DNA of 64,000 bases, from NCBI RefSeq assembly GCF_000022065.1, contig NC_011898.1, positions 496,001 through 560,000 of the forward strand, written 5' to 3'. The number at the start of each line of letters is the position of its first letter. The first letter of the stretch is position 1. The notes under the pieces are model-generated. The model had not been told where the DNA came from, ran no database searches, and saw only the letters and a list, made by a program, of their open reading frames with translations. The DNA comes from Ruminiclostridium cellulolyticum H10. GTDB lineage: Bacteria > Bacillota > Clostridia > Acetivibrionales > DSM-1351. Shown in pieces: positions 1 through 64,000 of the stretch. Position numbers and translations under genes: made by a program.

Positions 1-570
1 GCAAAGCTGAAAATTGAGTCCGAAAGAACGCCGAAGGACTACTATTACTATTACTTTGACAGAAAGACATCGGGGGTGTGCCGGAACAGTAAGGCTAATT
101 TTCATATGGATATAGTTGAACAAAAGGTAATTGAAAAGGTGAAAGAAATTCTTTTATCCTATGACCAACTGGATGAAATAATTAATAAGAAACACTACCT
201 TTTCGACACAAGATACATAAAAGAAAAAAAAGAAAACGAAAGACTTAGGGATCGGCTTCAAACTGTAAATAGTGCAATCAGAAGAGAACAATCAGCATAT
301 GAAGCAGATGTAATAACCCTTGATGAATATAAAACACGGTTGGATGAGCTTCGCCGTCAAAAGCTCTCTTTAGATGAAAAACTTGAAAAAATAAACTCCA
401 CACCTGCTCAATCGGGTAGCTTGGAGGTAGCAAACAAGCTAAAAGAAACCATACGTAGTTTACATAACCTGGAACAGGATTTTCAGTACGAAATAATAAG
501 AAAATTAATAAACAAAATATATATAAAAGATAATTATTCTCTTGAGTTTGAATTTACTTTCAGTGATTAA
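1..570 (+). CDS. Large serine recombinase, C-terminal part (5' end outside window)
   Basis: The reading frame is open from base 1 and ends at 570, so this is the last ~189 residues of a larger protein. The first ~35 residues contain the second half of a recombinase zinc-ribbon (a Tyr-rich strand, then SGVCRN). These are followed by a long Glu/Lys/Arg-rich coiled coil (about residues 70-150) and a short C-terminal beta segment; this is the usual tail of large serine integrases of the SpoIVCA/phage type. The catalytic serine domain is not in the window. The gene points at, and ends about 80 bases from, the break in cotJC, which is where an integrase sits relative to its attachment site. It is clearly different in sequence from the sigK-element recombinase at 7940-9598, so the two elements are probably independent arrivals. 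Confidence 0.85.
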   Translation, partial: AKLKIESERTPKDYYYYYFDRKTSGVCRNSKANFHMDIVEQKVIEKVKEILLSYDQLDEIINKKHYLFDTRYIKEKKENERLRDRLQTVNSAIRREQSAYEADVITLDEYKTRLDELRRQKLSLDEKLEKINSTPAQSGSLEVANKLKETIRSLHNLEQDFQYEIIRKLINKIYIKDNYSLEFEFTFSD

Positions 571-655
571 TTGAGTAGTTAGATGCTTATTTTTATAAAT
601 TATAAGAATGGACAAGCTATTTATTAATTAAAAATAAAAAAACATGAAATCCGGT
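1..655. mobile_element. Right end of an element interrupting cotJC
   Basis: This is inferred from three facts. A serine recombinase gene ends at 570. The cotJC frame on the opposite strand runs normally for 33 codons down to about base 649. It then becomes unrelated AT-rich sequence with an early stop. The other end of the element and the 3' part of cotJC must lie outside the window, so its size and cargo are unknown. The junction lies about 640-660, within or next to the codons for the conserved GGPD of CotJC. It could be a prophage, an integrative element or a sporulation-excised skin-like element. Confidence 0.75.
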
Positions 656-747
656 CCGCCGAGTTGTGTTATTATAATCTTTGCAAGAGCTGCATTTGGT
701 CTTGTTATTTTTACAGGGTACTCCAATTTCTTTTCGTAAATCCACAT
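628..747 (-). pseudogene. cotJC: cotJC 5' fragment (spore coat manganese-catalase-like protein), interrupted
   Basis: CotJC is a spore-coat protein of the manganese catalase family encoded last in the cotJABC operon. Here only the first ~33 residues are recognisable: they begin MWIYEKKLEYPVK and end QLGGPD. The frame then reads six unrelated residues (FMFFYF) to a TAA at 628-630. Full-length CotJC is about 190 residues and continues GELAA after GGPD or GGAD. The start codon is ATG at 745-747, with a GGAGGTG ribosome binding site at 757-763 inside the end of cotJB, so translation initiation is intact. The break coincides with the end of a serine recombinase gene. The gene is therefore probably split by an element rather than decayed, and may be restored by excision. 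Confidence 0.85.
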
Positions 748-753
748 ATGTTA

Positions 754-1164
754 TTACACCTCCCGTCCGATTTCCCACGGCCATGGATTCTCAATCCATC
801 TCCATGTTGATAAATCGTTATCCATGTGACCAGCGGTAAGTGGACCAAATCTTTTTGTAAATTCAGATTCAAGCTGATGCTTCATGTCTCGGTATTGCTT
901 AAAATACGCCAGAGCAGTCTTATCGTTTGGATTTGTATTGAGAAATAAGCCTACTTCTATACAGGCAAATTCGTAAGCCTGAACCTTCCAAAGCAATGCT
1001 TCCCGCTCATTCATAGGCTTCATTCCACTGGTCATTTCCATATGTCCCATATCCATATGTCCCATATCCATATGGCCCATACCCATGCCGCCCATATTTC
1101 CCATATTTCCACAATCGTCCATGCCACTCATACCCATGCCACTCATATCGATGTTATTATTCAT
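754..1164 (-). CDS. cotJB: Spore coat protein CotJB with Met/Gly/His-rich N-terminal extension
   Basis: The C-terminal ~85 residues match CotJB, a small component of the spore coat: a helical region starting MNEREALLWKVQAYEF, then FGPLTAG and a terminal WIENPWPWE. The protein is 136 residues, whereas CotJB is normally near 85-90. The extra ~48 N-terminal residues are low complexity and made of Met, Gly, His and Asp, including three GHM(D/E)M repeats. The upstream start (ATG at 1164) is preferred because it has a strong GGGAGGGGG site; internal Met codons near residue 48 have no comparable site. The start overlaps the cotJA stop by 8 bases, so the operon is translationally coupled. It acts in the mother cell on the forespore surface with CotJA and CotJC. 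Confidence 0.9.
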   Translation of the reverse strand: MNNNIDMSGMGMSGMDDCGNMGNMGGMGMGHMDMGHMDMGHMEMTSGMKPMNEREALLWKVQAYEFACIEVGLFLNTNPNDKTALAYFKQYRDMKHQLESEFTKRFGPLTAGHMDNDLSTWRWIENPWPWEIGREV

Positions 1165-1366
1165 ATCTGTTTCCCCCTCCCAGGAAAGGCTTATCGAGAG
1201 ACGGGAAAAGAGTACCTCTGTCTAACCCTTCATTTACGTCATATGGTCTTTCCCAAAGCTGTGAAGGAACAAATGCCATAGCAAGAGCTATTTTAGAAGG
1301 ATTAAAGGGTTTTATAGCACTTTTGTCTCTTTCCTGATAATTGTATTCATTTACTAAGTCATCCAT
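1157..1366 (-). CDS. cotJA: Spore coat associated protein CotJA
   Basis: This is a 69-residue protein with the CotJA hallmark segment LAMAFVPSQLWERPYD followed by a Gly-rich LFPSLDKPFLGG end. In Bacillus subtilis CotJA, CotJB and CotJC are made in the mother cell from a sigma-E operon and CotJA is needed for CotJC assembly in the coat; that part is family knowledge. It is first in the cotJABC operon. The start ATG at 1366 has an AAAGGAG site just upstream. No convincing sigma-E promoter could be fixed in the ~70 bases upstream on this strand. Confidence 0.9.
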   Translation of the reverse strand: MDDLVNEYNYQERDKSAIKPFNPSKIALAMAFVPSQLWERPYDVNEGLDRGTLFPSLDKPFLGGGNRYE

Positions 1367-1484
1367 TATTCTTCTCCTTTCAAATAAAGCGAATAACTTC
1401 CTCTATACTTAGGATATGAATAAACAAATATTTAAGTTACATAAAATTAAATAATTCGCATTATGGGTTAGAATAAAGTAATTC

Positions 1485-1514
1485 TTGACAGTAAATATAT
1501 TACAAGTGTAATAT
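1485..1514 (+). promoter_or_regulatory. Sigma-A promoter of the DUF4825 gene with BlaI/MecI-like operator
   Basis: TTGACA at 1485-1490 and TAATAT at 1509-1514 are spaced 18 bases apart. The spacer and -10 box are overlaid by a dyad at 1497-1514, with arms ATATTACA and TGTAATAT around AG. The arms are perfect and contain the TACA-N2-TGTA core known for BlaI/MecI/CopY-type repressors. Placement over the promoter suggests repression. No blaI/blaR pair is visible in the window, so the repressor would act from elsewhere. Confidence 0.7.
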
Positions 1515-1557
1515 TTAATATAAAATACATCAGTTCTTTAACAGGAGGGAAGCTGCT

Positions 1558-2499
1558 TTGAAAAACTCTGCAAAAAAAGTTTTGACAGTACTTGTTTTTA
1601 TTACATGTGTTGTTGCTTTAGTAATTATTTTAGTATTCGCTAGCAAGGGGAATACTCCAGGCATTATTGATTCCAATAATAGTACAAAGATAAATGCAAG
1701 CGGACAAGTTTACAATGCAGATTACTTATTTGAAAACAAAACTCCCTACGTAGGAAACAACAGCAAGGTTTTACATATTATAGACAACCTACAGTTTGGT
1801 AACTATAGAGGAGAGGTATCACTTCAAACTGAAAAAATCCCTTACGGAGTAACAGTTAACTATGATTTTCAGAATTTAGTTAAAGAGGATTACCAAAAGG
1901 CAAAAATAGAAAATGAAGAACGATTGAAGCTTGCATTTAAAAGAAACGCAGCAATGATGTTTTGTCTCATTGAAAATCTGGACAAGATTACCTTTGTTTG
2001 TCGCACAGTCAAAGGGACTGCGGAATACGGATTTACCAGAGAAGAAATACAAAAAGACTATAATGAAGATTTGAAAGAATATTCAAAGGATAAAAATAAG
2101 TTCGGCAGATTTGCAATAACATTAAATAATGACAATCTTATTATACATTCAATGAAAAAATATTCTCCTACCATGTCCAGTGTAGTTGGGTTGAAAATTA
2201 TGTCTACCTATGAGGGGAAGGCAGATAATATAAGATATACAGCAACGGATGGTAAATTAATACTATTTGACGGCAATAGTGCTGGAAAACAGGGTAATAC
2301 CCTGACTGTTGAGAAGAATACGCCTATTTTTTGGAGCCCTTTGTCCGGAGATGATACAAGTTTTAAAGCTGATAAAATTGTTGTTAAAGTAGAAGTGCTA
2401 AACCAAGGGATTAAGATTGCGGAGCAAAATCTTAATATTAAAAAAGAAGGTATAACATATATTATAGAAGAAAATATCAACGTTATTGCAGATATATAA
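1558..2499 (+). CDS. Membrane-anchored DUF4825 domain protein
   Basis: This is a 313-residue protein with an N-terminal Lys-rich stretch and one hydrophobic segment (about residues 8-28), so it is probably anchored with the rest outside the membrane. Residues ~60-115 carry the DUF4825 pattern, including TPYVGNNSKV, a DNL motif, and a QTEKIPYG(V)T(V)NY-like strand. Residues ~200-300 look like a second beta-rich domain of unknown type. DUF4825 domains are often attached to BlaR1-like M56 sensor peptidases (family knowledge), which fits the BlaI-like operator in its promoter. The start is TTG at 1558 with AGGAGGG seven bases upstream. It stands alone between cotJ and sigK. Its function is not known; a role in cell-wall stress sensing is only a guess. 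Confidence 0.75.
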   Translation: MKNSAKKVLTVLVFITCVVALVIILVFASKGNTPGIIDSNNSTKINASGQVYNADYLFENKTPYVGNNSKVLHIIDNLQFGNYRGEVSLQTEKIPYGVTVNYDFQNLVKEDYQKAKIENEERLKLAFKRNAAMMFCLIENLDKITFVCRTVKGTAEYGFTREEIQKDYNEDLKEYSKDKNKFGRFAITLNNDNLIIHSMKKYSPTMSSVVGLKIMSTYEGKADNIRYTATDGKLILFDGNSAGKQGNTLTVEKNTPIFWSPLSGDDTSFKADKIVVKVEVLNQGIKIAEQNLNIKKEGITYIIEENINVIADI

Positions 2500-2529
2500 T
2501 AAAAAATTAAAGATTTTCAAATTGGACAC

Positions 2530-2558
2530 GCATTATTTTTTTTATTAAATCATAGAAT
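2530..2558 (+). promoter_or_regulatory. Candidate sigma-E promoter of sigK
   Basis: GCATTATT at 2530-2537 and CATAGAAT at 2551-2558, 13 bases apart, resemble the sigma-E -35 and -10 consensus (KMATATT, CATANNNT). They lie about 60 bases before the sigK start. Sigma-E control of sigK in the mother cell is the rule in spore-formers. This is a match by eye in an AT-rich stretch, so only moderately supported. Confidence 0.5.
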
Positions 2559-2616
2559 GGAAAGGTACACTATTTTTGAGGTATTAATTACTTCATTATC
2601 ATAGGGGGTGCCTTGC

Positions 2617-3033
2617 TTGATAGATATACTGGTTTCTACAATCTTTGATGTATTAAGCAATCTTTTTGTAATGATTGGCTACGTATCCAATGTAAATTCC
2701 TTCCCCCAGCCTTTAAAACCGGAGGAAGAACAGTACTACGTTGAGGCATACAAAAATGGTAGTGAGGAAGCAAGAAATATTCTTATTGAAAGAAACTTAA
2801 GGCTTGTTGCACATATTGTAAAAAAATACGGCTCTTGTGGCAGTGACAGCGATGACCTTATCTCTATAGGTACTATCGGATTGATTAAGGCAATATCCAC
2901 ATTCAACGTGGATAAAGGAACTCGTCTTGCAACCTATGCTGCCAGGTGCATAGAAAATGCAATTCTCACGCTACGGAAACATATTATATATTTTATATAT
3001 AATATTCTGTCTTATCGGGGTTTTTCATATTAA
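2617..3033 (+). CDS. sigK: sigK 5' part: N-terminal half of sporulation sigma factor pro-sigma-K, interrupted
   Basis: Sigma-K is the last mother-cell sigma factor of sporulation. This fragment holds the FPQPL motif, sigma region 1.2/2 ([42 protein letters not shown]) and then departs from the family after ENAIL. Genuine sigK sequence ends at about 2959; the frame then runs through element DNA to a stop at 3033. The likely start is TTG at 2617, with AGGGGGTG upstream. The in-frame GTG at 2608 has no ribosome binding site. The ~20 residues before the GYVSN segment resemble the membrane pro-sequence of Bacillus pro-sigma-K, which Clostridioides difficile SigK lacks. Joining it with the fragment at 9594-9965 gives about 236 residues, close to the normal 234-241. 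Confidence 0.93.
2938..2981 (+). other. attL of the sigK element
   Basis: This is the left junction of sigK and element. The core AAATG is at 2955-2959. Host sigK sequence lies to its left, and the element arm (beginning CAATTCTCAC) lies to its right. The arm is nearly the reverse complement of the element arm at attR, as expected for a serine-integrase attP half-site. Confidence 0.8.
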
Positions 3034-3763
3034 ATTCAGAGAATACCCTGTCACGGATTTTCAAAAAATCATGACTTGTTCGGTCCCGGTTTCTTGCCAG
3101 AGGTACACTGATAATTGATTTTATTTTACCGGGATTAGGTGTCATAATGACAATCCTGTCTGCAAGAAAAACAGCTTCTTCAATATCATGGGTAACAAAA
3201 ATAATAGTCTTTTTCTCATGTTCCCAAATATTTGAGATTTCATCCTGCATTTTAAGCCTTGTTAATGCATCCAAGGCACCAAAAGGCTCATCCATAAAAA
3301 TAATTTCAGGATCAACAGCCAGAGCACGGGCTATCGCAACACGCTGCTGCATACCGCCTGATAGCTGAGAAGGGTGACTTTTGCTGAATTTAGAAAGTCC
3401 CACTAAATCAATATATCTACTGGCGATATCATACCTTTCCTTTTTTGATAGTTTTTTACTCTCTAAACCCAATTCAACATTTTTTTGAACTGTCCGCCAA
3501 GGCAGAAGACCGTAGTTCTGAAAAATGGTTACATTGCTGATACAAGGCTCCGAGACCTGTTTACCGTCTATTTGTATAGTACCGCTGTTAACTTTTTCAA
3601 AACCTGCAACGGAACTAAGAAGCGTAGTCTTGCCACAGCCGCTTGGACCAAGCAGGCATATAAACTCCCCTTTTTTAATTTGTAACGATACATGGTCCAA
3701 GGCTTTGAAAATAGAATTATTTTGTAAATATTCCTTTGAAACATTCTTAATATCAATAAACAT
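2993..3763 (-). CDS. ABC transporter ATP-binding protein, NitT/TauT (SsuB/TauB) type
   Basis: This 256-residue nucleotide-binding protein energises the importer with the permease and binding protein next to it. It has the Walker [10 protein letters not shown] near residue 40, a Q-loop, the signature [15 protein letters not shown] and the Walker B IIFMDEP. All are intact and the order is that of the SsuB/TauB/NrtD family. ATG 3763 is preferred over the upstream TTG at 3775, because GGAGG lies inside the longer version. It overlaps the permease gene by about 11 bases. It is the last gene of the cooS operon and ends only ~34 bases from the element's left core, with no terminator visible. The substrate cannot be told from sequence. 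Confidence 0.9.
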
Positions 3764-4520
3764 TGTTACCTCCAATAACGCCCCATCTTTTCAAGAGCTG
3801 TTTTTCCGCAAGGCCTATAAAACTGTCAAGGATAAGTCCTATAATCCCGATGGACAAAATATTTGCCAGCAGTAAATCTGCTCTGAGATTGTTTCTTGCA
3901 TCAATAATCATGAAACCCAGGCCTGTCTGAGCCCCAACCATCTCACCTGCTACCAGAAAAACCCATGCTGTTCCTAAAGCAATATGGAGTCCCGAAGCAA
4001 TTGAAGGAAAAGCGGCAGGAAGAACTATTTTGGTTAAAAGCATTGGCTGTTTTATGCCAAAGTTCTTTGCAACCTTTATGTAGGTTTGGTCCACCTTTCC
4101 TACGGCGTTTACGGTAGCCAAAAGAATAGGAAAGAATGCTGCTATGAAAATTATAACAATAGCAGGAAGGTCACCTATTCCGAATATAAGTACAATAAAT
4201 GGAAACCAGGCAATCGGTGATATGGGCCTTACCAATTGTACAACGGGATTTACAAAGCTCCATGCATTTCTGAACCAACCCAGAACAAGACCCAGAGTAA
4301 CTGCTGAAAAAGCTGCCAGAAGGTATCCTACAAAAAATCTGTACATACTGGACTTGACACCTGCAAAAAGAGTTCCGCTTGAAACAAGCTCCAAAAAACC
4401 ATTTCCAACATCAGGGGGAGAGGGAAGCAGAGCTTGATTCCAGTACCCCAACGATACGGCTCCCTGCCACAGAATCAATATTAATGCGAATGATACTAGA
4501 ATATGAATCAGTTTCTTCAT
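3753..4520 (-). CDS. ABC transporter permease, NitT/TauT (SsuC/TauC) type
   Basis: This is a 255-residue integral membrane protein with about six hydrophobic segments. It has the permease cytoplasmic loop around residues 145-165 (KVAKNFGIKQPMLLTKIVLPAA), which is the EAA-like motif contacting the ATPase. Family members import small oxyanions, sulfonates, pyrimidines or related compounds. The ATG at 4520 has a GGAGG site. It lies 23 bases after the binding protein gene and overlaps the ATPase gene, so all three are one transcription unit behind cooS. Confidence 0.9.
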   Translation of the reverse strand: MKKLIHILVSFALILILWQGAVSLGYWNQALLPSPPDVGNGFLELVSSGTLFAGVKSSMYRFFVGYLLAAFSAVTLGLVLGWFRNAWSFVNPVVQLVRPISPIAWFPFIVLIFGIGDLPAIVIIFIAAFFPILLATVNAVGKVDQTYIKVAKNFGIKQPMLLTKIVLPAAFPSIASGLHIALGTAWVFLVAGEMVGAQTGLGFMIIDARNNLRADLLLANILSIGIIGLILDSFIGLAEKQLLKRWGVIGGNNVY

Positions 4521-4543
4521 GTTTGAACCTCCAATCTATTTAT

Positions 4544-5503
4544 TTACCGTAAAAGGCTAGAGTCTACAAAGTCATCATAAGCCGGAGGATTTGAGGAAAT
4601 CCCGAATTCCTTGATTTTAGAAGTAAGGCTGTCATATGCTTCTCTGGTAATTTCGAGGTCGTTGAATGAAATCCATTTTAAGGACAGGGTCAGAACCTTA
4701 TCGTCAAGATTAAGGTATTTCTTTGCAATAGCATTAGCCTCATCCTTGTGAGAACCAATGTATTCACCTGCATCTCTAAAACTGGATACAACCTCTTTTG
4801 CCACATCCTTGTTGCTGTTAATAAATTTGTCGGACAAAACCAGAGAGCAGCAAATGGAATCCTTCCAGAGTTCATTGGATTCAAACAATACCTTTCCTGT
4901 ATCAAGGGCAATAGACTTTGCTCCAAATGGTTCGGCAACACTATATCCGGCTATTTGACCTTGAGCAAGAGCCGCTGGCATTTCAGGAGGAGGAAGCTCA
5001 ACTATGTTTACATCCTTGTAGGAAAGTCCGACATTTTTGAGCATTTGTCCCAAAAGGATGTTATGGGAGGATTGTCTGTGGGGAATGGCAAAATTCTTTC
5101 CCTTTAAATCCGACGGACTTTTAATGTTTTTGGAAACAACAATTACGTTTCCATCCTTATGACCCAGTGCAACCGCCTTGACTCCGATACTCTGTTCCTT
5201 TGCCTTCATGGCAAGCTCAATAAGAACGGAAGCACCGTCGACATGGCCTGTATTAAGGGCATCCATCAGTTCGGGCCATGACCCGTATTTGACTAGCTCA
5301 ATTTTATATTTATTCTCTTTTTTATCCTGCAATTCTTTCTCCACAAACACAGGCAAAGCATGTGTTAAAGGAAGGTAGGCAATTTTTATGGTTTTTATAT
5401 TTGATAAACCGGATTCTTTGACACCGCCGGAATTTCCGCAGGCTGCAGTACCTGCAATTAGTCCAAAAATCAAAGCAGCTACAATAGACTTTTTAATACT
5501 CAT
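4544..5503 (-). CDS. ABC transporter substrate-binding lipoprotein, NitT/TauT family
   Basis: This 319-residue protein has a signal peptide and lipobox ending TAAC, so Cys22 would be lipidated and the protein held on the outer face of the membrane. The mature part has the NMT1/SsuA-like fold pattern: a first strand IKIAYLPLTHALPVF, then a DALNTGHVDGA loop, SPSDLKGKNFAIP, and GQIAGYSVAEPFGA. These match the nitrate/sulfonate/taurine/bicarbonate family, but ligand residues do not identify a substrate. It lies between cooS (42 bases upstream) and its permease. Linkage with cooS suggests a ligand or cofactor linked to one-carbon or nickel chemistry, but that is a guess. Confidence 0.88.
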   Translation of the reverse strand: MSIKKSIVAALIFGLIAGTAACGNSGGVKESGLSNIKTIKIAYLPLTHALPVFVEKELQDKKENKYKIELVKYGSWPELMDALNTGHVDGASVLIELAMKAKEQSIGVKAVALGHKDGNVIVVSKNIKSPSDLKGKNFAIPHRQSSHNILLGQMLKNVGLSYKDVNIVELPPPEMPAALAQGQIAGYSVAEPFGAKSIALDTGKVLFESNELWKDSICCSLVLSDKFINSNKDVAKEVVSSFRDAGEYIGSHKDEANAIAKKYLNLDDKVLTLSLKWISFNDLEITREAYDSLTSKIKEFGISSNPPAYDDFVDSSLLR

Positions 5504-5545
5504 AGTTATCCTCCCAAATCATACTCCAGATTGAACCCTAATATT

Positions 5546-7537
5546 CTAATCCCAGCCTAAAGCTTTTCTCTGTACTTTAAGGTCATTTACAATCTCATTT
5601 GCCAATTCGATGTGATTGACATTGACGATCATCCTTGAACCCAGAATATCTTTAGTTCCATTACTCATAAATTCTGTAACATTATCTGAACCTTGAGTTG
5701 GAGCATATACACAGTGATAAGAATCAATACCCAACAATCTGAAACTCAACGCTGCACATATACCTTTTTCGTTAGACCATTCCGGACTAGCAAAAGCATA
5801 AGGCATATCCTTGATGTAAATATCAGAAGTCTCAGCAACAGCCTTAAAAAGTGCGGATGCTCTTGCATTATCCAAACATTCGCCCATATGCCATACAGGA
5901 GGAAGATCCTTTAAAAAACCCTTCAAATTATCACCTGTACGCTCCAAAGCAGCAGTAGAGCAATATCCAAGTTTCATGAGAGGAAAGGAAGCACACCCGT
6001 TGGTTAATACCAGAACATTATTTTCTAAAAGGATGTCTGTAAGCTCAACTATGGCCTTTTCATAGACAATACGAGGGTTGTTACACCCAACCAGGTTAAC
6101 AATCCCAAGGATTTCACCATTTTTTAATGCTTCTGCAATGGGCTTAACACTTCCAAAATGCCTGTTAATATATTCAACGGAAAATCCGACTTCCGCTTCA
6201 ATTTCATATGGCGGAATATAAACTGGAACCTCTCTTCTCTGGGTAAAGCTCTCAATAGCCCTGTTCAGTATCTTCGTTGCAAGCTCGCTAGTCTGGTCAA
6301 TATTAGAGTGGTGGTGATCAAAGCCGTAATGCTCGGCTCCCGGTAGTCTGGCCGAGTCACTCGTGGTAACCACAGTTGTTTTAAAACAGCTTGCAACCTC
6401 CATGATAGAAGGGAAAACATCCTGAACGTCAGCTACCCATAAATCCAAAGCACCAGTTCCCAGAACCAGCTCAGCTCCGATAGCATTAGAAAGGGGTATA
6501 ACACCGCCATATCTGTACATAGCAGAAAGTCCTGAACAGCAAATACCATAAAACTTAATTCCCAAAGCACCGTTTTGCCTTGCAAGTTCTTGAAATTCAT
6601 CTGAATTACCAAGCTTTACAATTTCACTTACCAAAACCGGAGAGTGGCCGTGAATTCCTATGTTAACATAACCCTTTTCCAAAGCACCGATATTAACCTT
6701 AGAAGTACTTCTTACAGGTAGTCCGAACAAACTGTCCATTGCGATTGATGAACCCAAAACACAAGACCATGCAAAGGCTACACCTGTACGCAGCATCTGT
6801 TTCATAATATTTTCCCAATCACTGTCGTTTCCTGTACCTGTTCTGTTAAGACTCTCGAAAACTTCGTGGTAAGGACTGATGGGAATAATATCAAGATTAC
6901 TCCAAACATTAATTCGTTCTTTTGAAGCAAATGCATTAAGTGTATGGTGAGGCCCGGGAATAGTTCTGGATAAGTCCTCCAATAGAATATCGGCAATTAA
7001 CCCTGCAAGTTCCTTAATGCTTTTATTCTCAGTGTCAAGTCCAAAGGCTTTAGCTGTGGCCAACACCTTGTTTTCTCCCTCAATAGGAAATTTGATTCTG
7101 CCTTCAGAAGCATACTTCAATGCCAGCATACTTTCACGTCCGCGTGCACCATGCTCTGCAGCACCTGCAGCGACACTCCTGAGTATATTTCGTGCTACAA
7201 TAACGTCTGCATCAGCTCCACAAACACCTTTAGGACTTTTTTTCGTAATTTTACATGGCCCCATGTTGCAGATTCTGCAGCAGACTCCTGCAAGACCGAA
7301 GCCGCACTGTGGCTTCTGAGCGTCAAATCTGTCGAAAACAGTCTCGCATCCTTTCTCCTCCATATATAGAAGCATAGCTTTTACGGCAGGGTCCGGAGTC
7401 TGTTCCAGAACCTCCTTCTTCGAAGCGAAACTTTTTCTGTATTCAGCTACGGCAGTTGCATAATCATTGCAGCCTGAATCGTTATGATGGTGATTTTCTG
7501 AATGATCAAATTTTGTGTGATGATATCTAAAATTCAT
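5546..7537 (-). CDS. cooS: CooS-type Ni-dependent carbon monoxide dehydrogenase catalytic subunit, variant active site
   Basis: This 663-residue protein is homologous to the homodimeric anaerobic CODH that interconverts CO and CO2. The D-cluster cysteines (C78, C86) and B-cluster cysteines (C87, C90, C95, C106) are present. C-cluster ligands are present in IHGHSPVL (His), GICCSG, LVGCNN, TNGCASF and HMGECLDN, and the catalytic Lys in SNEKGI. At the place of the remaining C-cluster Cys (Cys333 of Carboxydothermus CODH-II, DYQC) there is Asp373 (DVQD). Of the proton-relay His series only the first remains. The first 20 residues are His-rich. The start ATG has a GGGGG site. No cooC, cooF or acetyl-CoA synthase genes are adjacent. 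CO oxidation is therefore likely by family but not certain. Confidence 0.88.
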   Translation of the reverse strand: MNFRYHHTKFDHSENHHHNDSGCNDYATAVAEYRKSFASKKEVLEQTPDPAVKAMLLYMEEKGCETVFDRFDAQKPQCGFGLAGVCCRICNMGPCKITKKSPKGVCGADADVIVARNILRSVAAGAAEHGARGRESMLALKYASEGRIKFPIEGENKVLATAKAFGLDTENKSIKELAGLIADILLEDLSRTIPGPHHTLNAFASKERINVWSNLDIIPISPYHEVFESLNRTGTGNDSDWENIMKQMLRTGVAFAWSCVLGSSIAMDSLFGLPVRSTSKVNIGALEKGYVNIGIHGHSPVLVSEIVKLGNSDEFQELARQNGALGIKFYGICCSGLSAMYRYGGVIPLSNAIGAELVLGTGALDLWVADVQDVFPSIMEVASCFKTTVVTTSDSARLPGAEHYGFDHHHSNIDQTSELATKILNRAIESFTQRREVPVYIPPYEIEAEVGFSVEYINRHFGSVKPIAEALKNGEILGIVNLVGCNNPRIVYEKAIVELTDILLENNVLVLTNGCASFPLMKLGYCSTAALERTGDNLKGFLKDLPPVWHMGECLDNARASALFKAVAETSDIYIKDMPYAFASPEWSNEKGICAALSFRLLGIDSYHCVYAPTQGSDNVTEFMSNGTKDILGSRMIVNVNHIELANEIVNDLKVQRKALGWD

Positions 7538-7593
7538 TTTAGCACCCCCTTTAAAAATAATACATAGAATTCCAATAGATATAGTATGAAATG

Positions 7594-7622
7594 ATTATAA
7601 TAAGTAGAGAATGAAAAGTCAA
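7594..7622 (-). promoter_or_regulatory. Sigma-A promoter of the cooS-ABC operon
   Basis: Reading on the minus strand, TTGACT (7622-7617) and TATAAT (7599-7594) are separated by exactly 17 bases, 57 bases before the cooS start. This is a near-consensus vegetative promoter, so the cargo should be expressed in growing cells rather than only in sporulation. No operator dyad stands out. Confidence 0.75.
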
Positions 7623-7742
7623 TGATTATTTATACAATTCATATATAAATACTATGCGATTACAAAAATCAATTTATACATACATTTGTACGAGTATAAC
7701 GCTCATATAGATAAACAACAACAAAATCAGGGGCTGTGAAGA

Positions 7743-7931
7743 ATGGGCAAGCAAAAAAAGGACTATGAAATAGTTATTTTTACTCCCGACACCCAGGAAC
7801 AAATAATGCATCTGAAAAATGAAATAGGAAAGGCATATGGTGAATTTATCATAGAGCATTTGACCGAGTTGGATATTTCATATAAACAAATAACTTCGAT
7901 TTATAGAAAAATAATTAAAGAAATCAGGTGA
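7743..7931 (+). CDS. Small protein upstream of the skin recombinase, unknown
   Basis: This is a 62-residue, Lys/Glu/Ile-rich, mostly helical, soluble protein with no Cys and no recognised motif. The start ATG has a GGGGCTGTG stretch upstream that is only a weak ribosome binding site. Its stop TGA overlaps an in-frame GTG of the recombinase gene (GTGA), and the likely recombinase ATG is 8 bases beyond, so the two are almost certainly co-transcribed. The position invites comparison with recombination directionality factors such as CD1234 of the C. difficile skin element, but no sequence similarity is claimed. Confidence 0.6.
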   Translation: MGKQKKDYEIVIFTPDTQEQIMHLKNEIGKAYGEFIIEHLTELDISYKQITSIYRKIIKEIR

Positions 7932-7939
7932 CTTTATTT

Positions 7940-9598
7940 ATGAGGGCGGCAATATATTCCAGAAAAAGTAGGATTACCGGCAGAGGAGAGAGTATAGAAA
8001 ATCAGATTCAAATTTGCAAAGAGTATGCCATAAACAATTTGGGTTTGTCTGAAAATGATTTTGTAATTTTTGAAGATGAGGGTTTTTCTGGAGGTAATAC
8101 AAACAGGCCGGAATTTAAGCATATGATGAGTGAGGCAAGAAACAAAAAAATTGATATAGTGATTTGCTACAGACTGGATCGTATAAGCAGAAATGTATCG
8201 GATTTTTCACAGTTGATAAATGAGCTTGAAAGATATAACGTCAGTTTTATTTCCGTTAAGGAGCAGTTCGATACAACGAAGCCTATGGGAAGAGCCATGA
8301 TGTATATAGCTTCGGTATTTTCCCAGTTGGAAAGAGAGACGATTGCAGAGAGAATAAGAGATAATATGCTCCAATTAGCAAAAACAGGAAGATGGCTCGG
8401 AGGTGTTAGCCCAACAGGCTATAAATCCGAAATGATATTGAAAAAAGACTCGGCCTTAAAGCAGACCAGAATGTTCTGTCTAAGAATAATACCTGAAGAA
8501 GCAGAGCTTGTAAAAGATATTTATGATAAATTTATTATTTTCAAATCAATGACCAAGGTAGAAAAAAGCCTTCTTGAAAACAGACTTAGAACAAAAAACG
8601 GGGTGGATTTTTCAAGGTTCTCCTTGAGATTTTTACTTACAAATCCTGTATATGCAATTGCAGACGCAAAACTATACTATTATTTATCTGAACAGGGTTA
8701 TGAGATATATTCAGATTTAAGGGCATTTAACGGTGTGAACGGTGTGATGGCCTACAACAAAACAAGGCAGGGCAAAAACACATTATCAGAAAAGTACAGA
8801 GATCCAAAGGAATGGGTAATAGCCGTAGGAATGCATCCGGGAATTATACCGTCAGGTAAATGGATAGAAGTTCAGAAATTGTTGCAAAGAAATAAAACAA
8901 AAGCCTACAGGAACATCAAAAACACTAGTGCTCTGCTGTCGGGTATTCTGAAATGCGAAAACTGTGGGAGTTTTATGAGACCTAAAACCATGACAAGAAT
9001 GAACTCAAATGGGGATAAGATTTTTTACTATATTTGTGAATTAAAGGAAAAAAGTAACAAAACACGTTGTGATACACAAAATTTAAACGGTAATATATTG
9101 GACTCATTAATACTGGAGAGAGTGGCTAATATGACGAAAAAATACATTCCGGCAGTCAGTCACAATATATCGGTAAACCGGCTTGGTATGAAGATGGAGC
9201 AGAAACCTGAAATAAAGCTTATTAAAGATAAACTCACGGCAGCAGAAACAGAAATGAAGAACCTTATAAGACTTGCATCCAAACAAGCAGATGAAAAGGT
9301 ACAAACAATGATATTGAAACGTATGCAAAGTATTTCACAAGATATAAATATATATAGAAGCAAAATCAAAAAGTATGATGATGTTACAAATAAGAGTGGT
9401 ATAGAACCTGCGGATGAGAGAAATCTAATACGTATACTATCAGATCCGGGTTACTGTATTATGAATATGATGAAAATAAAGCAAAAGAGGTCTATTATAA
9501 AAAGTGCTGTGGATGTTATAACATGGGATGGAAGGCAGATAAAGCTCAGGCTGAAAGGAAGCAGTGAAATGTTGCCGGATTGTAAGGATTGCAAATGA
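7940..9598 (+). CDS. Large serine recombinase of the sigK element (SpoIVCA type)
   Basis: The resolvase domain begins RAAIYSRKS with the catalytic Ser at position 7. It continues through ENQIQICKEYA, DEGFSGGNTNRPEF, CYRLDRISRN and the SQLERETIAERI helix. A recombinase domain follows (~155-290), then a zinc ribbon (CENCG ... C ... C, ~335-375), a coiled coil (~415-470) and a basic tail. The length of 552 residues is normal. The start is ATG 7940 with AGGTG nine bases upstream; GTG 7928 is also possible. The gene ends DCK with stop TGA at 9596-9598, inside the right-hand crossover core, so the last stop base is supplied by sigK. Its expected job is precise excision of the element from sigK in the mother cell. 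Confidence 0.95.
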   Translation: MRAAIYSRKSRITGRGESIENQIQICKEYAINNLGLSENDFVIFEDEGFSGGNTNRPEFKHMMSEARNKKIDIVICYRLDRISRNVSDFSQLINELERYNVSFISVKEQFDTTKPMGRAMMYIASVFSQLERETIAERIRDNMLQLAKTGRWLGGVSPTGYKSEMILKKDSALKQTRMFCLRIIPEEAELVKDIYDKFIIFKSMTKVEKSLLENRLRTKNGVDFSRFSLRFLLTNPVYAIADAKLYYYLSEQGYEIYSDLRAFNGVNGVMAYNKTRQGKNTLSEKYRDPKEWVIAVGMHPGIIPSGKWIEVQKLLQRNKTKAYRNIKNTSALLSGILKCENCGSFMRPKTMTRMNSNGDKIFYYICELKEKSNKTRCDTQNLNGNILDSLILERVANMTKKYIPAVSHNISVNRLGMKMEQKPEIKLIKDKLTAAETEMKNLIRLASKQADEKVQTMILKRMQSISQDINIYRSKIKKYDDVTNKSGIEPADERNLIRILSDPGYCIMNMMKIKQKRSIIKSAVDVITWDGRQIKLRLKGSSEMLPDCKDCK

Positions 9599-9614
9599 GA
9601 TTCTAATGCAAATA
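9571..9614 (+). other. attR of the sigK element
   Basis: The core AAATG is at 9593-9597. To its left is the element arm ending GTAAGGATTGC, which also encodes the last residues of the recombinase; to its right is sigK sequence beginning AGATTCTAATGC. Eleven bases of the left arm match the reverse complement of the attL arm at 9 positions. Confidence 0.8.
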
Positions 9615-9965
9615 AGAGCATCCAAGAAAATTCAGAATGAGGTTTCTTTGCAAGACCCTATTGGTGTGGATAAAGAGGGCAACGAAATCACATTAATTGA
9701 TTTAATCAGTAATGACTCCGAGTCGGTAGTTGATGAGGTTGAATTAAAAATGCAGGTTAAAAAGCTGTACAGTAAAATGAAAGGTACTTTAAAAAACAGA
9801 GAAAAGGTGGTCTTGGAATTAAGGTATGGACTACTGAACGGTTCCAGTAAAACCCAAAGAGAAATTGCTAAAATTTTAGGAATATCCAGATCGTACGTAT
9901 CAAGGATTGAAAAGAAAGCAATAAAAAAATTGAGCAAAGAACTAAAACCTGAGGGCTGCCACTAA
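9594..9965 (+). CDS. sigK: sigK 3' part: C-terminal half of pro-sigma-K
   Basis: This holds the rest of sigma-K from NEILMQIRASKK onward: the linker VSLQDPIGVDKEGNEI, and region 4 with REKVVLELRYGL and the helix-turn-helix TQREIAKILGISRSYVSRIEKKAIKKL. It has no start codon of its own that fits the family; an in-frame ATG at 9564 lies in element DNA. A correct product therefore requires excision of the 6.6-kb element. The reading frame ends KPEGCH, and the stop sits in the loop of a terminator. Confidence 0.93.
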   Translation, partial: NEILMQIRASKKIQNEVSLQDPIGVDKEGNEITLIDLISNDSESVVDEVELKMQVKKLYSKMKGTLKNREKVVLELRYGLLNGSSKTQREIAKILGISRSYVSRIEKKAIKKLSKELKPEGCH

Positions 9966-9977
9966 TGGCAGCCTTTT
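9954..9977 (+). terminator. Rho-independent terminator of sigK
   Basis: There is a perfect 8-bp stem, GGCTGCCA and TGGCAGCC, with loop CTAA (which contains the end of the stop codon), followed by TTTT. Confidence 0.85.
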
Positions 9978-10115
9978 GGATGTTACAAAAGGAATAACCT
10001 TAATATCAAGGCTAAATTAGTAATTCAAAATTTGCATATAATATTTTATAGAGTTAAAATTAATGATAAAAATGTCGAAAAATTTTGATTACTTATAGAA
10101 GGCCGTGATAACACT

Positions 10116-11456
10116 TTGTATACCAATAAGGATTTATTACGCCTCTTTTTTCCTGCTCTGACCGAACAGTTTCTTTCTACAGCGATAGGTGTAGTAAATA
10201 CTATGATGGTAAGCGGGTTGGGGGCATTTGCAGTATCAGCAGTAGGAATAGTCGATTCAATCAATTTTGTAGTAATGAATCTGTTTGTAGCTGTTTCCAC
10301 AGGGGCTACAGTTACCATAGCACAGCATCTGGGAGCTTCAAACAGAGAGGACGCATCTAAAACCGCATCTCAGGCAATAACAGCTGTTCTTATAATGTCA
10401 ATAATAGCCGGACTGGGACTATACATATTCGGAAACCAGATAATAAATTTCCTTTTTGGAGATGCCGAAAAAATAGTTAAAACGGCTGCCAGAACATATA
10501 TGATTTGTTCAGCTATTTCATATCCCATACTTGGACTATTTGACGTATGTACGGGAATATTAAGGGCAAGCAATAATTTCAGAGCTGCAATGTATGCTGT
10601 TGTCGCATCAAATCTGGTTAATTTTTTGGTAGGTGCTCTGTTCATTTTTGTTTTTGATTTCGGTGTACTGGGAGCCGGAATTGGCTTGATTTGTGCAAGA
10701 CTGACGGGAACAATTATTGTAGCATATTCCATATGTAAGTCACATCATTTGGATGTTCTGCGTAGTTCTTTCAAAATTAAATACAAAATATTGAAGCCTG
10801 TATTATATATTGGACTTCCGGCTGGGATAGACAGTCTGGTTTTTAACGGTGGAAAGCTTTTGGTGCAAGCAATAGTTGCGTCCCTGGGAACAGCTGCACT
10901 TGCCGCAAACAGTATTGCAGGTTCTATTAACTCACTGCTGAACATACCCGGGAATGCAATGACAATAGTAGCAGTGACAGTAGTAGGTCATTATGCCGGA
11001 GCCGGGTTGAAGGAAGAATTAAACAAGATCATGAAGAAACTCATGGTTTACGCTATGTTACTGCTGGGTGCGGTTTCATTAATATTTTTCCCATTTGTAC
11101 ACCACTTTTTGAAGCTTTATTCGCCTGCACCGGACGTTGCAAGCCTAGCACTAAATATAACATATCTTACGCTCATATGTATACCGGTTTTCTGGCCTGC
11201 GGCATTCCTTCTGCCTTCGTGTCTGAGAAGCACAAGGGATGTTATATTTGTAACGATTGTTTCCATAATGAGTATGTGGATTGTAAGGGTTTTCGGAGGT
11301 TATATGTTGGTAAGGTATACAGGCCTGGGACTTATGGGAATCTGGATTGCCTGGTGCTTTGACTGGGTAACAAGGGGAATTCCGTTTCTGGAAAGAGTGG
11401 CTGCAAAACGTTACGAAAAGTATTTACCCAAAACAAATAGTGAACCATCTTCATAA
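10116..11456 (+). CDS. MATE family efflux transporter
   Basis: This 446-residue, twelve-helix membrane protein has the MATE pattern: two homologous halves, an N-terminal LRLFFPALTEQFL helix, the MMVSGLG segment in helix 2, and a second-half PAGIDSLVFNGGK. Members expel drugs or metabolites using Na+ or H+ gradients. The start is TTG at 10116, the only suitable in-frame codon near an AGAAGG stretch, and its ribosome binding site is poor. The gene is monocistronic, between sigK and rpsB. The substrate is unknown. Confidence 0.88.
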   Translation: MYTNKDLLRLFFPALTEQFLSTAIGVVNTMMVSGLGAFAVSAVGIVDSINFVVMNLFVAVSTGATVTIAQHLGASNREDASKTASQAITAVLIMSIIAGLGLYIFGNQIINFLFGDAEKIVKTAARTYMICSAISYPILGLFDVCTGILRASNNFRAAMYAVVASNLVNFLVGALFIFVFDFGVLGAGIGLICARLTGTIIVAYSICKSHHLDVLRSSFKIKYKILKPVLYIGLPAGIDSLVFNGGKLLVQAIVASLGTAALAANSIAGSINSLLNIPGNAMTIVAVTVVGHYAGAGLKEELNKIMKKLMVYAMLLLGAVSLIFFPFVHHFLKLYSPAPDVASLALNITYLTLICIPVFWPAAFLLPSCLRSTRDVIFVTIVSIMSMWIVRVFGGYMLVRYTGLGLMGIWIAWCFDWVTRGIPFLERVAAKRYEKYLPKTNSEPSS

Positions 11457-11473
11457 AAATATTTTCAAAAAGA

Positions 11474-11502
11474 TTGATAAATATTTTTCAATGTGTTATA
11501 CT
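11474..11502 (+). promoter_or_regulatory. Sigma-A promoter of rpsB
   Basis: TTGATA (11474-11479) and TATACT (11497-11502) are spaced 17 bases. The transcript would have a ~95-base leader containing a small dyad TCGGAC/GTCCGA at 11543-11556. An S2 autoregulatory structure is possible but not demonstrated. Confidence 0.75.
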
Positions 11503-11603
11503 AGCAAACGGCAAAATACACACGCATTTTCAGGTTAAAGTGTCGGACAGGTCCGATGGAACAGGAATGCGGAGGTATTAACTTTAACGGAGGTGTTTAT
11601 ATT

Positions 11604-12362
11604 ATGGCAGTTATTTCAATGAAACAACTTTTGGAGGCAGGTGTTCACTTTGGTCACCAGACTAGAAGATGGAACCCTAAGATGGCAGAATATATCTTTA
11701 CAGAGCGTAACGGTATATACATCATAGACCTTCAGAAAACAGTAAAAAAGGTTGACGATGCATATTTCTTTATCAGAGAGATAGCTATGAACGGACAGGA
11801 TGTATTGTTCGTTGGAACAAAGAAGCAAGCACAGGATTCAATCAGAGAAGAAGCTGAAAGAAGTGGACAGTTCTTTGTAAACAACAGATGGTTGGGCGGA
11901 ATGCTTACTAACTTCAAAACTATTACAAAGAGAATCAACAGACTGCACCAGCTAAATGCTATGGAAACAGACGGAACTTTCGAAGTTCTTCCAAAGAAGG
12001 AAGTTAGCAAGCTGAAGAAGGAAATGGCTGATCTCGAAAAGAATCTTGGCGGAATCAAGAACATGAAGAAGCTTCCGGGTGCAATGTTTGTTGTTGACCC
12101 AAGGAAGGAAAGAAATGCTATTCTTGAAGCAAAGAGACTCGGTATCCCGGTTGTAGCTATTGTTGATACAAACTGTGATCCTGATGAAGTTGATTTTGTA
12201 ATTCCTGGTAATGACGATGCAATCAGAGCTGTTAAGCTTATTGCTGCTAAGATGGCTGATGCTGTTATAGAAGGACGTCAGGGAGAACAACTTGCAGAAA
12301 CTCCTGTTGAAACAGCTGAAGTTGCTGAAGAAGCACAAGTAGCTGTAGAAGCAGCTGAATAA
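11604..12362 (+). CDS. rpsB: 30S ribosomal protein S2
   Basis: This 252-residue protein has the S2 signature stretches [51 protein letters not shown] and [14 protein letters not shown]. It binds late to the 30S subunit and bridges the head and body near S1. The ATG at 11604 follows CGGAGGTG; an upstream in-frame ATG at 11556 is ignored because it adds residues foreign to the family. The last ~25 residues form an Ala/Glu/Val-rich acidic tail, common in clostridia. It is followed by tsf, the conserved partner. Confidence 0.97.
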
Positions 12363-12375
12363 TTTGATTAAAAGA

Positions 12376-12406
12376 GTATATTATCGGGCTGAGCCTGATA
12401 ATATAC
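12376..12406 (+). terminator. rpsB-tsf intergenic hairpin
   Basis: This is a 14-bp stem (one G-U pair) with loop TGA. The following tract is T-poor (TTATGTTTATAA), so it may be a partial terminator or a processing/stability element that adjusts the S2 to EF-Ts ratio. Confidence 0.6.
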
Positions 12407-12481
12407 TTATGTTTATAAAATGATAATTAAATATTAATCTTATTTTAATAGTAGGATAATAACGGTTTGGAGGATTCAAAG

Positions 12482-13129
12482 ATGATTACTGCTGAAATGG
12501 TAAGGCAGCTCCGAGAAAGAACCGGAGCAGGAATGATGGACTGCAAAAGAGCACTCACTGACGCAAACGGAGATGCTGAAAAAGCTATCGAATTGTTGAG
12601 AGAAAAGGGTCTATCTGCCGCAGCTAAGAAAGCTGGAAGAGTTGCTGCTGAAGGTTTGGTTGAGGCATATATACACGGCGATGGAAGAATTGGTGTTCTT
12701 GTTGAAGTAAATATTGAAACAGATTTTGCTGCAAGAGGAGACGAATTCAAGCAGTTCGTTAAGGATATTGCAATGCAGATAGCTGCAAGCAAGCCTGAAT
12801 ACGTTAAGAAAGAAGACGTTCCTGCTTCAGTAATTGAAAGCGAAAAGGAAATATTAAGAGCACAGGCAAGAAATGAAGGAAAACCTGAAAAGATTATAGA
12901 TAAAATGGTTGAAGGCAGAATTGAAAAGTTCTATGCTGAAAACTGTTTGTTGGAACAATCATTTATAAAAGATCCTGATATGACGGTTGGACAGTTGGTG
13001 ACTGAGAAGATAGCTCATATCGGAGAAAATATTACAATCAGAAGATTTGCAAGATTTGAAAGAGGCGAAGGTGTCGAAAAGAAAGAAGAAAACTTTGCTG
13101 ATGAAGTATTAAAGCAAATAAATGGTTAA
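12482..13129 (+). CDS. tsf: Elongation factor Ts
   Basis: This 215-residue guanine nucleotide exchange factor for EF-Tu has an N-terminal UBA-like domain ([23 protein letters not shown]) and the EF-Tu contact motif [11 protein letters not shown] near residue 80. The remaining core is short, which is normal for Firmicutes. The start is ATG 12482 after TTTGGAGG; the upstream TTG at 12467 contains that ribosome binding site and is rejected. It shares the rpsB transcription unit through an intervening hairpin. Confidence 0.96.
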
Positions 13130-13137
13130 AATATGAA

Positions 13138-13167
13138 GGGAACATATTATTGTATGTTCCCTTTATT
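13138..13167 (+). terminator. Rho-independent terminator of rpsB-tsf
   Basis: The 9-bp stem GGGAACATA/TATGTTCCC has a six-base loop and is followed by TTTATT. Confidence 0.8.
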
Positions 13168-13313
13168 CGGGCCTTTTTTGAAGAAAACTCAAAATATTGT
13201 AATTTTTTATTGATTGAAGGTAAAAAGTAATATTATATATGCAACAGTCTTACTATAATATGTATTCACCCAATGATTACATATATATTACGAATTGAAC
13301 GGGGGAAATATCT

Positions 13314-14021
13314 ATGAGTGAACTAAAATATAAGAGGATAATGTTAAAAATCAGTGGAGAAGCACTTGCTGGTGATAAAGGACACGGTATTGATACTGAT
13401 ACGGTAAACGAAATATGTGACAGAATATCAGTAGTGCATAAATTGGGTGCTGAAATAGCTATTGTTGTAGGAGGAGGTAATTTCTGGAGAGGCAGAAGCG
13501 GAAAAGGTATGGACAGAACAACTGCCGACCATATGGGAATGCTTGCTACAGTAATTAATTCTCTCGGATTGCAGGATGCACTTGAATCAAGAGATATTCC
13601 AGTAAGAGTTCAGACCGCTATTGAAATGAGACAGATTGCAGAACCTTACGTAAGGAGAAAGGCCGTAAGGCATCTTGAAAAGAAAAGAATAGTTATATTT
13701 GCGTGCGGAATGGGAAATCCTTATTTCTCAACCGATACTGCGGCAGCACTAAGAGCAGCTGAGATAGATGCACAAGTTATCTTAATGGCAAAAAATGTGG
13801 ATGGAATATATGATTCTGATCCCTCGAAGAATTCTCATGCAATAAAATACAATAAGCTAAGCTATCAAGAATACCTGAACAAGGGACTATGTGCAATTGA
13901 TCTTACAGCAGCTTCTTTCTGTAAGGATAACGCAATACCTACGCTAGTTTTCGGACTTAATGACCCGGATAACATAATTAAAGCTGCAAAAGGCCAAGAG
14001 ATTGGTACTACAATATATTGA
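13314..14021 (+). CDS. pyrH: UMP kinase
   Basis: This 235-residue amino acid kinase-fold enzyme phosphorylates UMP to UDP. It has the N-terminal [14 protein letters not shown], the UMP-binding [25 protein letters not shown] and a C-terminal nucleotide-binding [10 protein letters not shown]. It starts at ATG after GGGGG. It opens the conserved pyrH-frr-uppS-cdsA-dxr-rseP-ispG-polC row. A possible promoter (TTGATT about 13210, then a TATATA stretch) lies upstream. Confidence 0.97.
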
Positions 14022-14073
14022 AATCCTTCGTAAATAAATGTATTATATAAGTATCAATTTAAGGAGGAGAATT

Positions 14074-14631
14074 ATGGACAAGGAACTTTACAAGCCAATC
14101 GAAGAAAAAATGAAAAAAACCATAAATGTATTAAGGGACAATCTTGCTGGAATCAGAGCGGGAAGAGCGAATCCTGCAATATTGGATAAGCTCACAATAG
14201 ACTATTATGGTGCACCAACTCCTATTCAGCAGGTTGCTACAGTATCTATCCCTGAAGCCAGGGTTATCTTAATTCAGCCATGGGAAGCAAAGTTGCTTAA
14301 AGACATTGAAAAGGAAATTCAAAAGTCTGATATAGGAATCAATCCTAACAATGATGGTAAGGTTTTAAGGCTTGTTTTTCCTGCATTAACAGAAGAAAGA
14401 CGTAGAGAGCTTACAAAGCAGGCTAAAAAAGAGGGCGAAGAATCAAAGATTGCCATAAGATCAATCAGAAGAGATTCCATTGAAACCATGAAGGCAAAGA
14501 AAAAGAGCGGCGAAATAACAGAGGATGATTTGAAGGATGCAGAAAAGGATATACAAAATATCACTGATAGGTATATCGCTGAGATAGACAGGGTTATTGA
14601 AGCCAAAGATAAGGAAATAATGGAGGTATAA
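14074..14631 (+). CDS. frr: Ribosome recycling factor
   Basis: This 185-residue, two-domain protein splits post-termination ribosomes with EF-G. Recognisable parts are LRDNLAGIRAGRANPAILD, the domain-2 strand YYGAPTPIQQVATVSIPEAR, and the helical RREL(T)KQAKKEGEESKIAIRSIRR. The ATG at 14074 follows AAGGAGGAG; the longer frame from 14038 is not family-like. Confidence 0.96.
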   Translation: MDKELYKPIEEKMKKTINVLRDNLAGIRAGRANPAILDKLTIDYYGAPTPIQQVATVSIPEARVILIQPWEAKLLKDIEKEIQKSDIGINPNNDGKVLRLVFPALTEERRRELTKQAKKEGEESKIAIRSIRRDSIETMKAKKKSGEITEDDLKDAEKDIQNITDRYIAEIDRVIEAKDKEIMEV

Positions 14632-14636
14632 CTTAG

Positions 14637-14900
14637 TTGAGTTATACGGAAATCGATAAAAACAATGGTTGTACAGTGAATAAAGAGGTTCAGTTGACCT
14701 CTTTCTGTAACAGCCTTATTGGGTATACCTTAAAAGATGCATTGAAAGCGGCTAGTGACAGAAGATATCCTATAGACTGTATTTTTATTTCATCGCCGCC
14801 TAAAATGAATATTACTGAATATGATGATTCATTCAGAGTAATAAGAGTTAAGGCTCTTAAAAATAAAAGTTTAAACATACTTGTATGTAAACCCCTCTAA
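14637..14900 (+). CDS. Small conserved-looking protein between frr and uppS, unknown
   Basis: This 87-residue soluble protein starts at TTG 14637, with a GGAGGT site overlapping the end of frr. The C-terminal half reads like an alpha/beta domain: GYTLKDALKAASDR, then a hydrophobic strand IDCIFISSPP, then RVIRVKALKNKSLNILVCKP. I do not recognise a named family. Tight coupling to frr and its own terminator overlapping the stop codon support a real gene. Confidence 0.65.
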   Translation: MSYTEIDKNNGCTVNKEVQLTSFCNSLIGYTLKDALKAASDRRYPIDCIFISSPPKMNITEYDDSFRVIRVKALKNKSLNILVCKPL

Positions 14901-14917
14901 AAATGAGGGGTTATTTT
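14890..14917 (+). terminator. Rho-independent terminator after the small ORF
   Basis: Stem AACCCCTC/GAGGGGTT with a 7-base loop, followed by ATTTT. It overlaps the stop codon of the preceding ORF. Confidence 0.75.
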
Positions 14918-14974
14918 AAATAATCTTTACTAAATGTATGTATACACACATATAAAAATAGGAGTTGGAAAAAT

Positions 14975-15730
14975 ATGGGGTTTTTTAACAGGATATTTCC
15001 CCAAAAGAAATTAAGCGATGATTTTCAATGTGTCCCAAAGCATATAGCAATAATTCCTGACGGTAATGGTAGGTGGGCAAAGAAAAGAGGCTTACCCAGA
15101 AATGTAGGACATAGGGAAGGTTCAATGACGCTTAAAAAGGTTGTTATTTACTGCTCAAACATTGGAGTAAAACATTTAACAATTTATGCTTTTTCGACCG
15201 AAAATTGGAAAAGACCTCAAAGTGAAGTTGATGCACTTATGAACCTGCTTTTAGAATTTCTTCGTAATGCAGAAAGAGAACTGGAAGGAAGCAATGTCAG
15301 GATAAAGGTTATAGGTGATATTAACGGACTACCTGGGGAACTGCAAAATGAAATAGCAAGGGTTGAAAAATTCACTGGAGTAAATAATGGATTAAACTTA
15401 AATATTGCATTAAATTATGGTTCAAGGTTTGAAATACTAAATGCAGTAAGAAATATAGCCCAAGAAATTAAAAACGGAAAACTTTCAATAAATGATATAG
15501 ACGAAAAACAACTGGAGCAGCATTTGTATACGAAGGGAATCCCAGAGCCGGATTTGCTGATTAGAACCAGTGGGGAGCAAAGAATCAGTAATTACCTGCT
15601 TTGGCAGTGTGCGTATACGGAGTTCTGGTTTACCGATACACTGTGGCCGGATATTAACGACAGACACATTGCTGATGCAATAAAAGCTTTTGAGAAAAGA
15701 AATCGAAGGTATGGTGGAGTAGAAAATTAA
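14975..15730 (+). CDS. uppS: Isoprenyl transferase (undecaprenyl diphosphate synthase)
   Basis: This 251-residue cis-prenyltransferase makes the C55 lipid carrier for wall synthesis. It has the diphosphate-binding IPDGNGRWAKKRGL near residue 30, TIYAFSTENWKRP, and the C-terminal LLIRTSGEQRISNYLLWQCAYTE segment. Its ATG has a GGAG site and follows a terminator, so it may have its own promoter. It supplies the carrier used by MraY and MurG encoded later in the window. Confidence 0.96.
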   Translation: MGFFNRIFPQKKLSDDFQCVPKHIAIIPDGNGRWAKKRGLPRNVGHREGSMTLKKVVIYCSNIGVKHLTIYAFSTENWKRPQSEVDALMNLLLEFLRNAERELEGSNVRIKVIGDINGLPGELQNEIARVEKFTGVNNGLNLNIALNYGSRFEILNAVRNIAQEIKNGKLSINDIDEKQLEQHLYTKGIPEPDLLIRTSGEQRISNYLLWQCAYTEFWFTDTLWPDINDRHIADAIKAFEKRNRRYGGVEN

Positions 15731-15788
15731 TGTACACGGAACATGAATATAAATAATCATGTAGTGTTTTATAACATGGAGGGTTCTC

Positions 15789-16616
15789 ATGGCAAGAACA
15801 AGAATAATAAGCGGACTGGTTGGATTGGTTTTATTAATTGGTGTACTGTATATGGGTTCAGTCGTACTGGGAATTGTAGTAAGCATTATAGCTGCAATTG
15901 GGTTATACGAATTTTATAATTCCATATCAAATACAAAAGGAATACATCCTATAAAAATAGTTGGATATTTGTCAATAGTACCATTATTTGTTTTGGGATT
16001 GCAAAGCACGGGATGGTATAATATAGACCTCGGTATTATGACAGGGATATCTGTGTGCCTTATTATTTTTGTAAGTATGGCAAGTATCGTATTTGGACAT
16101 AAGAAATACAATATAGTAGATGCCTGTGCAACCGTTTTTGGAATAGCTTACATACCGTTTCTTATGAGCTTTTTAATTATGCTGAGAAACATGGATAATG
16201 GAAATATACTTATATGGCTCATCTTTATTGGTGCATGGGGTACAGACACACTTGCTTATACTTTTGGAAGGTTATTTGGAAAAAGAAAGATAATACCTGA
16301 AATAAGTCCTAAAAAAACATTGGCAGGTGCTTTAGGAGGAATATTAGGGTGTACACTGCTTATGGTTATATATGGTATAGTTGTAAATAACTATTTTAAT
16401 TTAGATATCACATATTTTACATTGATTCTACTTGGCCTACTCTGTGGTGTTATATCACAAATAGGTGATTGGGCTGCATCAGCTATAAAGAGATATGTAA
16501 ATGTAAAAGATTTTGGAAATATAATGCCGGGACACGGCGGAGTGCTTGACAGGTTTGACAGTATATTATTTGTTGCTCCTGTAATATATTACGTATTGGC
16601 ACTATTCATAAAATAA
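15789..16616 (+). CDS. cdsA: Phosphatidate cytidylyltransferase
   Basis: This 275-residue polytopic enzyme makes CDP-diacylglycerol from phosphatidic acid and CTP at the membrane. The family signature is present near the C terminus: SAIKRYVNVKDFGNIMPGHG with GVLDRFDS following. It is located between uppS and dxr, the usual place. Confidence 0.95.
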   Translation: MARTRIISGLVGLVLLIGVLYMGSVVLGIVVSIIAAIGLYEFYNSISNTKGIHPIKIVGYLSIVPLFVLGLQSTGWYNIDLGIMTGISVCLIIFVSMASIVFGHKKYNIVDACATVFGIAYIPFLMSFLIMLRNMDNGNILIWLIFIGAWGTDTLAYTFGRLFGKRKIIPEISPKKTLAGALGGILGCTLLMVIYGIVVNNYFNLDITYFTLILLGLLCGVISQIGDWAASAIKRYVNVKDFGNIMPGHGGVLDRFDSILFVAPVIYYVLALFIK

Positions 16617-16653
16617 TTAAGAGCTTTTCTTAGGTTACGGTGGTGTTGTGACA

Positions 16654-17799
16654 ATGGCAAAAATTATATCAATAATCGGTTCAACAGGCTCGATAGGCAG
16701 GCAAACTCTGGAGGCGGCAAAAAACCTTGGGATTAAAGTTGCAGCATTATCAGCAAATTCAAATATAGATCTTTTGGAAAAGCAGGTACACGAATTCAAA
16801 CCTGATGTTGTTTCTGTAGGCAATAGTGAGCTGGCAAAAGAAATGTCAAACAGATTACAGGGTTTCGGAATTGAAGTTTTATGGGGACAGGACGGTATGA
16901 AAAGAGTTGTGGAACATTCGGAAGCTGATACCGTTGTTACTTCTGTGGTTGGAACAGCAGGTTTGATACCGACAATACATGCTATCAGGCATAAAAAAAA
17001 TATAGCACTTGCAAACAAGGAGACACTTGTAACCGCAGGGCAGCTGGTAATGGAAGACGCAAAAAAGAATAATGTAAAAATATTCCCCGTTGACAGTGAA
17101 CATTCGGCTATATACCAGTGTCTTTTAGGAAATAAAGACAAGCAGGTGGAAAAAATAATATTAACTGCTTCTGGAGGTCCTTTCAGGGGTAAGAATATAA
17201 AGGAGCTTAAAAATATAACACCTGCCCAGGCATTAAAACATCCCAATTGGAGTATGGGAAACAAGATAACAATTGATTCCGCTACACTTATGAACAAAGG
17301 ACTTGAGGTAATTGAAGCAAAATGGCTGTTTCAGAGGGATTTGGACAGTATTCAGGTTTTAGTTCATCCGCAAAGTATAATACATTCAATGGTACAATAT
17401 GTGGACGGATCGGTTATGGCTCAACTTGGTTCACCTGACATGCGAATACCGATTCAGTTGGCATTAACCTATCCCGACAGATGTCAAAACAATTTTAACA
17501 AGTTGGATTTTCTTAAATGTCCTCCTTTGACATTTGAAGAACCTGACATAGATACCTTTAAATGTCTCCGACTTGCATATAAATCATTGGAAATAGGCGG
17601 GACGATGCCTGCTGCTTTGAATGCGGCAAATGAGATTGCAGTTGCAGCATTTCTGGAAAATCATATAGGCTTTACTGAAATTGCGGAAACAATAGAGCAA
17701 GTAATGCAAAGACATAATGTGAATATTTGTCCTTGCTTGGAAGATATAATAGAAGTAGATTGTTGGGCAAGAACTACGGCAAGACAACTTATCATTTAA
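16654..17799 (+). CDS. dxr: 1-deoxy-D-xylulose 5-phosphate reductoisomerase
   Basis: This 381-residue enzyme catalyses the second step of the MEP isoprenoid pathway. It has an NADPH-binding IIGSTGSIGRQTL, ALANKETLV, PVDSEHSAIYQ and the substrate/metal site SGGPFRG ... HPNWSMGNKITIDSATLMNKGLE. ATG 16654 fits family N-termini better than the GTG at 16648. It works with ispG in the same row. Confidence 0.96.
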   Translation: MAKIISIIGSTGSIGRQTLEAAKNLGIKVAALSANSNIDLLEKQVHEFKPDVVSVGNSELAKEMSNRLQGFGIEVLWGQDGMKRVVEHSEADTVVTSVVGTAGLIPTIHAIRHKKNIALANKETLVTAGQLVMEDAKKNNVKIFPVDSEHSAIYQCLLGNKDKQVEKIILTASGGPFRGKNIKELKNITPAQALKHPNWSMGNKITIDSATLMNKGLEVIEAKWLFQRDLDSIQVLVHPQSIIHSMVQYVDGSVMAQLGSPDMRIPIQLALTYPDRCQNNFNKLDFLKCPPLTFEEPDIDTFKCLRLAYKSLEIGGTMPAALNAANEIAVAAFLENHIGFTEIAETIEQVMQRHNVNICPCLEDIIEVDCWARTTARQLII

Positions 17800-17834
17800 A
17801 TTAATCTGCCGGTTTACGGCTTATGGAGGATAGT

Positions 17835-19121
17835 ATGGGAATTTTACTGGCTATATTGGCCTTGAGCTTTTTAATAATAATACATGAATTGGGTCACTTT
17901 TTAGTTGCAAAGGCGTTCAATGTAAGAGTTAATGAATTTTCACTCTTTATGGGTCCTAAAATCTTTAGTTTCGTTAGAGGTGAAACAACCTACTCTTTAA
18001 GGCTAATACCATTAGGCGGATACGTTAAAATGGAGGGAGAAGAAGAAGCTTCTGATGACGATAGGGCTTTTAATAAAAAACCGATAGGTGTAAGATCTGC
18101 AATTATTGCGGCTGGGCCAATAATGAATATAATTATAGCAGTTGTTTTTGCATTTATAATCATGGCTCAATCTGGGTTTTATACAAATGAGGTAAAGACA
18201 GTACTACCGGGTTCTGCCGGTGAGAAGGCAGGAATACAGGTTGGTGACGTTCTTGAAAAATATAATGGGAAAAACATATATCAGGTAAACGACCTTGAAA
18301 TATTTGCATACCCGCTTACCAATGAGAGTATAGACCTACAGGTAAGAAGGAACGGTGAAAGTAAGACTATTCATTTTAAACCCGACAGGATGTCCGGATA
18401 TAAGCTTGGCTTTTCACCAAAAGCTGAAAGTGGCAGCGAATCCAATGTAGTTGCAAACGTCAGCAATAAATCTCCTGCTATGAAGGCCGGAGTTAAAGAT
18501 GGAGACAGGATTGTAAAACTTAATGGAACACCTGTAAAATCCCGTCAGGATATAGCAAGTGCACTTGACAAGATAGAATTAAATAACGTAACAATAACAG
18601 TTGATAGAAATGGTAAGGAAATAGATCTGGCTCCTGTAGTGCCAATGCAGGGGAAGAACCCTGAGTACTACGCAATAGGTGTTGACTTCAATCATACAAA
18701 AAGCGGTATATTTGCATCTTTAAGTCAATCAGTGAAATATAATATATCAATTGCAAGATCGATTTATTACTCAATCGGATGGCTATTTACCGGAACAGTT
18801 CCCGCAAGTGACCTTATGGGTCCTGTAGGAATAACTACTACCATAAAAGATGTTGTTCAGCTGGGCCCGTCAATAATGGATAAACTATTAAACTTATTAT
18901 CATTTACTGCAATGATAAGTTTGAACCTGGGGCTGGTAAATCTTATACCATTCCCGGCATTAGACGGAAGTAAGCTGGTACTTCTCCTTGTTGAGGGTAT
19001 CCGTAAAAAACCTTTGAGTCCTGAAAGGGAAGCACTAATATCCATGATAGGCTTTGTATTTCTCATAATGCTAATGATATATGCAACATTTAATGATATA
19101 TTAAGAATAGGAAGAGGTTAG
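17835..19121 (+). CDS. rseP: RIP metalloprotease RseP/RasP (site-2 protease) with two PDZ domains
   Basis: This 428-residue intramembrane zinc protease has the zinc site HELGH in helix 1 and the third-ligand motif FPALDGSK in the C-terminal helix. Between them are two PDZ-like regions, about residues 115-195 (VLPGSAGEKAGIQVGD) and 205-280 (NKSPAMKAGVKDGD). The Bacillus RasP has one, so the protein is longer than usual. ATG 17835 is chosen because the longer start at 17823 covers the GGAGG. The family cleaves anti-sigma factors and remnant signal peptides. Confidence 0.94.
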   Translation: MGILLAILALSFLIIIHELGHFLVAKAFNVRVNEFSLFMGPKIFSFVRGETTYSLRLIPLGGYVKMEGEEEASDDDRAFNKKPIGVRSAIIAAGPIMNIIIAVVFAFIIMAQSGFYTNEVKTVLPGSAGEKAGIQVGDVLEKYNGKNIYQVNDLEIFAYPLTNESIDLQVRRNGESKTIHFKPDRMSGYKLGFSPKAESGSESNVVANVSNKSPAMKAGVKDGDRIVKLNGTPVKSRQDIASALDKIELNNVTITVDRNGKEIDLAPVVPMQGKNPEYYAIGVDFNHTKSGIFASLSQSVKYNISIARSIYYSIGWLFTGTVPASDLMGPVGITTTIKDVVQLGPSIMDKLLNLLSFTAMISLNLGLVNLIPFPALDGSKLVLLLVEGIRKKPLSPEREALISMIGFVFLIMLMIYATFNDILRIGRG

Positions 19122-19131
19122 GATTCTAAAA

Positions 19132-20193
19132 TTGGAAGATTGTATAAAAAGAAATCAAACCAAAAAAATAAAGGTTGGAGATATCTTCATAGGCGGAGAT
19201 TCTCCAATCTCCGTTCAATCCATGACCAACACTGATACAAGGGATGTTAAGGCTACTATCCATCAAATTAAAAGTCTTGAAGAGGCTGGGTGTGATATAG
19301 TCAGATTAGCAATTCTGGATAATGAAGCTGCAACAGCCATAGGCGAGATAAAAAAGCATGTAAAAATTCCTCTAGTTGCGGATATCCATTATGATTACAG
19401 ACTTGCAGTTGAATGTATGAAAAACGGTGTTGATAAAATACGTCTAAATCCAGGTAATATCGGAGGCAATGACCGAGTCAGAACAGTGGCAGGCATGGCA
19501 AAGGAGAGGGGAATTCCTATCAGAATCGGTGTTAATTCCGGTTCGGTAGAGAAGAGAATTCTGGAAAAATTCGGTGGTGTAACTGCGGAAGGCATGGTAG
19601 AAAGTGCTTTGGCACACGTAGCTATGCTGGAAAATGTTGATTTTAATGACATAGCGATTTCTATTAAGGCCTCTAGCGTACCGATGACAATAGCTGCTTA
19701 CAGATTGCTCTCTGAAAAATGCTTATACCCTTTACATGTTGGAGTTACAGAAGCGGGAACAGTTTATAAGGGAACTATAAAATCAGCAGTTGGTATAGGA
19801 TGCCTTCTTGCAGAAGGTATCGGTGATACTATCAGAGTTTCATTGACAGGGGACCCGGTTGAAGAGATAAAAGTTGGAAAGCAGATACTTAAGTCTCTGG
19901 ATTTATTAAAAGAAGGTATAGAGATTGTTTCATGCCCTACCTGCGGTAGGACTCAAGTTAACCTTATAGATATAGCAAACAGCATAGAACCTCTACTGGA
20001 AAAGTTAAATAAAAATATCAAGGTAGCGATTATGGGATGTGCTGTAAATGGACCCGGTGAAGCTAAAGACGCTGATATTGGTATTGCGGGTGGTGTAAAC
20101 GAAGTTTTACTATTTAAAAAAGGTCGTATAATCAGAAAAATTCCTCAGGAAAACGTCGTTGAGGAATTAATAAAAGAGATAAGTGAAATGTAG
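19132..20193 (+). CDS. ispG: 4-hydroxy-3-methylbut-2-enyl diphosphate synthase (flavodoxin)
   Basis: This 353-residue Fe-S enzyme of the MEP pathway has VQSMTNTDTRD, RLNPGNIG, and the three cluster cysteines in SCPTCGRT and IMGCAVNGPGE. The start is TTG at 19132, with a GAGG-type site in the end of rseP, ten bases after its stop. Together with dxr this indicates the non-mevalonate route. Confidence 0.96.
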   Translation: MEDCIKRNQTKKIKVGDIFIGGDSPISVQSMTNTDTRDVKATIHQIKSLEEAGCDIVRLAILDNEAATAIGEIKKHVKIPLVADIHYDYRLAVECMKNGVDKIRLNPGNIGGNDRVRTVAGMAKERGIPIRIGVNSGSVEKRILEKFGGVTAEGMVESALAHVAMLENVDFNDIAISIKASSVPMTIAAYRLLSEKCLYPLHVGVTEAGTVYKGTIKSAVGIGCLLAEGIGDTIRVSLTGDPVEEIKVGKQILKSLDLLKEGIEIVSCPTCGRTQVNLIDIANSIEPLLEKLNKNIKVAIMGCAVNGPGEAKDADIGIAGGVNEVLLFKKGRIIRKIPQENVVEELIKEISEM

Positions 20194-20267
20194 TTTGGTG
20201 CCAGAATTAAAAAATATAAAGCATAAAAACAAGGCACAAAAAGATTTAGATAAAATGGGGTCAAGCT

Positions 20268-23200
20268 ATGGATAGTACAAATAATATAAATAGATTTTTA
20301 TATGATTTATTCCCCGATGCAATGGATTTTGACGGGGAATTTTCTGCATTAAAGCAGCTAAAAGTTGAAAGAATGAGTGTTTTTATAAAGGCGAACAGGC
20401 TTGAAATACATACTATAAGTTCTGATATAGTAAGTATTGCACTTATCATGAAAGCAGAAGAATGTCTCAAGCAAAAGCTTGGGGCACCAAATCTTACTCT
20501 AAAAGTCAAATGCAGCAGGAGTTACAGCGTTGAGGAGTACCTGAGTATTATGTGGAGTGAACTAATGCAAATGCTTACTTCAAAGGTGGCGTTGTGCAGG
20601 GGTATTCTACATGGCTCCAAATATGAGATTTCCGGCAACAAAATAATAATAAACCTGTTGACGTCGGGAGCAGACATCCTAAAAGCACAAAATTGCCATA
20701 CAATGTTAGAACAACATATCAAGGGAACCATTTGCCAAAGTGTAAAGGTTGAATTTTGTGATATGCATGTTGACCATGTCATAATTGAGGAGTATGTTGC
20801 AGAAAAAGTCAAGAATGAGGCAAAAGTAGTGAGCTCCGCAATAACTGCTCTGCCGGAAAATCAGAAACAGAAAAAGTATGAATTCAAATCCTACGGGTCA
20901 GGAGACATGCCCTCCAAGGCAGTTATTACAGGAAAGCCTTTTACTGATAGTATTATGAAGATATCCGAAGTAACACCTGATTCGGGTAAGGTTGCTGTAG
21001 CTGGCGAAGTTTTCAGAACAGAATACAGGGAAATCAGGGGCGGCAAATACATTTACATATTTGATGTTACAGATTTTACCAGTTCTGTTACTGTAAAAAT
21101 GTTCTTGGAAAAGAAGGATTTCGGAAATATTTCAGAGAGAATAACAGAAGGTGTCTGCTTACGTATACGTGGAGAAGCCCAGTATGATAAATTTTCAAAA
21201 GAGCTTGCCATAATGGCTTTTGATATTGTTGAAACAGAAAGGGAAATAAGGCATGACGATGCAGAAGAAAAAAGAGTTGAACTGCACCTGCATACACAAA
21301 TGAGTTCAATGGATGGAGTAACAGCAGTAAAGGACCTGGTAAAACGTGCTGCGCAGTGGGGGCACAAGGCCATAGCTGTTACAGACCACGGTATAGTTCA
21401 GGCATATCCCGATGCATATGCTGCATCCAAGAAAAATAATATAAAAGTAATTTATGGTCTTGAGTGCTATCTTCTGGATGACAGTGTACCTATAGTCTAT
21501 GGCATTAAAGAACATTCTCTGGATGACGATTTTGTAGTATTTGACATAGAAACAACAGGTTTAAACCCACAGCAGGACAGAATTACTGAAATTGGAGCAG
21601 TCAAGGTAAGAAACGGTCAAATTGTGGACAGGTTCAGTGCTTTTGTCAATCCGGGGGTTTCAATTCCAAGCTTCATAGTTAAGCTGACAGGTATTACTAA
21701 CGATATGGTTAAGGATGCACCTCCCATAGAACAGGTTTTGAATGAGTTTATGGAATTTATACAAGGAAGTGTTCTCGTTGCTCACAATGCAAACTTTGAT
21801 GTGGGCTTTATAAAGCATAATGCGAAAATAATTGGAGAAAAAGTTAAAAACCCTTATTTAGATACCTTGGAGCTTTGCAGGAAAATGTTCCCTGAACTTG
21901 GCAGGTACAAGCTCAATATAGTTGCAAAGCATTTAAAGATTGAGTTAGAAAATCATCACAGAGCCGTAGATGATTCAATGGCTACTGCAAAAATATTTAT
22001 ACATTGTTTAAATGAACTTAAAGAAAAAGGCTGTAAAAATATAAAGGATATACAGAATGCATTTGACGGAGAGGTTAACCTTAAAGCCAGTTCTTACCAT
22101 GCTATTATTTTAGTTAAGAACAAGGTCGGCCTTAAAAATCTGTATAAAATAGTATCTCAATCCCACCTGAAGTATTTATACAAAAAGCCAAGAGTACCTA
22201 AAAAACTTCTAATGGAATACAGAGAGGGACTTATTCTGGGAAGTGCTTGTGAAGCGGGAGAACTGTACAGAGCAATACTTAACAACAAGAGTGAGGATGA
22301 GATATCAAAAATAGTTCGTTTTTACGATTACCTTGAAATACAGCCCTTGGGAAATAACCAATTTTTGATAAACAATGGAAAGGTTTCTTCCCAGGAAGAG
22401 TTAAAAAAAATTAATAAAAAAATCATCAGACTTGGTGAACGGCATAGAAAGCCTGTGGTTGCCACATGTGACGTACATTTTATGGATCCCAGGGATGAGG
22501 TATTCAGAAGAATATTAATGTCAGGTCGGGGATTTACCGATGCAGATAATCAAGCACCGCTTTATTTCAGAACTACAGAAGAAATGCTTGAGGAGTTCAG
22601 CTACCTTGGTGAGGAAAAGGCTCGAGAGGTGGTAATAGAAAATACCAATCTCATCGCTGATATGATTGAGAGCATCGCCCCGGTCCTTGAAGGGACGTTT
22701 CCGCCTAAGATCGAGGGTGCGGAACAAGATATAGAGAATATGGCAATGAACAGAGCAAAAGAGATTTATGGAGAAGAGCTGCCAGAGGTTGTGGCAAAGA
22801 GACTTGAAAAAGAATTGAATTCCATTATAAAAAATGGATTTGCGGTTATGTATCTCATAGCACAAAAGCTGGTTTCTAAGTCTCTAAACGACGGGTATCT
22901 GGTTGGTTCTAGAGGGTCTGTAGGTTCCTCGTTTGTAGCAAATATGTCCGGGATAACCGAGGTTAATTCTTTGCAGCCTCACTATGTATGTGAGAAATGC
23001 AAGTATTCCGAATTTATACTTGATGGCTCCTATGACTGTGGATTTGATTTGCCTGAAAAGGACTGCCCAAATTGTGGGAATAAACTTAAAAAAGACGGTT
23101 ATGATATACCATTTGAAACATTTCTTGGTTTTGACGGTGACAAAGAGCCTGATATTGACTTGAACTTCTCGGGGGATTATCAGCCTGTGGCACACAAATA

Positions 23201-24569
23201 TACAGAGGAGCTGTTTGGAGAAGGTTATGTATTCAGGGCAGGTACTATAGCATCTGTTGCCGAAAAAACCGCATATGGCTATGTCAAGAATTATCTTGAT
23301 GAAAGGAGCATAGTGGTAACAAACGCAGAAATAAACAGACTGGTAAAGGGATGTACAGGCATAAAGAGAACTACAGGTCAGCACCCCGGCGGAATAATGA
23401 TAGTACCAAAGGACAAGGAGATATTTGACTTTTCGCCGATACAGAGACCTGCGGACGATATAAAGTCAGAAATAATAACCACACATTTTGATTACCACTT
23501 TTTGCATGGAAGTATATTAAAGCTTGATATTCTGGGGCATGATGACCCTACCGTAATCAGAATGCTTGAGGATTTAACAGGAGTCGATGCAAGAACAATC
23601 CCAATCGGTGAGAAAAAAACCATGAGCTTGTTCAGCAGCACTGAAGCACTAGGCGTAAAGCCTGAAGATATAGGAAGTGAAACAGGAACCTTTGCAGTTC
23701 CGGAGTTCGGAACAAAGTTTGTAAGACAAATGCTCCTTGACACCAAGCCACAATCCTTTTCTGAATTAATTAGAATATCTGGTCTTTCTCACGGAACCGA
23801 CGTTTGGCTTAATAACGCCCAGGAGTTAATCAGAGATGGGATTACTACTCTTTCCCAGAGTATATGCTGCCGTGACGATATAATGATTTATCTGATGCAC
23901 GCAGGACTTCCCCCAAAGACTGCCTTCAAAATAATGGAGGATGTGCGTAAGGGAAAAGGTGTCAAAGAAGAATATGAAGCAATAATGAAAGAAAATAACG
24001 TTCCTGACTGGTATATTCAATCATGTAAAAAAATAAAGTATATGTTCCCAAAGGCCCATGCAGCAGCATACGTTATGATGGCATTCAGAATAGCTTGGTT
24101 CAAGGTATATTATCCTGAGGCCTTCTACGCAACATACTTTACAGTAAGAGCCGATGATTTTGATGCTGAAATGATGACTTACGGTCAGGACAAGGTAAGA
24201 AATAAAATAAAAGAATTTGAAATGAAAGGTAATAATATTACTACAAAAGAGAAAAATGTCCTTACTATACTTGAGGTTGTAAATGAAATGTATGCCAGAG
24301 GAATAAATTTCCTCCCAATAAATTTGTATCTTTCAGAGGCAACTAAATTCAGAATTGAAGATAAAAGTATAAGGCCGCCTATGAATGCACTTCAGGGGCT
24401 GGGAGGAGCAGCGGCACAGAACATTATTGAGGCACGCAAAAACGGTGAATTCCTTTCAATTGATGAACTTAGGACCAGAGCAAAAATAAGTAAATCGGTA
24501 ATTGAAATACTGGAAAGAAATAACGTGCTGGAGGGAATGCCGGAGAGTAACCAGCTTTGTTTATTTTAA
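20268..24569 (+). CDS. polC: DNA polymerase III PolC-type alpha subunit
   Basis: This 1,433-residue Gram-positive replicative polymerase contains these parts in order. An N-terminal domain runs to ~residue 200, then an OB-fold at ~220-330. A PHP domain follows (HLHTQMSSMDGVTAV, ~345), interrupted by a DEDD 3'-5' exonuclease (FDIETTGLNP, ~430-600). The polymerase core then has a zinc-binding CEKCKY ... CPNCG, PDIDLNFSGDYQ, and GTIASVAEKTAYGYV. The last part includes a helix-hairpin-helix and ends NQLCLF, a probable beta-clamp-binding tail. The length is typical and the frame is unbroken. Confidence 0.97.
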   Translation: MDSTNNINRFLYDLFPDAMDFDGEFSALKQLKVERMSVFIKANRLEIHTISSDIVSIALIMKAEECLKQKLGAPNLTLKVKCSRSYSVEEYLSIMWSELMQMLTSKVALCRGILHGSKYEISGNKIIINLLTSGADILKAQNCHTMLEQHIKGTICQSVKVEFCDMHVDHVIIEEYVAEKVKNEAKVVSSAITALPENQKQKKYEFKSYGSGDMPSKAVITGKPFTDSIMKISEVTPDSGKVAVAGEVFRTEYREIRGGKYIYIFDVTDFTSSVTVKMFLEKKDFGNISERITEGVCLRIRGEAQYDKFSKELAIMAFDIVETEREIRHDDAEEKRVELHLHTQMSSMDGVTAVKDLVKRAAQWGHKAIAVTDHGIVQAYPDAYAASKKNNIKVIYGLECYLLDDSVPIVYGIKEHSLDDDFVVFDIETTGLNPQQDRITEIGAVKVRNGQIVDRFSAFVNPGVSIPSFIVKLTGITNDMVKDAPPIEQVLNEFMEFIQGSVLVAHNANFDVGFIKHNAKIIGEKVKNPYLDTLELCRKMFPELGRYKLNIVAKHLKIELENHHRAVDDSMATAKIFIHCLNELKEKGCKNIKDIQNAFDGEVNLKASSYHAIILVKNKVGLKNLYKIVSQSHLKYLYKKPRVPKKLLMEYREGLILGSACEAGELYRAILNNKSEDEISKIVRFYDYLEIQPLGNNQFLINNGKVSSQEELKKINKKIIRLGERHRKPVVATCDVHFMDPRDEVFRRILMSGRGFTDADNQAPLYFRTTEEMLEEFSYLGEEKAREVVIENTNLIADMIESIAPVLEGTFPPKIEGAEQDIENMAMNRAKEIYGEELPEVVAKRLEKELNSIIKNGFAVMYLIAQKLVSKSLNDGYLVGSRGSVGSSFVANMSGITEVNSLQPHYVCEKCKYSEFILDGSYDCGFDLPEKDCPNCGNKLKKDGYDIPFETFLGFDGDKEPDIDLNFSGDYQPVAHKYTEELFGEGYVFRAGTIASVAEKTAYGYVKNYLDERSIVVTNAEINRLVKGCTGIKRTTGQHPGGIMIVPKDKEIFDFSPIQRPADDIKSEIITTHFDYHFLHGSILKLDILGHDDPTVIRMLEDLTGVDARTIPIGEKKTMSLFSSTEALGVKPEDIGSETGTFAVPEFGTKFVRQMLLDTKPQSFSELIRISGLSHGTDVWLNNAQELIRDGITTLSQSICCRDDIMIYLMHAGLPPKTAFKIMEDVRKGKGVKEEYEAIMKENNVPDWYIQSCKKIKYMFPKAHAAAYVMMAFRIAWFKVYYPEAFYATYFTVRADDFDAEMMTYGQDKVRNKIKEFEMKGNNITTKEKNVLTILEVVNEMYARGINFLPINLYLSEATKFRIEDKSIRPPMNALQGLGGAAAQNIIEARKNGEFLSIDELRTRAKISKSVIEILERNNVLEGMPESNQLCLF

Positions 24570-24888
24570 AAAAATAAGAAACATCAATAAATTGTTGATA
24601 ATTAGAAATAATAGTGATATAATACACTAGGATAGAGGTTTAATAGACTTAACTACCGAGAGTGGGAAATCCCACTCTTTATTGTTTATCCGAACTCTAT
24701 TAAGTCTTAAAAAGAGTATAACTGGGTAAACTTATAATAAGGGCAGTAAGCTGTCTGGTTCATGTTTAAAATTATTTCAAGGGCACTTATAGTGCCTAAG
24801 TTTTTGTGTTTTGAAAATTTGTGCCTTTAAAATTAAGTAAAAAGGCAAACTGAACTGGTCTTAAACCCTAACGGAGGCAGAAAAGAAT
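24570..24888 (+). promoter_or_regulatory. Promoter and structured leader of the rimP-nusA operon
   Basis: There is no gene in this 319-base gap. TTGATA (24595-24600) and TATAAT (24618-24623) with 17-base spacing form a strong promoter. The leader then has four structures. Hairpin 1 is GAGTGGG/CCCACTC at 24660-24677, followed by TTTATTGTTT. It is enclosed by an outer pairing AGACTTAA/TTAAGTCT. Hairpin 2 is GGCACT/AGTGCC at 24782-24796, followed by TTTTT. Hairpin 3 is TGCCTTT/AAAGGCA at 24822-24847. Hairpins 1 and 2 look like intrinsic terminators before the first gene, suggesting attenuation. Confidence 0.65.
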
Positions 24889-25347
24889 ATGAAAAAAAAC
24901 ATTCAGCAAACTGTAACAGAGCTTGTATCACCTGTAGTAGAAAGTTTAAACTATGAGTTGGTGGATATTGAGTATGTTAAAGAAGGTGCAAATTGGTATT
25001 TGAGAGTTTATATCGACAAGCCCGGCGGAATCAGTATTGATGATTGTCAGGCAGTAAGCGAACAGGTAAGTGATTTACTTGACAAAGACGATCCGATTGA
25101 TCAGAGCTACTTTTTGGAGGTATCTTCACCAGGCCTTGACAGACCATTGAAAACAGAGAAAGACTTTGCAAAATATAAGGGTGAACTTGTTGAGGTAAAG
25201 GTATTTCAACCTATAGACGGTAAAAAAATATTTGAAGGCGAATTGGTTGGTTTAAAGGATAACATTATAGTAATTAACCAGGATGGTCACAATGTCCAGT
25301 TTGAAAGAGACGAGGTTGCCATAGTAAAAAGGGTCATTAAATTTTAA
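24889..25347 (+). CDS. rimP: Ribosome maturation factor RimP
   Basis: This 152-residue protein is needed for 30S subunit maturation. It has the N-terminal alpha/beta domain with NYELVDIEYVKEG, YIDKPGGISIDDC, and VSSPGLDRPLK, plus a C-terminal SH3-like domain. The GGAGG site is 12 bases upstream of ATG. It is first in the rimP-nusA-ylxR-ylxQ-infB-rbfA operon. Confidence 0.95.
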   Translation: MKKNIQQTVTELVSPVVESLNYELVDIEYVKEGANWYLRVYIDKPGGISIDDCQAVSEQVSDLLDKDDPIDQSYFLEVSSPGLDRPLKTEKDFAKYKGELVEVKVFQPIDGKKIFEGELVGLKDNIIVINQDGHNVQFERDEVAIVKRVIKF

Positions 25348-25380
25348 ATATTTGATTAGTATATGGAGGTTGACAAGAAA

Positions 25381-26529
25381 ATGAGCGCTGAGTTGATATT
25401 AGCTCTTGAACAGCTGGAAAAGGAAAAGGGTATTAAAAAGGAAATAATTATTGAGGCTATTGAGGCTGCACTTATTTCTGCATACAAGAAAAACTTTGGT
25501 TCAGCAATGAACGTTAAAGTAAATATAGATAGGGTAACAGGTGATGTAAAAGTTTTTGCACTCAGGAAAGTTGCTGAAGACCCAGATGTCGAGGCAATGG
25601 ACATATCAATAGGAGAGGCTGCCAAGCTTAATCCTACACTGGACATAGGAGATTATGTAGAATCTGAAGTTACTCCAAGGTCCTTTGGAAGAATTGCTGC
25701 CCAGACTGCCAAACAGGTAGTAGTTCAAAAACTAAGAGAAGCAGAAAGAGGAATCATTTACGATGAGTTCTACAATAAGGAAAGCGACATTGTAACAGGA
25801 ATCATTCAAAGGATAGAAAAGAGAAATGTAATAGTTGACCTTGGGAAAACTGAAGCCGTTCTTGGGTCTACCGAGCAGACTCCCGGAGAGGAATACAGAT
25901 TTAACGAACGACTGAAGTCATATATTGTAGAGGTTAAAAAAACTACAAAAGGTCCTCAGATTATGCTTTCCAGAACACATCCGGGCTTGGTAAAAAGGTT
26001 ATTTGAACTGGAAGTACCTGAAATTCATGACGGTACTGTTGAAATAAAGAGTATTTCAAGGGAACCGGGGTCAAGGACTAAGCTAGCTGTGTACTCTAAA
26101 GATGAAAATGTTGATCCTGTAGGAGCATGTGTTGGGCAGAAGGGTACCAGGGTTCAGGCTATTGTTGATGAACTGAGGGGCGAAAAGATTGATATTATCA
26201 AATGGAGTAATGATCCCAAAGATTATATATCCAGCAGTTTAAGCCCCGCTAAGGTTGTGAGGGTAGATGTGGACGAAGAAGAAAAATCTGCAAAGGTAGT
26301 GGTTCCTGACTATCAGCTTTCATTGGCAATAGGAAAGGAAGGCCAGAATGCAAGGTTGGCCGCAAAGCTTACCGGCTGGAAAATTGATATAAAGAGCGAA
26401 TCCCAGCTAAGACAGTCAATTGAGAAACAACTGTTTGATGATAGCTTAAACAACGGATATTTGGATGAAACAGATACTGACAGTATGAATTATGATAATG
26501 ATGACCATGAAAATAATATAATTGATTGA
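25381..26529 (+). CDS. nusA: Transcription termination/antitermination protein NusA
   Basis: This 382-residue RNA polymerase-binding factor has an N-terminal domain (residues 1-125), an S1 domain (~135-200, TGIIQRIEKRNVIVDLGKTEAVL) and two KH domains (~200-345, with DPVGACVGQKGTRVQ and LAIGKEGQNARLAAKLTGWKI). It lacks the C-terminal acidic repeats of enterobacteria, as usual in Firmicutes. The tail is Asp/Asn-rich. The start is ATG 25381 after GGAGG; the ATG at 25363 overlaps that site. Confidence 0.96.
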   Translation: MSAELILALEQLEKEKGIKKEIIIEAIEAALISAYKKNFGSAMNVKVNIDRVTGDVKVFALRKVAEDPDVEAMDISIGEAAKLNPTLDIGDYVESEVTPRSFGRIAAQTAKQVVVQKLREAERGIIYDEFYNKESDIVTGIIQRIEKRNVIVDLGKTEAVLGSTEQTPGEEYRFNERLKSYIVEVKKTTKGPQIMLSRTHPGLVKRLFELEVPEIHDGTVEIKSISREPGSRTKLAVYSKDENVDPVGACVGQKGTRVQAIVDELRGEKIDIIKWSNDPKDYISSSLSPAKVVRVDVDEEEKSAKVVVPDYQLSLAIGKEGQNARLAAKLTGWKIDIKSESQLRQSIEKQLFDDSLNNGYLDETDTDSMNYDNDDHENNIID

Positions 26530-26591
26530 CCCTTTACCACCTTTGGCAAGGAATTAAGATATTAAATTAAAAATATGGAAGGTGTGGATGG

Positions 26592-26864
26592 ATGAAGCAA
26601 AAAAAGATTCCATTACGTATGTGCCTGGGCTGTAAGGAAATGAAGCCAAAAAGGGAATTAATACGTGTGGTAAAAAATAATGAGGGAGAAATCAGTATTG
26701 ATCTCGTTGGTAAAAAGCCTGGCAGGGGTGCATACATATGCAGAAGTGCCGATTGTCTTGAACAGGCGATTAAGGCTAAAAGACTGGAAAAGGCTTTTGA
26801 GACTACAATTGACATGGACATTTATAATATTCTGAAAAACCAATTGGAGGAAAACGATGAATAA
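26592..26864 (+). CDS. ylxR: YlxR family (DUF448) RNA-binding protein
   Basis: This 90-residue basic protein has the family motifs RMCLGC near the N terminus and GRGAYICRS in the middle. YlxR is encoded between nusA and infB in most Firmicutes and has been linked to RNase P activity and transcription; that is family knowledge. The gene overlaps ylxQ by 8 bases. Confidence 0.93.
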   Translation: MKQKKIPLRMCLGCKEMKPKRELIRVVKNNEGEISIDLVGKKPGRGAYICRSADCLEQAIKAKRLEKAFETTIDMDIYNILKNQLEENDE

Positions 26865-27195
26865 GGTTTATTCCTTATTAGGACTTGCAAAGAAAGCAGG
26901 TCAGCTGTTATCAGGTGATGAAACCTGTGAAAGGACGGTAAAGTCTGGAAAGGCTGAGCTTGTTATAGTTGCAGATGATGCTTCTGAAAACACGAAGGAC
27001 AAATTTAAAAGTATGTGTAATTACCACTCTATACCGTACAGAGAGTACGGACAAAAACTGCAACTCGGTAAGTATACGGGAAAAGATATAAGAGCGGTAG
27101 TTTCTATTGTATCAAAAGATTTTAAAAATGGCCTTCTTAAATTAATAGATAATTCAACAAACGAAACAGGGGGTGAAGGTTTTGGAAAAAGCTAG
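26857..27195 (+). CDS. ylxQ: L7Ae-family K-turn RNA-binding protein YlxQ
   Basis: This 112-residue L7Ae/L30e/Gadd45 fold protein contains [37 protein letters not shown]. The family binds kink-turn RNA; its cellular target is not established. It overlaps both ylxR and the start of infB, showing translational coupling. Confidence 0.92.
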
Positions 27196-30100
27196 AATAT
27201 ACGAGCTGGCCAAAGAACTTAATACTACAAGTAAAAGGTTGATGGAAAAGCTTGCTGAGATAGATATAAGCGTTAAAAATCATATGAGCCTTCTTGAACC
27301 TCATGAATTAGATGCACTATATAAGCATATAGGTGTTATAAGGCATGATGATAAGAAAAATGAGGTTGAAGAAAAGAAAACTGTAGCGGAAAGTACTAAT
27401 ACTACAGAAAAAAAGAAGGAAGTAAAAAAGGAAGTAAAGAAAGAAAATAAGAATGCTCCAAGAATTATCAGGACAACTGAAATAATTATTGATAGTAGTA
27501 CAGAGGATTCATCGGGAGCGAACAATTTTCCGAAGAATGAAACAAAAAATGTCCAAAAGAAAAACTATAAAAATAATTTTGTCAAAGTAGAGTCAAGTAC
27601 TTCGGGTTTAAGACCTGGTTTTGTTCGGGATGTTAAACCGGATTTAAGAAATAAACAGAATGCAGCAAGCAGTAAGAATGAAGTAAAAAAGGCACTGCCG
27701 AAGGAAACGTCTGCACCTAAAGAAGAAGTTTTAAATTCCAAAATAATAAATGAGGACATTCATAAAGAGGAAAAAACTGTGGCGGATAACAAGGGAAATG
27801 GATCTAAAGTTTTAAAGGGTAGCTCAAATACGGAATCAGCACAATTAAACAATAAAGTTGCTGCTGTTGAAAAAGAAGAGCAGAAGAGTATTAATAAACC
27901 TGAAAGTGCTCAAATATCTACGCAATCAGAAAATAAGCCACAGCAGAGCAATGGGGCAAAACAGCCTGAAGAGGCGGTTGTATCAGTTAACAAGGATTCT
28001 ATTGGTAAATCTGAACAGGTAACTGCTCAAAACGACGTTCCATCTGTTAACAAGGTTCACCCACAGGAGAAGCCTGTTCATAGAACAGACAGACCACAGG
28101 GACAATACAACAACCAGAGGTCAGACAGACCACAAGGACAATATAACAACCAGAGGTCAGACAGACCACAGGGACAGTACAACAACCAGAGATCAGACAG
28201 ACCACAAGGTCAGTACAACAATCAGAGGTCAGATAGACCACAGGGTCAGTATAATAACCAGAGGTCAGACAGACCGCAGGGGCAGTACAACAACCAGAGG
28301 TCAGACAGACCGCAGGGTCAGTACAATAACCAGAGGTCAGACAGACCGCAAGGTCAGTACAACAACCAGAGGTCAGACAGACCACAGGGACAGTACAACA
28401 ACCAGAGGTCAGACAGACCACAGGGACAGTACAACAACCAGAGGTCAGACAGACCACAGGGACAATACAACAACCAGAGATCAGACAGACCACATGGTCA
28501 GTATAATAACCAGAGGTCAGACAGACCGCAGGGGCAATATGGAAATAAAAGACCTGACAGACCGCAGGGACAGCACAGACAGCAAAATCTGGATATACCA
28601 AAGCCGGATGCTTCTGTAGCACAGGAAGCTTTTGATTCACAAAGAAATGAAGCAAGAAGAGAGTTCCAGGGTAGAGATTTCGATAAAAACGTAAAGAGAG
28701 AAGAAAAACAAAAGAAAGAAGCACCAAAGAGCAATACAGCTACAAAGCAGAGGTTTAGGCCTCAGAAGATAGTTATTGAGAAGAAAGGTGTTTCTGAAAT
28801 TCTCTCAGAAGATTATATTTTTAACGAATTTTATAACGATGATGGTAAAAAGAAGAAGCATAGAAATAAAAGAAATGATAAGGTGCAGGTTAAGTACATT
28901 CCTCCAAAGGCAGTACTTACTTCCATAACCATCCCGGAATCACTCACAGTAAAGGATCTGGCTGAGTCTCTTAAAAAGACTTCGACAGAAATTATCAAGA
29001 AGTTGATGGCTTATGGTGTAATGGCAACTCTCAATAATGAGGTTGATTTTGAAACAGCTACAATAATTGCTGAAGAATATGGAGTAAAGACGGAGAAGGC
29101 TATTCAAGTTAGCGAAGAGGATATTCTCTTTGATGATGATGAAGTTCAAGATGAGTCAAAACTCCAGCCAAGACCGCCGGTTGTTGTTGTAATGGGACAC
29201 GTTGACCATGGTAAGACTTCATTGCTTGATGCGATCAGAAGTGAACACGTAATAGATAGCGAAGCCGGTGGAATTACACAGCATATCGGTGCATATACAG
29301 TTAAGGCCAATGACAGGGCTATTACTTTCCTTGATACACCGGGCCATGAAGCGTTTACTGCAATGCGTGCCAGAGGAGCACAGGTGACAGATATTGCAAT
29401 ACTTGTTGTAGCTGCTGACGATGGAGTAATGCCACAGACCATCGAAGCAATTAACCATGCAAAGGCTGCTAATGTAACAATTATTGTTGCAATAAACAAA
29501 ATAGATAAGCCAAGTGCAAATCCTGACAAGGTTAAGCAGGAGCTGACCGAATACGGAATTGTTGCAGAAGAATGGGGCGGAGATGCAATAATGGTTCCAG
29601 TTTCCGCAAAAAAGAGAGAGAATATAGATCAATTACTGGAAATGGTACTTCTGGCTGCGGATATGCTTGAATTAAAGGCAGACCCTGAAAGACAGGCAAA
29701 AGGTACAGTTATCGAAGCCAAGCTTGATAAGGAAAGAGGACCTGTTGCTACTGTTCTTGTCCAGAGAGGTACATTGAAAACCGGAGATTCACTAATTGCA
29801 GGTTCAACATTTGGTAGAATCAAAGCAATGACAAGTGATAAAGGTCACGCGATCAAAGCAGCCGGTCCTTCAATACCAGTTGAAATTCTGGGTATGGATG
29901 AGGTTCCGGAAGCTGGAGAAGTTTTTTATGCAGTAACTGAAGATAAGGTAGCGAAGCACCTTGTTGAAAAGCGTAAGTTCAAACAGAAAGAACAGCAGTT
30001 TAAGGCGACCTCAAAGGTTACTCTTGAAGATCTGTTTACTCAGATAAAAGAAGGTAAAGTAAAAGATTTAAATATTATAATAAAAGCTGATGTTCAGGGT

Positions 30101-30667
30101 TCAGTTGAAGCAGTAAAGCAGTCTCTTGAAAAGTTAAGCAATGACGAGGTAAGAGTCAAGACTATACATGGTGCTGTAGGTGCTATTACCGAGTCAGATG
30201 TAACTTTGGCTCAGGTTTCAAATGCCATTATTATAGGCTTTAATGTAAGACCTGGTGCAAACGTTACTGAAGCTGCTAAGAATGCAGAAGTTGATATGAG
30301 ATTGTACAGCGTTATTTACAAGGCTATAGAAGATGTTCAGGCTGCTATGAATGGTATGCTTGAGCCAACCTATAAGGAAGTGATACTCGGACACATTGAA
30401 ATCAGGCAAATATTCAAGGTTTCAGGTGTGGGAACCATCGGTGGTGCTTATGTAACTGACGGTAAGGTACAGAGAAATTCCGAGGTTAGGGTTGTCAGAG
30501 AAGGTATTGTTATTCACGAAGGTAAGCTTGCTTCTCTCAAGAGGTTCAAGGACGATGTCAAGGAAGTTGCTCAAGGTTTTGAATGTGGTGTATCGATAGA
30601 GCGTTTCAATGACATTAAGGAAGGCGATGTAATCGAAGCCTTCGTTATGGAGGAAGTTAAAAGATAA
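27182..30667 (+). CDS. infB: Translation initiation factor IF-2 with expanded repetitive N-terminal region
   Basis: This ~1,161-residue GTPase delivers fMet-tRNA to the 30S subunit. An N-terminal IF2N domain (~1-50) is followed by ~480 residues of disordered Lys/Glu/Asn/Gln-rich sequence, including fourteen 12-residue repeats. A second IF2N domain comes next (~585-635), then the G domain with [20 protein letters not shown] and NKIDK, and then the C-terminal beta-barrel domains. Typical IF-2 of Firmicutes is 700-900 residues; the excess is the repeat region. TTG 27182, seven bases after GGGGGTG, is the likeliest start; GTG 27173 is the alternative. Confidence 0.95.
28088..28591 (+). repeat. 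Tandem 36-bp repeat array inside infB (14 units)
   Basis: Fourteen consecutive 36-base units each encode a 12-residue unit of the form [12 protein letters not shown]. Units 1-11 are almost identical in protein, unit 12 has PHG for PQG, and units 13-14 are degenerate. Differences between units are mostly silent third-position changes, showing selection on the protein sequence. Confidence 0.95.
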
Positions 30668-30894
30668 CAATAAAAGTACTGTGATTAAATAGGTTGAAGT
30701 GGAGGTTATCCAATTCAACCTATTTACATATAAAGAGTTATTTTGAATATGGAAACAATCTGTATTTAACCATAGATAAATGTCAATAATTGCATTAGTG
30801 TAATTGTAGGATTAGCCTCCTTTATTCGCTTACATGTGAATAAGGGAGAAGTTTAAAAATATTCAGCCTATAATGGCAGATGGAGGCTAATAAC
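30668..30894 (+). terminator. infB-rbfA intergenic hairpins
   Basis: This gap holds two strong dyads. One is AAATAGGTTGAA/TTCAACCTATTT at 30688-30725 with a 14-base loop. The other is CTCCTTTATTCGC (30817-30829) paired with GTGAATAAGGGAG (30836-30848), with two wobble pairs. Neither has a clean T-run, so they could be attenuators or mRNA stability elements. No gene is seen. Confidence 0.5.
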
Positions 30895-31248
30895 ATGGCA
30901 GACAGAATAGTTAGGATATCAGAAGAAGTTAAAAAAGAAATAAGCAATATAATACAAAATGACATAAAGGATCCAAGACTTCCAAGTATGGTTAGCATAG
31001 TTTCATGCAGTGTAACCAAGGATTTAAGATATGCAAAAGTGTATGTAAGTGTTTTTGGAAACGATGAACAAAAGAAAAACGCCATAAGTGCTTTAAAAAG
31101 TGCGGCAGGTTTCATCAGACGTGAGCTGGGGCATAGAGTTCAGCTAAGGTATACACCAGAGATACACTTTGAACTTGATACATCTATTGAACATGGTTTT
31201 CATATTAACAAGCTTCTTGATGACGCAAAAAAGGAATTTACAGAATAA
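30895..31248 (+). CDS. rbfA: Ribosome-binding factor A
   Basis: This 117-residue KH-like protein for 16S rRNA 5'-end maturation contains RIVRISEEVKKEISNIIQ, DPRLPSMVSIVSCSVTKDLRYAKVYVS and a C-terminal TPEIHFELDTSIEHG. The ATG at 30895 follows ATGGAGG; the upstream ATG at 30880 contains that ribosome binding site. Confidence 0.95.
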   Translation: MADRIVRISEEVKKEISNIIQNDIKDPRLPSMVSIVSCSVTKDLRYAKVYVSVFGNDEQKKNAISALKSAAGFIRRELGHRVQLRYTPEIHFELDTSIEHGFHINKLLDDAKKEFTE

Positions 31249-31280
31249 CATGTTTAATTAAACTATTGAGGTATATAACA

Positions 31281-32243
31281 ATGGAAAAAGGATTAATAAA
31301 AGCAATTGAAACGGCAGAAAGCATAGCAATTTTTCCCCATACCTCTGCCGATGGTGATGCAATAGGTTCATCCCTTGCTTTAGCTTTAGCATTAAAGAAA
31401 ACCGGCAAAAAGGTAATTGTGTATATGGAAGAAAGTATACCTGATACCTACAAATTCTTGCCTGGTAGTGAGCTTGCGGTGTTTATCAGCGAAAATGACG
31501 ATATTATGGGGCTAAATATTGCACTAGATACAGGTGATACGGCGAGACTTGCGTCAAGAGCAGCACTCTTTTTTAAAGCTCCGGCTACTATAAATATAGA
31601 TCATCATATTACAAATACAAAGTTTGCTCAGTATAACCATGTTGATGCTTCAGCCGCATCAACAGGTGAACTTGTATTTTTGCTTCTTAAAGAAATGAAC
31701 TATGAAATTGATGCGGATATGGCTAAATGTCTTTATACTGCCATTGTAACAGATACAGGTGGTTTTAAGTATGGCAATACAACTGCTGAAACTCATAGGA
31801 CAGCAGCAGAGCTGCTTTCAACAGGTATAGATGTTGCGGACCTTTCACAGAAATTATTTGACAATACAACTTTTGTAAAGCTCAAGCTTACCCAGAAAGC
31901 AATTGAGCTTTTGGAACTATATGAAAATGACTTGTTGGCTGTTACCGTTATAACACAGGATGTTTTGCAGTCAACAGGTGCCAAAGATGAAGACTGTGAT
32001 GGACTTGTAAACATAGGAAGGTCTATTGAAGGAGTAGAGGTATCGGTTCTTATAAAAGAAAAGAGTACTAATGAAATCCGAGTAAATCTAAGGTCAAAAA
32101 CATATGTAGATGTTTCAGAAATTGCAGCTGCCTTTGGAGGCGGTGGACATAAAAGGGCTGCCGGGTGTACAATAAAAGGCAGAATTACAGATGTTAAAGA
32201 GCAATTGATTAACACTATAAAGGATAAGCTTAAACGGAGATAA
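31281..32243 (+). CDS. nrnA: DHH-family bifunctional oligoribonuclease/PAP phosphatase NrnA
   Basis: This 320-residue DHH/DHHA1 protein degrades nanoRNA and dephosphorylates pAp. The motifs are PHTSADGDAIGSSLAL, LDTGDTAR, NIDHHITN and a C-terminal FGGGGHKRAAG. It is placed between rbfA and truB as in other Firmicutes. The ATG at 31281 has a TTGAGGT site. Confidence 0.93.
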   Translation: MEKGLIKAIETAESIAIFPHTSADGDAIGSSLALALALKKTGKKVIVYMEESIPDTYKFLPGSELAVFISENDDIMGLNIALDTGDTARLASRAALFFKAPATINIDHHITNTKFAQYNHVDASAASTGELVFLLLKEMNYEIDADMAKCLYTAIVTDTGGFKYGNTTAETHRTAAELLSTGIDVADLSQKLFDNTTFVKLKLTQKAIELLELYENDLLAVTVITQDVLQSTGAKDEDCDGLVNIGRSIEGVEVSVLIKEKSTNEIRVNLRSKTYVDVSEIAAAFGGGGHKRAAGCTIKGRITDVKEQLINTIKDKLKRR

Positions 32244-32245
32244 GT

Positions 32246-33175
32246 ATGAACGGTATTTTAAATGTTTTAAAGCCGGCCGGAATGACATCTTTTGATGTGA
32301 TTGGGTATATGAGAAAACTAACCGGTCAAAAAAAGATAGGGCATGCGGGTACACTAGATCCATCGGCTGTCGGAGTTTTACCTTTATGCATTGGTAATGC
32401 CACAAAGGCTTTAGAGTTTATGATAAATAAGGATAAGGTTTACCGTGCGGAACTGACACTTGGGATTTCAACCGATACCCAGGACTCTTCTGGTACGGTT
32501 TTGTCTTTTCATTCAGTCGACGTAACTGAAAATGATATTAAAAAATCAATAATTAGTTTTATGGGTACTATAGAACAGCTTCCTCCAATGTATTCTGCAA
32601 TAAAAATTGGCGGTAAGAAACTCTACGAATTAGCAAGACAGGGACAGACGATAGAACGGGAATCAAGAACTATTCAAATTTACAACATAGACATTATCAG
32701 AATTTGGGATGATAGTGAAGTATTTGAATCAGAAGGAATACCACAAGAATTTGCCATAAAAAAAGTCCTTTTGGATATTCATTGTTCAAAGGGAACATAT
32801 ATAAGGACATTATGCCATGATATTGGAGAAAAGCTTGGCTGCGGTGGCCATATGTCATTTCTTGTAAGAACAAGGGCAGGACAGTACGACCTTGATAATT
32901 CTTTGACAATTGAAGAAGTCGCCCAATTGTCAGAAACTAAATCTCTTGAAGTTCATTTATTGCCAGTTGAAAAGGTATTTGAAGAGTATGATAGAATAGA
33001 ATTGAACAAGGAAGAACTTTTCAAGTATAATAACGGAGTATGGCTCGAAGTAGAAAAAAACAAATATAAGAATACCTTTTACAGGGTATATAATAATAAT
33101 AGTTTTCTTGGGCTAGGAGAAGTTTTTGAAAAGGGAAATACTCTATATTTAAAATCAAAAAAGTTTTTTAAATGA
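32246..33175 (+). CDS. truB: tRNA pseudouridine(55) synthase TruB
   Basis: This 309-residue enzyme makes pseudouridine 55 in the T-loop of tRNAs. It has NVLKPAGMTSFDVI, KIGHAGTLDPSAVGVLPLC (catalytic Asp in this stretch), PPMYSAIKIGGKKLYELAR and GTYIRTLCHDIG. The start is two bases after the nrnA stop; the GGAG site lies in nrnA. Confidence 0.95.
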   Translation: MNGILNVLKPAGMTSFDVIGYMRKLTGQKKIGHAGTLDPSAVGVLPLCIGNATKALEFMINKDKVYRAELTLGISTDTQDSSGTVLSFHSVDVTENDIKKSIISFMGTIEQLPPMYSAIKIGGKKLYELARQGQTIERESRTIQIYNIDIIRIWDDSEVFESEGIPQEFAIKKVLLDIHCSKGTYIRTLCHDIGEKLGCGGHMSFLVRTRAGQYDLDNSLTIEEVAQLSETKSLEVHLLPVEKVFEEYDRIELNKEELFKYNNGVWLEVEKNKYKNTFYRVYNNNSFLGLGEVFEKGNTLYLKSKKFFK

Positions 33176-33196
33176 TGAACACTAAGGAGACATAAT

Positions 33197-34132
33197 ATGC
33201 AGGTTATTAATTCAAATAATTCTAACAATATATTCAGTTGCTATACTGGTGTCGGTCTTGGTAATTTTGACGGCTTGCATATCGGACATATGGCTCTTAT
33301 TAACACATTAATAAGAGAATCGAAACTAAACGGACTATCATCGGTAGTATATACATTTACAAGACATACAGAAAATATACTAAGAAAAAAGCTTATTACA
33401 CCTCTGTTACTTACAGAAAGTAAGAAAATAGAACTTTTAAGCGAAACTACCCTTGATTATCTGTATCTTGATGAGTTTAACGAAGCATTTTCAAGAATGT
33501 CTCCGGAAGAGTTTGTAATAAAAATTCTTAAAAGCAAACTTAATATAAAGCTGGCTGTAGCCGGACATGATTACAGGTTTGGTTATAAAGGTGAGGGTGA
33601 TATACCCTTGCTAGAACAATTTGGAAAGAAATATGGCTTCAAGGTGGTCGTTATTCCGCCGATTACCTGTGATAATGAGATAATAAGCAGTACCAGCATT
33701 AGGCAATCCATTATAAACGGTAATCTTGAAACAGCTTATAAGCTGTTGGGAAGAAATTATTCAATAATAGCAGAAGTGGTAAATGGCAGGCGGGTAGGAA
33801 ACACAATAGGATTTCCTACGGCAAATATTCATCCTGAAAAGTATCTTGTATTGCCACACAATGGAGTTTATATCACAAAAACACTTTTAAACGGACATCT
33901 ATACAACAGTATGACAAATGTCGGCTATAATCCTACATTTGAGGATGTACAGCAGAAAACCATTGAGACACACATAATGGACTTTCATCAGGATATTTAC
34001 GGAGAAAAAATTGAAGTGTTCTTTTTGAAAAAAATACGCGACGAAAAGAAATTCTCTAATGTTGAAGAGCTGATAATTCAGATAACAAAAGATATGAGGG
34101 TTGCAAGGGATTACTTAAACATAGACAGTTAG
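33197..34132 (+). CDS. ribF: Bifunctional riboflavin kinase/FAD synthetase
   Basis: This 311-residue protein makes FMN and then FAD. The N-terminal adenylyltransferase has GNFDGLHIGH and a SSTSIRQ motif. The C-terminal riboflavin kinase has GRRVGNTIGFPTANI and PHNGVYIT, then GYNPTF. It ends the translation/RNA row and is 20 bases before hypF. No FMN riboswitch precedes it. Confidence 0.95.
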   Translation: MQVINSNNSNNIFSCYTGVGLGNFDGLHIGHMALINTLIRESKLNGLSSVVYTFTRHTENILRKKLITPLLLTESKKIELLSETTLDYLYLDEFNEAFSRMSPEEFVIKILKSKLNIKLAVAGHDYRFGYKGEGDIPLLEQFGKKYGFKVVVIPPITCDNEIISSTSIRQSIINGNLETAYKLLGRNYSIIAEVVNGRRVGNTIGFPTANIHPEKYLVLPHNGVYITKTLLNGHLYNSMTNVGYNPTFEDVQQKTIETHIMDFHQDIYGEKIEVFFLKKIRDEKKFSNVEELIIQITKDMRVARDYLNIDS

Positions 34133-34152
34133 GAGATAGAATATATTAAAAT

Positions 34153-36525
34153 ATGACGGGTTATAGGATTATTATAACGGGCATTGTACAAGGAGTAGGC
34201 TTCAGACCTTTCATTTTTAACCTGGCAGAAAGGTTTGGAATGAAAGGTTGGGTAGGCAACACTGACAGCAACGTAATAATAGAGATTGATTCAGATTTTC
34301 AAAAGGTAGTTGACTTTATAAATGAAATTAAAAAATCGGCACCTGTCCTATCCAGAATAAAATCAATAGAATACAAAGACATAGTATATCAAGGCTTTAA
34401 GAATTTTGAAATCAGACACAGCCAAAAGAATTCCAAGGGGCCTGTTTTCATATCACCGGATGTTGCAACCTGCTGCGATTGTCTAAGAGAAATGAAAGAT
34501 AAAAGTGACAGAAGATATAGGTATCCATTTATCAACTGTACAAACTGTGGTCCAAGGTTCACCATAATTAAGAATATTCCTTATGACAGGGATAATACCA
34601 CAATGAAATATTTCGAAATGTGTGAAAATTGCAGGCAGGAGTACACAAAGCCTTCAGACAGACGGTATCACACACAGCCTGTATCTTGCCATGAATGCGG
34701 CCCCCATCTGAGTATAGCTGATGAAACAGGAAAAATAATGCGGGAAATACAATCAAGCAGAGAATGTATCACTTTTACAGCTGACTTGGTTAAAAAGGGT
34801 AATATTGTTGCTGTAAAAGGCATAGGCGGATATCACCTTGCTTGCGATGGATTGAACAAAAAAGCTGTTGACAGACTCAGGACCAGAAAACACAGGGATG
34901 ACAAGCCTTTTGCAGTAATGGCAAAGGATTTAAGGACAGCTGAAAAGTATTGCAAAATCAACTATGTTGAAAAAAACATATTGACTTCAACTGCAAGTCC
35001 CATTGTCTTGCTTGAAAAAAAAGACGGTGTAATTCTACCTGAATCCTTAGCACATCTTAACAGGTACCTTGGGGTTATGTTGCCCTATACTCCTGTTCAC
35101 CATTTATTGTTTGAGGAAAAAGGTTTTCCCGAGCTTCTGGTAATGACCAGCGGAAACTTGAGCAACGAACCGATTTTTTACAAGGACGAGGAAGCTGTGG
35201 AAGGACTTCAGGGAATTGCAGACGCTTACCTGACAAATAACAGGGAAATATATATAAGAACTGATGATTCCGTTACTAGAGTATTTAATGCTAAAGAATA
35301 TATCATAAGAAGGGCGAGGGGCCATGTACCAAATCCTGTTTCCATAAATGTGCACGAATTACTGGATATGGATAAAACTATTGAAATACCGTCGGTACTT
35401 GCCTGTGGAGGAGAGCTTAAAAATGTTTTTTGCTTGAATAAAGGCAAAAACTTCTATTTAAGTCATCATATTGGGGATTTAGAAAATGAAAGTACTAATA
35501 TTGCTTTTCGTAATGGGATTGAACACTTTAAGCGATTGTTTGATATATCACCCCAATTAATAGCATATGATCTTCACCCCAATTACTATTCATCTCAATA
35601 CGCACTTAAGCAACGGTATGTTGAAAAAGTTTCCATACAGCATCATAAGGCACACATTGCCTCTTGTATGGCAGAAAATAAGCTAAAAGGTGATGTAATA
35701 GGAGTTTCCTTTGACGGAACAGGCTACGGTGAAGATGGAAACATATGGGGAGGAGAGTTTTTTACGGGAGGTTATTACGGCTTCCGTAGAGCCGGACATC
35801 TGGCTTATGTTATGATGCCTGGAAGTGATTCTGCCGTAAGACATCCTTGGCGTATGGCTTTAAGCTATTTGTATGCGTCAGTTCAGGGAGTACCTGATAA
35901 GGTAATGGAAATAACGAATAAGCTTCCGGCATTTATGGATAGAAGTAAGGAAGAGATAATTTTTACAATAAAAATGCTTGAAAAAAGAATAAATAGTCCG
36001 TTTACTTCAAGTATGGGTCGTTTTTTTGATGCGGTTTCGGCTTTACTTGGTATTAAAACAAATATCAGCTATGAAGGACAGGCCGCTATTGAACTGGAAT
36101 ACTATGCCGATTTGTCCTGCACCGACCCCTACCTTTTTGATATTGAAAAAACGGTATTTGAAGAAAGCTTTACAATTAACACAGGCTGTACCATTAAGCA
36201 GATTGTTGATGATATTCTGGCAGGAAAAGGTTTAGGTTACATCTCTTCCAGATTTCATACCACAATAGCCCATATTGTCCTTGAAGGATGTTTGAATATC
36301 AGAAGCAGGAAGGGTCTGAAGAATGTTGTTTTAAGCGGTGGAGTATTTCAAAACATAACGCTTCTTAAAATGACGGTGGATTCATTGGAAAAACAAGGTT
36401 TTAAGGTCTTTATCCATTCCGAAGTACCGTCAAACGATGGTGGAATATCATTGGGACAGTCGATAATGGCAATCGCACAAATGATCAAAAAGAGACAAGT
36501 TGACTTTCCAGCTCTTGAAGATTGA
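34153..36525 (+). CDS. hypF: Carbamoyltransferase HypF
   Basis: This 790-residue enzyme converts carbamoyl phosphate to the carbamoyl adenylate used for CN ligands of [NiFe] hydrogenase. Its domains, in order, are an acylphosphatase (GIVQGVGFRPFIFN, 1-90), two zinc-finger segments (CCDCL ... CTNCG and CENC ... CHECG, 105-185), a YrdC-like domain (~200-380), and a Kae1-like domain (HHKAHIAS, SFDGTGYGEDGNIWGGEF, ~480-790). Length and motifs are complete. It is first of hypF-C-D-E. Confidence 0.95.
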   Translation: MTGYRIIITGIVQGVGFRPFIFNLAERFGMKGWVGNTDSNVIIEIDSDFQKVVDFINEIKKSAPVLSRIKSIEYKDIVYQGFKNFEIRHSQKNSKGPVFISPDVATCCDCLREMKDKSDRRYRYPFINCTNCGPRFTIIKNIPYDRDNTTMKYFEMCENCRQEYTKPSDRRYHTQPVSCHECGPHLSIADETGKIMREIQSSRECITFTADLVKKGNIVAVKGIGGYHLACDGLNKKAVDRLRTRKHRDDKPFAVMAKDLRTAEKYCKINYVEKNILTSTASPIVLLEKKDGVILPESLAHLNRYLGVMLPYTPVHHLLFEEKGFPELLVMTSGNLSNEPIFYKDEEAVEGLQGIADAYLTNNREIYIRTDDSVTRVFNAKEYIIRRARGHVPNPVSINVHELLDMDKTIEIPSVLACGGELKNVFCLNKGKNFYLSHHIGDLENESTNIAFRNGIEHFKRLFDISPQLIAYDLHPNYYSSQYALKQRYVEKVSIQHHKAHIASCMAENKLKGDVIGVSFDGTGYGEDGNIWGGEFFTGGYYGFRRAGHLAYVMMPGSDSAVRHPWRMALSYLYASVQGVPDKVMEITNKLPAFMDRSKEEIIFTIKMLEKRINSPFTSSMGRFFDAVSALLGIKTNISYEGQAAIELEYYADLSCTDPYLFDIEKTVFEESFTINTGCTIKQIVDDILAGKGLGYISSRFHTTIAHIVLEGCLNIRSRKGLKNVVLSGGVFQNITLLKMTVDSLEKQGFKVFIHSEVPSNDGGISLGQSIMAIAQMIKKRQVDFPALED

Positions 36526-36623
36526 AATGCAAATCATCAGGGTATATACTCTATAATGTACGTTAATAGAACCTTTTAATATAAATACAGTTAACTAATA
36601 TATAACAACAGGGGGATTAAGAT

Positions 36624-36848
36624 ATGTGTTTAGGATTACCTGCAAAGGTTGTAAGTATTGATGGAAACAGCAGTAATGTTGAAATGATGGGAGTAACGAA
36701 CAAGGTTTCGATAGATCTTTTGGAAAGTGTCAAGGTTGGTGACTATGTTCTTGTACACGCAGGATGTGCCATACAGGTTCTTGATGAGGAAGAGGCACTT
36801 AAAACTATAGATATATTCAATGAAATAAAGGAGCTTGGCATTAAATGA
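36624..36848 (+). CDS. hypC: Hydrogenase maturation chaperone HypC
   Basis: This 74-residue protein begins MCLGLPAKV; after Met removal, Cys2 is the functional residue that shuttles the Fe(CN)2CO unit with HypD. Its stop overlaps the hypD start by 4 bases. It has a GGGGG site upstream. Confidence 0.95.
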   Translation: MCLGLPAKVVSIDGNSSNVEMMGVTNKVSIDLLESVKVGDYVLVHAGCAIQVLDEEEALKTIDIFNEIKELGIK

Positions 36849-37930
36849 GAAACTATATAGATGATTTCAGGGACAGTGAGGTTATAAGCAGAATCGTACA
36901 AAGCCTGCAAGGTTACTCCGGGCCTAAGTTGAAAATAATGGAAGTGTGCGGAACCCATACAATGGCTATATCCAGATATGGACTCCGTTCACTTCTCCCC
37001 CGGCAAATAGAACTGGTTTCAGGGCCGGGATGCCCTGTCTGCGTAACACCAACGTCTTATATTGACAGTGCGACTGAGCTTGCAGATAGCAAGAATGTAA
37101 TCATTACTACCTTTGGGGATATGATGAGAGTTCCTGGAAACAACAGTACGCTACTTCACAAAAAGGCTCAAGGCAGCAACGTCCAGATGGTGTATTCTCC
37201 ACTTAATGCAGTTGAATTGGCGAGAAATAATCCAGACAAGGAGGTTGTTTTTTTATCGGTAGGTTTTGAAACAACAACACCTGTAATAGCACTCTCCGTA
37301 CTAAAGGCAAAAAGCGAGGGTATAAAAAATTATTCAGTGCTTACTGCAAATAAGACTATGCCCGAGGCAATCAAGGCCTTGGCAGATGACAAGGAACTTC
37401 AAATTGACGGATTTCTGTATCCGGGACATGTTTCTGCTATAATTGGTACAGACTTTTTTTCCTATGTGGCGTATAATATGGAAAAGGCTGGTGTGGTGGC
37501 AGGCTTCGAACCATTGGATATACTGTATTCCATTAAGGTGCTAGTAGATAATATTGCAAACGGGAGCATTGTGTTTGAGAACATGTATTCTCGAATTGTA
37601 GCAAGGGAGGGAAACATCAAAGCACAGCAAAAAATGTACGAGGTTTTTGAACCTGTTGATGTAGTTTGGCGTGGAATAGGCATGATTCCCAGATCCGGTT
37701 TAGGGCTTGTAAAAGATTATGAACAGTTCGATGCTGCAAAAAAATTTGATATAAAATCTAAAGATATACCTGAGCCAAAAGGATGTCTGTGTGGAGAGGT
37801 TCTCAAAGGGAAAAAACGTCCTGGAGACTGCAAGCTTTTCAAAAAAAGATGTACTCCCGAAACTCCGGTAGGTTCATGTATGGTTTCTTCTGAAGGGACC
37901 TGTGCCGCGTACTACAAATATGGAGAATAA
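36845..37930 (+). CDS. hypD: Hydrogenase maturation protein HypD
   Basis: This 361-residue Fe-S scaffold assembles the Fe(CN)2CO group with HypC. It has CGTHTMAI, SGPGCPVCVTP and the C-terminal cysteine series in GCLCGEVLKG, CKLF, RCTPETPVGSCMVS. It is translationally coupled to hypC. Confidence 0.95.
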   Translation: MRNYIDDFRDSEVISRIVQSLQGYSGPKLKIMEVCGTHTMAISRYGLRSLLPRQIELVSGPGCPVCVTPTSYIDSATELADSKNVIITTFGDMMRVPGNNSTLLHKKAQGSNVQMVYSPLNAVELARNNPDKEVVFLSVGFETTTPVIALSVLKAKSEGIKNYSVLTANKTMPEAIKALADDKELQIDGFLYPGHVSAIIGTDFFSYVAYNMEKAGVVAGFEPLDILYSIKVLVDNIANGSIVFENMYSRIVAREGNIKAQQKMYEVFEPVDVVWRGIGMIPRSGLGLVKDYEQFDAAKKFDIKSKDIPEPKGCLCGEVLKGKKRPGDCKLFKKRCTPETPVGSCMVSSEGTCAAYYKYGE

Positions 37931-37969
37931 AAATATATAGCACAAAATGCGGAGGCTAATAAATCAAAT

Positions 37970-38983
37970 ATGGAAAAAAATATGGTAACCATAGCCCATG
38001 GTAGCGGCGGAGCAGCTACTTCTAGGCTGATTGAACAAACATTTAAAAAGCACTTTGATAACGACATATTGTCGCAGGGAGATGATTGTGCAAGACTGGA
38101 TATAGGTGATGCAAGAAATCTGGTATTTACAACCGATAGTTTTGTGGTAACTCCTATATTTTTTAACGGAGGTAATATAGGAAAGCTCGCGGTATGCGGT
38201 ACAGTCAACGATCTGGCAACCAGCGGAGCAAAACCTCTTTATTTAAGCTGTGGATTTATTATTGAGGAGGGCTTTGATTTAGAGGATTTGGAAGAAATAG
38301 TTAAAACAATGAGTGCCACCGCCCGTGAATGTGGTGTCAAAATAGTAACTGGTGACACTAAGGTAGTTCAAAAAGGAGCTGCAGACAAAGTATTTATTAA
38401 TACTTCGGGTATAGGGGTTATCCCCGATGGCTTGAACATTTCGGGTAAAAATGCTAAGGCTGGAGATAAGATTATAATATCAGGCACTATAGGTGACCAT
38501 GGTAGCAGTATTTTTCTTGAACGTGAAAATATGGGTTTTCAGGCAAAAATCCAAAGTGACTGTGCTCCTTTATCAGGTATGGTACAGGATATATTATCAG
38601 TTGTGCCTGACGTTCATGTTTTAAGAGACCCTACCAGGGGAGGAGTTGCTACAACCCTGAATGAGATTGCTGTCCAAAGTAATGTTTCTATTCTGATAAG
38701 GGAAGACAGTCTGCCTGTAAAACGTGAGGTTCAGGGAGTCTGTGAGCTTTTGGGTATGGATCCTTTATATATGGCCAATGAGGGAAAAATGCTTTGTTTT
38801 GTTAGTGAAGATAAGTCAGAAAGGGTACTGGAAGTGCTTCGTAAAAACAAATATGGTAAAGATGCAAGGATAATAGGAGAGGTAACAGAAGAAAGACAAC
38901 CCAAGGTTCTCCTAAAGGCACTCAGTGGGGGGAACAGAATTATCAGTGTTCTTGCAGGGGACCAGCTCCCACGCATTTGCTAA
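37970..38983 (+). CDS. hypE: Hydrogenase maturation protein HypE
   Basis: This 337-residue PurM-like ATPase dehydrates the carbamoyl group on its C-terminal Cys to a cyano group. It has HGSGGAATSRLI at the N terminus, GDDCARLD and TGDTKVVQ, and the required terminal PRIC. It follows hypD by 39 bases. hypA and hypB (nickel insertion) are not present in the window. Confidence 0.95.
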   Translation: MEKNMVTIAHGSGGAATSRLIEQTFKKHFDNDILSQGDDCARLDIGDARNLVFTTDSFVVTPIFFNGGNIGKLAVCGTVNDLATSGAKPLYLSCGFIIEEGFDLEDLEEIVKTMSATARECGVKIVTGDTKVVQKGAADKVFINTSGIGVIPDGLNISGKNAKAGDKIIISGTIGDHGSSIFLERENMGFQAKIQSDCAPLSGMVQDILSVVPDVHVLRDPTRGGVATTLNEIAVQSNVSILIREDSLPVKREVQGVCELLGMDPLYMANEGKMLCFVSEDKSERVLEVLRKNKYGKDARIIGEVTEERQPKVLLKALSGGNRIISVLAGDQLPRIC

Positions 38984-39021
38984 AGCAGTTTCCTATTTTT
39001 TATTAGGGGGGGGAAGGAACC

Positions 39022-39750
39022 TTGATTATATCAATAAAGGATTTAGGTAAGGTTTATAAAAATGGGCAGATAGAGGTTGAGGCGTTAAGAAATGTCGATG
39101 TAAATATTGACAAGGAAGAATTTGTTGCAATAATGGGGCCGTCCGGGTCAGGAAAATCAACGTTAATGAATATTATAGGCTGCCTTGACAAATCCACTAC
39201 AGGGGAATATTGGCTGGATGGAGTTAATATTTCTACGCTTAATGAAACTGAACTGGCAAGGGTAAGAAACCGTAAAATAGGTTTTGTTTTTCAATCGTTT
39301 AATTTGCTTCCAAGAATTACTGCCCTGCAAAACGTTGAACTTCCAATGATATATGCCGGGGTAGGTGCAAAGGAGAGGCGTAAAAGAGCTATGTTGGCAT
39401 TGGAGAGGGTCGGACTTGAGAAAAGAGTGCATCACAAGCCAAACGAAATGTCTGGAGGACAGAAGCAGAGGGTTGCTATAGCAAGGTCCCTTGTTAATTC
39501 TCCTGCCATTATACTTGCTGATGAACCGACAGGTAACCTTGATAGTACGGCTGGAGAAGAAATAATGACAGTATTTCAGGACTTGAACCGGGAAGGAGTT
39601 ACTATTGTACTTGTAACTCACGAGCCGGACATTGCAGAGCATACTAAAAGAGTATTACGATTTAAAGACGGTATGCTAAGAAGCGATGAAATAGTCCAAA
39701 ACCCACTTGATGCAAGAAGTGTATTAAGTCAGTACAAGGAAGAAGCCTAG
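39022..39750 (+). CDS. ABC exporter ATP-binding protein, MacB/LolD (YknY) type
   Basis: This 242-residue ATPase has Walker A GPSGSGKST, the family segment GFVFQSFNLLPRITALQNVELP, the signature MSGGQKQRVAIARSL and Walker B IILADEPTGNLDS. It starts at TTG 39022 after a GGGGGG stretch. It heads a four-gene unit with a Yip1-like protein, a MacA-like adaptor and an FtsX-type permease, the same parts as the Bacillus YknWXYZ exporter. Confidence 0.92.
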   Translation: MIISIKDLGKVYKNGQIEVEALRNVDVNIDKEEFVAIMGPSGSGKSTLMNIIGCLDKSTTGEYWLDGVNISTLNETELARVRNRKIGFVFQSFNLLPRITALQNVELPMIYAGVGAKERRKRAMLALERVGLEKRVHHKPNEMSGGQKQRVAIARSLVNSPAIILADEPTGNLDSTAGEEIMTVFQDLNREGVTIVLVTHEPDIAEHTKRVLRFKDGMLRSDEIVQNPLDARSVLSQYKEEA

Positions 39751-39809
39751 AAGCTTATCCCTTACAAATATAAATTTTGCCGCTGGACAGTGGCAATGGA
39801 GGTATGATG

Positions 39810-40547
39810 ATGGAAGAAAATACACAAGTATCTGTTAGCGGAGCTGTTAGCCTCACGCAAAGCAGTCAGATGAGCTTTATTAAAAGGGTAGCAGGCGTGC
39901 TTTTCTGGCCCGGAAAAACAATGGACAACCTTGCAGAAAGACCAAGAATAGCGTTTCCTTTTATTTTTCTGCCTATTGTACAACTGGCAGCTATTTTTGC
40001 AATGTTCCCTATGTATAGGGAATTTGTTAGAATCAGTACGGAAAAATTGATAGCAAACGGCTTGGAAATACCGGCAGATACATTAGAGACTACTCTCAAT
40101 GTCTCGACAGTTTCAGGGATAATCGGAGGGGCTATAGGTGTTGTAATATCATGGGTTCTGGGATCCTTGATTTTATGGGGAATTATTAAGCTTTTTAAAG
40201 GACAGGGGTATTTTAAACAGATATTGTCCATAACAGGGTATGCCGGCGTAATTACAGTACTTTCAGCCGTGGTACAGGTTATTCAAACCAACATTGCAGG
40301 TGTTTACGACAATATGAGCTATACCAGTATAGCTGTACTTATGCCTAGGATGGACGGAAACTTTATTTTTGGTATGGCTAAGTTTCTGGATGTATTCAGT
40401 ATATGGCACTACGCGGTTATCGCTATAGGTGTTGCCACAGTTAGTAAGTTGCCCAAAAAGAAGGCTTATTTGATTGTTGGTGCGATTTTTGTAATTCAAT
40501 TGCTGTATGCCGGGGTAACTGAATTTAGAATAGCCGGATTAATGTAG
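39810..40547 (+). CDS. Yip1-domain membrane protein (YknW-like)
   Basis: This ~245-residue protein has five hydrophobic segments (about 40-60, 100-135, 145-170, 190-205, 220-240), with the start of the Yip1 domain at VLFWPGKTMDNLAERP. In Bacillus YknW is a Yip1-type partner of the YknXYZ exporter and helps its assembly (family knowledge). The ATG at 39810, six bases after GGAGGT, is preferred over the two ATGs directly before it. Confidence 0.82.
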   Translation: MEENTQVSVSGAVSLTQSSQMSFIKRVAGVLFWPGKTMDNLAERPRIAFPFIFLPIVQLAAIFAMFPMYREFVRISTEKLIANGLEIPADTLETTLNVSTVSGIIGGAIGVVISWVLGSLILWGIIKLFKGQGYFKQILSITGYAGVITVLSAVVQVIQTNIAGVYDNMSYTSIAVLMPRMDGNFIFGMAKFLDVFSIWHYAVIAIGVATVSKLPKKKAYLIVGAIFVIQLLYAGVTEFRIAGLM

Positions 40548-40574
40548 GATTTCATTGGAGACATGGAGGTTAAA

Positions 40575-41912
40575 ATGAAAAAGAAAATAATTATTGGTGT
40601 AAGCCTGGCTGTTGTTATAGTGGCACTGATAGCCGTGGGAGTTGTGAAAAATGCAGGATCAGTTGGTTCAGGGGCTGTTTTTGCAGTACAGACAGGTGAA
40701 ATAAAAAAAGGTGATGTAAGTTCATTTATTTCTGCAAACGGTACAGTTTCTGAAATAGAAAAATCCGAGGTATACATAGATAATCCTGTGAAAGTAACCA
40801 AACTATATGTGAAGCAGAATGACACGGTTAAAAAGGGACAAAAGCTTGCAGATATAGATGTGGATGATTTGAATACCCAGCTTGAAACTCAAAAGCTCCA
40901 GAAGAAAAGTCAGGAATTGCTTCTGAAGAAGGCTAAGACAGCTGATACTACAATCAGTACTTTAAACCATCAGAATGAAATTACGGCAGCAGAAAAAGAT
41001 GTAGCTTCAAAACAGAGGGCATATGAACAGGCTCTTAAAAACCGAAACGAGAAAAAGGCTTTATTTGATGCAGACGCAATTTCAAAAGTTGAGCTGGATA
41101 GTGCTGAAAATACATTAAGAGATGCCGAGGATATGTTGGGTGTTTCAAAATTAACCCTTCAGGCGAAGAAAGATGCCCAGAATGAGACCAGTAAAACAAA
41201 CAGTAAATCAAAAGCCGCCCAACAAATAGATATAGAGTCACAGCAGGTTGCAATACAAACAACTGAAGTTGCAATAAAGGACCTTGAAAATAAGATTAAG
41301 AAATATAAGGCTGCAATGTTCAGTACAATGGATGGAGTTGTATCCCAGGTAAACGTTGCAGAGGGTTCATATACAATGGCAGGTCAGCCTGTATTTGTGG
41401 TTATAAATCCTGATAAGTTGGAAGTTAAGCTTAGTATAAATGAGTTTAACGCAAAACTCATGAAACCGGGACAAGCCGTTGAAATAAGCGGTGATTCAAT
41501 CCCAGACACAGAAAAAGTTACAGGTAAAGTTAAAAGTGTAGCTCCAATGGCAAAAGCAAATACAACCAATACCGGTTCGTCTGAAACGGTTATTCCTGTA
41601 GTTATCAGTTTTGATTCGGTTACACCTTCCATAAAGCCGGGAATCACCGTAAGCTGTGATATTAAGACTGTAGATATTTCTAATGTCCTTACAGTGGATC
41701 TGGATATGTTGGGTCAGGACAAGGATGACAGTAAATATGTATTTGTTATAAGTCCTGATAAAAAGACCATGCAGAAAAAGAAAATTGAGCTTGGCACTAC
41801 TTCGGATATGAAAGCGGAATTGGTAGGCGGCGGATTAAAGGAAGGCGATCTGGTTGTTATGAATCCAAATCCAGCTTATAAGGATGGAGCCCGTATTAAA
41901 ATTAAAGATTAG
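40575..41912 (+). CDS. MacA/HlyD-type efflux adaptor (YknX-like)
   Basis: This ~445-residue membrane-fusion protein has an N-terminal anchor (5-22), a split lipoyl domain (KLYVKQNDTVKKGQKLADID near 90, then MDGVVSQVNVAEGSYT near 255) around a long Lys/Gln/Ala-rich coiled-coil hairpin, and C-terminal beta-barrel domains. It links the permease to the outside in exporters. The ATG at 40575 follows ATGGAGG, which rules out the ATG at 40563. Confidence 0.9.
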   Translation: MKKKIIIGVSLAVVIVALIAVGVVKNAGSVGSGAVFAVQTGEIKKGDVSSFISANGTVSEIEKSEVYIDNPVKVTKLYVKQNDTVKKGQKLADIDVDDLNTQLETQKLQKKSQELLLKKAKTADTTISTLNHQNEITAAEKDVASKQRAYEQALKNRNEKKALFDADAISKVELDSAENTLRDAEDMLGVSKLTLQAKKDAQNETSKTNSKSKAAQQIDIESQQVAIQTTEVAIKDLENKIKKYKAAMFSTMDGVVSQVNVAEGSYTMAGQPVFVVINPDKLEVKLSINEFNAKLMKPGQAVEISGDSIPDTEKVTGKVKSVAPMAKANTTNTGSSETVIPVVISFDSVTPSIKPGITVSCDIKTVDISNVLTVDLDMLGQDKDDSKYVFVISPDKKTMQKKKIELGTTSDMKAELVGGGLKEGDLVVMNPNPAYKDGARIKIKD

Positions 41913-41941
41913 TAAAAACGGGATTGGAGGATAAACAGAAA

Positions 41942-43159
41942 ATGAATATAATTGAGAGCTTTAAACAGGCTTTATCAAGTCTTAGAGCAAACAAGCTCCG
42001 TTCCGTCCTGACAATGATTGGTATAATTATGGGTGTGTTTTCGGTTATAACTATCGTTGCAATCGGAAATGCTACGCAGAGCTATGTGGACAGTGAATTT
42101 GCCAAAATAGGAGCTAATATACTGATTGTATCTTACAAGACAAGCAGCTTAAATACCAATGATATGCTGAAAAGTGACGATTTGAAGGCGATAAGTAAAA
42201 GTGTTAAAGAAATAAAGAATGTCGGAACGGACATTAACAGATCCGGAACCATCCGCCTTGATAACAAAACAAGAAATGCTAGTATAAACGGTATTTCATC
42301 ACAGTACAAGGACATTGTTCCCGTTGAAATGGCACAGGGCAGAATGATAAATGAAATTGACAACTCTACAAGATCAAATGTTGTTGTTATTGATGAGGAG
42401 TTTGCAAAAGCCAATTTTGGGAATCAGGACCCGATAGGGCAAAAACTTAAGGTTACTCTTGGCTCCGGGAGTACTCTAAGGTTAAGGGTGGTAGGAGTAA
42501 CTAAAATTGAAGAAACTCCGTTTGGTGGGATGATCGATAACGAAAGCAGGCCGGTAAGGCTTACCATTCCTATGACTACACTTCAGTCATATCATCCTGA
42601 TTCTGACCAGTTCAACTATATTTATGTTTCAGTAGATGAAAAGGATAAGACTGTTCTGAAAAAAATAGCTGATAAGATAACAAAAACCCTTGAAAGCAAG
42701 CATGGGAATAAGGATAAATATTCCATACAATTTTATTCTGACTTTCAGGATGGTTTGAATACAGTACTCAATGTAATATCTTCAGTACTTCTGGTTATAG
42801 CCGTAATTACATTGATTGTAGGAGGTATAGGCATCGTAAATATACTTCTGGTTTCTGTTACAGAGCGTATCAGGGAGATAGGTGTAAGAAAGGCTCTTGG
42901 GGCCAGAAAGCGGGATATAGTAGTACAGTTTATAACTGAATCTATTATTCTTACGGGGATAAGCGGTGTAATTGGTATTATTATGGGGATTCTAGGGGGA
43001 TTTATAATTTCTTCCCTTGTAAAAATTCCACCGGTTCTGAACATTCAGGTAATAGTACTTGCTTTTCTGGGATCTATTGCTCTGGGTCTGTTATTTGGAG
43101 TTTATCCTGCAAAGAGGGCAGCAGACCTTGATCCGATAGAATCACTGAGATACGAATAA
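41942..43159 (+). CDS. ABC exporter permease, MacB/FtsX type (YknZ-like)
   Basis: This 405-residue protein has one N-terminal helix (RSVLTMIGIIMGVFSVITI), a large extracellular MacB core domain (~50-270) and three C-terminal helices, with the conserved loop VTERIREIGVRKALGARKRD. It ends DLDPIESLRYE, a family hallmark. In Bacillus such a system exports or removes toxic peptides; the substrate here is unknown. Confidence 0.92.
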   Translation: MNIIESFKQALSSLRANKLRSVLTMIGIIMGVFSVITIVAIGNATQSYVDSEFAKIGANILIVSYKTSSLNTNDMLKSDDLKAISKSVKEIKNVGTDINRSGTIRLDNKTRNASINGISSQYKDIVPVEMAQGRMINEIDNSTRSNVVVIDEEFAKANFGNQDPIGQKLKVTLGSGSTLRLRVVGVTKIEETPFGGMIDNESRPVRLTIPMTTLQSYHPDSDQFNYIYVSVDEKDKTVLKKIADKITKTLESKHGNKDKYSIQFYSDFQDGLNTVLNVISSVLLVIAVITLIVGGIGIVNILLVSVTERIREIGVRKALGARKRDIVVQFITESIILTGISGVIGIIMGILGGFIISSLVKIPPVLNIQVIVLAFLGSIALGLLFGVYPAKRAADLDPIESLRYE

Positions 43160-43170
43160 TAGGCATTTTC

Positions 43171-43212
43171 TTTAAGCGGCCAGCCTATAAAAAGCTTGGC
43201 CGCTTAAAATTT
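43171..43212. terminator. Terminator after the YknWXYZ-like operon
   Basis: A 12-bp stem TTTAAGCGGCCA/TGGCCGCTTAAA with a 14-base loop is followed by ATTTT. The A-rich left flank means it could also serve the convergent small gene on the minus strand. Confidence 0.85.
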
Positions 43213-43225
43213 TGACATATTCGGA

Positions 43226-43402
43226 TTACATACTTCTGCATTTGGATACCAGTGTTCCCGATACCATTCCGATAAGAAAAGCTCCTCCAACAATTCCTAA
43301 AGCCATTGTAGTAGAAAGTGAAAAGTCTGTATCTTCAGATGATTCAGGAATTTGATTGCATTTTTTTGTTGTTCTGGCGTATTTTCTGTTTCGTTCGTTC
43401 AT
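43226..43402 (-). CDS. Small single-pass membrane protein, unknown
   Basis: This is a 58-residue protein. A basic N-terminal half (NERNRKYARTTKKC) and a short acidic linker precede a hydrophobic segment (~30-50, MALGIVGGAFLIGMVSGTLV), then SKCRSM. The start at 43402 is chosen because AAAGGAGGGG lies just before it; the longer frame to 43465 includes this site. I recognise no family. Confidence 0.55.
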   Translation of the reverse strand: MNERNRKYARTTKKCNQIPESSEDTDFSLSTTMALGIVGGAFLIGMVSGTLVSKCRSM

Positions 43403-43572
43403 CTTTACCCCTCCCTTTTTATTGAAACTCAATTTAATCAATTGTATTATTAGCATTTGTGTCATATTTAATTACGCAATAACCTTTTCTATCTTGAATA
43501 TATACGAAAATTTTTATTATACTATATATGACAAGTAAAAATACTATAATTTGTTAATTAAAGGAGGTATTT

Positions 43573-44877
43573 ATGATCCGTACGCATGTAGAGGAAAAAC
43601 TTTGCAGGTTGTTTGAAAAGAACGGGATAGCGGTTTACAATATTAATTCAGATAGATTTAAAACCAATACAATCAATATTTTCTTTCAGGATAATTTGAA
43701 CAAGGATTCAGTAGCTTTAAATGCACTTTTTCCTTCGGTATTGAGAAGAGGTTGCAAGGGGCTTCCTACTATAAAAGAGATAAATTTGTATCTGGAAAAG
43801 CTGTATGGTGCAGTGTTTGATTGCGGTATTGTAAAAAAAGGCGAAAGACAGATAATACATTTCTATTTTGAATATATTTCAGATAAGTATACTAATGATA
43901 GCCAAAGAAACTTTGAAAAGGCATTTGAATTTCTTATGAATATCATTTTCAGACCTGAACTAAAGGACGGTACGTTTAATGAACAGTATGTAGAACAGGA
44001 AAAGAACAATCTAAAAATGATTATTGAGGGCAGAACAAATGATAAGGTTCAGTACAGTATGGAAAGATGCTATGAGCTAATGTGTATGGATGAACCCTTT
44101 GGTTTGTATGAGTACGGGACAGTAGAGCAAATAGATGAAATAACTAATGACAGGCTTTATGAACATTATAAGAAAAAAATAGAATCACTCCCCGCAGAAA
44201 TTTTTATAACAGGAGAAATCGACGACAAAGATATTGCCTTTATAAAGGAAAAGCTGTCTAAGGTGGAAAGAAGTACACCTCAAAAGCTGAATTCCAGTAT
44301 CATACTTAAGTGTGTTAAAGACGTAAGGGAATATGAAGACAAAATGGATGTAAATCAGGCCAAACTGTGTATGGGATTCAGGACACATGTACAGCCAGCT
44401 GATAATGATTATTATGCATTGATGGTTTTTAGCGGCTTACTGGGAGGGGGTATGCATTCAAAGCTCTTTCAGAACGTCAGAGAGAAAGCTGGGCTTGCGT
44501 ACTATGTCTTTGCCGGATTGGAAAAGTTCAAGGGTTTGATGGTTATTGCAAGCGGTATTGATATAAATAATAAAAATACGGCTCAGGAAATAATTATGAA
44601 ACAGTTGGATGAAATACGTTTGGGGAACATAACAGAGTATGAGTTTGAAGCTACCTTAAAGTCTTTAAAGACAGGAATTATGTCACTAAAAGACAGTCAG
44701 CTTTATGTAGTGGATTTTTATCTGAGCCAATTGATAAATGGCACACATGATACTATGGAAACCTTGGTGGAAAAGATAAATAGGGTGACGGTAGACGATA
44801 TTATCAAGGTGGCAAATAAGGTGCAGTTGGATACGGTATATTTCTTGACTTCAAAATCACATGAAAGAATCAAATAA
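43573..44877 (+). CDS. ymfF: M16 peptidase-like protein, YmfF type (catalytically inactive partner)
   Basis: This 434-residue protein has the M16 fold pattern but lacks the HXXEH zinc motif in the N-terminal domain. The later R/Y region typical of the family (FSGLLGGGMHSKLFQNVREKAGLAYYV) is present. M16 proteins often work as a pair in which one subunit is inactive, and the next gene has the zinc site. In Bacillus the ymfF/ymfH pair is associated with EF-P 5-aminopentanol modification. Confidence 0.85.
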   Translation: MIRTHVEEKLCRLFEKNGIAVYNINSDRFKTNTINIFFQDNLNKDSVALNALFPSVLRRGCKGLPTIKEINLYLEKLYGAVFDCGIVKKGERQIIHFYFEYISDKYTNDSQRNFEKAFEFLMNIIFRPELKDGTFNEQYVEQEKNNLKMIIEGRTNDKVQYSMERCYELMCMDEPFGLYEYGTVEQIDEITNDRLYEHYKKKIESLPAEIFITGEIDDKDIAFIKEKLSKVERSTPQKLNSSIILKCVKDVREYEDKMDVNQAKLCMGFRTHVQPADNDYYALMVFSGLLGGGMHSKLFQNVREKAGLAYYVFAGLEKFKGLMVIASGIDINNKNTAQEIIMKQLDEIRLGNITEYEFEATLKSLKTGIMSLKDSQLYVVDFYLSQLINGTHDTMETLVEKINRVTVDDIIKVANKVQLDTVYFLTSKSHERIK

Positions 44878-44904
44878 AAAAGTTTTGCTTAAGCGGAGGA
44901 TCTT

Positions 44905-46188
44905 ATGAAATTTGATACCATTGAATATAAAAAGTACAACGAATTATTTTACCGATATGAACATTCCAGTGGTTTAAATTGTATAGTAATTCCTAAGAAG
45001 GGCTACTACAAAAAGTATGCAACATTTTCTACTCAGTACGGTTCTGTAGACAATGAATTTATCATACCAGGAGAAAATGAACCGATAAGAGTTCCTGATG
45101 GAATTGCCCATTTTCTGGAGCACAAGCTGTTTGAACAAAAAGACGGAAGTGTTATGGATAAGTTTGCCGCTTTAGGCTCGAAACCAAATGCATTTACAAG
45201 CTTTAACCAAACAGTGTACCTTTTTTCATGTACAGACTTGTTTAGCGAAAACTTCAAGCTTCTATTAAACTTTGTTCAAAATCCGTATATCACCGATGAA
45301 AGTGTTGAACGTGAAAAGAAGATAATAGGACAGGAAATTAATATGTACCGTGACGATCCCGGTTGGAGGGTAAACTTCAACCTATTGAAAGCAATGTATA
45401 AGCACCATCCTGTAAGATACGATATAGCAGGTACTACTGACAGTATAAGTGAAATTACAAAGGAAACTTTGTATCAGTGCTACGAGACCTTCTACCATCC
45501 ATCTAACATGATAATAACAGTAGTTGGTGATGTGGATCACATTAAGGTTTTTGAACAGGTTGAAAATGGCATACAGACATCGGATAAGGCTTCTGAAATT
45601 AAAAGAATCTTTCCTAAAGAAAGTGAAGGGGTTAACAAAAGATATTTTGAACAAAATATGCCAGTAGCAACGCCGTTATTTTATATGGGGTTTAAAGACA
45701 GCAATTTTGATTTAGAAGGCGGCGAAATCTTGAGATATGAGATTGCTGTAAAGCTTCTGCTTTCAATGATTATGGGGAAAAGTTCAAAGCTGTATGAGAA
45801 GTTGTACGATAAGGGACTTATTAATGCCAGCTTTGAAATGGATTTTTCCTTAGAAAAGAGTTATGCTTATTCAATGTTTGGAGGAGAATCTGTCAATCCT
45901 GAGGAGGTTCAGGAAATGATTACAAATGAGATTAAGATACTAAAAAAGCAAGGCCTTGACGAAGAGGCTTTTAACAGACTTCTTAAAGCCTCTAAAGGTA
46001 GGTTTCTGAGACAGCTTAATTCCCTTGAAAATATATCCAGATCATTTATAAATTTATATTTCAAGGGTGTTACAATGTTTGATTATTTAGATGTTTATGA
46101 TAAAATGAAATTTGATTATATTACAGATGTGTTTGACAGTCACTTTGACATTAAACACATGGCATTATCTGTTGTTAAGCAGAAATAA
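44905..46188 (+). CDS. ymfH: M16 zinc peptidase-like protein, YmfH type
   Basis: This 427-residue protein has the inverted zinc motif HFLEH in GIAHFLEHKLFE near residue 70 and the downstream Glu in EREKKIIGQEINMY. The C-terminal R/Y region is less conserved. It follows ymfF by 27 bases with an AAGCGGAGG site, so the two are presumably co-expressed as a heterodimer. Confidence 0.87.
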   Translation: MKFDTIEYKKYNELFYRYEHSSGLNCIVIPKKGYYKKYATFSTQYGSVDNEFIIPGENEPIRVPDGIAHFLEHKLFEQKDGSVMDKFAALGSKPNAFTSFNQTVYLFSCTDLFSENFKLLLNFVQNPYITDESVEREKKIIGQEINMYRDDPGWRVNFNLLKAMYKHHPVRYDIAGTTDSISEITKETLYQCYETFYHPSNMIITVVGDVDHIKVFEQVENGIQTSDKASEIKRIFPKESEGVNKRYFEQNMPVATPLFYMGFKDSNFDLEGGEILRYEIAVKLLLSMIMGKSSKLYEKLYDKGLINASFEMDFSLEKSYAYSMFGGESVNPEEVQEMITNEIKILKKQGLDEEAFNRLLKASKGRFLRQLNSLENISRSFINLYFKGVTMFDYLDVYDKMKFDYITDVFDSHFDIKHMALSVVKQK

Positions 46189-46212
46189 AAAGTGTTATTG
46201 TGGAGGTTATAA

Positions 46213-47286
46213 ATGGATAGTACACTACTCAGATTTCCTGAACTTGGTTGGAGTTTCGATGTACCAAGGGTTGCTTTCAATATTTTCGGGAAACCTATAT
46301 ACTGGTACGGAATTATCATAGCGGCAGCCTTTTTGATATGTGTATTATGGGCGATGAAAGATTCAACAAAATATGATCTTGTTCCGGATACAATAATAGA
46401 CCTGATGCTGTTTGCAGCTCCGGCAGCTATAATATGTGCAAGAATATACTATGTTATTTTCAGTTGGTCTGAATACAGCGATAATCTTATTGATATTTTG
46501 AATCTTAGAAAAGGCGGTTTGGCTGTCTATGGAGGAATAATAGGAGCTATAGTTGCAGCTTATTTTGTTGCAAGGTATAAAAGAATTCCCACAATGAAGC
46601 TTTTTGATTTTGCTATACCATATGTGGCTCTAGGGCAAGCGATTGGACGTTGGGGAAATTTTTTCAATCAGGAAGCTTTTGGTACAAACACCACTCTTCC
46701 ATGGGGTATGACCAGCCCTACAATAAATGCTTATTTGACAAACAAAGCCGCTTCAATTCAAGAAACGGTTGGTATAACTGTAAATCCTGAATTGCCTGTA
46801 CATCCTACGTTTTTATATGAGTCTTTGTGGAATATTGCAGTTTTTGCATTTCTTATGTGGATGCGTAAAAGGAAAAAATTCAGCGGTGAAATTTTCTGTT
46901 TATATTTTATAACCTACAGTATAGGAAGAGCATTTATCGAAGGACTTAGAACAGATAGTCTGATGTTTGGAAATTTAAGAATTTCACAGTTCCTGTCCAT
47001 TATACTGGTAATTGTTTTTGTCATACTTGTAGTAGTTTTAAGAAACAAAGCAAAAAATGCAGTTGATCAAGAAGAAGTTGAAGTCGGACAAAGTGCATAT
47101 GCAAAAGTTCTTAAATACATGGAAGAGGAACAAGAAGTTGAAACAAATGAGCACAGCAGCCAAAAAATGCAGGAATCGGATAGCACACAGGAGATTCCGC
47201 AAGAACCTGCTGAACGTGGAAACCAGCAAGAGAGCAGTGAAAATCCCCAAGAAGAAGATAATAATAAATTGTCCGACAGCCAGTGA
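46213..47286 (+). CDS. lgt: Prolipoprotein diacylglyceryl transferase with long acidic C-terminal tail
   Basis: This 357-residue membrane enzyme attaches diacylglycerol to lipobox cysteines. It has seven helices with GGLAVYGGIIGAIVA, the Lgt signature GQAIGRWGNFFNQEAFG and HPTFLYESLWN. The core ends near residue 275. A Glu/Gln/Ser-rich hydrophilic tail of ~80 residues follows and is absent from most family members. It would process the element-encoded binding lipoprotein among others. Confidence 0.93.
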   Translation: MDSTLLRFPELGWSFDVPRVAFNIFGKPIYWYGIIIAAAFLICVLWAMKDSTKYDLVPDTIIDLMLFAAPAAIICARIYYVIFSWSEYSDNLIDILNLRKGGLAVYGGIIGAIVAAYFVARYKRIPTMKLFDFAIPYVALGQAIGRWGNFFNQEAFGTNTTLPWGMTSPTINAYLTNKAASIQETVGITVNPELPVHPTFLYESLWNIAVFAFLMWMRKRKKFSGEIFCLYFITYSIGRAFIEGLRTDSLMFGNLRISQFLSIILVIVFVILVVVLRNKAKNAVDQEEVEVGQSAYAKVLKYMEEEQEVETNEHSSQKMQESDSTQEIPQEPAERGNQQESSENPQEEDNNKLSDSQ

Positions 47287-47305
47287 TATTAGGGAAAGGT
47301 GAAAA

Positions 47306-48442
47306 ATGTATTTTGTTGAAAAGTCGCAAGCCTCAAATCCTTATAAGAGATTTGACTATGTGTTATTTATATCGGTTCTGTTACTATCTGCAATAGGTCT
47401 TATTGTTCTTAGCAGTGCTGTAAGAACCAGACCGGGTATGCTTAAATCACAGATTCTCGCTATGATAATGGGAGTTGCTCTATGTCTTATATTGAGCATA
47501 ATAGACTATAAGGACCTAAAAGTCCTTAGTTTGTTTATATTTTTTGCAACAATGGCTCTGATGGTTCTTGTTTTGTTTCTTGGTACAGGTGAGGAGCTGG
47601 GAAATAAAAACTGGATAAAAATAGCAGGATTTAGCATACAGCCATCAGAATATGCAAAGATAGCCTATATTATTCTGGTTTCGGTCTTTCTTGAAAGGAT
47701 TAAGGACAGTACTGAAAAAAATAAATCAGATATTATTAAGTTTATTGTTTATTCCGGGGTTGCCGTAGGCTTTGTACTTCTACAAAAGGATTTGGGTACA
47801 GCTCTTGTATTTGGATTTATATTCCTTATTTTTATATACATCGCGGGTATTCCCTACAGGTATATATTTATTTTAGGTGGAATGTTATTGCTTTCATTGC
47901 CTTTCGTTTGGGTTTATATTCTCAACGGCTATAGAAGAGAAAGAATTCTTACTTTCATTTCACCTGACAGGGACCCCCAGGGTACAGGCTTCAATGTAAT
48001 TCAATCCAAAATTGCTGTAGGCTCGGGACAGTTATTCGGTCAAGGCTACGGAAATGGGTTACAGACCCAGAGCAGGAACGTACCGGTCAATGAGTCTGAC
48101 TTTATTTTCTCGGTGGTTGGAGAAGAATTTGGGTTCATAGGTGGTATTATAATTATAATATTAGGTTTGATAATCCTTTTAAGATGTATTTATATTGCAA
48201 AAAACTCCAGTGATACCTATGGTTCATTTCTTGTAATGGGTGTGACGGGTATGCTTGGTTTTCATTTTATAGAAAACATCGGAATGAGTATAGGCTTACT
48301 ACCTGTAACAGGCCTGCCGCTTCCTTTCGTAAGTCAGGGAGGAACTGCAGTACTGGCAAATTATATAGCCATAGGCATTGTGTTGAGCGTTTCTTCGAGA
48401 CGTAAAAAATCACTTTTCAGTACTAAAGACAAGCGTAGGTAA
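47306..48442 (+). CDS. rodA: Rod shape-determining SEDS protein RodA
   Basis: This 378-residue, ten-helix SEDS glycosyltransferase has QPSEYAKIAYI, QKDLGTALVFG, GSGQLFGQGYGNG, and the C-terminal GLPLPFVSQGGTA. It polymerises glycan in cell elongation with a class B PBP. It follows lgt by 19 bases and ends with a strong terminator. RodA rather than FtsW is favoured because a separate ftsW lies in the mur cluster. Confidence 0.9.
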   Translation: MYFVEKSQASNPYKRFDYVLFISVLLLSAIGLIVLSSAVRTRPGMLKSQILAMIMGVALCLILSIIDYKDLKVLSLFIFFATMALMVLVLFLGTGEELGNKNWIKIAGFSIQPSEYAKIAYIILVSVFLERIKDSTEKNKSDIIKFIVYSGVAVGFVLLQKDLGTALVFGFIFLIFIYIAGIPYRYIFILGGMLLLSLPFVWVYILNGYRRERILTFISPDRDPQGTGFNVIQSKIAVGSGQLFGQGYGNGLQTQSRNVPVNESDFIFSVVGEEFGFIGGIIIIILGLIILLRCIYIAKNSSDTYGSFLVMGVTGMLGFHFIENIGMSIGLLPVTGLPLPFVSQGGTAVLANYIAIGIVLSVSSRRKKSLFSTKDKRR

Positions 48443-48518
48443 ACCGAATATTTGGGAAATAACCCGGTTGTCAGGTGAGTTTTGATAATAAGTCTGACAG
48501 CTAGTGCTAAAGGCCTAT

Positions 48519-48558
48519 AAAAGACAGGATTAATATCCTGTCTTTTATTTTTTTTATT
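48519..48558 (+). terminator. Rho-independent terminator after rodA
   Basis: A 12-bp stem AAAAGACAGGAT/ATCCTGTCTTTT with loop TAAT is followed by a run of Ts. Confidence 0.9.
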
Positions 48559-48576
48559 TCAAATCAGCGAAATGTA

Positions 48577-48645
48577 TTGATAATTTTTAGGTTTTGCAAT
48601 AAAATATCAATATAAGTGGTGGAAAGTGGTGAGAAGTGGAGGAGA
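48577..48645 (+). promoter_or_regulatory. mraZ promoter and triple MraZ box
   Basis: TTGATA (48577-48582) and TAAAAT (48600-48605) are spaced 17 bases apart. Directly downstream are three head-to-tail 10-base repeats at 48616-48645 (GTGGTGGAAA, GTGGTGAGAA, GTGGAGGAGA). They match the GTGG-type sites bound by MraZ, which represses its own operon in other bacteria. Confidence 0.75.
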
Positions 48646-48669
48646 CTAATCGGATGTGGGGTGTAAAAA

Positions 48670-49101
48670 TTGTTCTATGGTGAATACCAACATACAATTG
48701 ACCCTAAAGGAAGAGCAATAGTACCTTCAAAGTTCCGTGAGGGGTTGGGTGAAAAATTCATACTGACCAAGGGACTTGACGGCTGTTTGTTTGCGTACTC
48801 TTCAGAAGAGTGGACAAGCCTTGAAAATAAGCTTAAATCATTGCCATTTACCGATAAGGACGTCCGGGCGTTTATAAGATTTTTCTTTTCCGGAGCAACG
48901 GAATGTGAAGTTGATAAGCAGGGAAGGATATTGATACCACAGAATCTGCGTGAATATGCCGCACTGGAAAAGGACACATATATAATTGGAGTGTCTTCGA
49001 GAGTTGAAATATGGGACAAGACGGCTTGGGAAGCATACAATAGCGACGAAAACATCAGTGCAGATAAAATTGCGGAAAAGATGGCATTACTTGGTATATA
49101 G
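48670..49101 (+). CDS. mraZ: Division/cell wall cluster transcriptional regulator MraZ
   Basis: This 143-residue protein has two SpoVT/AbrB-like halves ([21 protein letters not shown] and [20 protein letters not shown]). It binds DNA upstream of its own operon as a ring. The start is TTG at 48670, with GTGGGG upstream. Confidence 0.95.
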
Positions 49102-49123
49102 CCGGAAAACTTTGAGGTGAATA

Positions 49124-50065
49124 ATGGAATTTAAGCATACATCCGTTTTACTTGATGAGTGTATTGAATATCTGAATATAAATCAAGAAGGTATTTACGT
49201 TGACGGTACTATTGGAGGAGCCGGACATTCGTCAGAGATATATAAGAGACTAGGTGAAAAAGGCTGTTTGGTAGGCCTTGATCAGGACAGCTTTGCTGTA
49301 GAAACATCTATTAAGAGGCTAGATGAAATTAAGTCCAATGCAGACTTCAAGGTAGTGAATACCAATTTTAAAAATATAAAAAGTGCATGTTCCGGTTTGG
49401 GAATTAACGAAGTAGATGGTATTCTTCTGGATTTGGGAGTATCGTCCCACCAGTTGGATGAGGCATCCAGAGGATTTAGCTATCAGCATGATGCACCGCT
49501 TGATATGAGAATGAATACAAAATCGGAGTTATCAGCTTATGATGTGGTAAATAAGTACTCCGAGCAGGATATATATCGTATTATCCGTGATTTTGGAGAA
49601 GAAAAATGGGCCTCACGGATAGCAAAATTTATAACTGAAGCCAGACAGAATGAACCTGTAGAAACCACATATGACTTAGTAGATATAATAAAAAAAGCAG
49701 TACCGAGTTCAGCTAGAAGAGACGGCCCTCATCCGGCGAAAAGAACTTTTCAGGCAATCAGAATTGAAGTAAACAATGAACTTGGAATATTGAATAAAAC
49801 TATTGAAGATTGTGTAGATTTACTTAAAAGAGGTGGAAGGCTTTGTATTATAACTTTCCACTCCTTGGAAGACAGGATCGTCAAAATGCAGTATAACAAA
49901 ATGGTAAACCCATGCACATGTCCTCCCGCATTTCCTGTATGTGCTTGCGGGAAAAAGCCTAAAGCGGTACTTATAAATAAAAAGCCAATTGTATCGGATA
50001 TACGAGAGCTGGATAAAAATCCAAGAGCAAGAAGTGCAAAGTTAAGAGTTCTACAAAAAATTTAA
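49124..50065 (+). CDS. rsmH: 16S rRNA (cytosine(1402)-N(4))-methyltransferase
   Basis: This 313-residue S-adenosylmethionine enzyme has [14 protein letters not shown] (cofactor loop), [30 protein letters not shown] and a C-terminal [10 protein letters not shown]. It is second in the mraZ operon. Confidence 0.96.
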
Positions 50066-50187
50066 TATACAACCTTAAATTAAGATAACAAATGAAAACC
50101 ATAATATAACAACAATATGAAGAAATAATTGAATTACAAGTGACAAAGTTTGGGGAAACAAAAGCTAAAACTTCTAAAAATGAATAT

Positions 50188-50220
50188 GGGGATCAGTTTT
50201 AATGCTGATTCCCCAACTTT
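50188..50220 (+). terminator. Weak hairpin between rsmH and ftsL
   Basis: GGGGATCAG pairs with CTGATTCCCC (one bulged base), followed by AACTTTCTTT. It could be a partial terminator inside the operon. Confidence 0.45.
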
Positions 50221-50245
50221 CTTTATTAAGACAGGGGTGTTTAAA

Positions 50246-50728
50246 GTGGCAGAGACCAAAAATGATTATGTATACGGTTCCTTAGCGGAGAAAATAAAAT
50301 ACGATCCTTATGAAGAAAATGCCATACTCAAGTCAAAAAAGATAGCAAGAGACAATTCTAAAATAAAAGTGAGAATTATATTTAACATATTTCTTGTTTT
50401 TGCAATGTTTATTGTGGTTATGCTCAGATATGCACAGATCAGTCAGATAAATTATGACATCAATATTATGAAAAGCGAGTATACCAAGATACAGAATGAA
50501 AACCAGCTATTGTCCATAGATATACAAAATGCCATGGATCTAAAAAATATAAGGCATATTGCAGAAACAAAGCTGGATATGCACAAACCTAACAAGTCAC
50601 AAATTGTGTACGTAAGCATTCCTAAAAAGGATGTTACGATTACTGCACATAAGGAACAATCAAAACTGACTGTATTGTTCAACATTGTGAATAAAAGTTT
50701 AAACAAATTTTTAAACATAATTAATTAG
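50246..50728 (+). CDS. ftsL: FtsL-like septum protein
   Basis: This 160-residue bitopic protein has a basic cytoplasmic part to ~45, one helix (IIFNIFLVFAMFIVVMLRYAQI) and a coiled coil with heptad-like Asn/Ile/Leu spacing (~75-120). It is identified by topology and by position between rsmH and the class B PBP; FtsL sequences are poorly conserved. The start is GTG 50246 after AGGGGTG. A longer frame from 50150 lacks a ribosome binding site. Confidence 0.75.
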   Translation: MAETKNDYVYGSLAEKIKYDPYEENAILKSKKIARDNSKIKVRIIFNIFLVFAMFIVVMLRYAQISQINYDINIMKSEYTKIQNENQLLSIDIQNAMDLKNIRHIAETKLDMHKPNKSQIVYVSIPKKDVTITAHKEQSKLTVLFNIVNKSLNKFLNIIN

Positions 50729-50748
50729 ATAAATTTTGAATAATCCAG

Positions 50749-50787
50749 CTATAGATTTTTTTACTAAGTCTATAGTTTTTATTTTTT
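50749..50787 (+). terminator. Terminator between ftsL and the PBP gene
   Basis: CTATAGA/TCTATAG is a 7-bp stem with a 13-base loop, followed by TTTTTATTTTTT. It implies a separate promoter for the PBP gene. Confidence 0.7.
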
Positions 50788-50887
50788 GGACAATTTCTTT
50801 TAAAATTAATAATATATTTTATTGATATAAAATATTAATTAGTAAATGGGACATTTATACAAAAATAGATAACAGGGGGCGAATACA

Positions 50888-53092
50888 TTGGCTGGAGTAA
50901 ATTTGAAGATTAAGAAACGACTTTTGTTTATACTTTGTGTTTTTACAATAATGACACTGATTCTCGTGTTAAGGATTGCCTGGATTCAAATATATAGCGG
51001 AAAAGAATATCAGGAGTTTGCATATAATCAACAGACTAAAAACCGTACTATTAGTGCAAAAAGAGGTACTATATATGACCGCAATATGAAACCTTTGGCG
51101 GTAAGCGGTTCGGTAGATACTGTCAGTGCAAGTCCTCAGGAGATATCAAAACAAAAACTCGATATAGACAAGATTTCCAGTGAACTTGCTAATATACTTG
51201 AAATGGATAAGGAAACAGTTAAAAAGAAGCTCACTAAGAATAGCCAATATGAAATTATAAAGCAGAAAATAGACAGGGAGATCGGCAACAAAGTACGTGA
51301 GTGGAAATCAAAAGACAAAATATCCGGTATTTATATTGATGAAGACACAAAAAGGTTTTATCCCAATAGAAATCTTGCCGCCCATGTTATCGGTTTTACA
51401 AACATAGATAATGACGGCCTTGATGGAGTTGAAAGGATGATGGAGAAATATTTGAAGGGGGTACCCGGTAAAATACTCAGTGAAACAGATGCAAGCGGTA
51501 TGGCTTTGAGTATGAGTGACGAAAAGTTCATACAGCCCCAAGATGGAAATGATGTTATTCTTACAATAGATGAAACAATCCAGTATTTTGCCGAAAAGGC
51601 TTTGGAAAAGGCAATTTCGGATAATAATGTTTTAAACGGAGCTACAGCCATAGTAATGGACCCTAGAAATGGTGAAATACTAGCATTAGCATCAAAGCCC
51701 GATTTTGACCTTAATAACCCCAGAGGAGTTCCAAAGGGAAAGGACCCTGAAACCTGGACAGGAAAAAGCAAGGAAGATGTAGAGTATCTTCAGCAGACAG
51801 TTTGGAGAAATAAAGCAGTTGTTGATACATACGAGCCGGGTTCCACATTCAAGCCGGTCACAGCAGCAGCGGGTCTGGAGGAGGGTGCTATTACTCCTGA
51901 TACACAGGTTACAGATGCCACTGTTAAGGTGGGAGGGTGGAACATAAATTGTTGGAAACCCAATGCTCACTTACACGAAACTTTCAGAGAAGGCGTTTAT
52001 AACTCGTGTAATCCTGTTTTCGTACGCCTTTCCCAAAAATTGGGAGTACCGTTATTCTTTAAATATGTAAAAGCCTTTGGTTTTTATGACAAGACCGGAA
52101 TCGATCTTCCCGGTGAAGCACGTGGTATAATGTTTACAAACCCAACCGAGGTAAACATGGCTACAGCTTCCTTTGGACAGCGTTTCCAGATAACACCCAT
52201 ACAGCTTGTACAGGCATACGGTGCAATTGCAAACGGAGGAGATTTGATTACACCTCATGTTGTTAAAGAAGTGGTAGATGAAACAGGTAGCGTAATTAAA
52301 AAATACGAGCCTAACGTTGTAAGAAGAGTTATATCCAGACAAACCTCCGATACTTTAAAATCCATACTGTATGGAGTTGTAGATGTTGGTACCGGTAAAA
52401 ATGCCAAGATACCGGGGTACAAAATCGGAGGAAAAACAGGAACGTCTGAAACAATAATGGATCCAAAACTTTTAAAACTTAATATTGTTGGGAAAAACAA
52501 GAGATACATAGTATCCTTTTCTGCCATTGCACCTACTGACAATCCAAGCTTATGCGTACTGGTTGTACTTGATTACCCGGATGTGTACAATCCCGGCGGA
52601 GGTATGTTGGTTGCTCCTGTTGTGGGAAAGCTGATAGATGATATTCTGAGCTATAAGGGAGTCGAAAAGGAATACACTGAGCAAGACAAAAAAATGCTGC
52701 TTCAGGAGGTTCAGGTTCCTAATGTAAAGGGCAAAACCGTAGAAGAGGCGGTTAAACTGTTGAAAGAAAGCAAACTAGAGTATAAAATAGAAGGAAGCGA
52801 CACTGACAAAAAGGCAATTGTACAGGATCAGACACCGAAATCATCCGCATTGCTTCATGAAAGATCAATTGTGGTACTTTATACCTATAAACCTCAGGAG
52901 GAGGCAATGGTTAAGGTTCCGGATGTTAAGAATAAGCCAGTTTATGATGCTACACAGGCTTTTAAGAAACTGGGACTTAATATTCGTGTAAACGGTACTG
53001 GAACAGCAGTAAGCCAGAGCATGGATGCAGGTACAAAAGTCAAAAAAGGTACCGTAATCGAAGTTATATTTAGGAATGTAGTTTCGGATTAG
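50888..53092 (+). CDS. Class B penicillin-binding protein with two PASTA domains (SpoVD/FtsI type)
   Basis: This 734-residue transpeptidase has an N-terminal helix (~10-28), a dimerisation domain (KRGTIYDRNMKPLAV), and a transpeptidase domain with catalytic Ser319 in EPGSTFKP, YNSCNP and GGKTGTSET. Two C-terminal PASTA domains follow (~605-670 and ~675-734). PASTA tails in the mur cluster fit SpoVD (spore cortex) or PBP2B/FtsI (septum). Only one such gene is here, so the two roles cannot be told apart. The start is TTG at 50888 after GGGGGC. Confidence 0.92.
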   Translation: MAGVNLKIKKRLLFILCVFTIMTLILVLRIAWIQIYSGKEYQEFAYNQQTKNRTISAKRGTIYDRNMKPLAVSGSVDTVSASPQEISKQKLDIDKISSELANILEMDKETVKKKLTKNSQYEIIKQKIDREIGNKVREWKSKDKISGIYIDEDTKRFYPNRNLAAHVIGFTNIDNDGLDGVERMMEKYLKGVPGKILSETDASGMALSMSDEKFIQPQDGNDVILTIDETIQYFAEKALEKAISDNNVLNGATAIVMDPRNGEILALASKPDFDLNNPRGVPKGKDPETWTGKSKEDVEYLQQTVWRNKAVVDTYEPGSTFKPVTAAAGLEEGAITPDTQVTDATVKVGGWNINCWKPNAHLHETFREGVYNSCNPVFVRLSQKLGVPLFFKYVKAFGFYDKTGIDLPGEARGIMFTNPTEVNMATASFGQRFQITPIQLVQAYGAIANGGDLITPHVVKEVVDETGSVIKKYEPNVVRRVISRQTSDTLKSILYGVVDVGTGKNAKIPGYKIGGKTGTSETIMDPKLLKLNIVGKNKRYIVSFSAIAPTDNPSLCVLVVLDYPDVYNPGGGMLVAPVVGKLIDDILSYKGVEKEYTEQDKKMLLQEVQVPNVKGKTVEEAVKLLKESKLEYKIEGSDTDKKAIVQDQTPKSSALLHERSIVVLYTYKPQEEAMVKVPDVKNKPVYDATQAFKKLGLNIRVNGTGTAVSQSMDAGTKVKKGTVIEVIFRNVVSD

Positions 53093-53159
53093 TTTAGTGA
53101 TAAAAAAACAGGGCAATACTTATAGAAAATGTGGGATTCATCATTTGGAGGTGTTTTAG

Positions 53160-54620
53160 TTGAAGCTAAGAGAGCTTGTAATGAATTTAAATATCAAGGC
53201 AATTAATGGAAATCTGGATGTGGAAGTTGACAGTATAGCATATGATTCCAGAAAAACAAAACAGGGCAGTCTTTTTGTTTGTATAGAAGGAACTGTTGTT
53301 GACGGACACAAGTACATAAATGATGCTATAGAAAACGGGACAAAGGCGTTTCTCGTTCAGAAGCATGTAGTCGTACCTGAAGGAATTACAACTATTGAAA
53401 TAGATGATACAAGATTTGGACTTGCAGCTGTATCTGATGCATTTTTTGGTCATCCTTCATCAAAATTCAATCTGATAGGCATTACAGGGACAAAAGGTAA
53501 AACTACAACTACTTATATGGTTAAGGCTATCATGGAGGCTGCAGGACGTAATATGGGCCTTGTAGGGACTCTTGCCAACCTAATAGGAAGTGAGGTGCTG
53601 TATACCTCCAGAACTACTCCCGAATCATATGATTTGCAGAGCCTCTTCAGTGATATGGTTGAAAAGAAGGTGGACAGTACAGTTATGGAAGTATCGTCCC
53701 AGGGACTGGAGCTGCATAGGGTTGCAAAATGTGATTTTGATATAGGAGTGTTTACAAATTTTTCAAGAGATCATATCGGGCCAAAGGAACATGCAACACT
53801 TGAAGAATACTTCAATGCAAAAGCAAAGCTGTTTAAAATGTGCCGTAAGGCAGTTATTAATATAGACAGTGAGCATGGCAGAAAAATGGCAGAACTAGCA
53901 AAATGTAAGGTGTTCACATACGGCTTAAGCGACAAAGCCGATATATGGGCTTCTGATATAGTTAAGAAAACAGGACACACATACTTTACACTCAATTCTC
54001 CATGGGGTAGTATTGACATTGAAACAGATTTACAGGGTGAATTCAATATATACAACGCATTGGCGGCTATTGGTTCCTGCTGCTTGATACCTGGTATTAC
54101 CCTTGAGCATGTTAGATTAGGACTGACAAAGGTTACGGTTCCGGGTAGAATGGAATCTGTAAAGACCGGCGGCAATTATTCTGTTCTCATAGATTATGCA
54201 CATACTCCCGACAGTCTTGAACAGGTACTTAAAACAGTTAAGGAGTTTGCTCATGGCAGGGTTGTCAGCTTGTTTGGGTGCGGAGGAGACAGAGATAAGG
54301 GAAAGAGACCTGCAATGGGTGAAATTTCAGGAAATATTGCTGATTTTACAATTATAACTTCTGATAATCCGAGAACCGAAAACCCTGAACAGATAATAGA
54401 AGACATTGAGGCAGGCATTAAAAACACAAACGGAAAATATATTAAAATAACCGATAGAAGGCAGGCAATAAAATTTGCACTTGAAAATGCCGTGGATGGA
54501 GATATAATTATTTTGGCAGGTAAGGGTCATGAGACCTATCAGCAATTTGCCGAAAAAACAATACACTTTGATGAACGTGAAGTAGTAAACGAGCTGCTGA
54601 TAGAACTCGGAAGGAGATAG
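53160..54620 (+). CDS. murE: UDP-MurNAc-tripeptide synthetase MurE
   Basis: This 486-residue ligase adds the third residue of the stem peptide. It has the N-terminal SRKTKQGSLFVCIEG, the P-loop GITGTKGKTTTTYM and the later DNPRTENPEQI motif, which is typical of meso-diaminopimelate-adding MurE. It starts at TTG 53160 after GGAGGTG. Confidence 0.95.
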   Translation: MKLRELVMNLNIKAINGNLDVEVDSIAYDSRKTKQGSLFVCIEGTVVDGHKYINDAIENGTKAFLVQKHVVVPEGITTIEIDDTRFGLAAVSDAFFGHPSSKFNLIGITGTKGKTTTTYMVKAIMEAAGRNMGLVGTLANLIGSEVLYTSRTTPESYDLQSLFSDMVEKKVDSTVMEVSSQGLELHRVAKCDFDIGVFTNFSRDHIGPKEHATLEEYFNAKAKLFKMCRKAVINIDSEHGRKMAELAKCKVFTYGLSDKADIWASDIVKKTGHTYFTLNSPWGSIDIETDLQGEFNIYNALAAIGSCCLIPGITLEHVRLGLTKVTVPGRMESVKTGGNYSVLIDYAHTPDSLEQVLKTVKEFAHGRVVSLFGCGGDRDKGKRPAMGEISGNIADFTIITSDNPRTENPEQIIEDIEAGIKNTNGKYIKITDRRQAIKFALENAVDGDIIILAGKGHETYQQFAEKTIHFDEREVVNELLIELGRR

Positions 54621-54624
54621 TAGC

Positions 54625-56004
54625 ATGATATCTTTTAACTGTTCAGAGCTGATTGAGGCCGTAGGAGGAAAGCTGCTTTGGGGAAAACCGGGAATCAATT
54701 TTTACGGCGTAACAACTGACTCCAGAAAGGTTACAAAGGATAATTTATTTATACCTCTAATTGGGGAGAAATTTGACGGTCATGATTATATAGAGCAGTG
54801 CTTCAATGCGGGAGCGACCGTTTGCCTGACCTCTAAACAAATACCGACCGTTACAGGCTGCACTGCGATTTTGGTGGATGATACCGCCAAGGCTTTACGG
54901 GATTTAGCTGCATGGTATCGCAGAAAATTTGATATACCTGTAGTGGGCATAACTGGAAGTGTTGGCAAAACCAGTACAAAAGACATGGTATCATGTGTGC
55001 TGTCTCAACAATATAAGGTTTTAAAGACACAGGGCAATTTTAATAATGAAATAGGCCTCCCGTTGACTGTTTTTAATATTGATTATAGCCATGAAGCTGC
55101 TGTAATAGAGATGGGAATGAGCGGTTTTGGAGAAATCAGCCGGCTTACTGCGATTGCCAGACCTCATATTGCTATAATTACCAATATAGGTGTTTCACAT
55201 ATTGAAAAACTTGGCTCCCAAGAAGGAATTTTAAAGGCAAAGCTGGAAATCCTTGAAGAACTTGATAAGGATGGGTTAGTTGTATTAAACGGAGACGATC
55301 CGTTACTAAGCTCATTGAAAGGAAAACTCTCTTTCAGGACTGTTTTCTATGGAATGAACGTCGGCAGCGATTACACTGCCCTAAACTACCAACCCAAGGG
55401 GGAACAGGGAACTACCTTTGAGATATCAGTTAACGATTGCTTGTATAATGTTGAAATTCCTGTTCCGGGTATACACAATGTATACAATGCACTTGCAGCT
55501 ATTGCCGCAGGAATTGAAATGAAGATTCCTATGGAAATTATTATTAATGGAATTAAACAGTTCAGTCCGGGAAATATGAGGCAGAGTATAATAAACCATA
55601 ATGGTATAAAAATTATAAATGATGCCTATAATGCAAGTCCTCAGTCCATGCAGGCAGCAATCAATGTACTCCAAGAAATATCATCAGAATCACGAAGTAT
55701 TGCTGTTTTGGGTGATATGTTTGAGATGGGTGATATGTCAAAGGATATGCATTACTCAGTAGGAGACTTTATAAAGAACAAGAAGATAAACTATCTGGTT
55801 ACTGTAGGACTGGATTCCAGAATGATATCACAAGCTGTGGCTGATTATGGCAATAGTCAGACAGAAATACATCATTTTGAAAACAATAAGGAAGCACTTA
55901 AATATATTCTGGAAATAGTAATGCCCGGAGATTACATATTGATTAAAGGCTCAAGAGGAATGAAAATGGAAGAAATCGCTGACGGAATAATGAAGTCAGA
56001 ATGA
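54625..56004 (+). CDS. murF: UDP-MurNAc-tripeptide-D-alanyl-D-alanine ligase
   Basis: This 459-residue Mur ligase adds D-Ala-D-Ala to the tripeptide. It has GITGSVGKTSTKDMV (P-loop), NEIGLPLTVF, an ITNIGVSHIEKLGS motif and NDAYNASPQSM. It lies four bases after the murE stop with a GGAG site in the end of murE. Confidence 0.95.
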   Translation: MISFNCSELIEAVGGKLLWGKPGINFYGVTTDSRKVTKDNLFIPLIGEKFDGHDYIEQCFNAGATVCLTSKQIPTVTGCTAILVDDTAKALRDLAAWYRRKFDIPVVGITGSVGKTSTKDMVSCVLSQQYKVLKTQGNFNNEIGLPLTVFNIDYSHEAAVIEMGMSGFGEISRLTAIARPHIAIITNIGVSHIEKLGSQEGILKAKLEILEELDKDGLVVLNGDDPLLSSLKGKLSFRTVFYGMNVGSDYTALNYQPKGEQGTTFEISVNDCLYNVEIPVPGIHNVYNALAAIAAGIEMKIPMEIIINGIKQFSPGNMRQSIINHNGIKIINDAYNASPQSMQAAINVLQEISSESRSIAVLGDMFEMGDMSKDMHYSVGDFIKNKKINYLVTVGLDSRMISQAVADYGNSQTEIHHFENNKEALKYILEIVMPGDYILIKGSRGMKMEEIADGIMKSE

Positions 56005-56029
56005 TATAAATAAACAGGGGGAAATTGTT

Positions 56030-57013
56030 TTGCTTACTTTTTCTTTGACATCTGAACATATAATAGCGTTTGCGGCATCGTTTGTACTTGCTCTGATTGC
56101 AGGTCCTATATTAATTCCGTTTCTGCGGAGGTTAAAATTCGGCCAGACAGTAAGAGACGACGGGCCGCAGACTCATTTAAAAAAGATGGGGACGCCGACA
56201 ATAGGGGGACTTATTTTTATTATCCCGTTAACGCTTACATCAATATACTTTTACCAAAGCTATCCCCAGATAATACCTATACTGATGTCAACGTTGGGGT
56301 TTGCTGCAGTAGGCTTTATTGACGATTTTATAAAGGTTGTAAAGAAGAGGAAGGACGGACTTTTTGCAGGTCAGAAAACCTTCTTTCAATTGATTGTATG
56401 TGTTTCCTTTGCTTTTTATGTCATGAGGTATACTGAAGCCGGAAGTTCAATAGTAATACCTTTTACTAATATAATTATTCAACCTTGGATTTACTTTGTA
56501 TTCATAATTTTATTTATGTATTTCTTCTCCAATGCTGTCAACATTACTGATGGACTGGATGGTCTTTGTGCGGGAGTTACGCTGGTTGTAGCGATATTTT
56601 TTACTATCGTTTCTCTTACAAATGGGGAATGGGGGTACATTAAGGTATTTTCTGCCGCCATTGCCGGTGGTTGTCTCGGCTTTCTGGCGTTTAATATTCA
56701 TCCTGCAAAGGTTTTCATGGGTGATACGGGAAGCCTTGCGTTGGGAGGAGCGTTGACATCCATAGCGGTTATGATGCGTATGCCCCTTATAATATTTCTT
56801 GTAGGAGGTATATATCTGATAGAGGCACTTTCGGTCATTCTTCAGGTGGCATCCTTTAAACTAACCGGAAAGCGTATTTTTAAAATGGCACCAATACACC
56901 ATCATTTTGAACTGAAGGGGTGGAAGGAAACGAAGGTAGTAGCAGTGTTTATTATAGCGACAGTACTGCTTGCAATAGCTTCGTTGATTGTGATTGGTTC
57001 GGACATATTTTGA
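56030..57013 (+). CDS. mraY: Phospho-MurNAc-pentapeptide transferase MraY
   Basis: This 327-residue polytopic enzyme makes lipid I. It has DDGPQTHLKKMGTPTIGGL, FIDDFIKVVKKR, NAVNITDGLDGL, MGDTGSLALGG and the terminal MAPIHHHFELKGW. It starts at TTG 56030 after GGGGG. murD, normally next, is absent. Confidence 0.96.
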   Translation: MLTFSLTSEHIIAFAASFVLALIAGPILIPFLRRLKFGQTVRDDGPQTHLKKMGTPTIGGLIFIIPLTLTSIYFYQSYPQIIPILMSTLGFAAVGFIDDFIKVVKKRKDGLFAGQKTFFQLIVCVSFAFYVMRYTEAGSSIVIPFTNIIIQPWIYFVFIILFMYFFSNAVNITDGLDGLCAGVTLVVAIFFTIVSLTNGEWGYIKVFSAAIAGGCLGFLAFNIHPAKVFMGDTGSLALGGALTSIAVMMRMPLIIFLVGGIYLIEALSVILQVASFKLTGKRIFKMAPIHHHFELKGWKETKVVAVFIIATVLLAIASLIVIGSDIF

Positions 57014-57082
57014 TAATGGGAATTAATAACACACATTTTACATATAATCAGAATATATACGGTACAAGGCTGGAGGAATGAA

Positions 57083-58195
57083 ATGAGGAACAAGAATACA
57101 AAGCCTTTTGATTTTTGGATATTCGCAGCAGTTATTTTGTTACTTTCATTGGGAACCATAATGGTATTCAGCTCCAGTTACTATTTTTCTACACAAAGAA
57201 CTGGGGAGTCATTTATGTTATTAAGACCGCAGTTGATTTATATGGCATTAAGTATTGCGGTTCTTGTTGGAACGATGAATTTTGATTACCGTAAATGGGG
57301 AAAGATATCTCCTATTATTTTAATGATAAGCATAGGTTTACTTATATTGGTATTAATTCCAGGAATAGGCAAAGTGCAAAACGGTGCACAGAGATGGCTT
57401 GGAGTCGGTACAAAAACTGTTCAGCCCTCTGAGCTGGCGAAGCTGGGAATTATTATGTTCCTATCTTTCAGTCTGTCCAAAAGAAAGGATGTATTGCAGT
57501 CGTTTACTAAAGGACTTTTGCCGTATATCCTCTTAATAGGGTTTGTTGCCGGTCTGGTTGTTGTAGAACCTCATCTAAGCGGTGCACTTATAATAGTAAT
57601 TACTTCATTTATTATACTTTTCTGTGCAGGAGCAAAGATTTCACACTTTGTTGCTATGGCTATACCCGGTGCAGTGGCTGTCGCAGGTGCGATACTAATG
57701 GCGGCGTATAGAATGAATAGAGTCAAGGCCTGGCTACACCCCTTTGATTTCTACAAGGACGAGGGATGGCAGACAGTTCAATCACTCCTTGCAATAGGAT
57801 CGGGAGGTTTATTTGGAAGGGGACTGGGACAAAGTATGCAGAAATATCTTTGGATTCCCGAACCGTACAATGACTATATCTTTGCAGTTCTGTCAGAAGA
57901 ATTGGGATTTGTAGGGGCATTGGTGGTAATGCTTCTGTTTCTTATATTTATATGGAGGGGAATAAAGGTAGCAATGAATGCACCGGATACTTTTGGAAGC
58001 CTGATGGCTACCGGCATAACCTGTCTGATAGGCCTTCAATTCTTGTTTAACGTGGCAGTTGTAACAAATTTCATACCGCCTACAGGTATTTCACTTCCTT
58101 TCTTTAGCTATGGAGGAACGTCATTGGTATTTCTTATGTTTGGAGTTGGAATACTGCTCAATATATCAAGGTATTCAAATTATGAACGATTCTGA
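57083..58195 (+). CDS. ftsW: Division SEDS glycosyltransferase FtsW (possibly SpoVE)
   Basis: This 370-residue, ten-helix SEDS protein has QPSELAKLGIIMFLS, EPHLSGALI, GSGGLFGRGLGQSMQKY and PFFSYGGTS. The location between mraY and murG in a spore-former fits SpoVE or FtsW. It works with the class B PBP encoded upstream. Confidence 0.92.
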   Translation: MRNKNTKPFDFWIFAAVILLLSLGTIMVFSSSYYFSTQRTGESFMLLRPQLIYMALSIAVLVGTMNFDYRKWGKISPIILMISIGLLILVLIPGIGKVQNGAQRWLGVGTKTVQPSELAKLGIIMFLSFSLSKRKDVLQSFTKGLLPYILLIGFVAGLVVVEPHLSGALIIVITSFIILFCAGAKISHFVAMAIPGAVAVAGAILMAAYRMNRVKAWLHPFDFYKDEGWQTVQSLLAIGSGGLFGRGLGQSMQKYLWIPEPYNDYIFAVLSEELGFVGALVVMLLFLIFIWRGIKVAMNAPDTFGSLMATGITCLIGLQFLFNVAVVTNFIPPTGISLPFFSYGGTSLVFLMFGVGILLNISRYSNYERF

Positions 58196-58206
58196 GGTGA
58201 GATTAT

Positions 58207-59301
58207 TTGAAGGTTTTAATAGCTGGAGGGGGAACGGGAGGACACATTAATCCCGGACTGGCGATTGCAAAATACATAAAACAAAAGGAAGCAGAAGCTG
58301 ATATTACATTTGTTGGGACAAAAAAAGGCTTGGAGACAAAACTGGTTCCAAGAGAAGGATATCCGCTTGAAACCATTACAGTAAGGGGTTTTAAAAGAAA
58401 ACTCTCACTGGACACACTTATTGCAATAAAGGAACTGATACAAAGCTTCTTTCAGGCATCAAGACTATTAAAAAGGATAAAGCCGGATGTTGTAATCGGT
58501 ACAGGAGGATATGTATGCGGACCTGTACTGTATATGGCAGCAAAAAAAGGAATACCCACTTTAATACATGAATCCAATGCTTTTCCGGGTGTCACCAACA
58601 GGTTGCTTGAAAGATATGTCAGTTATGTAGCTATAAGCTTCAAGGATGCGGAAAAATACTTTAAAAATAAAAAGAAGCTTGTCCTCACCGGTAACCCGGT
58701 AAGAGAGGAATTACTCAATTCCGGCAGAGACAAGGTTGCTTCCAATCTCGGTATAGTCGAGGGTAAGCCATTGATAGTTGCTATGGGTGGCAGCAGGGGA
58801 GCCAGAAGAATAAACGAAACTATTGCTGACATGCTAAACAACTATTTTAAGGGTGAGTTTAACTTGATTTTCGCAACAGGAGAAGCTCAATTTGATGATA
58901 TAAGCTCAACTGTTAAAATTGATGAGAAGTACAGGGATATGGTAAAGGTAGTACCCTACATATATAATGTAGACCAGGTCTATGTTGCCAGTGACCTGAT
59001 GATTTGCAGGGCGGGAGCTATTACCATTAGTGAGCTTCAAGTTATGGGTATACCGTCCATTTTGATTCCGTCGCCTTATGTGACGGCAAACCATCAGGAG
59101 CATAATGCACGGTCTTTGGAGAGAGACGGGGGAGCAGTTGTGATACTTGAAAACGAGCTAAACGCTGACCTGCTATATAAACAAATATGCAGCTTGATAT
59201 TTAATAAGGATGTTTTAAAAAAAATGTCAAAAAATACTTCAAAGAATAGAGTTACAGATTCAGCGGAAAAAATTTATCACCTCATAAAGGAGATAATATA
59301 A
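58207..59301 (+). CDS. murG: UDP-GlcNAc transferase MurG
   Basis: This 364-residue GT28 enzyme makes lipid II from lipid I. It has GGGTGGHINPGLAIA, GTGGYVCGP, MGGSRGARRIN and the C-terminal CRAGAITISELQ. It is the last gene of the cluster; murB, ftsQ, ftsA and ftsZ do not follow. Confidence 0.96.
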   Translation: MKVLIAGGGTGGHINPGLAIAKYIKQKEAEADITFVGTKKGLETKLVPREGYPLETITVRGFKRKLSLDTLIAIKELIQSFFQASRLLKRIKPDVVIGTGGYVCGPVLYMAAKKGIPTLIHESNAFPGVTNRLLERYVSYVAISFKDAEKYFKNKKKLVLTGNPVREELLNSGRDKVASNLGIVEGKPLIVAMGGSRGARRINETIADMLNNYFKGEFNLIFATGEAQFDDISSTVKIDEKYRDMVKVVPYIYNVDQVYVASDLMICRAGAITISELQVMGIPSILIPSPYVTANHQEHNARSLERDGGAVVILENELNADLLYKQICSLIFNKDVLKKMSKNTSKNRVTDSAEKIYHLIKEII

Positions 59302-59335
59302 AAACAGCAGGAGTTTAACTCCTGCTGTTTTCTTA
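59301..59335. terminator. Bidirectional terminator between murG and SASP gene
   Basis: A 13-bp stem AAAACAGCAGGAG/CTCCTGCTGTTTT has loop TTTAA, with Ts on the right and As on the left, and serves both convergent genes. Confidence 0.9.
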
Positions 59336-59337
59336 CA

Positions 59338-59532
59338 TTAGGCCTGTGGGTTTTGTTCTCTAAAAGAGGAAAAAACCTTTTTTACTATAGTACCACCAAT
59401 TTTTCCTGCTTCTCTGGAAGTGATATCACCATTATAACCTTCCTTCAAGTTGACACCAACTTCTCTTGCAACTTCGTACTTCATGTTGTCAAAAGCTCCA
59501 CTGCTTCTTCCACCACTTCTGTTGTTAGCCAT
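59338..59532 (-). CDS. Alpha/beta-type small acid-soluble spore protein
   Basis: This 64-residue protein coats and protects spore DNA. It has a Gly/Ser-rich N terminus, the germination protease cleavage region KYEVAREVGV and the second conserved segment GDITSREAGKIGGTIVKK. The ribosome binding site GGAGGTG is perfect. It would be made in the forespore under sigma-G; no promoter was fixed with confidence. Confidence 0.93.
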   Translation of the reverse strand: MANNRSGGRSSGAFDNMKYEVAREVGVNLKEGYNGDITSREAGKIGGTIVKKVFSSFREQNPQA

Positions 59533-59875
59533 AATTAATCACCTCCTTAGTGATTATTATTGCACATATAATCCGAAATATAATAAGTAAATAATGGTTT
59601 TAAGGCAAATAACAAATATAAGAAATATGTAGACTAATGTAGAAATATGTGATAAAATCATTTTCGGATAAAAAAACTTTTAAATTAGTCCAGAGAGGCT
59701 AGTAAGGGTATATATGGGATAAGTGTATTTTTATGGATAGAGACCCTACCTTACTGCGCCTTGTCAGTAAGGTTTTTTTATTTGCATAAATCAATTTTCG
59801 TATATTGGATATGATTAGAATAATCACATTTAAATATGCGAGTTGGTTACAAATTTTTTGGAGGGGATTTATACA
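59533..59875 (+). promoter_or_regulatory. PyrR-controlled attenuator leader of the uracil permease gene
   Basis: This 343-base gap has no gene. A modest promoter, TAGACT (59630-59635) and TAAAAT (59653-59658), precedes the PyrR-binding loop sequence TCCAGAGAGGCT at 59689-59700. AGTAAGG at 59701-59707 can pair with CCTTACT at 59749-59755 as antiterminator. The competing terminator CCTTACTG/CAGTAAGG at 59749-59772 is followed by seven Ts. This is the three-part layout of pyr attenuation: PyrR with UMP or UTP favours termination. Confidence 0.85.
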
Positions 59876-61252
59876 ATGAAAAAAGAAATACCGGTAATTG
59901 AAGTTGACCAAAAAGTACCTTTTTTAAAGGCAATACCTCTCAGTCTACAGCACCTTTTCGCAATGTTCGGGGCATCTGTGTTGGTACCATTTTTGTTTAA
60001 CGGCTACGCAAAAAGCGATTTTTTAAAAAACGTTCTGAACACAACAGTCGACAAACTGACGCCGGACCAATTAATTCAGTACAACAACATTCAGGTTATA
60101 GATCCGGCACTTGTACTTTTACTTAACGGTATCGGAACATTGATTTACCTGCTGCTTTGCAAAGGGAAAGCTCCTGCATTCCTCGGCTCCAGCTTCGCAT
60201 TCCTTTCACCTACGGCTTCCATTATAGCCAGTTCGACAAATTATAACGAAAACTTTTCAAAGGCACTTGGCGGGTATATAGTGTGCGGTTTGATATTTGC
60301 GATTGTAGCCCTTATAATAGGCAAAGTTGGTACAAGCTGGCTTGATATAGTACTTCCTCCTGCAGCAATGGGCCCTATTGTGGCACTTATAGGACTTGAA
60401 TTGTCCGGCAATGCTGCTAAAATGGCGGGGCTGCTGCCAAATGATAAAGGTGCCTTTGACACCAAAACAATAATTATTTCATTGGTAACCCTTGCAATAG
60501 TCATAATAGGAAACCTTTGTTTCAGAGGATTTCTTTCTGTAATACCTGTTCTGGTTGCAGTGGTTGCCGGTTATGGCTTGGCAGCAGCCATGGGCTACGT
60601 TGATACTACCCCATTCACATCTGCACAGTGGTTTAGCGTTCCTACCTTTGTAACGCCCTCATTCAGCTTTAATGCCATGTTAATACTAGCTCCTGCGGCA
60701 CTGGTAGTTTTGTCAGAGCATATAGGACACCTTTTTGTAACTAGTAACATAGTTGGAAGGGACTTAACAAAGGATCCCGGACTTCACAGGTCATTATTAG
60801 GAGACGGATTGTCAACAATGCTTTCAGGTTTATGTGGTTCATGTCCCACAACAACCTATGGTGAGAACATGGGAGTAATGGCAATAACAAGAGTTTACAG
60901 TGTTTGGGTTATCGGGGGAGCGGGCGTTATCTCAATAATAATCGCTTTTATCGGAAAGCTTTCAGGAATTATATCAAGTATTCCAGAACCTGTTATGGGT
61001 GGTGTAAGTCTGCTGCTTTTTGGTGTAATTGCTGCATCAGGTATCAGAATGATAGTCGAAGCAAAAATTGACTACAGTAAATCAAAAAACCTTATCCTTA
61101 CAGCGGTAGTATTTGTAATCGGTATCAGTGGAACAACAGTAAAGCTTCCGGGAAATGTAGAGTTGAAGGGAATGGTTCTTGCCACTCTGGTAGGTATAGT
61201 AATAAGCACATTGTTCTATATTCTAGAAAAATTAAAGCTAACAAATGATTAA
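59876..61252 (+). CDS. uraA: Uracil permease (NCS2 family)
   Basis: This ~458-residue transporter with 12-14 helices has LQHLFAMFGASVLVPFL, a conserved ALVVLSEHIGHL, GDGLSTMLSGLCGSCPTTTYGENMGVMAIT and a C-terminal GVIAASGIRMI. The PyrR leader fixes the substrate as uracil rather than purines. ATG 59876 after TTTGGAGGGG is chosen over 59843. The gene is also called pyrP in Bacillus. Confidence 0.93.
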   Translation: MKKEIPVIEVDQKVPFLKAIPLSLQHLFAMFGASVLVPFLFNGYAKSDFLKNVLNTTVDKLTPDQLIQYNNIQVIDPALVLLLNGIGTLIYLLLCKGKAPAFLGSSFAFLSPTASIIASSTNYNENFSKALGGYIVCGLIFAIVALIIGKVGTSWLDIVLPPAAMGPIVALIGLELSGNAAKMAGLLPNDKGAFDTKTIIISLVTLAIVIIGNLCFRGFLSVIPVLVAVVAGYGLAAAMGYVDTTPFTSAQWFSVPTFVTPSFSFNAMLILAPAALVVLSEHIGHLFVTSNIVGRDLTKDPGLHRSLLGDGLSTMLSGLCGSCPTTTYGENMGVMAITRVYSVWVIGGAGVISIIIAFIGKLSGIISSIPEPVMGGVSLLLFGVIAASGIRMIVEAKIDYSKSKNLILTAVVFVIGISGTTVKLPGNVELKGMVLATLVGIVISTLFYILEKLKLTND

Positions 61253-61255
61253 TAT

Positions 61256-61302
61256 AAAAAAGCTTGTTCAGGGTTGAAAATTCAACCGGAACAAGCTTTT
61301 TT
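61256..61302. terminator. Terminator after uraA
   Basis: A long stem AAAAAAGCTTGTTC/GAACAAGCTTTTTT encloses an inner GGTTGAA/TTCAACC stem. The T-run on the right and A-run on the left allow use from both strands. Confidence 0.9.
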
Positions 61303-61332
61303 GTTGTTTTGAAATATAAATTAATCCAATCA

Positions 61333-62523
61333 TCAGGAACTTTTTCGAGATTGAAGCTTTAATGTAAGAAATTTTTTCTTGCGTCTTAGCTCCGACGGAT
61401 ATATAAAAACTTCATTTTTTATAAGGCTCAAAACATGGTCAACAATTTTCCCTGCCGCAGCATGGTCAAAATACTCTCTTTGGGCTTGCTTTATTTCGTT
61501 AAGTCTTTTTGCGTTATCAGCAAGTAAACCTGATACCACTGCAGCTAAAGAGGATAAATCGTCACAGTATATTCCCAAATTATTATTAACTGCAAAATCA
61601 GGATTTTCCTGCTCCTGCCCGGGTAATGCACCTGTTATTATAAGAGGGACATTGCAGGCAACCGCTTCCATCATAACATTCGGACTGCCTCTGGTAAAAG
61701 CGATATCTGATTTTAGCATATAATCCTGTATGTTAGTTACGTAACCGTAGACCTCAACTCTTCCGGGATATTGCTGAGAAATTGTCTTTTCAAGTTTATC
61801 TTTCAATGACTCGTTCCTTCCTGCAATAATTCGGATATTGCAGTTGAAATTGTCCAAAAGTATTTTTGCAACATTATTCATATCTCCGGAGCCTTCTCCG
61901 CCGCTCATAATCAAACATTCCAAAGGTCTGTCAAGAGTATAGTCATTATGAGACATATTTTGTGATACATGTTGTGTAAATCTTGATCTGACAGGAAAAC
62001 CGATTACTTCCAATTTATGTTCAGGAACACCAAAACCTATACACCTCTGTTTTGCTTCTTCTGTAGGACAGATTATACAGTCGGCTCTTGAATCTGCCCA
62101 CATTGGCGAGATACTTACCAAATCTGCTACAAAGGTGGCAAAAGGTATATTAACCTTATATTCTTTAAGTATATTTATAATAGGTGTATTAAAAACAGGA
62201 TGTACACTTAAAATCAGGTCAGGTTTTAGTTTCCTTAATAACTTTATAAAATTCTCTCTTATTGTTAGTTCTGTAAACTCATGAATGAAGGTCTGGTTCC
62301 TCTTTGAAATCTTCCATGCAAGCTTCCATATCTCCTTTGCATTTCTGGTAACCATACCATAAGACTTACCTACCTTTATCCACATATTTCCGCCAAGCTC
62401 AAATCCATCTATTATATTTAAACAGACATCTTCATGTATGCAAAATTGTTCCTGCAATGCTTCACTGATACTTTTATGACCATGTCCAGTATAATCTGAA
62501 GATATTATTATAACGTTTTTCAT
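61333..62523 (-). CDS. MGDG synthase/UgtP-like glycosyltransferase (GT28 family)
   Basis: This 396-residue GT-B enzyme resembles processive diacylglycerol glucosyltransferases. The N-terminal acceptor domain has SSDYTGHGHKSISEAL and DLILSVHPVFN. The C-terminal GT28 domain has MSGGEGSGDM, and SPNVMMEAVACNVPLIITGALPGQEQ near residues 290-320. It probably adds sugar to a membrane lipid; the exact acceptor is not known. It is monocistronic on the minus strand. Confidence 0.85.
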   Translation of the reverse strand: MKNVIIISSDYTGHGHKSISEALQEQFCIHEDVCLNIIDGFELGGNMWIKVGKSYGMVTRNAKEIWKLAWKISKRNQTFIHEFTELTIRENFIKLLRKLKPDLILSVHPVFNTPIINILKEYKVNIPFATFVADLVSISPMWADSRADCIICPTEEAKQRCIGFGVPEHKLEVIGFPVRSRFTQHVSQNMSHNDYTLDRPLECLIMSGGEGSGDMNNVAKILLDNFNCNIRIIAGRNESLKDKLEKTISQQYPGRVEVYGYVTNIQDYMLKSDIAFTRGSPNVMMEAVACNVPLIITGALPGQEQENPDFAVNNNLGIYCDDLSSLAAVVSGLLADNAKRLNEIKQAQREYFDHAAAGKIVDHVLSLIKNEVFIYPSELRRKKKFLTLKLQSRKSS

Positions 62524-62763
62524 TTCTTCATTGCCTCCAATAAAAGATTATGTATCATTTACCATACTAATTATATCTTATTTTAGCTTTTTAGTAAATT
62601 GATAGGTTCTTATCCATTCTTTATATTGTACGATGATAAAATATAAAAAGTTTGATTTTTTTCATATAATTAATATGTCCAAACGTTATAATCGCATTAC
62701 ACTTTTCATATATTTATAACGCTTGATATTTGTCCGCTTAAAAAATTGGGGGATGTGAGGTTT

Positions 62764-63969
62764 TTGAAAAAAACTGCAAGAGTAGTTTTAATAGTTCTGA
62801 TTATTTTATCGAACCTGCTATGTGCCAATATGGTAAAAGGAGATGATACAAATGATGATGGACCCATAACAAACGACATATTGAAAAGCGAGAGCTGGGA
62901 GGTAGCAGGGAATCAGGCTCCAAGAGTTTCTGCAGGTGCTGCAATCGTAATGGATGTACAAAGCGGCAGGGTACTGTATGAAAAAAATGCCTATAAGCGA
63001 AGTTCCATTGCAAGTACCACTAAGATAATGACTGCTATAGTTGCCCTTGAAAACGGTAGTGATGGTGAGGACGTTATCGTAAGCAAAAAGGCAGCATCCA
63101 TTTGGGGGTCCAGAGTAGGGCTTAAGATGGGAAAAATATATAAACTGGGAAATCTTCTTAATGCATTGATGATTAGGTCAGGCAATGATGCTGCTATTGC
63201 GATAGCAGAGCATGTAGGTGGTTCTGTGGAAGCCTTTGCTGAAATGATGAATAGAAAGGCAGCTGAAATAGGAGCTACCAATACAAACTTTGTAACGCCT
63301 CACGGATTGGATGCCCCCCAGCATTATTCAACTCCTTACGACCTTGCATTGATTACCCAATATGCATTAAAAAATAAGAAGTTCTGTAAAATAGTCAGTA
63401 CAAAATCCTCAACCTTTGAAGGAAATCCAATAAATAATACAAACGAGATGCTAAGTCTATACCCGGGAGCAGACGGAGTAAAAACAGGCTATACCGGTCA
63501 GGCAGGAAGATGTCTTGTAACTTCTGCTACTCATAGTGGATGGAGAATAATATCAGTAGTGTTAAATTGTTCCACGAGATCTGTAAGGGCTCAAAGCAGT
63601 AAAATATTACTGGATTATGCATTTGGCAACTATAAGATATATGAATATTTAAAAAAGGGTGGGCAGATTTCCCAAGTTGGTATACATAAAGGATTAAGCA
63701 ATGCGGTTGGAATATGTTCAGATAAAGATATTTCGATTCCATTGAAAAAGGATGAAGCCGATAGGATTAAGGTTGAGTATGATATTCCTAAAACACTGGA
63801 AGCACCGATACAAAAAGGATGCAGGATAGGTACCGTTAATTACGTACTGGATGGAAAGGTGTTGGCTTCCACTGATGTAAAATCCACTGCTACAATAAAG
63901 AGAAAGGACTTCTACTATTATTTTGACAGGATATTTAAAACCTGGGCAAGACTTGTACATCAACATTAA
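62764..63969 (+). CDS. D-alanyl-D-alanine carboxypeptidase (DacF-like, S11 family)
   Basis: This ~401-residue serine peptidase has an N-terminal signal peptide (~1-28). The S11 domain has the catalytic Ser84 in SIASTTKIMTA, the RSGNDAAI triad and GVKTGYTG, and a C-terminal beta domain follows. There is also a short hydrophobic/basic tail. It trims pentapeptides of peptidoglycan; DacF-type enzymes act on the spore cortex. TTG 62764 is preferred by the signal peptide; GTG 62755 and TTG 62746 are possible alternatives. Confidence 0.9.
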   Translation: MKKTARVVLIVLIILSNLLCANMVKGDDTNDDGPITNDILKSESWEVAGNQAPRVSAGAAIVMDVQSGRVLYEKNAYKRSSIASTTKIMTAIVALENGSDGEDVIVSKKAASIWGSRVGLKMGKIYKLGNLLNALMIRSGNDAAIAIAEHVGGSVEAFAEMMNRKAAEIGATNTNFVTPHGLDAPQHYSTPYDLALITQYALKNKKFCKIVSTKSSTFEGNPINNTNEMLSLYPGADGVKTGYTGQAGRCLVTSATHSGWRIISVVLNCSTRSVRAQSSKILLDYAFGNYKIYEYLKKGGQISQVGIHKGLSNAVGICSDKDISIPLKKDEADRIKVEYDIPKTLEAPIQKGCRIGTVNYVLDGKVLASTDVKSTATIKRKDFYYYFDRIFKTWARLVHQH

Positions 63970-64000
63970 AGATGGGATAATAGTAACGTAATTTTAACTT

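Follow-up and report, generated by a model that had tools for sequence, protein, structure and literature searches.

The sigK gene in the analysed window, 64,000 nucleotides of Ruminiclostridium cellulolyticum H10, is interrupted by a 6,638-bp insertion. Read from its sequence, the insertion is very probably a sigK intervening (skin-type) element that would be excised in the mother cell by a large serine recombinase (LSR) together with a 62-aa protein, and that would act as a cargo slot whose operon is kept in the germ line. We propose that the 62-aa protein would be switched on in the mother cell during sporulation and would turn the LSR towards excision. The LSR would cleave both attachment sites, attL and attR, at their AA centre, releasing a 6,638-bp circle and rejoining sigK in frame to give pro-sigma-K. 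The forespore and the vegetative cells would retain the element, and its CO dehydrogenase (CODH)/importer operon would thereby be inherited and used during growth. The LSR and the small open reading frame (ORF) would form a core, and the space from attL to this core would be the cargo slot, filled differently or left empty in other species.

sigK elements are usually regarded as dead prophages or timing devices. The element described here is a non-phage one with a conserved, selected metabolic operon, and the same site elsewhere holds near-empty elements, other cargo, stacked cargo or two elements. Such variety makes it testable whether timing, cargo or lock-in maintains elements of this kind in sporulation genes. 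The findings suggest that metabolic genes can be stored over the long term in a developmental gene. They also locate an uncharacterised CODH clade in a cellulose degrader that is amenable to genetics.

The split sigK and its predicted rejoining

The 5' half of sigK (2608..2959, plus strand; TIGR02846, 175.8 bits) extends from an N-terminal pro-sequence-like region, which we take to be such by comparison with B. subtilis, through the left AAATG core. The 3' half (9593..9965, plus strand; TIGR02846, spore_sigmaK, 173.2 bits) joins it in frame. The break point lies at the E-N-E codons, and the inserted 6,638 bp carry AAATG at either end (attL, 2955..2959; attR, the second copy of the core, 9593..9597; both plus strand), with the same 6,638 bp between the starts of the two copies. 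Removal of the element in silico gave an uninterrupted SigK frame of 720 nt, comprising 239 residues and a stop. The predicted rejoined product is thus a pro-sigma-K frame, as the initial annotation had claimed for a sigK split by an element with AAATG ends. That annotation had named a second intact sigK and further inactivating changes in the halves as grounds against its reading. A TIGR02846 profile search of the 4,068,724-bp genome found no second intact sigK, and no inactivating change was seen in either half. One other near-full-length match (260 bits, under the 298.65 cut-off) was taken as sigE because a SigG-like match adjoins it. An assembly artefact was rejected, the same layout being present in independently assembled species.

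The ends of the element are organized around a predicted crossover dinucleotide, AA at 2956-2957. The attP arm CGGAAACA at the left end (2974..2981, plus strand), conserved in other sigK elements, mirrors the arm TGTTGCCG at the right end (9570..9577, plus strand) about the AA centre, the latter being the other half of the attP symmetry. Once rejoined, the ends form an attP palindrome centred on AA at 19 of 26 positions, a score that 2,000 shuffles never reached; the highest-scoring site in the whole 64-kb window has 18. Fifteen elements were compared, and the shuffle test was run on ten of the rejoined sites. The AA centre is present at both ends in all 15, and in 12 the arms differ from TGTTTCCG and CGGAAACA by at most two mismatches. 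The left arm of G077 is poor, the arms of G002 and G037 differ, and the rejoined site of G035, with arms one base off, fails the palindrome test (102/2,000 shuffles). For the nearest phage integrase (Terrisporobacter phage, 38.9% identity), no similar att palindrome was found in the 6.5 kb examined.

It is very improbable that the element is a fossil in a lineage that has lost excision and in which sigK is dead. Both sigK halves are constrained (dN/dS 0.005-0.029; NG86, G000 against four close species), as is the LSR (0.14-0.18), and different species share conserved att arms. Wild-type C. cellulolyticum makes heat-resistant spores, with heat-survival sporulation of 35.7 +/- 7.3% (PMC3936895), so sigK is presumably rebuilt. 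A dead sigK was rejected on the dN/dS constraint and this spore formation.

Recombinase and candidate excision factor

The LSR gene (7928..9598, plus strand) encodes Resolvase, Recombinase and zinc ribbon domains (PF00239, PF07508, PF13408) and matches the integrase family phrog_95. An alternative start at the ATG at 7940 is possible. Before it lies an ORF for a 62-aa protein (7743..7931, plus strand), a candidate recombination directionality factor (RDF); with 7928 as the LSR start, the two genes share four bases. The initial annotation had not listed this ORF. Its position before the LSR is conserved: of 17 elements examined, 14 have a homologue on the upstream side of the LSR, immediately next to it in 12. 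G002 and G018 have other, distant recombinases, and the sole small-ORF candidate of G037 is on the opposite strand at the far end. In B. subtilis, the 64-aa RDF gene skr is likewise directly before spoIVCA and overlaps it (PMC6957869). On this conserved, Skr-like placement, the 62-aa protein is likely the excision factor.

Searches of Pfam, NCBIfam and PHROGs found no match for the 62-aa protein, and its predicted model retrieved no PDB fold at E <= 0.001. Its pI is 6.7, and those of its homologues, some with extended N-termini, are 7.7-9.6; in this they differ from the C. difficile RDF CD1234, which is described as acidic and, by gene number, is not adjacent to its LSR gene, whereas the small ORF here adjoins the LSR. 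A block upstream of the 62-aa ORF (7681..7715, plus strand), conserved in an alignment of 5 species, is a candidate promoter or regulator site. Inspection of the block by eye revealed no convincing sigma-E or SpoIIID boxes.

All six element proteins were compared with PHROGs, and no phage structural or lysis genes were found. The LSR matched integrase/invertase/transposase families, the ATPase and permease described below matched ABC-transporter and unknown-function families, and the other three had no match. A prophage remnant was rejected since PHROGs gave no phage genes beyond the integrase-type recombinase.

The cooS operon as cargo

Divergent from the LSR, four minus-strand genes form the cargo operon: cooS (5546..7537), the catalytic subunit of a Ni-CODH (TIGR01702, 503 bits, cut-off 478); an NMT1-like substrate-binding protein (SBP; 4544..5503; PF13379), whose nearest solved chain in a PDB sequence search is 3un6_A; an ABC transporter permease (3753..4520; PF00528); and a NitT/TauT-type ABC transporter ATPase (2993..3775), whose best NCBIfam models, SaoA and NtrCD, score under the cut-off. 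Gene calls and family matches agree with the initial annotation of a compact element carrying cooS and a NitT/TauT-type importer operon. A literature search with the locus tags Ccel_0427-0432 gave matching titles, judged as titles, on cellulose and carbohydrate degradation.

The N-terminus of CooS is His-rich. An Asp aligns with one C-cluster Cys of chain 6t7j_B, whose C-cluster residue assignment we take as correct, and the remaining Cys and His ligands are kept. With its NitT/TauT ABC partner genes, CooS is by these sequence hallmarks of the clade B-1 type. Clade B-1 (group B-1) is defined by a His-rich N-terminus, an Asp or Glu replacing the second C-cluster Cys, and ABC partner genes (PMC6344411). 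A further paper states that biochemical characterisation is awaited for any clade B enzyme (PMC13056359). The earlier label "CO dehydrogenase" is right as to family (TIGR01702), but one C-cluster cysteine is replaced by Asp, so CO oxidation is only a putative activity.

The operon is an already known cluster, clade B-1 Ni-CODH with a NitT/TauT transporter. A binding protein and permease also adjoin cooS in 37 of 46 named loci. The protein hallmarks are the same elsewhere, but 43 of these 46 loci are unlinked to sigK (sigK pieces beside cooS in 3, flanks examined), whereas here the operon is sigK-element cargo. In the genus, sigK is in pieces in 10 of 11 genomes and holds the cooS operon within its element in 7. 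G006 has an intact sigK and the same operon outside it; the operon is thus not dependent on the element.

In the NG86 comparison, dN/dS was 0.035-0.042 for cooS, 0.046-0.057 for the ATPase and 0.09-0.14 for the permease and SBP. Judged by these ratios, the cargo genes are under purifying selection, which is strong for cooS. The species tree was built from five proteins around sigE; polC was dropped as a marker because its identity is just 55% in G002 and G006, whereas the other eight reach 82-93%. In the cooS tree, all Ruminiclostridium copies form one clade that includes the non-sigK copy of G006, placed beside the G000 group with support 0.917. The operon entered the slot either once, followed by loss in G003 and G010, or several times.

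Cargo and element may be unrelated, a host CODH operon having dropped once into a sigK element and the two being linked by descent alone. The frequency of the operon outside sigK and the single Ruminiclostridium cooS clade are in line with such an event. We consider it unlikely, as 7 species have retained the operon in the slot and different genes fill the same slot elsewhere.

Known elements and a modular sigK slot

According to the initial annotation, the genes on known skin elements are phage-like or unknown. Two examples speak against this: B. subtilis skin has the ars operon aboard (PMC12607644), and in the B. cereus group a sigK insertion of 22 kb, not of phage type, brings a restriction-modification system (PMC10745906). 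Useful cargo has thus been described in sigK elements before, the ars operon being an example. The claim that no sigK element with CODH cargo had been described stands for the open-licence PMC papers, where none was among the matches listed. Loss of the element only in the terminal mother cell, as the initial annotation stated, would be expected by analogy with known skins.

B. subtilis skin (SpoIVCA/Skr) resembles the present element in its split sigK, LSR aboard, in-frame rejoining and useful operon (PMC6957869, PMC12607644). Unlike it, skin is 48 kb long and has arsenic resistance alongside numerous phage genes, against 6.6 kb here with a CODH/importer operon and no phage gene beyond an integrase-type recombinase, and its LSR gene adjoins the 5' half of sigK rather than the 3' half. 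The LSR gene CD1231 of C. difficile skinCd is, as here, immediately upstream of the sigK 3' half, and a small RDF, CD1234, is present; skinCd, however, is a prophage-like element of 14.6 kb and 19 genes, and sigma-K there is without a pro-sequence (PMC5025042). sigK island IV of the B. cereus group and gin in gerE of B. cereus ATCC10987 also lack phage genes and are excised in sporulation, but they are 22 and 28.6 kb long with restriction-modification genes, and gin has three recombinases. The available descriptions of both mention no enzyme-plus-importer operon (PMC10745906, PMC5595907).

The related genomes, whose search the initial annotation had advised, contain both intact sigK and sigK elements with different cargo. 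Elements at the same sigK codons recur in other species. Those of G003 (2,133 bp) and G077 (1,634 bp) are near-empty, with little beyond the LSR and small ORF, and about 1.6 kb separates the sigK halves in G110, G229 and G405. The persistence of such elements fits a role in timing, with sigma-K held back by the LSR/RDF unit in the way known from C. difficile and the operon carried along incidentally; deletion of the C. difficile skin is reported to lead to premature sigma-K activity (PMC5025042). We regard this reading as possible but lean against it. The constraint on cooS is about that on the genes around sigE, and sigK is unsplit in G006 and in a further 36 genomes of the order. The sigma-K here also retains an N-terminus resembling a pro-sequence, which makes a second control of its timing probable.

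We return to the cargo slot. In relatives it holds a YcaO cluster, a cellulosomal GH9 or an oxidoreductase. sigK is split twice in two species; the doubly split sigK of G036 has no read-through once joined, and the G035 join gave no long frame. In the survey, 6 of 20 loci have an LSR without a sigK piece in the stretch examined, and some pieces match the sigK here at only 37-57%, which makes them sigK-like rather than proven sigK. The modular sigK slot, near-empty, with varied cargo, composite or in a doubly split sigK, looks like the new part. Composite SCC islands offer a model for tandem accretion. With slightly less than even confidence, we suggest that the Clostridia sigK LSR and small-ORF unit may be a domesticated slot for gene capture. 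Its self-excising core of 1.6 kb would gain metabolic cargo by tandem site-specific accretion, the germ line would keep the cargo, only the dying mother cell would discard it, and a sigK with two different elements, as in some species, would need two separate excisions. The composite element of G005, where a further cluster lies beside the cooS operon with an internal att scar, points to such a cargo-capturing slot.

The split sigK gene and its att sites

The G000 genome, which contains the window (G000:C1:496001-560000), is one contig of 4,068,724 bp. Its sigK gene is broken at the E-N-E codons, and the spore_sigmaK model fits each half in the profile search. AAATG is present at 2955 and 9593, and joining there gives 720 nt, encoding 239 residues plus a stop, without interruption. 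The exact in-frame rejoining proposed in the initial annotation thus holds, and the joined frame shows no further inactivating change in either half. A spore_sigmaK search of the 4,068,724-bp genome found no second intact sigK. The remaining near-full-length match adjoins a sigG-like match and was taken as sigE. Another complete serine recombinase, of 539 aa (window 1-570; L201:4951-6570 for the whole gene), lies outside the element with its end about 2 kb ahead of sigK, and homologues of its C-terminal part also precede sigK in eight further genomes of the genus.

The plus strand of the element carries a 62-aa ORF (7743-7931), a candidate recombination directionality factor (RDF), and a large serine recombinase (LSR, 7928-9598), which share four bases if the LSR starts at GTG 7928. 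The genes for cooS, a substrate-binding protein, a permease and an ATPase are on the minus strand. In PHROGs, the LSR had integrase-type matches, the ATPase and permease matched ABC-transporter and unknown-function entries, and the 62-aa ORF, cooS and the substrate-binding protein had no match.

The element ends joined as a circle (attP) form a palindrome around AA at 19 of 26 positions. This score was reached by 0/2,000 shuffles, and the top site across the 64-kb window scored 18. The shuffle test was applied to 10 of the 15 re-joined sites, nine of which were matched by at most 1/2,000 shuffles. Owing to a one-base offset of its arms, the G035 site was not significant (102/2,000). The central AA occurs at both ends of all 15 elements compared, and in 12 of them both arms match TGTTTCCG and CGGAAACA with at most two mismatches. 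The symmetry persists despite the kilobases between its two halves, and a serine recombinase working with a two-base overlap would require such a pattern.

Small-ORF homologues are upstream of the LSR in 14 of 17 elements examined, directly so in 12; an alpha/beta hydrolase gene intervenes in R. cellobioparum DSM 1351 (G001) and subsp. termitidis CT1112 (G008). Two homologue groups match each other (hhalign probability 97.5, E 7.6e-12), and in an alignment of five species a conserved block precedes the ORF. The predicted structure of the 62-aa protein has two helices (mean pLDDT 86.8), with no PDB match at E <= 0.001.

Predicted excision and distribution of sigK elements

The element unites two known layouts. 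According to a passage in PMC6957869, the gene of the 64-aa B. subtilis RDF, Skr, is directly upstream of spoIVCA and overlaps it, whereas the C. difficile LSR gene is described as immediately upstream of the sigK 3' half, with RDF production in the mother cell only (passages of PMC5025042). By our model, the 62-aa ORF would be expressed in the mother cell, excision would occur at the central AA, and the rejoined sigK would encode in-frame pro-sigma-K. Reported heat survivors are 35.7 +/- 7.3% for wild-type C. cellulolyticum, with no detectable colonies for a spo0A mutant (PMC3936895). If G000 is this species, heat-resistant spores despite the only sigK found being split are the best indirect evidence for excision.

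In the genus set, sigK is in pieces in 10 of 11 genomes, counting G010, whose contig has only the 5' half, and intact in G006. The cooS operon is within the sigK element in seven (G000, R. papyrosolvens C7 (G004), G005, G007, G009, G001 and G008); the G001 and G008 LSRs are only 51% identical. It is outside sigK in G006, and the 11-genome search found no close cooS in G002, G003 or G010. The polC genes of G006 (L145) and G002 (L146) have only 55% identity to G000, versus 82-93% in the other eight, whereas genes around sigE agree better (65-95%); these sequences suggest that polC may have been replaced.

As read from search output for 58 genomes of the order, 37 carry an unsplit sigK, one of them truncated by the end of a contig; 18 have it in pieces, some of which lie at contig ends (G025, G041, G037), and the other 3 could not be scored. 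The break in G018 is a few codons away, with another recombinase. The LSR is present in 16 of these 58 genomes (E <= 1e-90) and in 39 of 391 in the class survey (E <= 1e-100). The best-scoring 20 LSR loci of further genomes include a sigK-like piece in the fetched stretch in 14 cases and none in 6. In G040, an extra sigK 3' end (L084:6575-6859, residues 142-236) is 6.2 kb downstream of an intact sigK, as if an element had gone in at the second sigK site and brought a substitute 3' end with it.

A 2013 passage confining the sigK skin element among Clostridia to C. difficile strains (PMC3789822) is contradicted by these elements outside C. difficile.

A variable cargo slot

Some elements contain little beyond the small ORF and LSR, such as those of G003 (2,133 bp, L064:10990-13120) and G077 (1,634 bp, L072:1390-3030). 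In G110, G229 and G405, about 1.6 kb separates the two parts of sigK, and these very small elements (L182:8363-9994, L183:5348-6976, L184:2723-4347) have little besides an LSR and a small upstream ORF, whose match in G405 (L183) covers only ten residues. In other species, other cargo occupies the space between attL and the small ORF/LSR pair: a Pfam-assigned oxidoreductase in G036, a gene of equal length in G013 (Pfam was run on the G036 copy only), a cellulosomal-type GH9 enzyme with dockerin in G035 (L068:2953-5364), and ATPase, SEC-C and DUF genes in G019.

In the 16,393-bp G005 element, an asparagine-synthase/nitroreductase/YcaO cluster separates attL from the CODH part. Where the cluster and the CODH part meet (L078:12736), a decayed attP-like site contains a perfect inverted repeat of 14 bp, TGTTTCTGTAGTGT...ACACTACAGAAACA, and is followed by the left end typical of CODH elements. 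Allowing two mismatches in 16, the pattern was absent from the other 21 element contexts, the window and 60 mononucleotide shuffles of the G005 element. About 2.1 Mb of loci gave 8 further matches (two being one place), none with comparably long arms by eye. We read the site as a probable scar of tandem accretion of a second element.

G007 and G009 have sigK broken twice, with a second element at the E-G-N-E-I codons (L059:13111-18507, 5,397 bp; L060:13133-17560, 4,428 bp). This second element has another, distant recombinase, with about 20% identity in G009, and a 743-aa gene whose G007 copy Pfam assigns to GH127. Once both elements are taken out, sigK is complete. The layout is similar in G036, yet the joined G036 sequence does not read through.

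The initial annotation held that known skin elements carry phage-like or unknown genes; this is too narrow, as passages in PMC12607644, PMC10745906 and PMC5595907 describe sigK and other intervening elements including non-phage and useful-cargo ones. Its other point, that no skin element with CODH cargo is known to have been described, agrees with our search: among the open-licence PMC matches listed, no paper was found that deals with Ruminiclostridium sigK elements or with CODH genes as cargo of such elements. As far as this search goes, four features are apparently new: a metabolic operon as sigK-element cargo, the core-plus-slot layout with its almost empty forms, the composite element, and a sigK split twice.

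The cooS-importer operon

We compared G000 with four close species by NG86 (dS 0.4-0.9 for cargo genes). The dN/dS values of cooS (0.035-0.042) and the ATPase (0.046-0.057) fall within the 0.009-0.090 measured for genes near sigE; those of the permease and binding protein are 0.09-0.14, the LSR 0.14-0.18 and the 62-aa ORF 0.17-0.25. From these values we infer that the cargo is probably in use.

Clade B Ni-CODHs are described as clustering with NitT/TauT transporters (PMC6344411), and the cooS-importer cluster is already known as such. Of the 46 named cooS loci found, 37 have binding protein and permease genes next to cooS, two of these lacking the ATPase at a contig end. With flanks of at most 10 kb, often shorter, sigK pieces are beside only 3 of the 46, all Ruminiclostridium. 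Aligned with chain 6t7j_B, the window cooS has Asp at the second C-cluster Cys position and keeps the other ligands. Group B-1 enzymes are characterized by an N-terminus rich in His and by Asp or Glu in place of this cysteine (PMC6344411). The "CO dehydrogenase" cargo stands as a Ni-CODH family member with an importer operon, but CO oxidation should not be assumed, given this Asp and because clade B enzymes are said to await biochemical characterisation, with altered function proposed (PMC13056359). Nickel import has been proposed by others for the partner transporter (PMC6344411, same passage). The closest solved chain to the binding protein in the PDB sequence search is 3un6.
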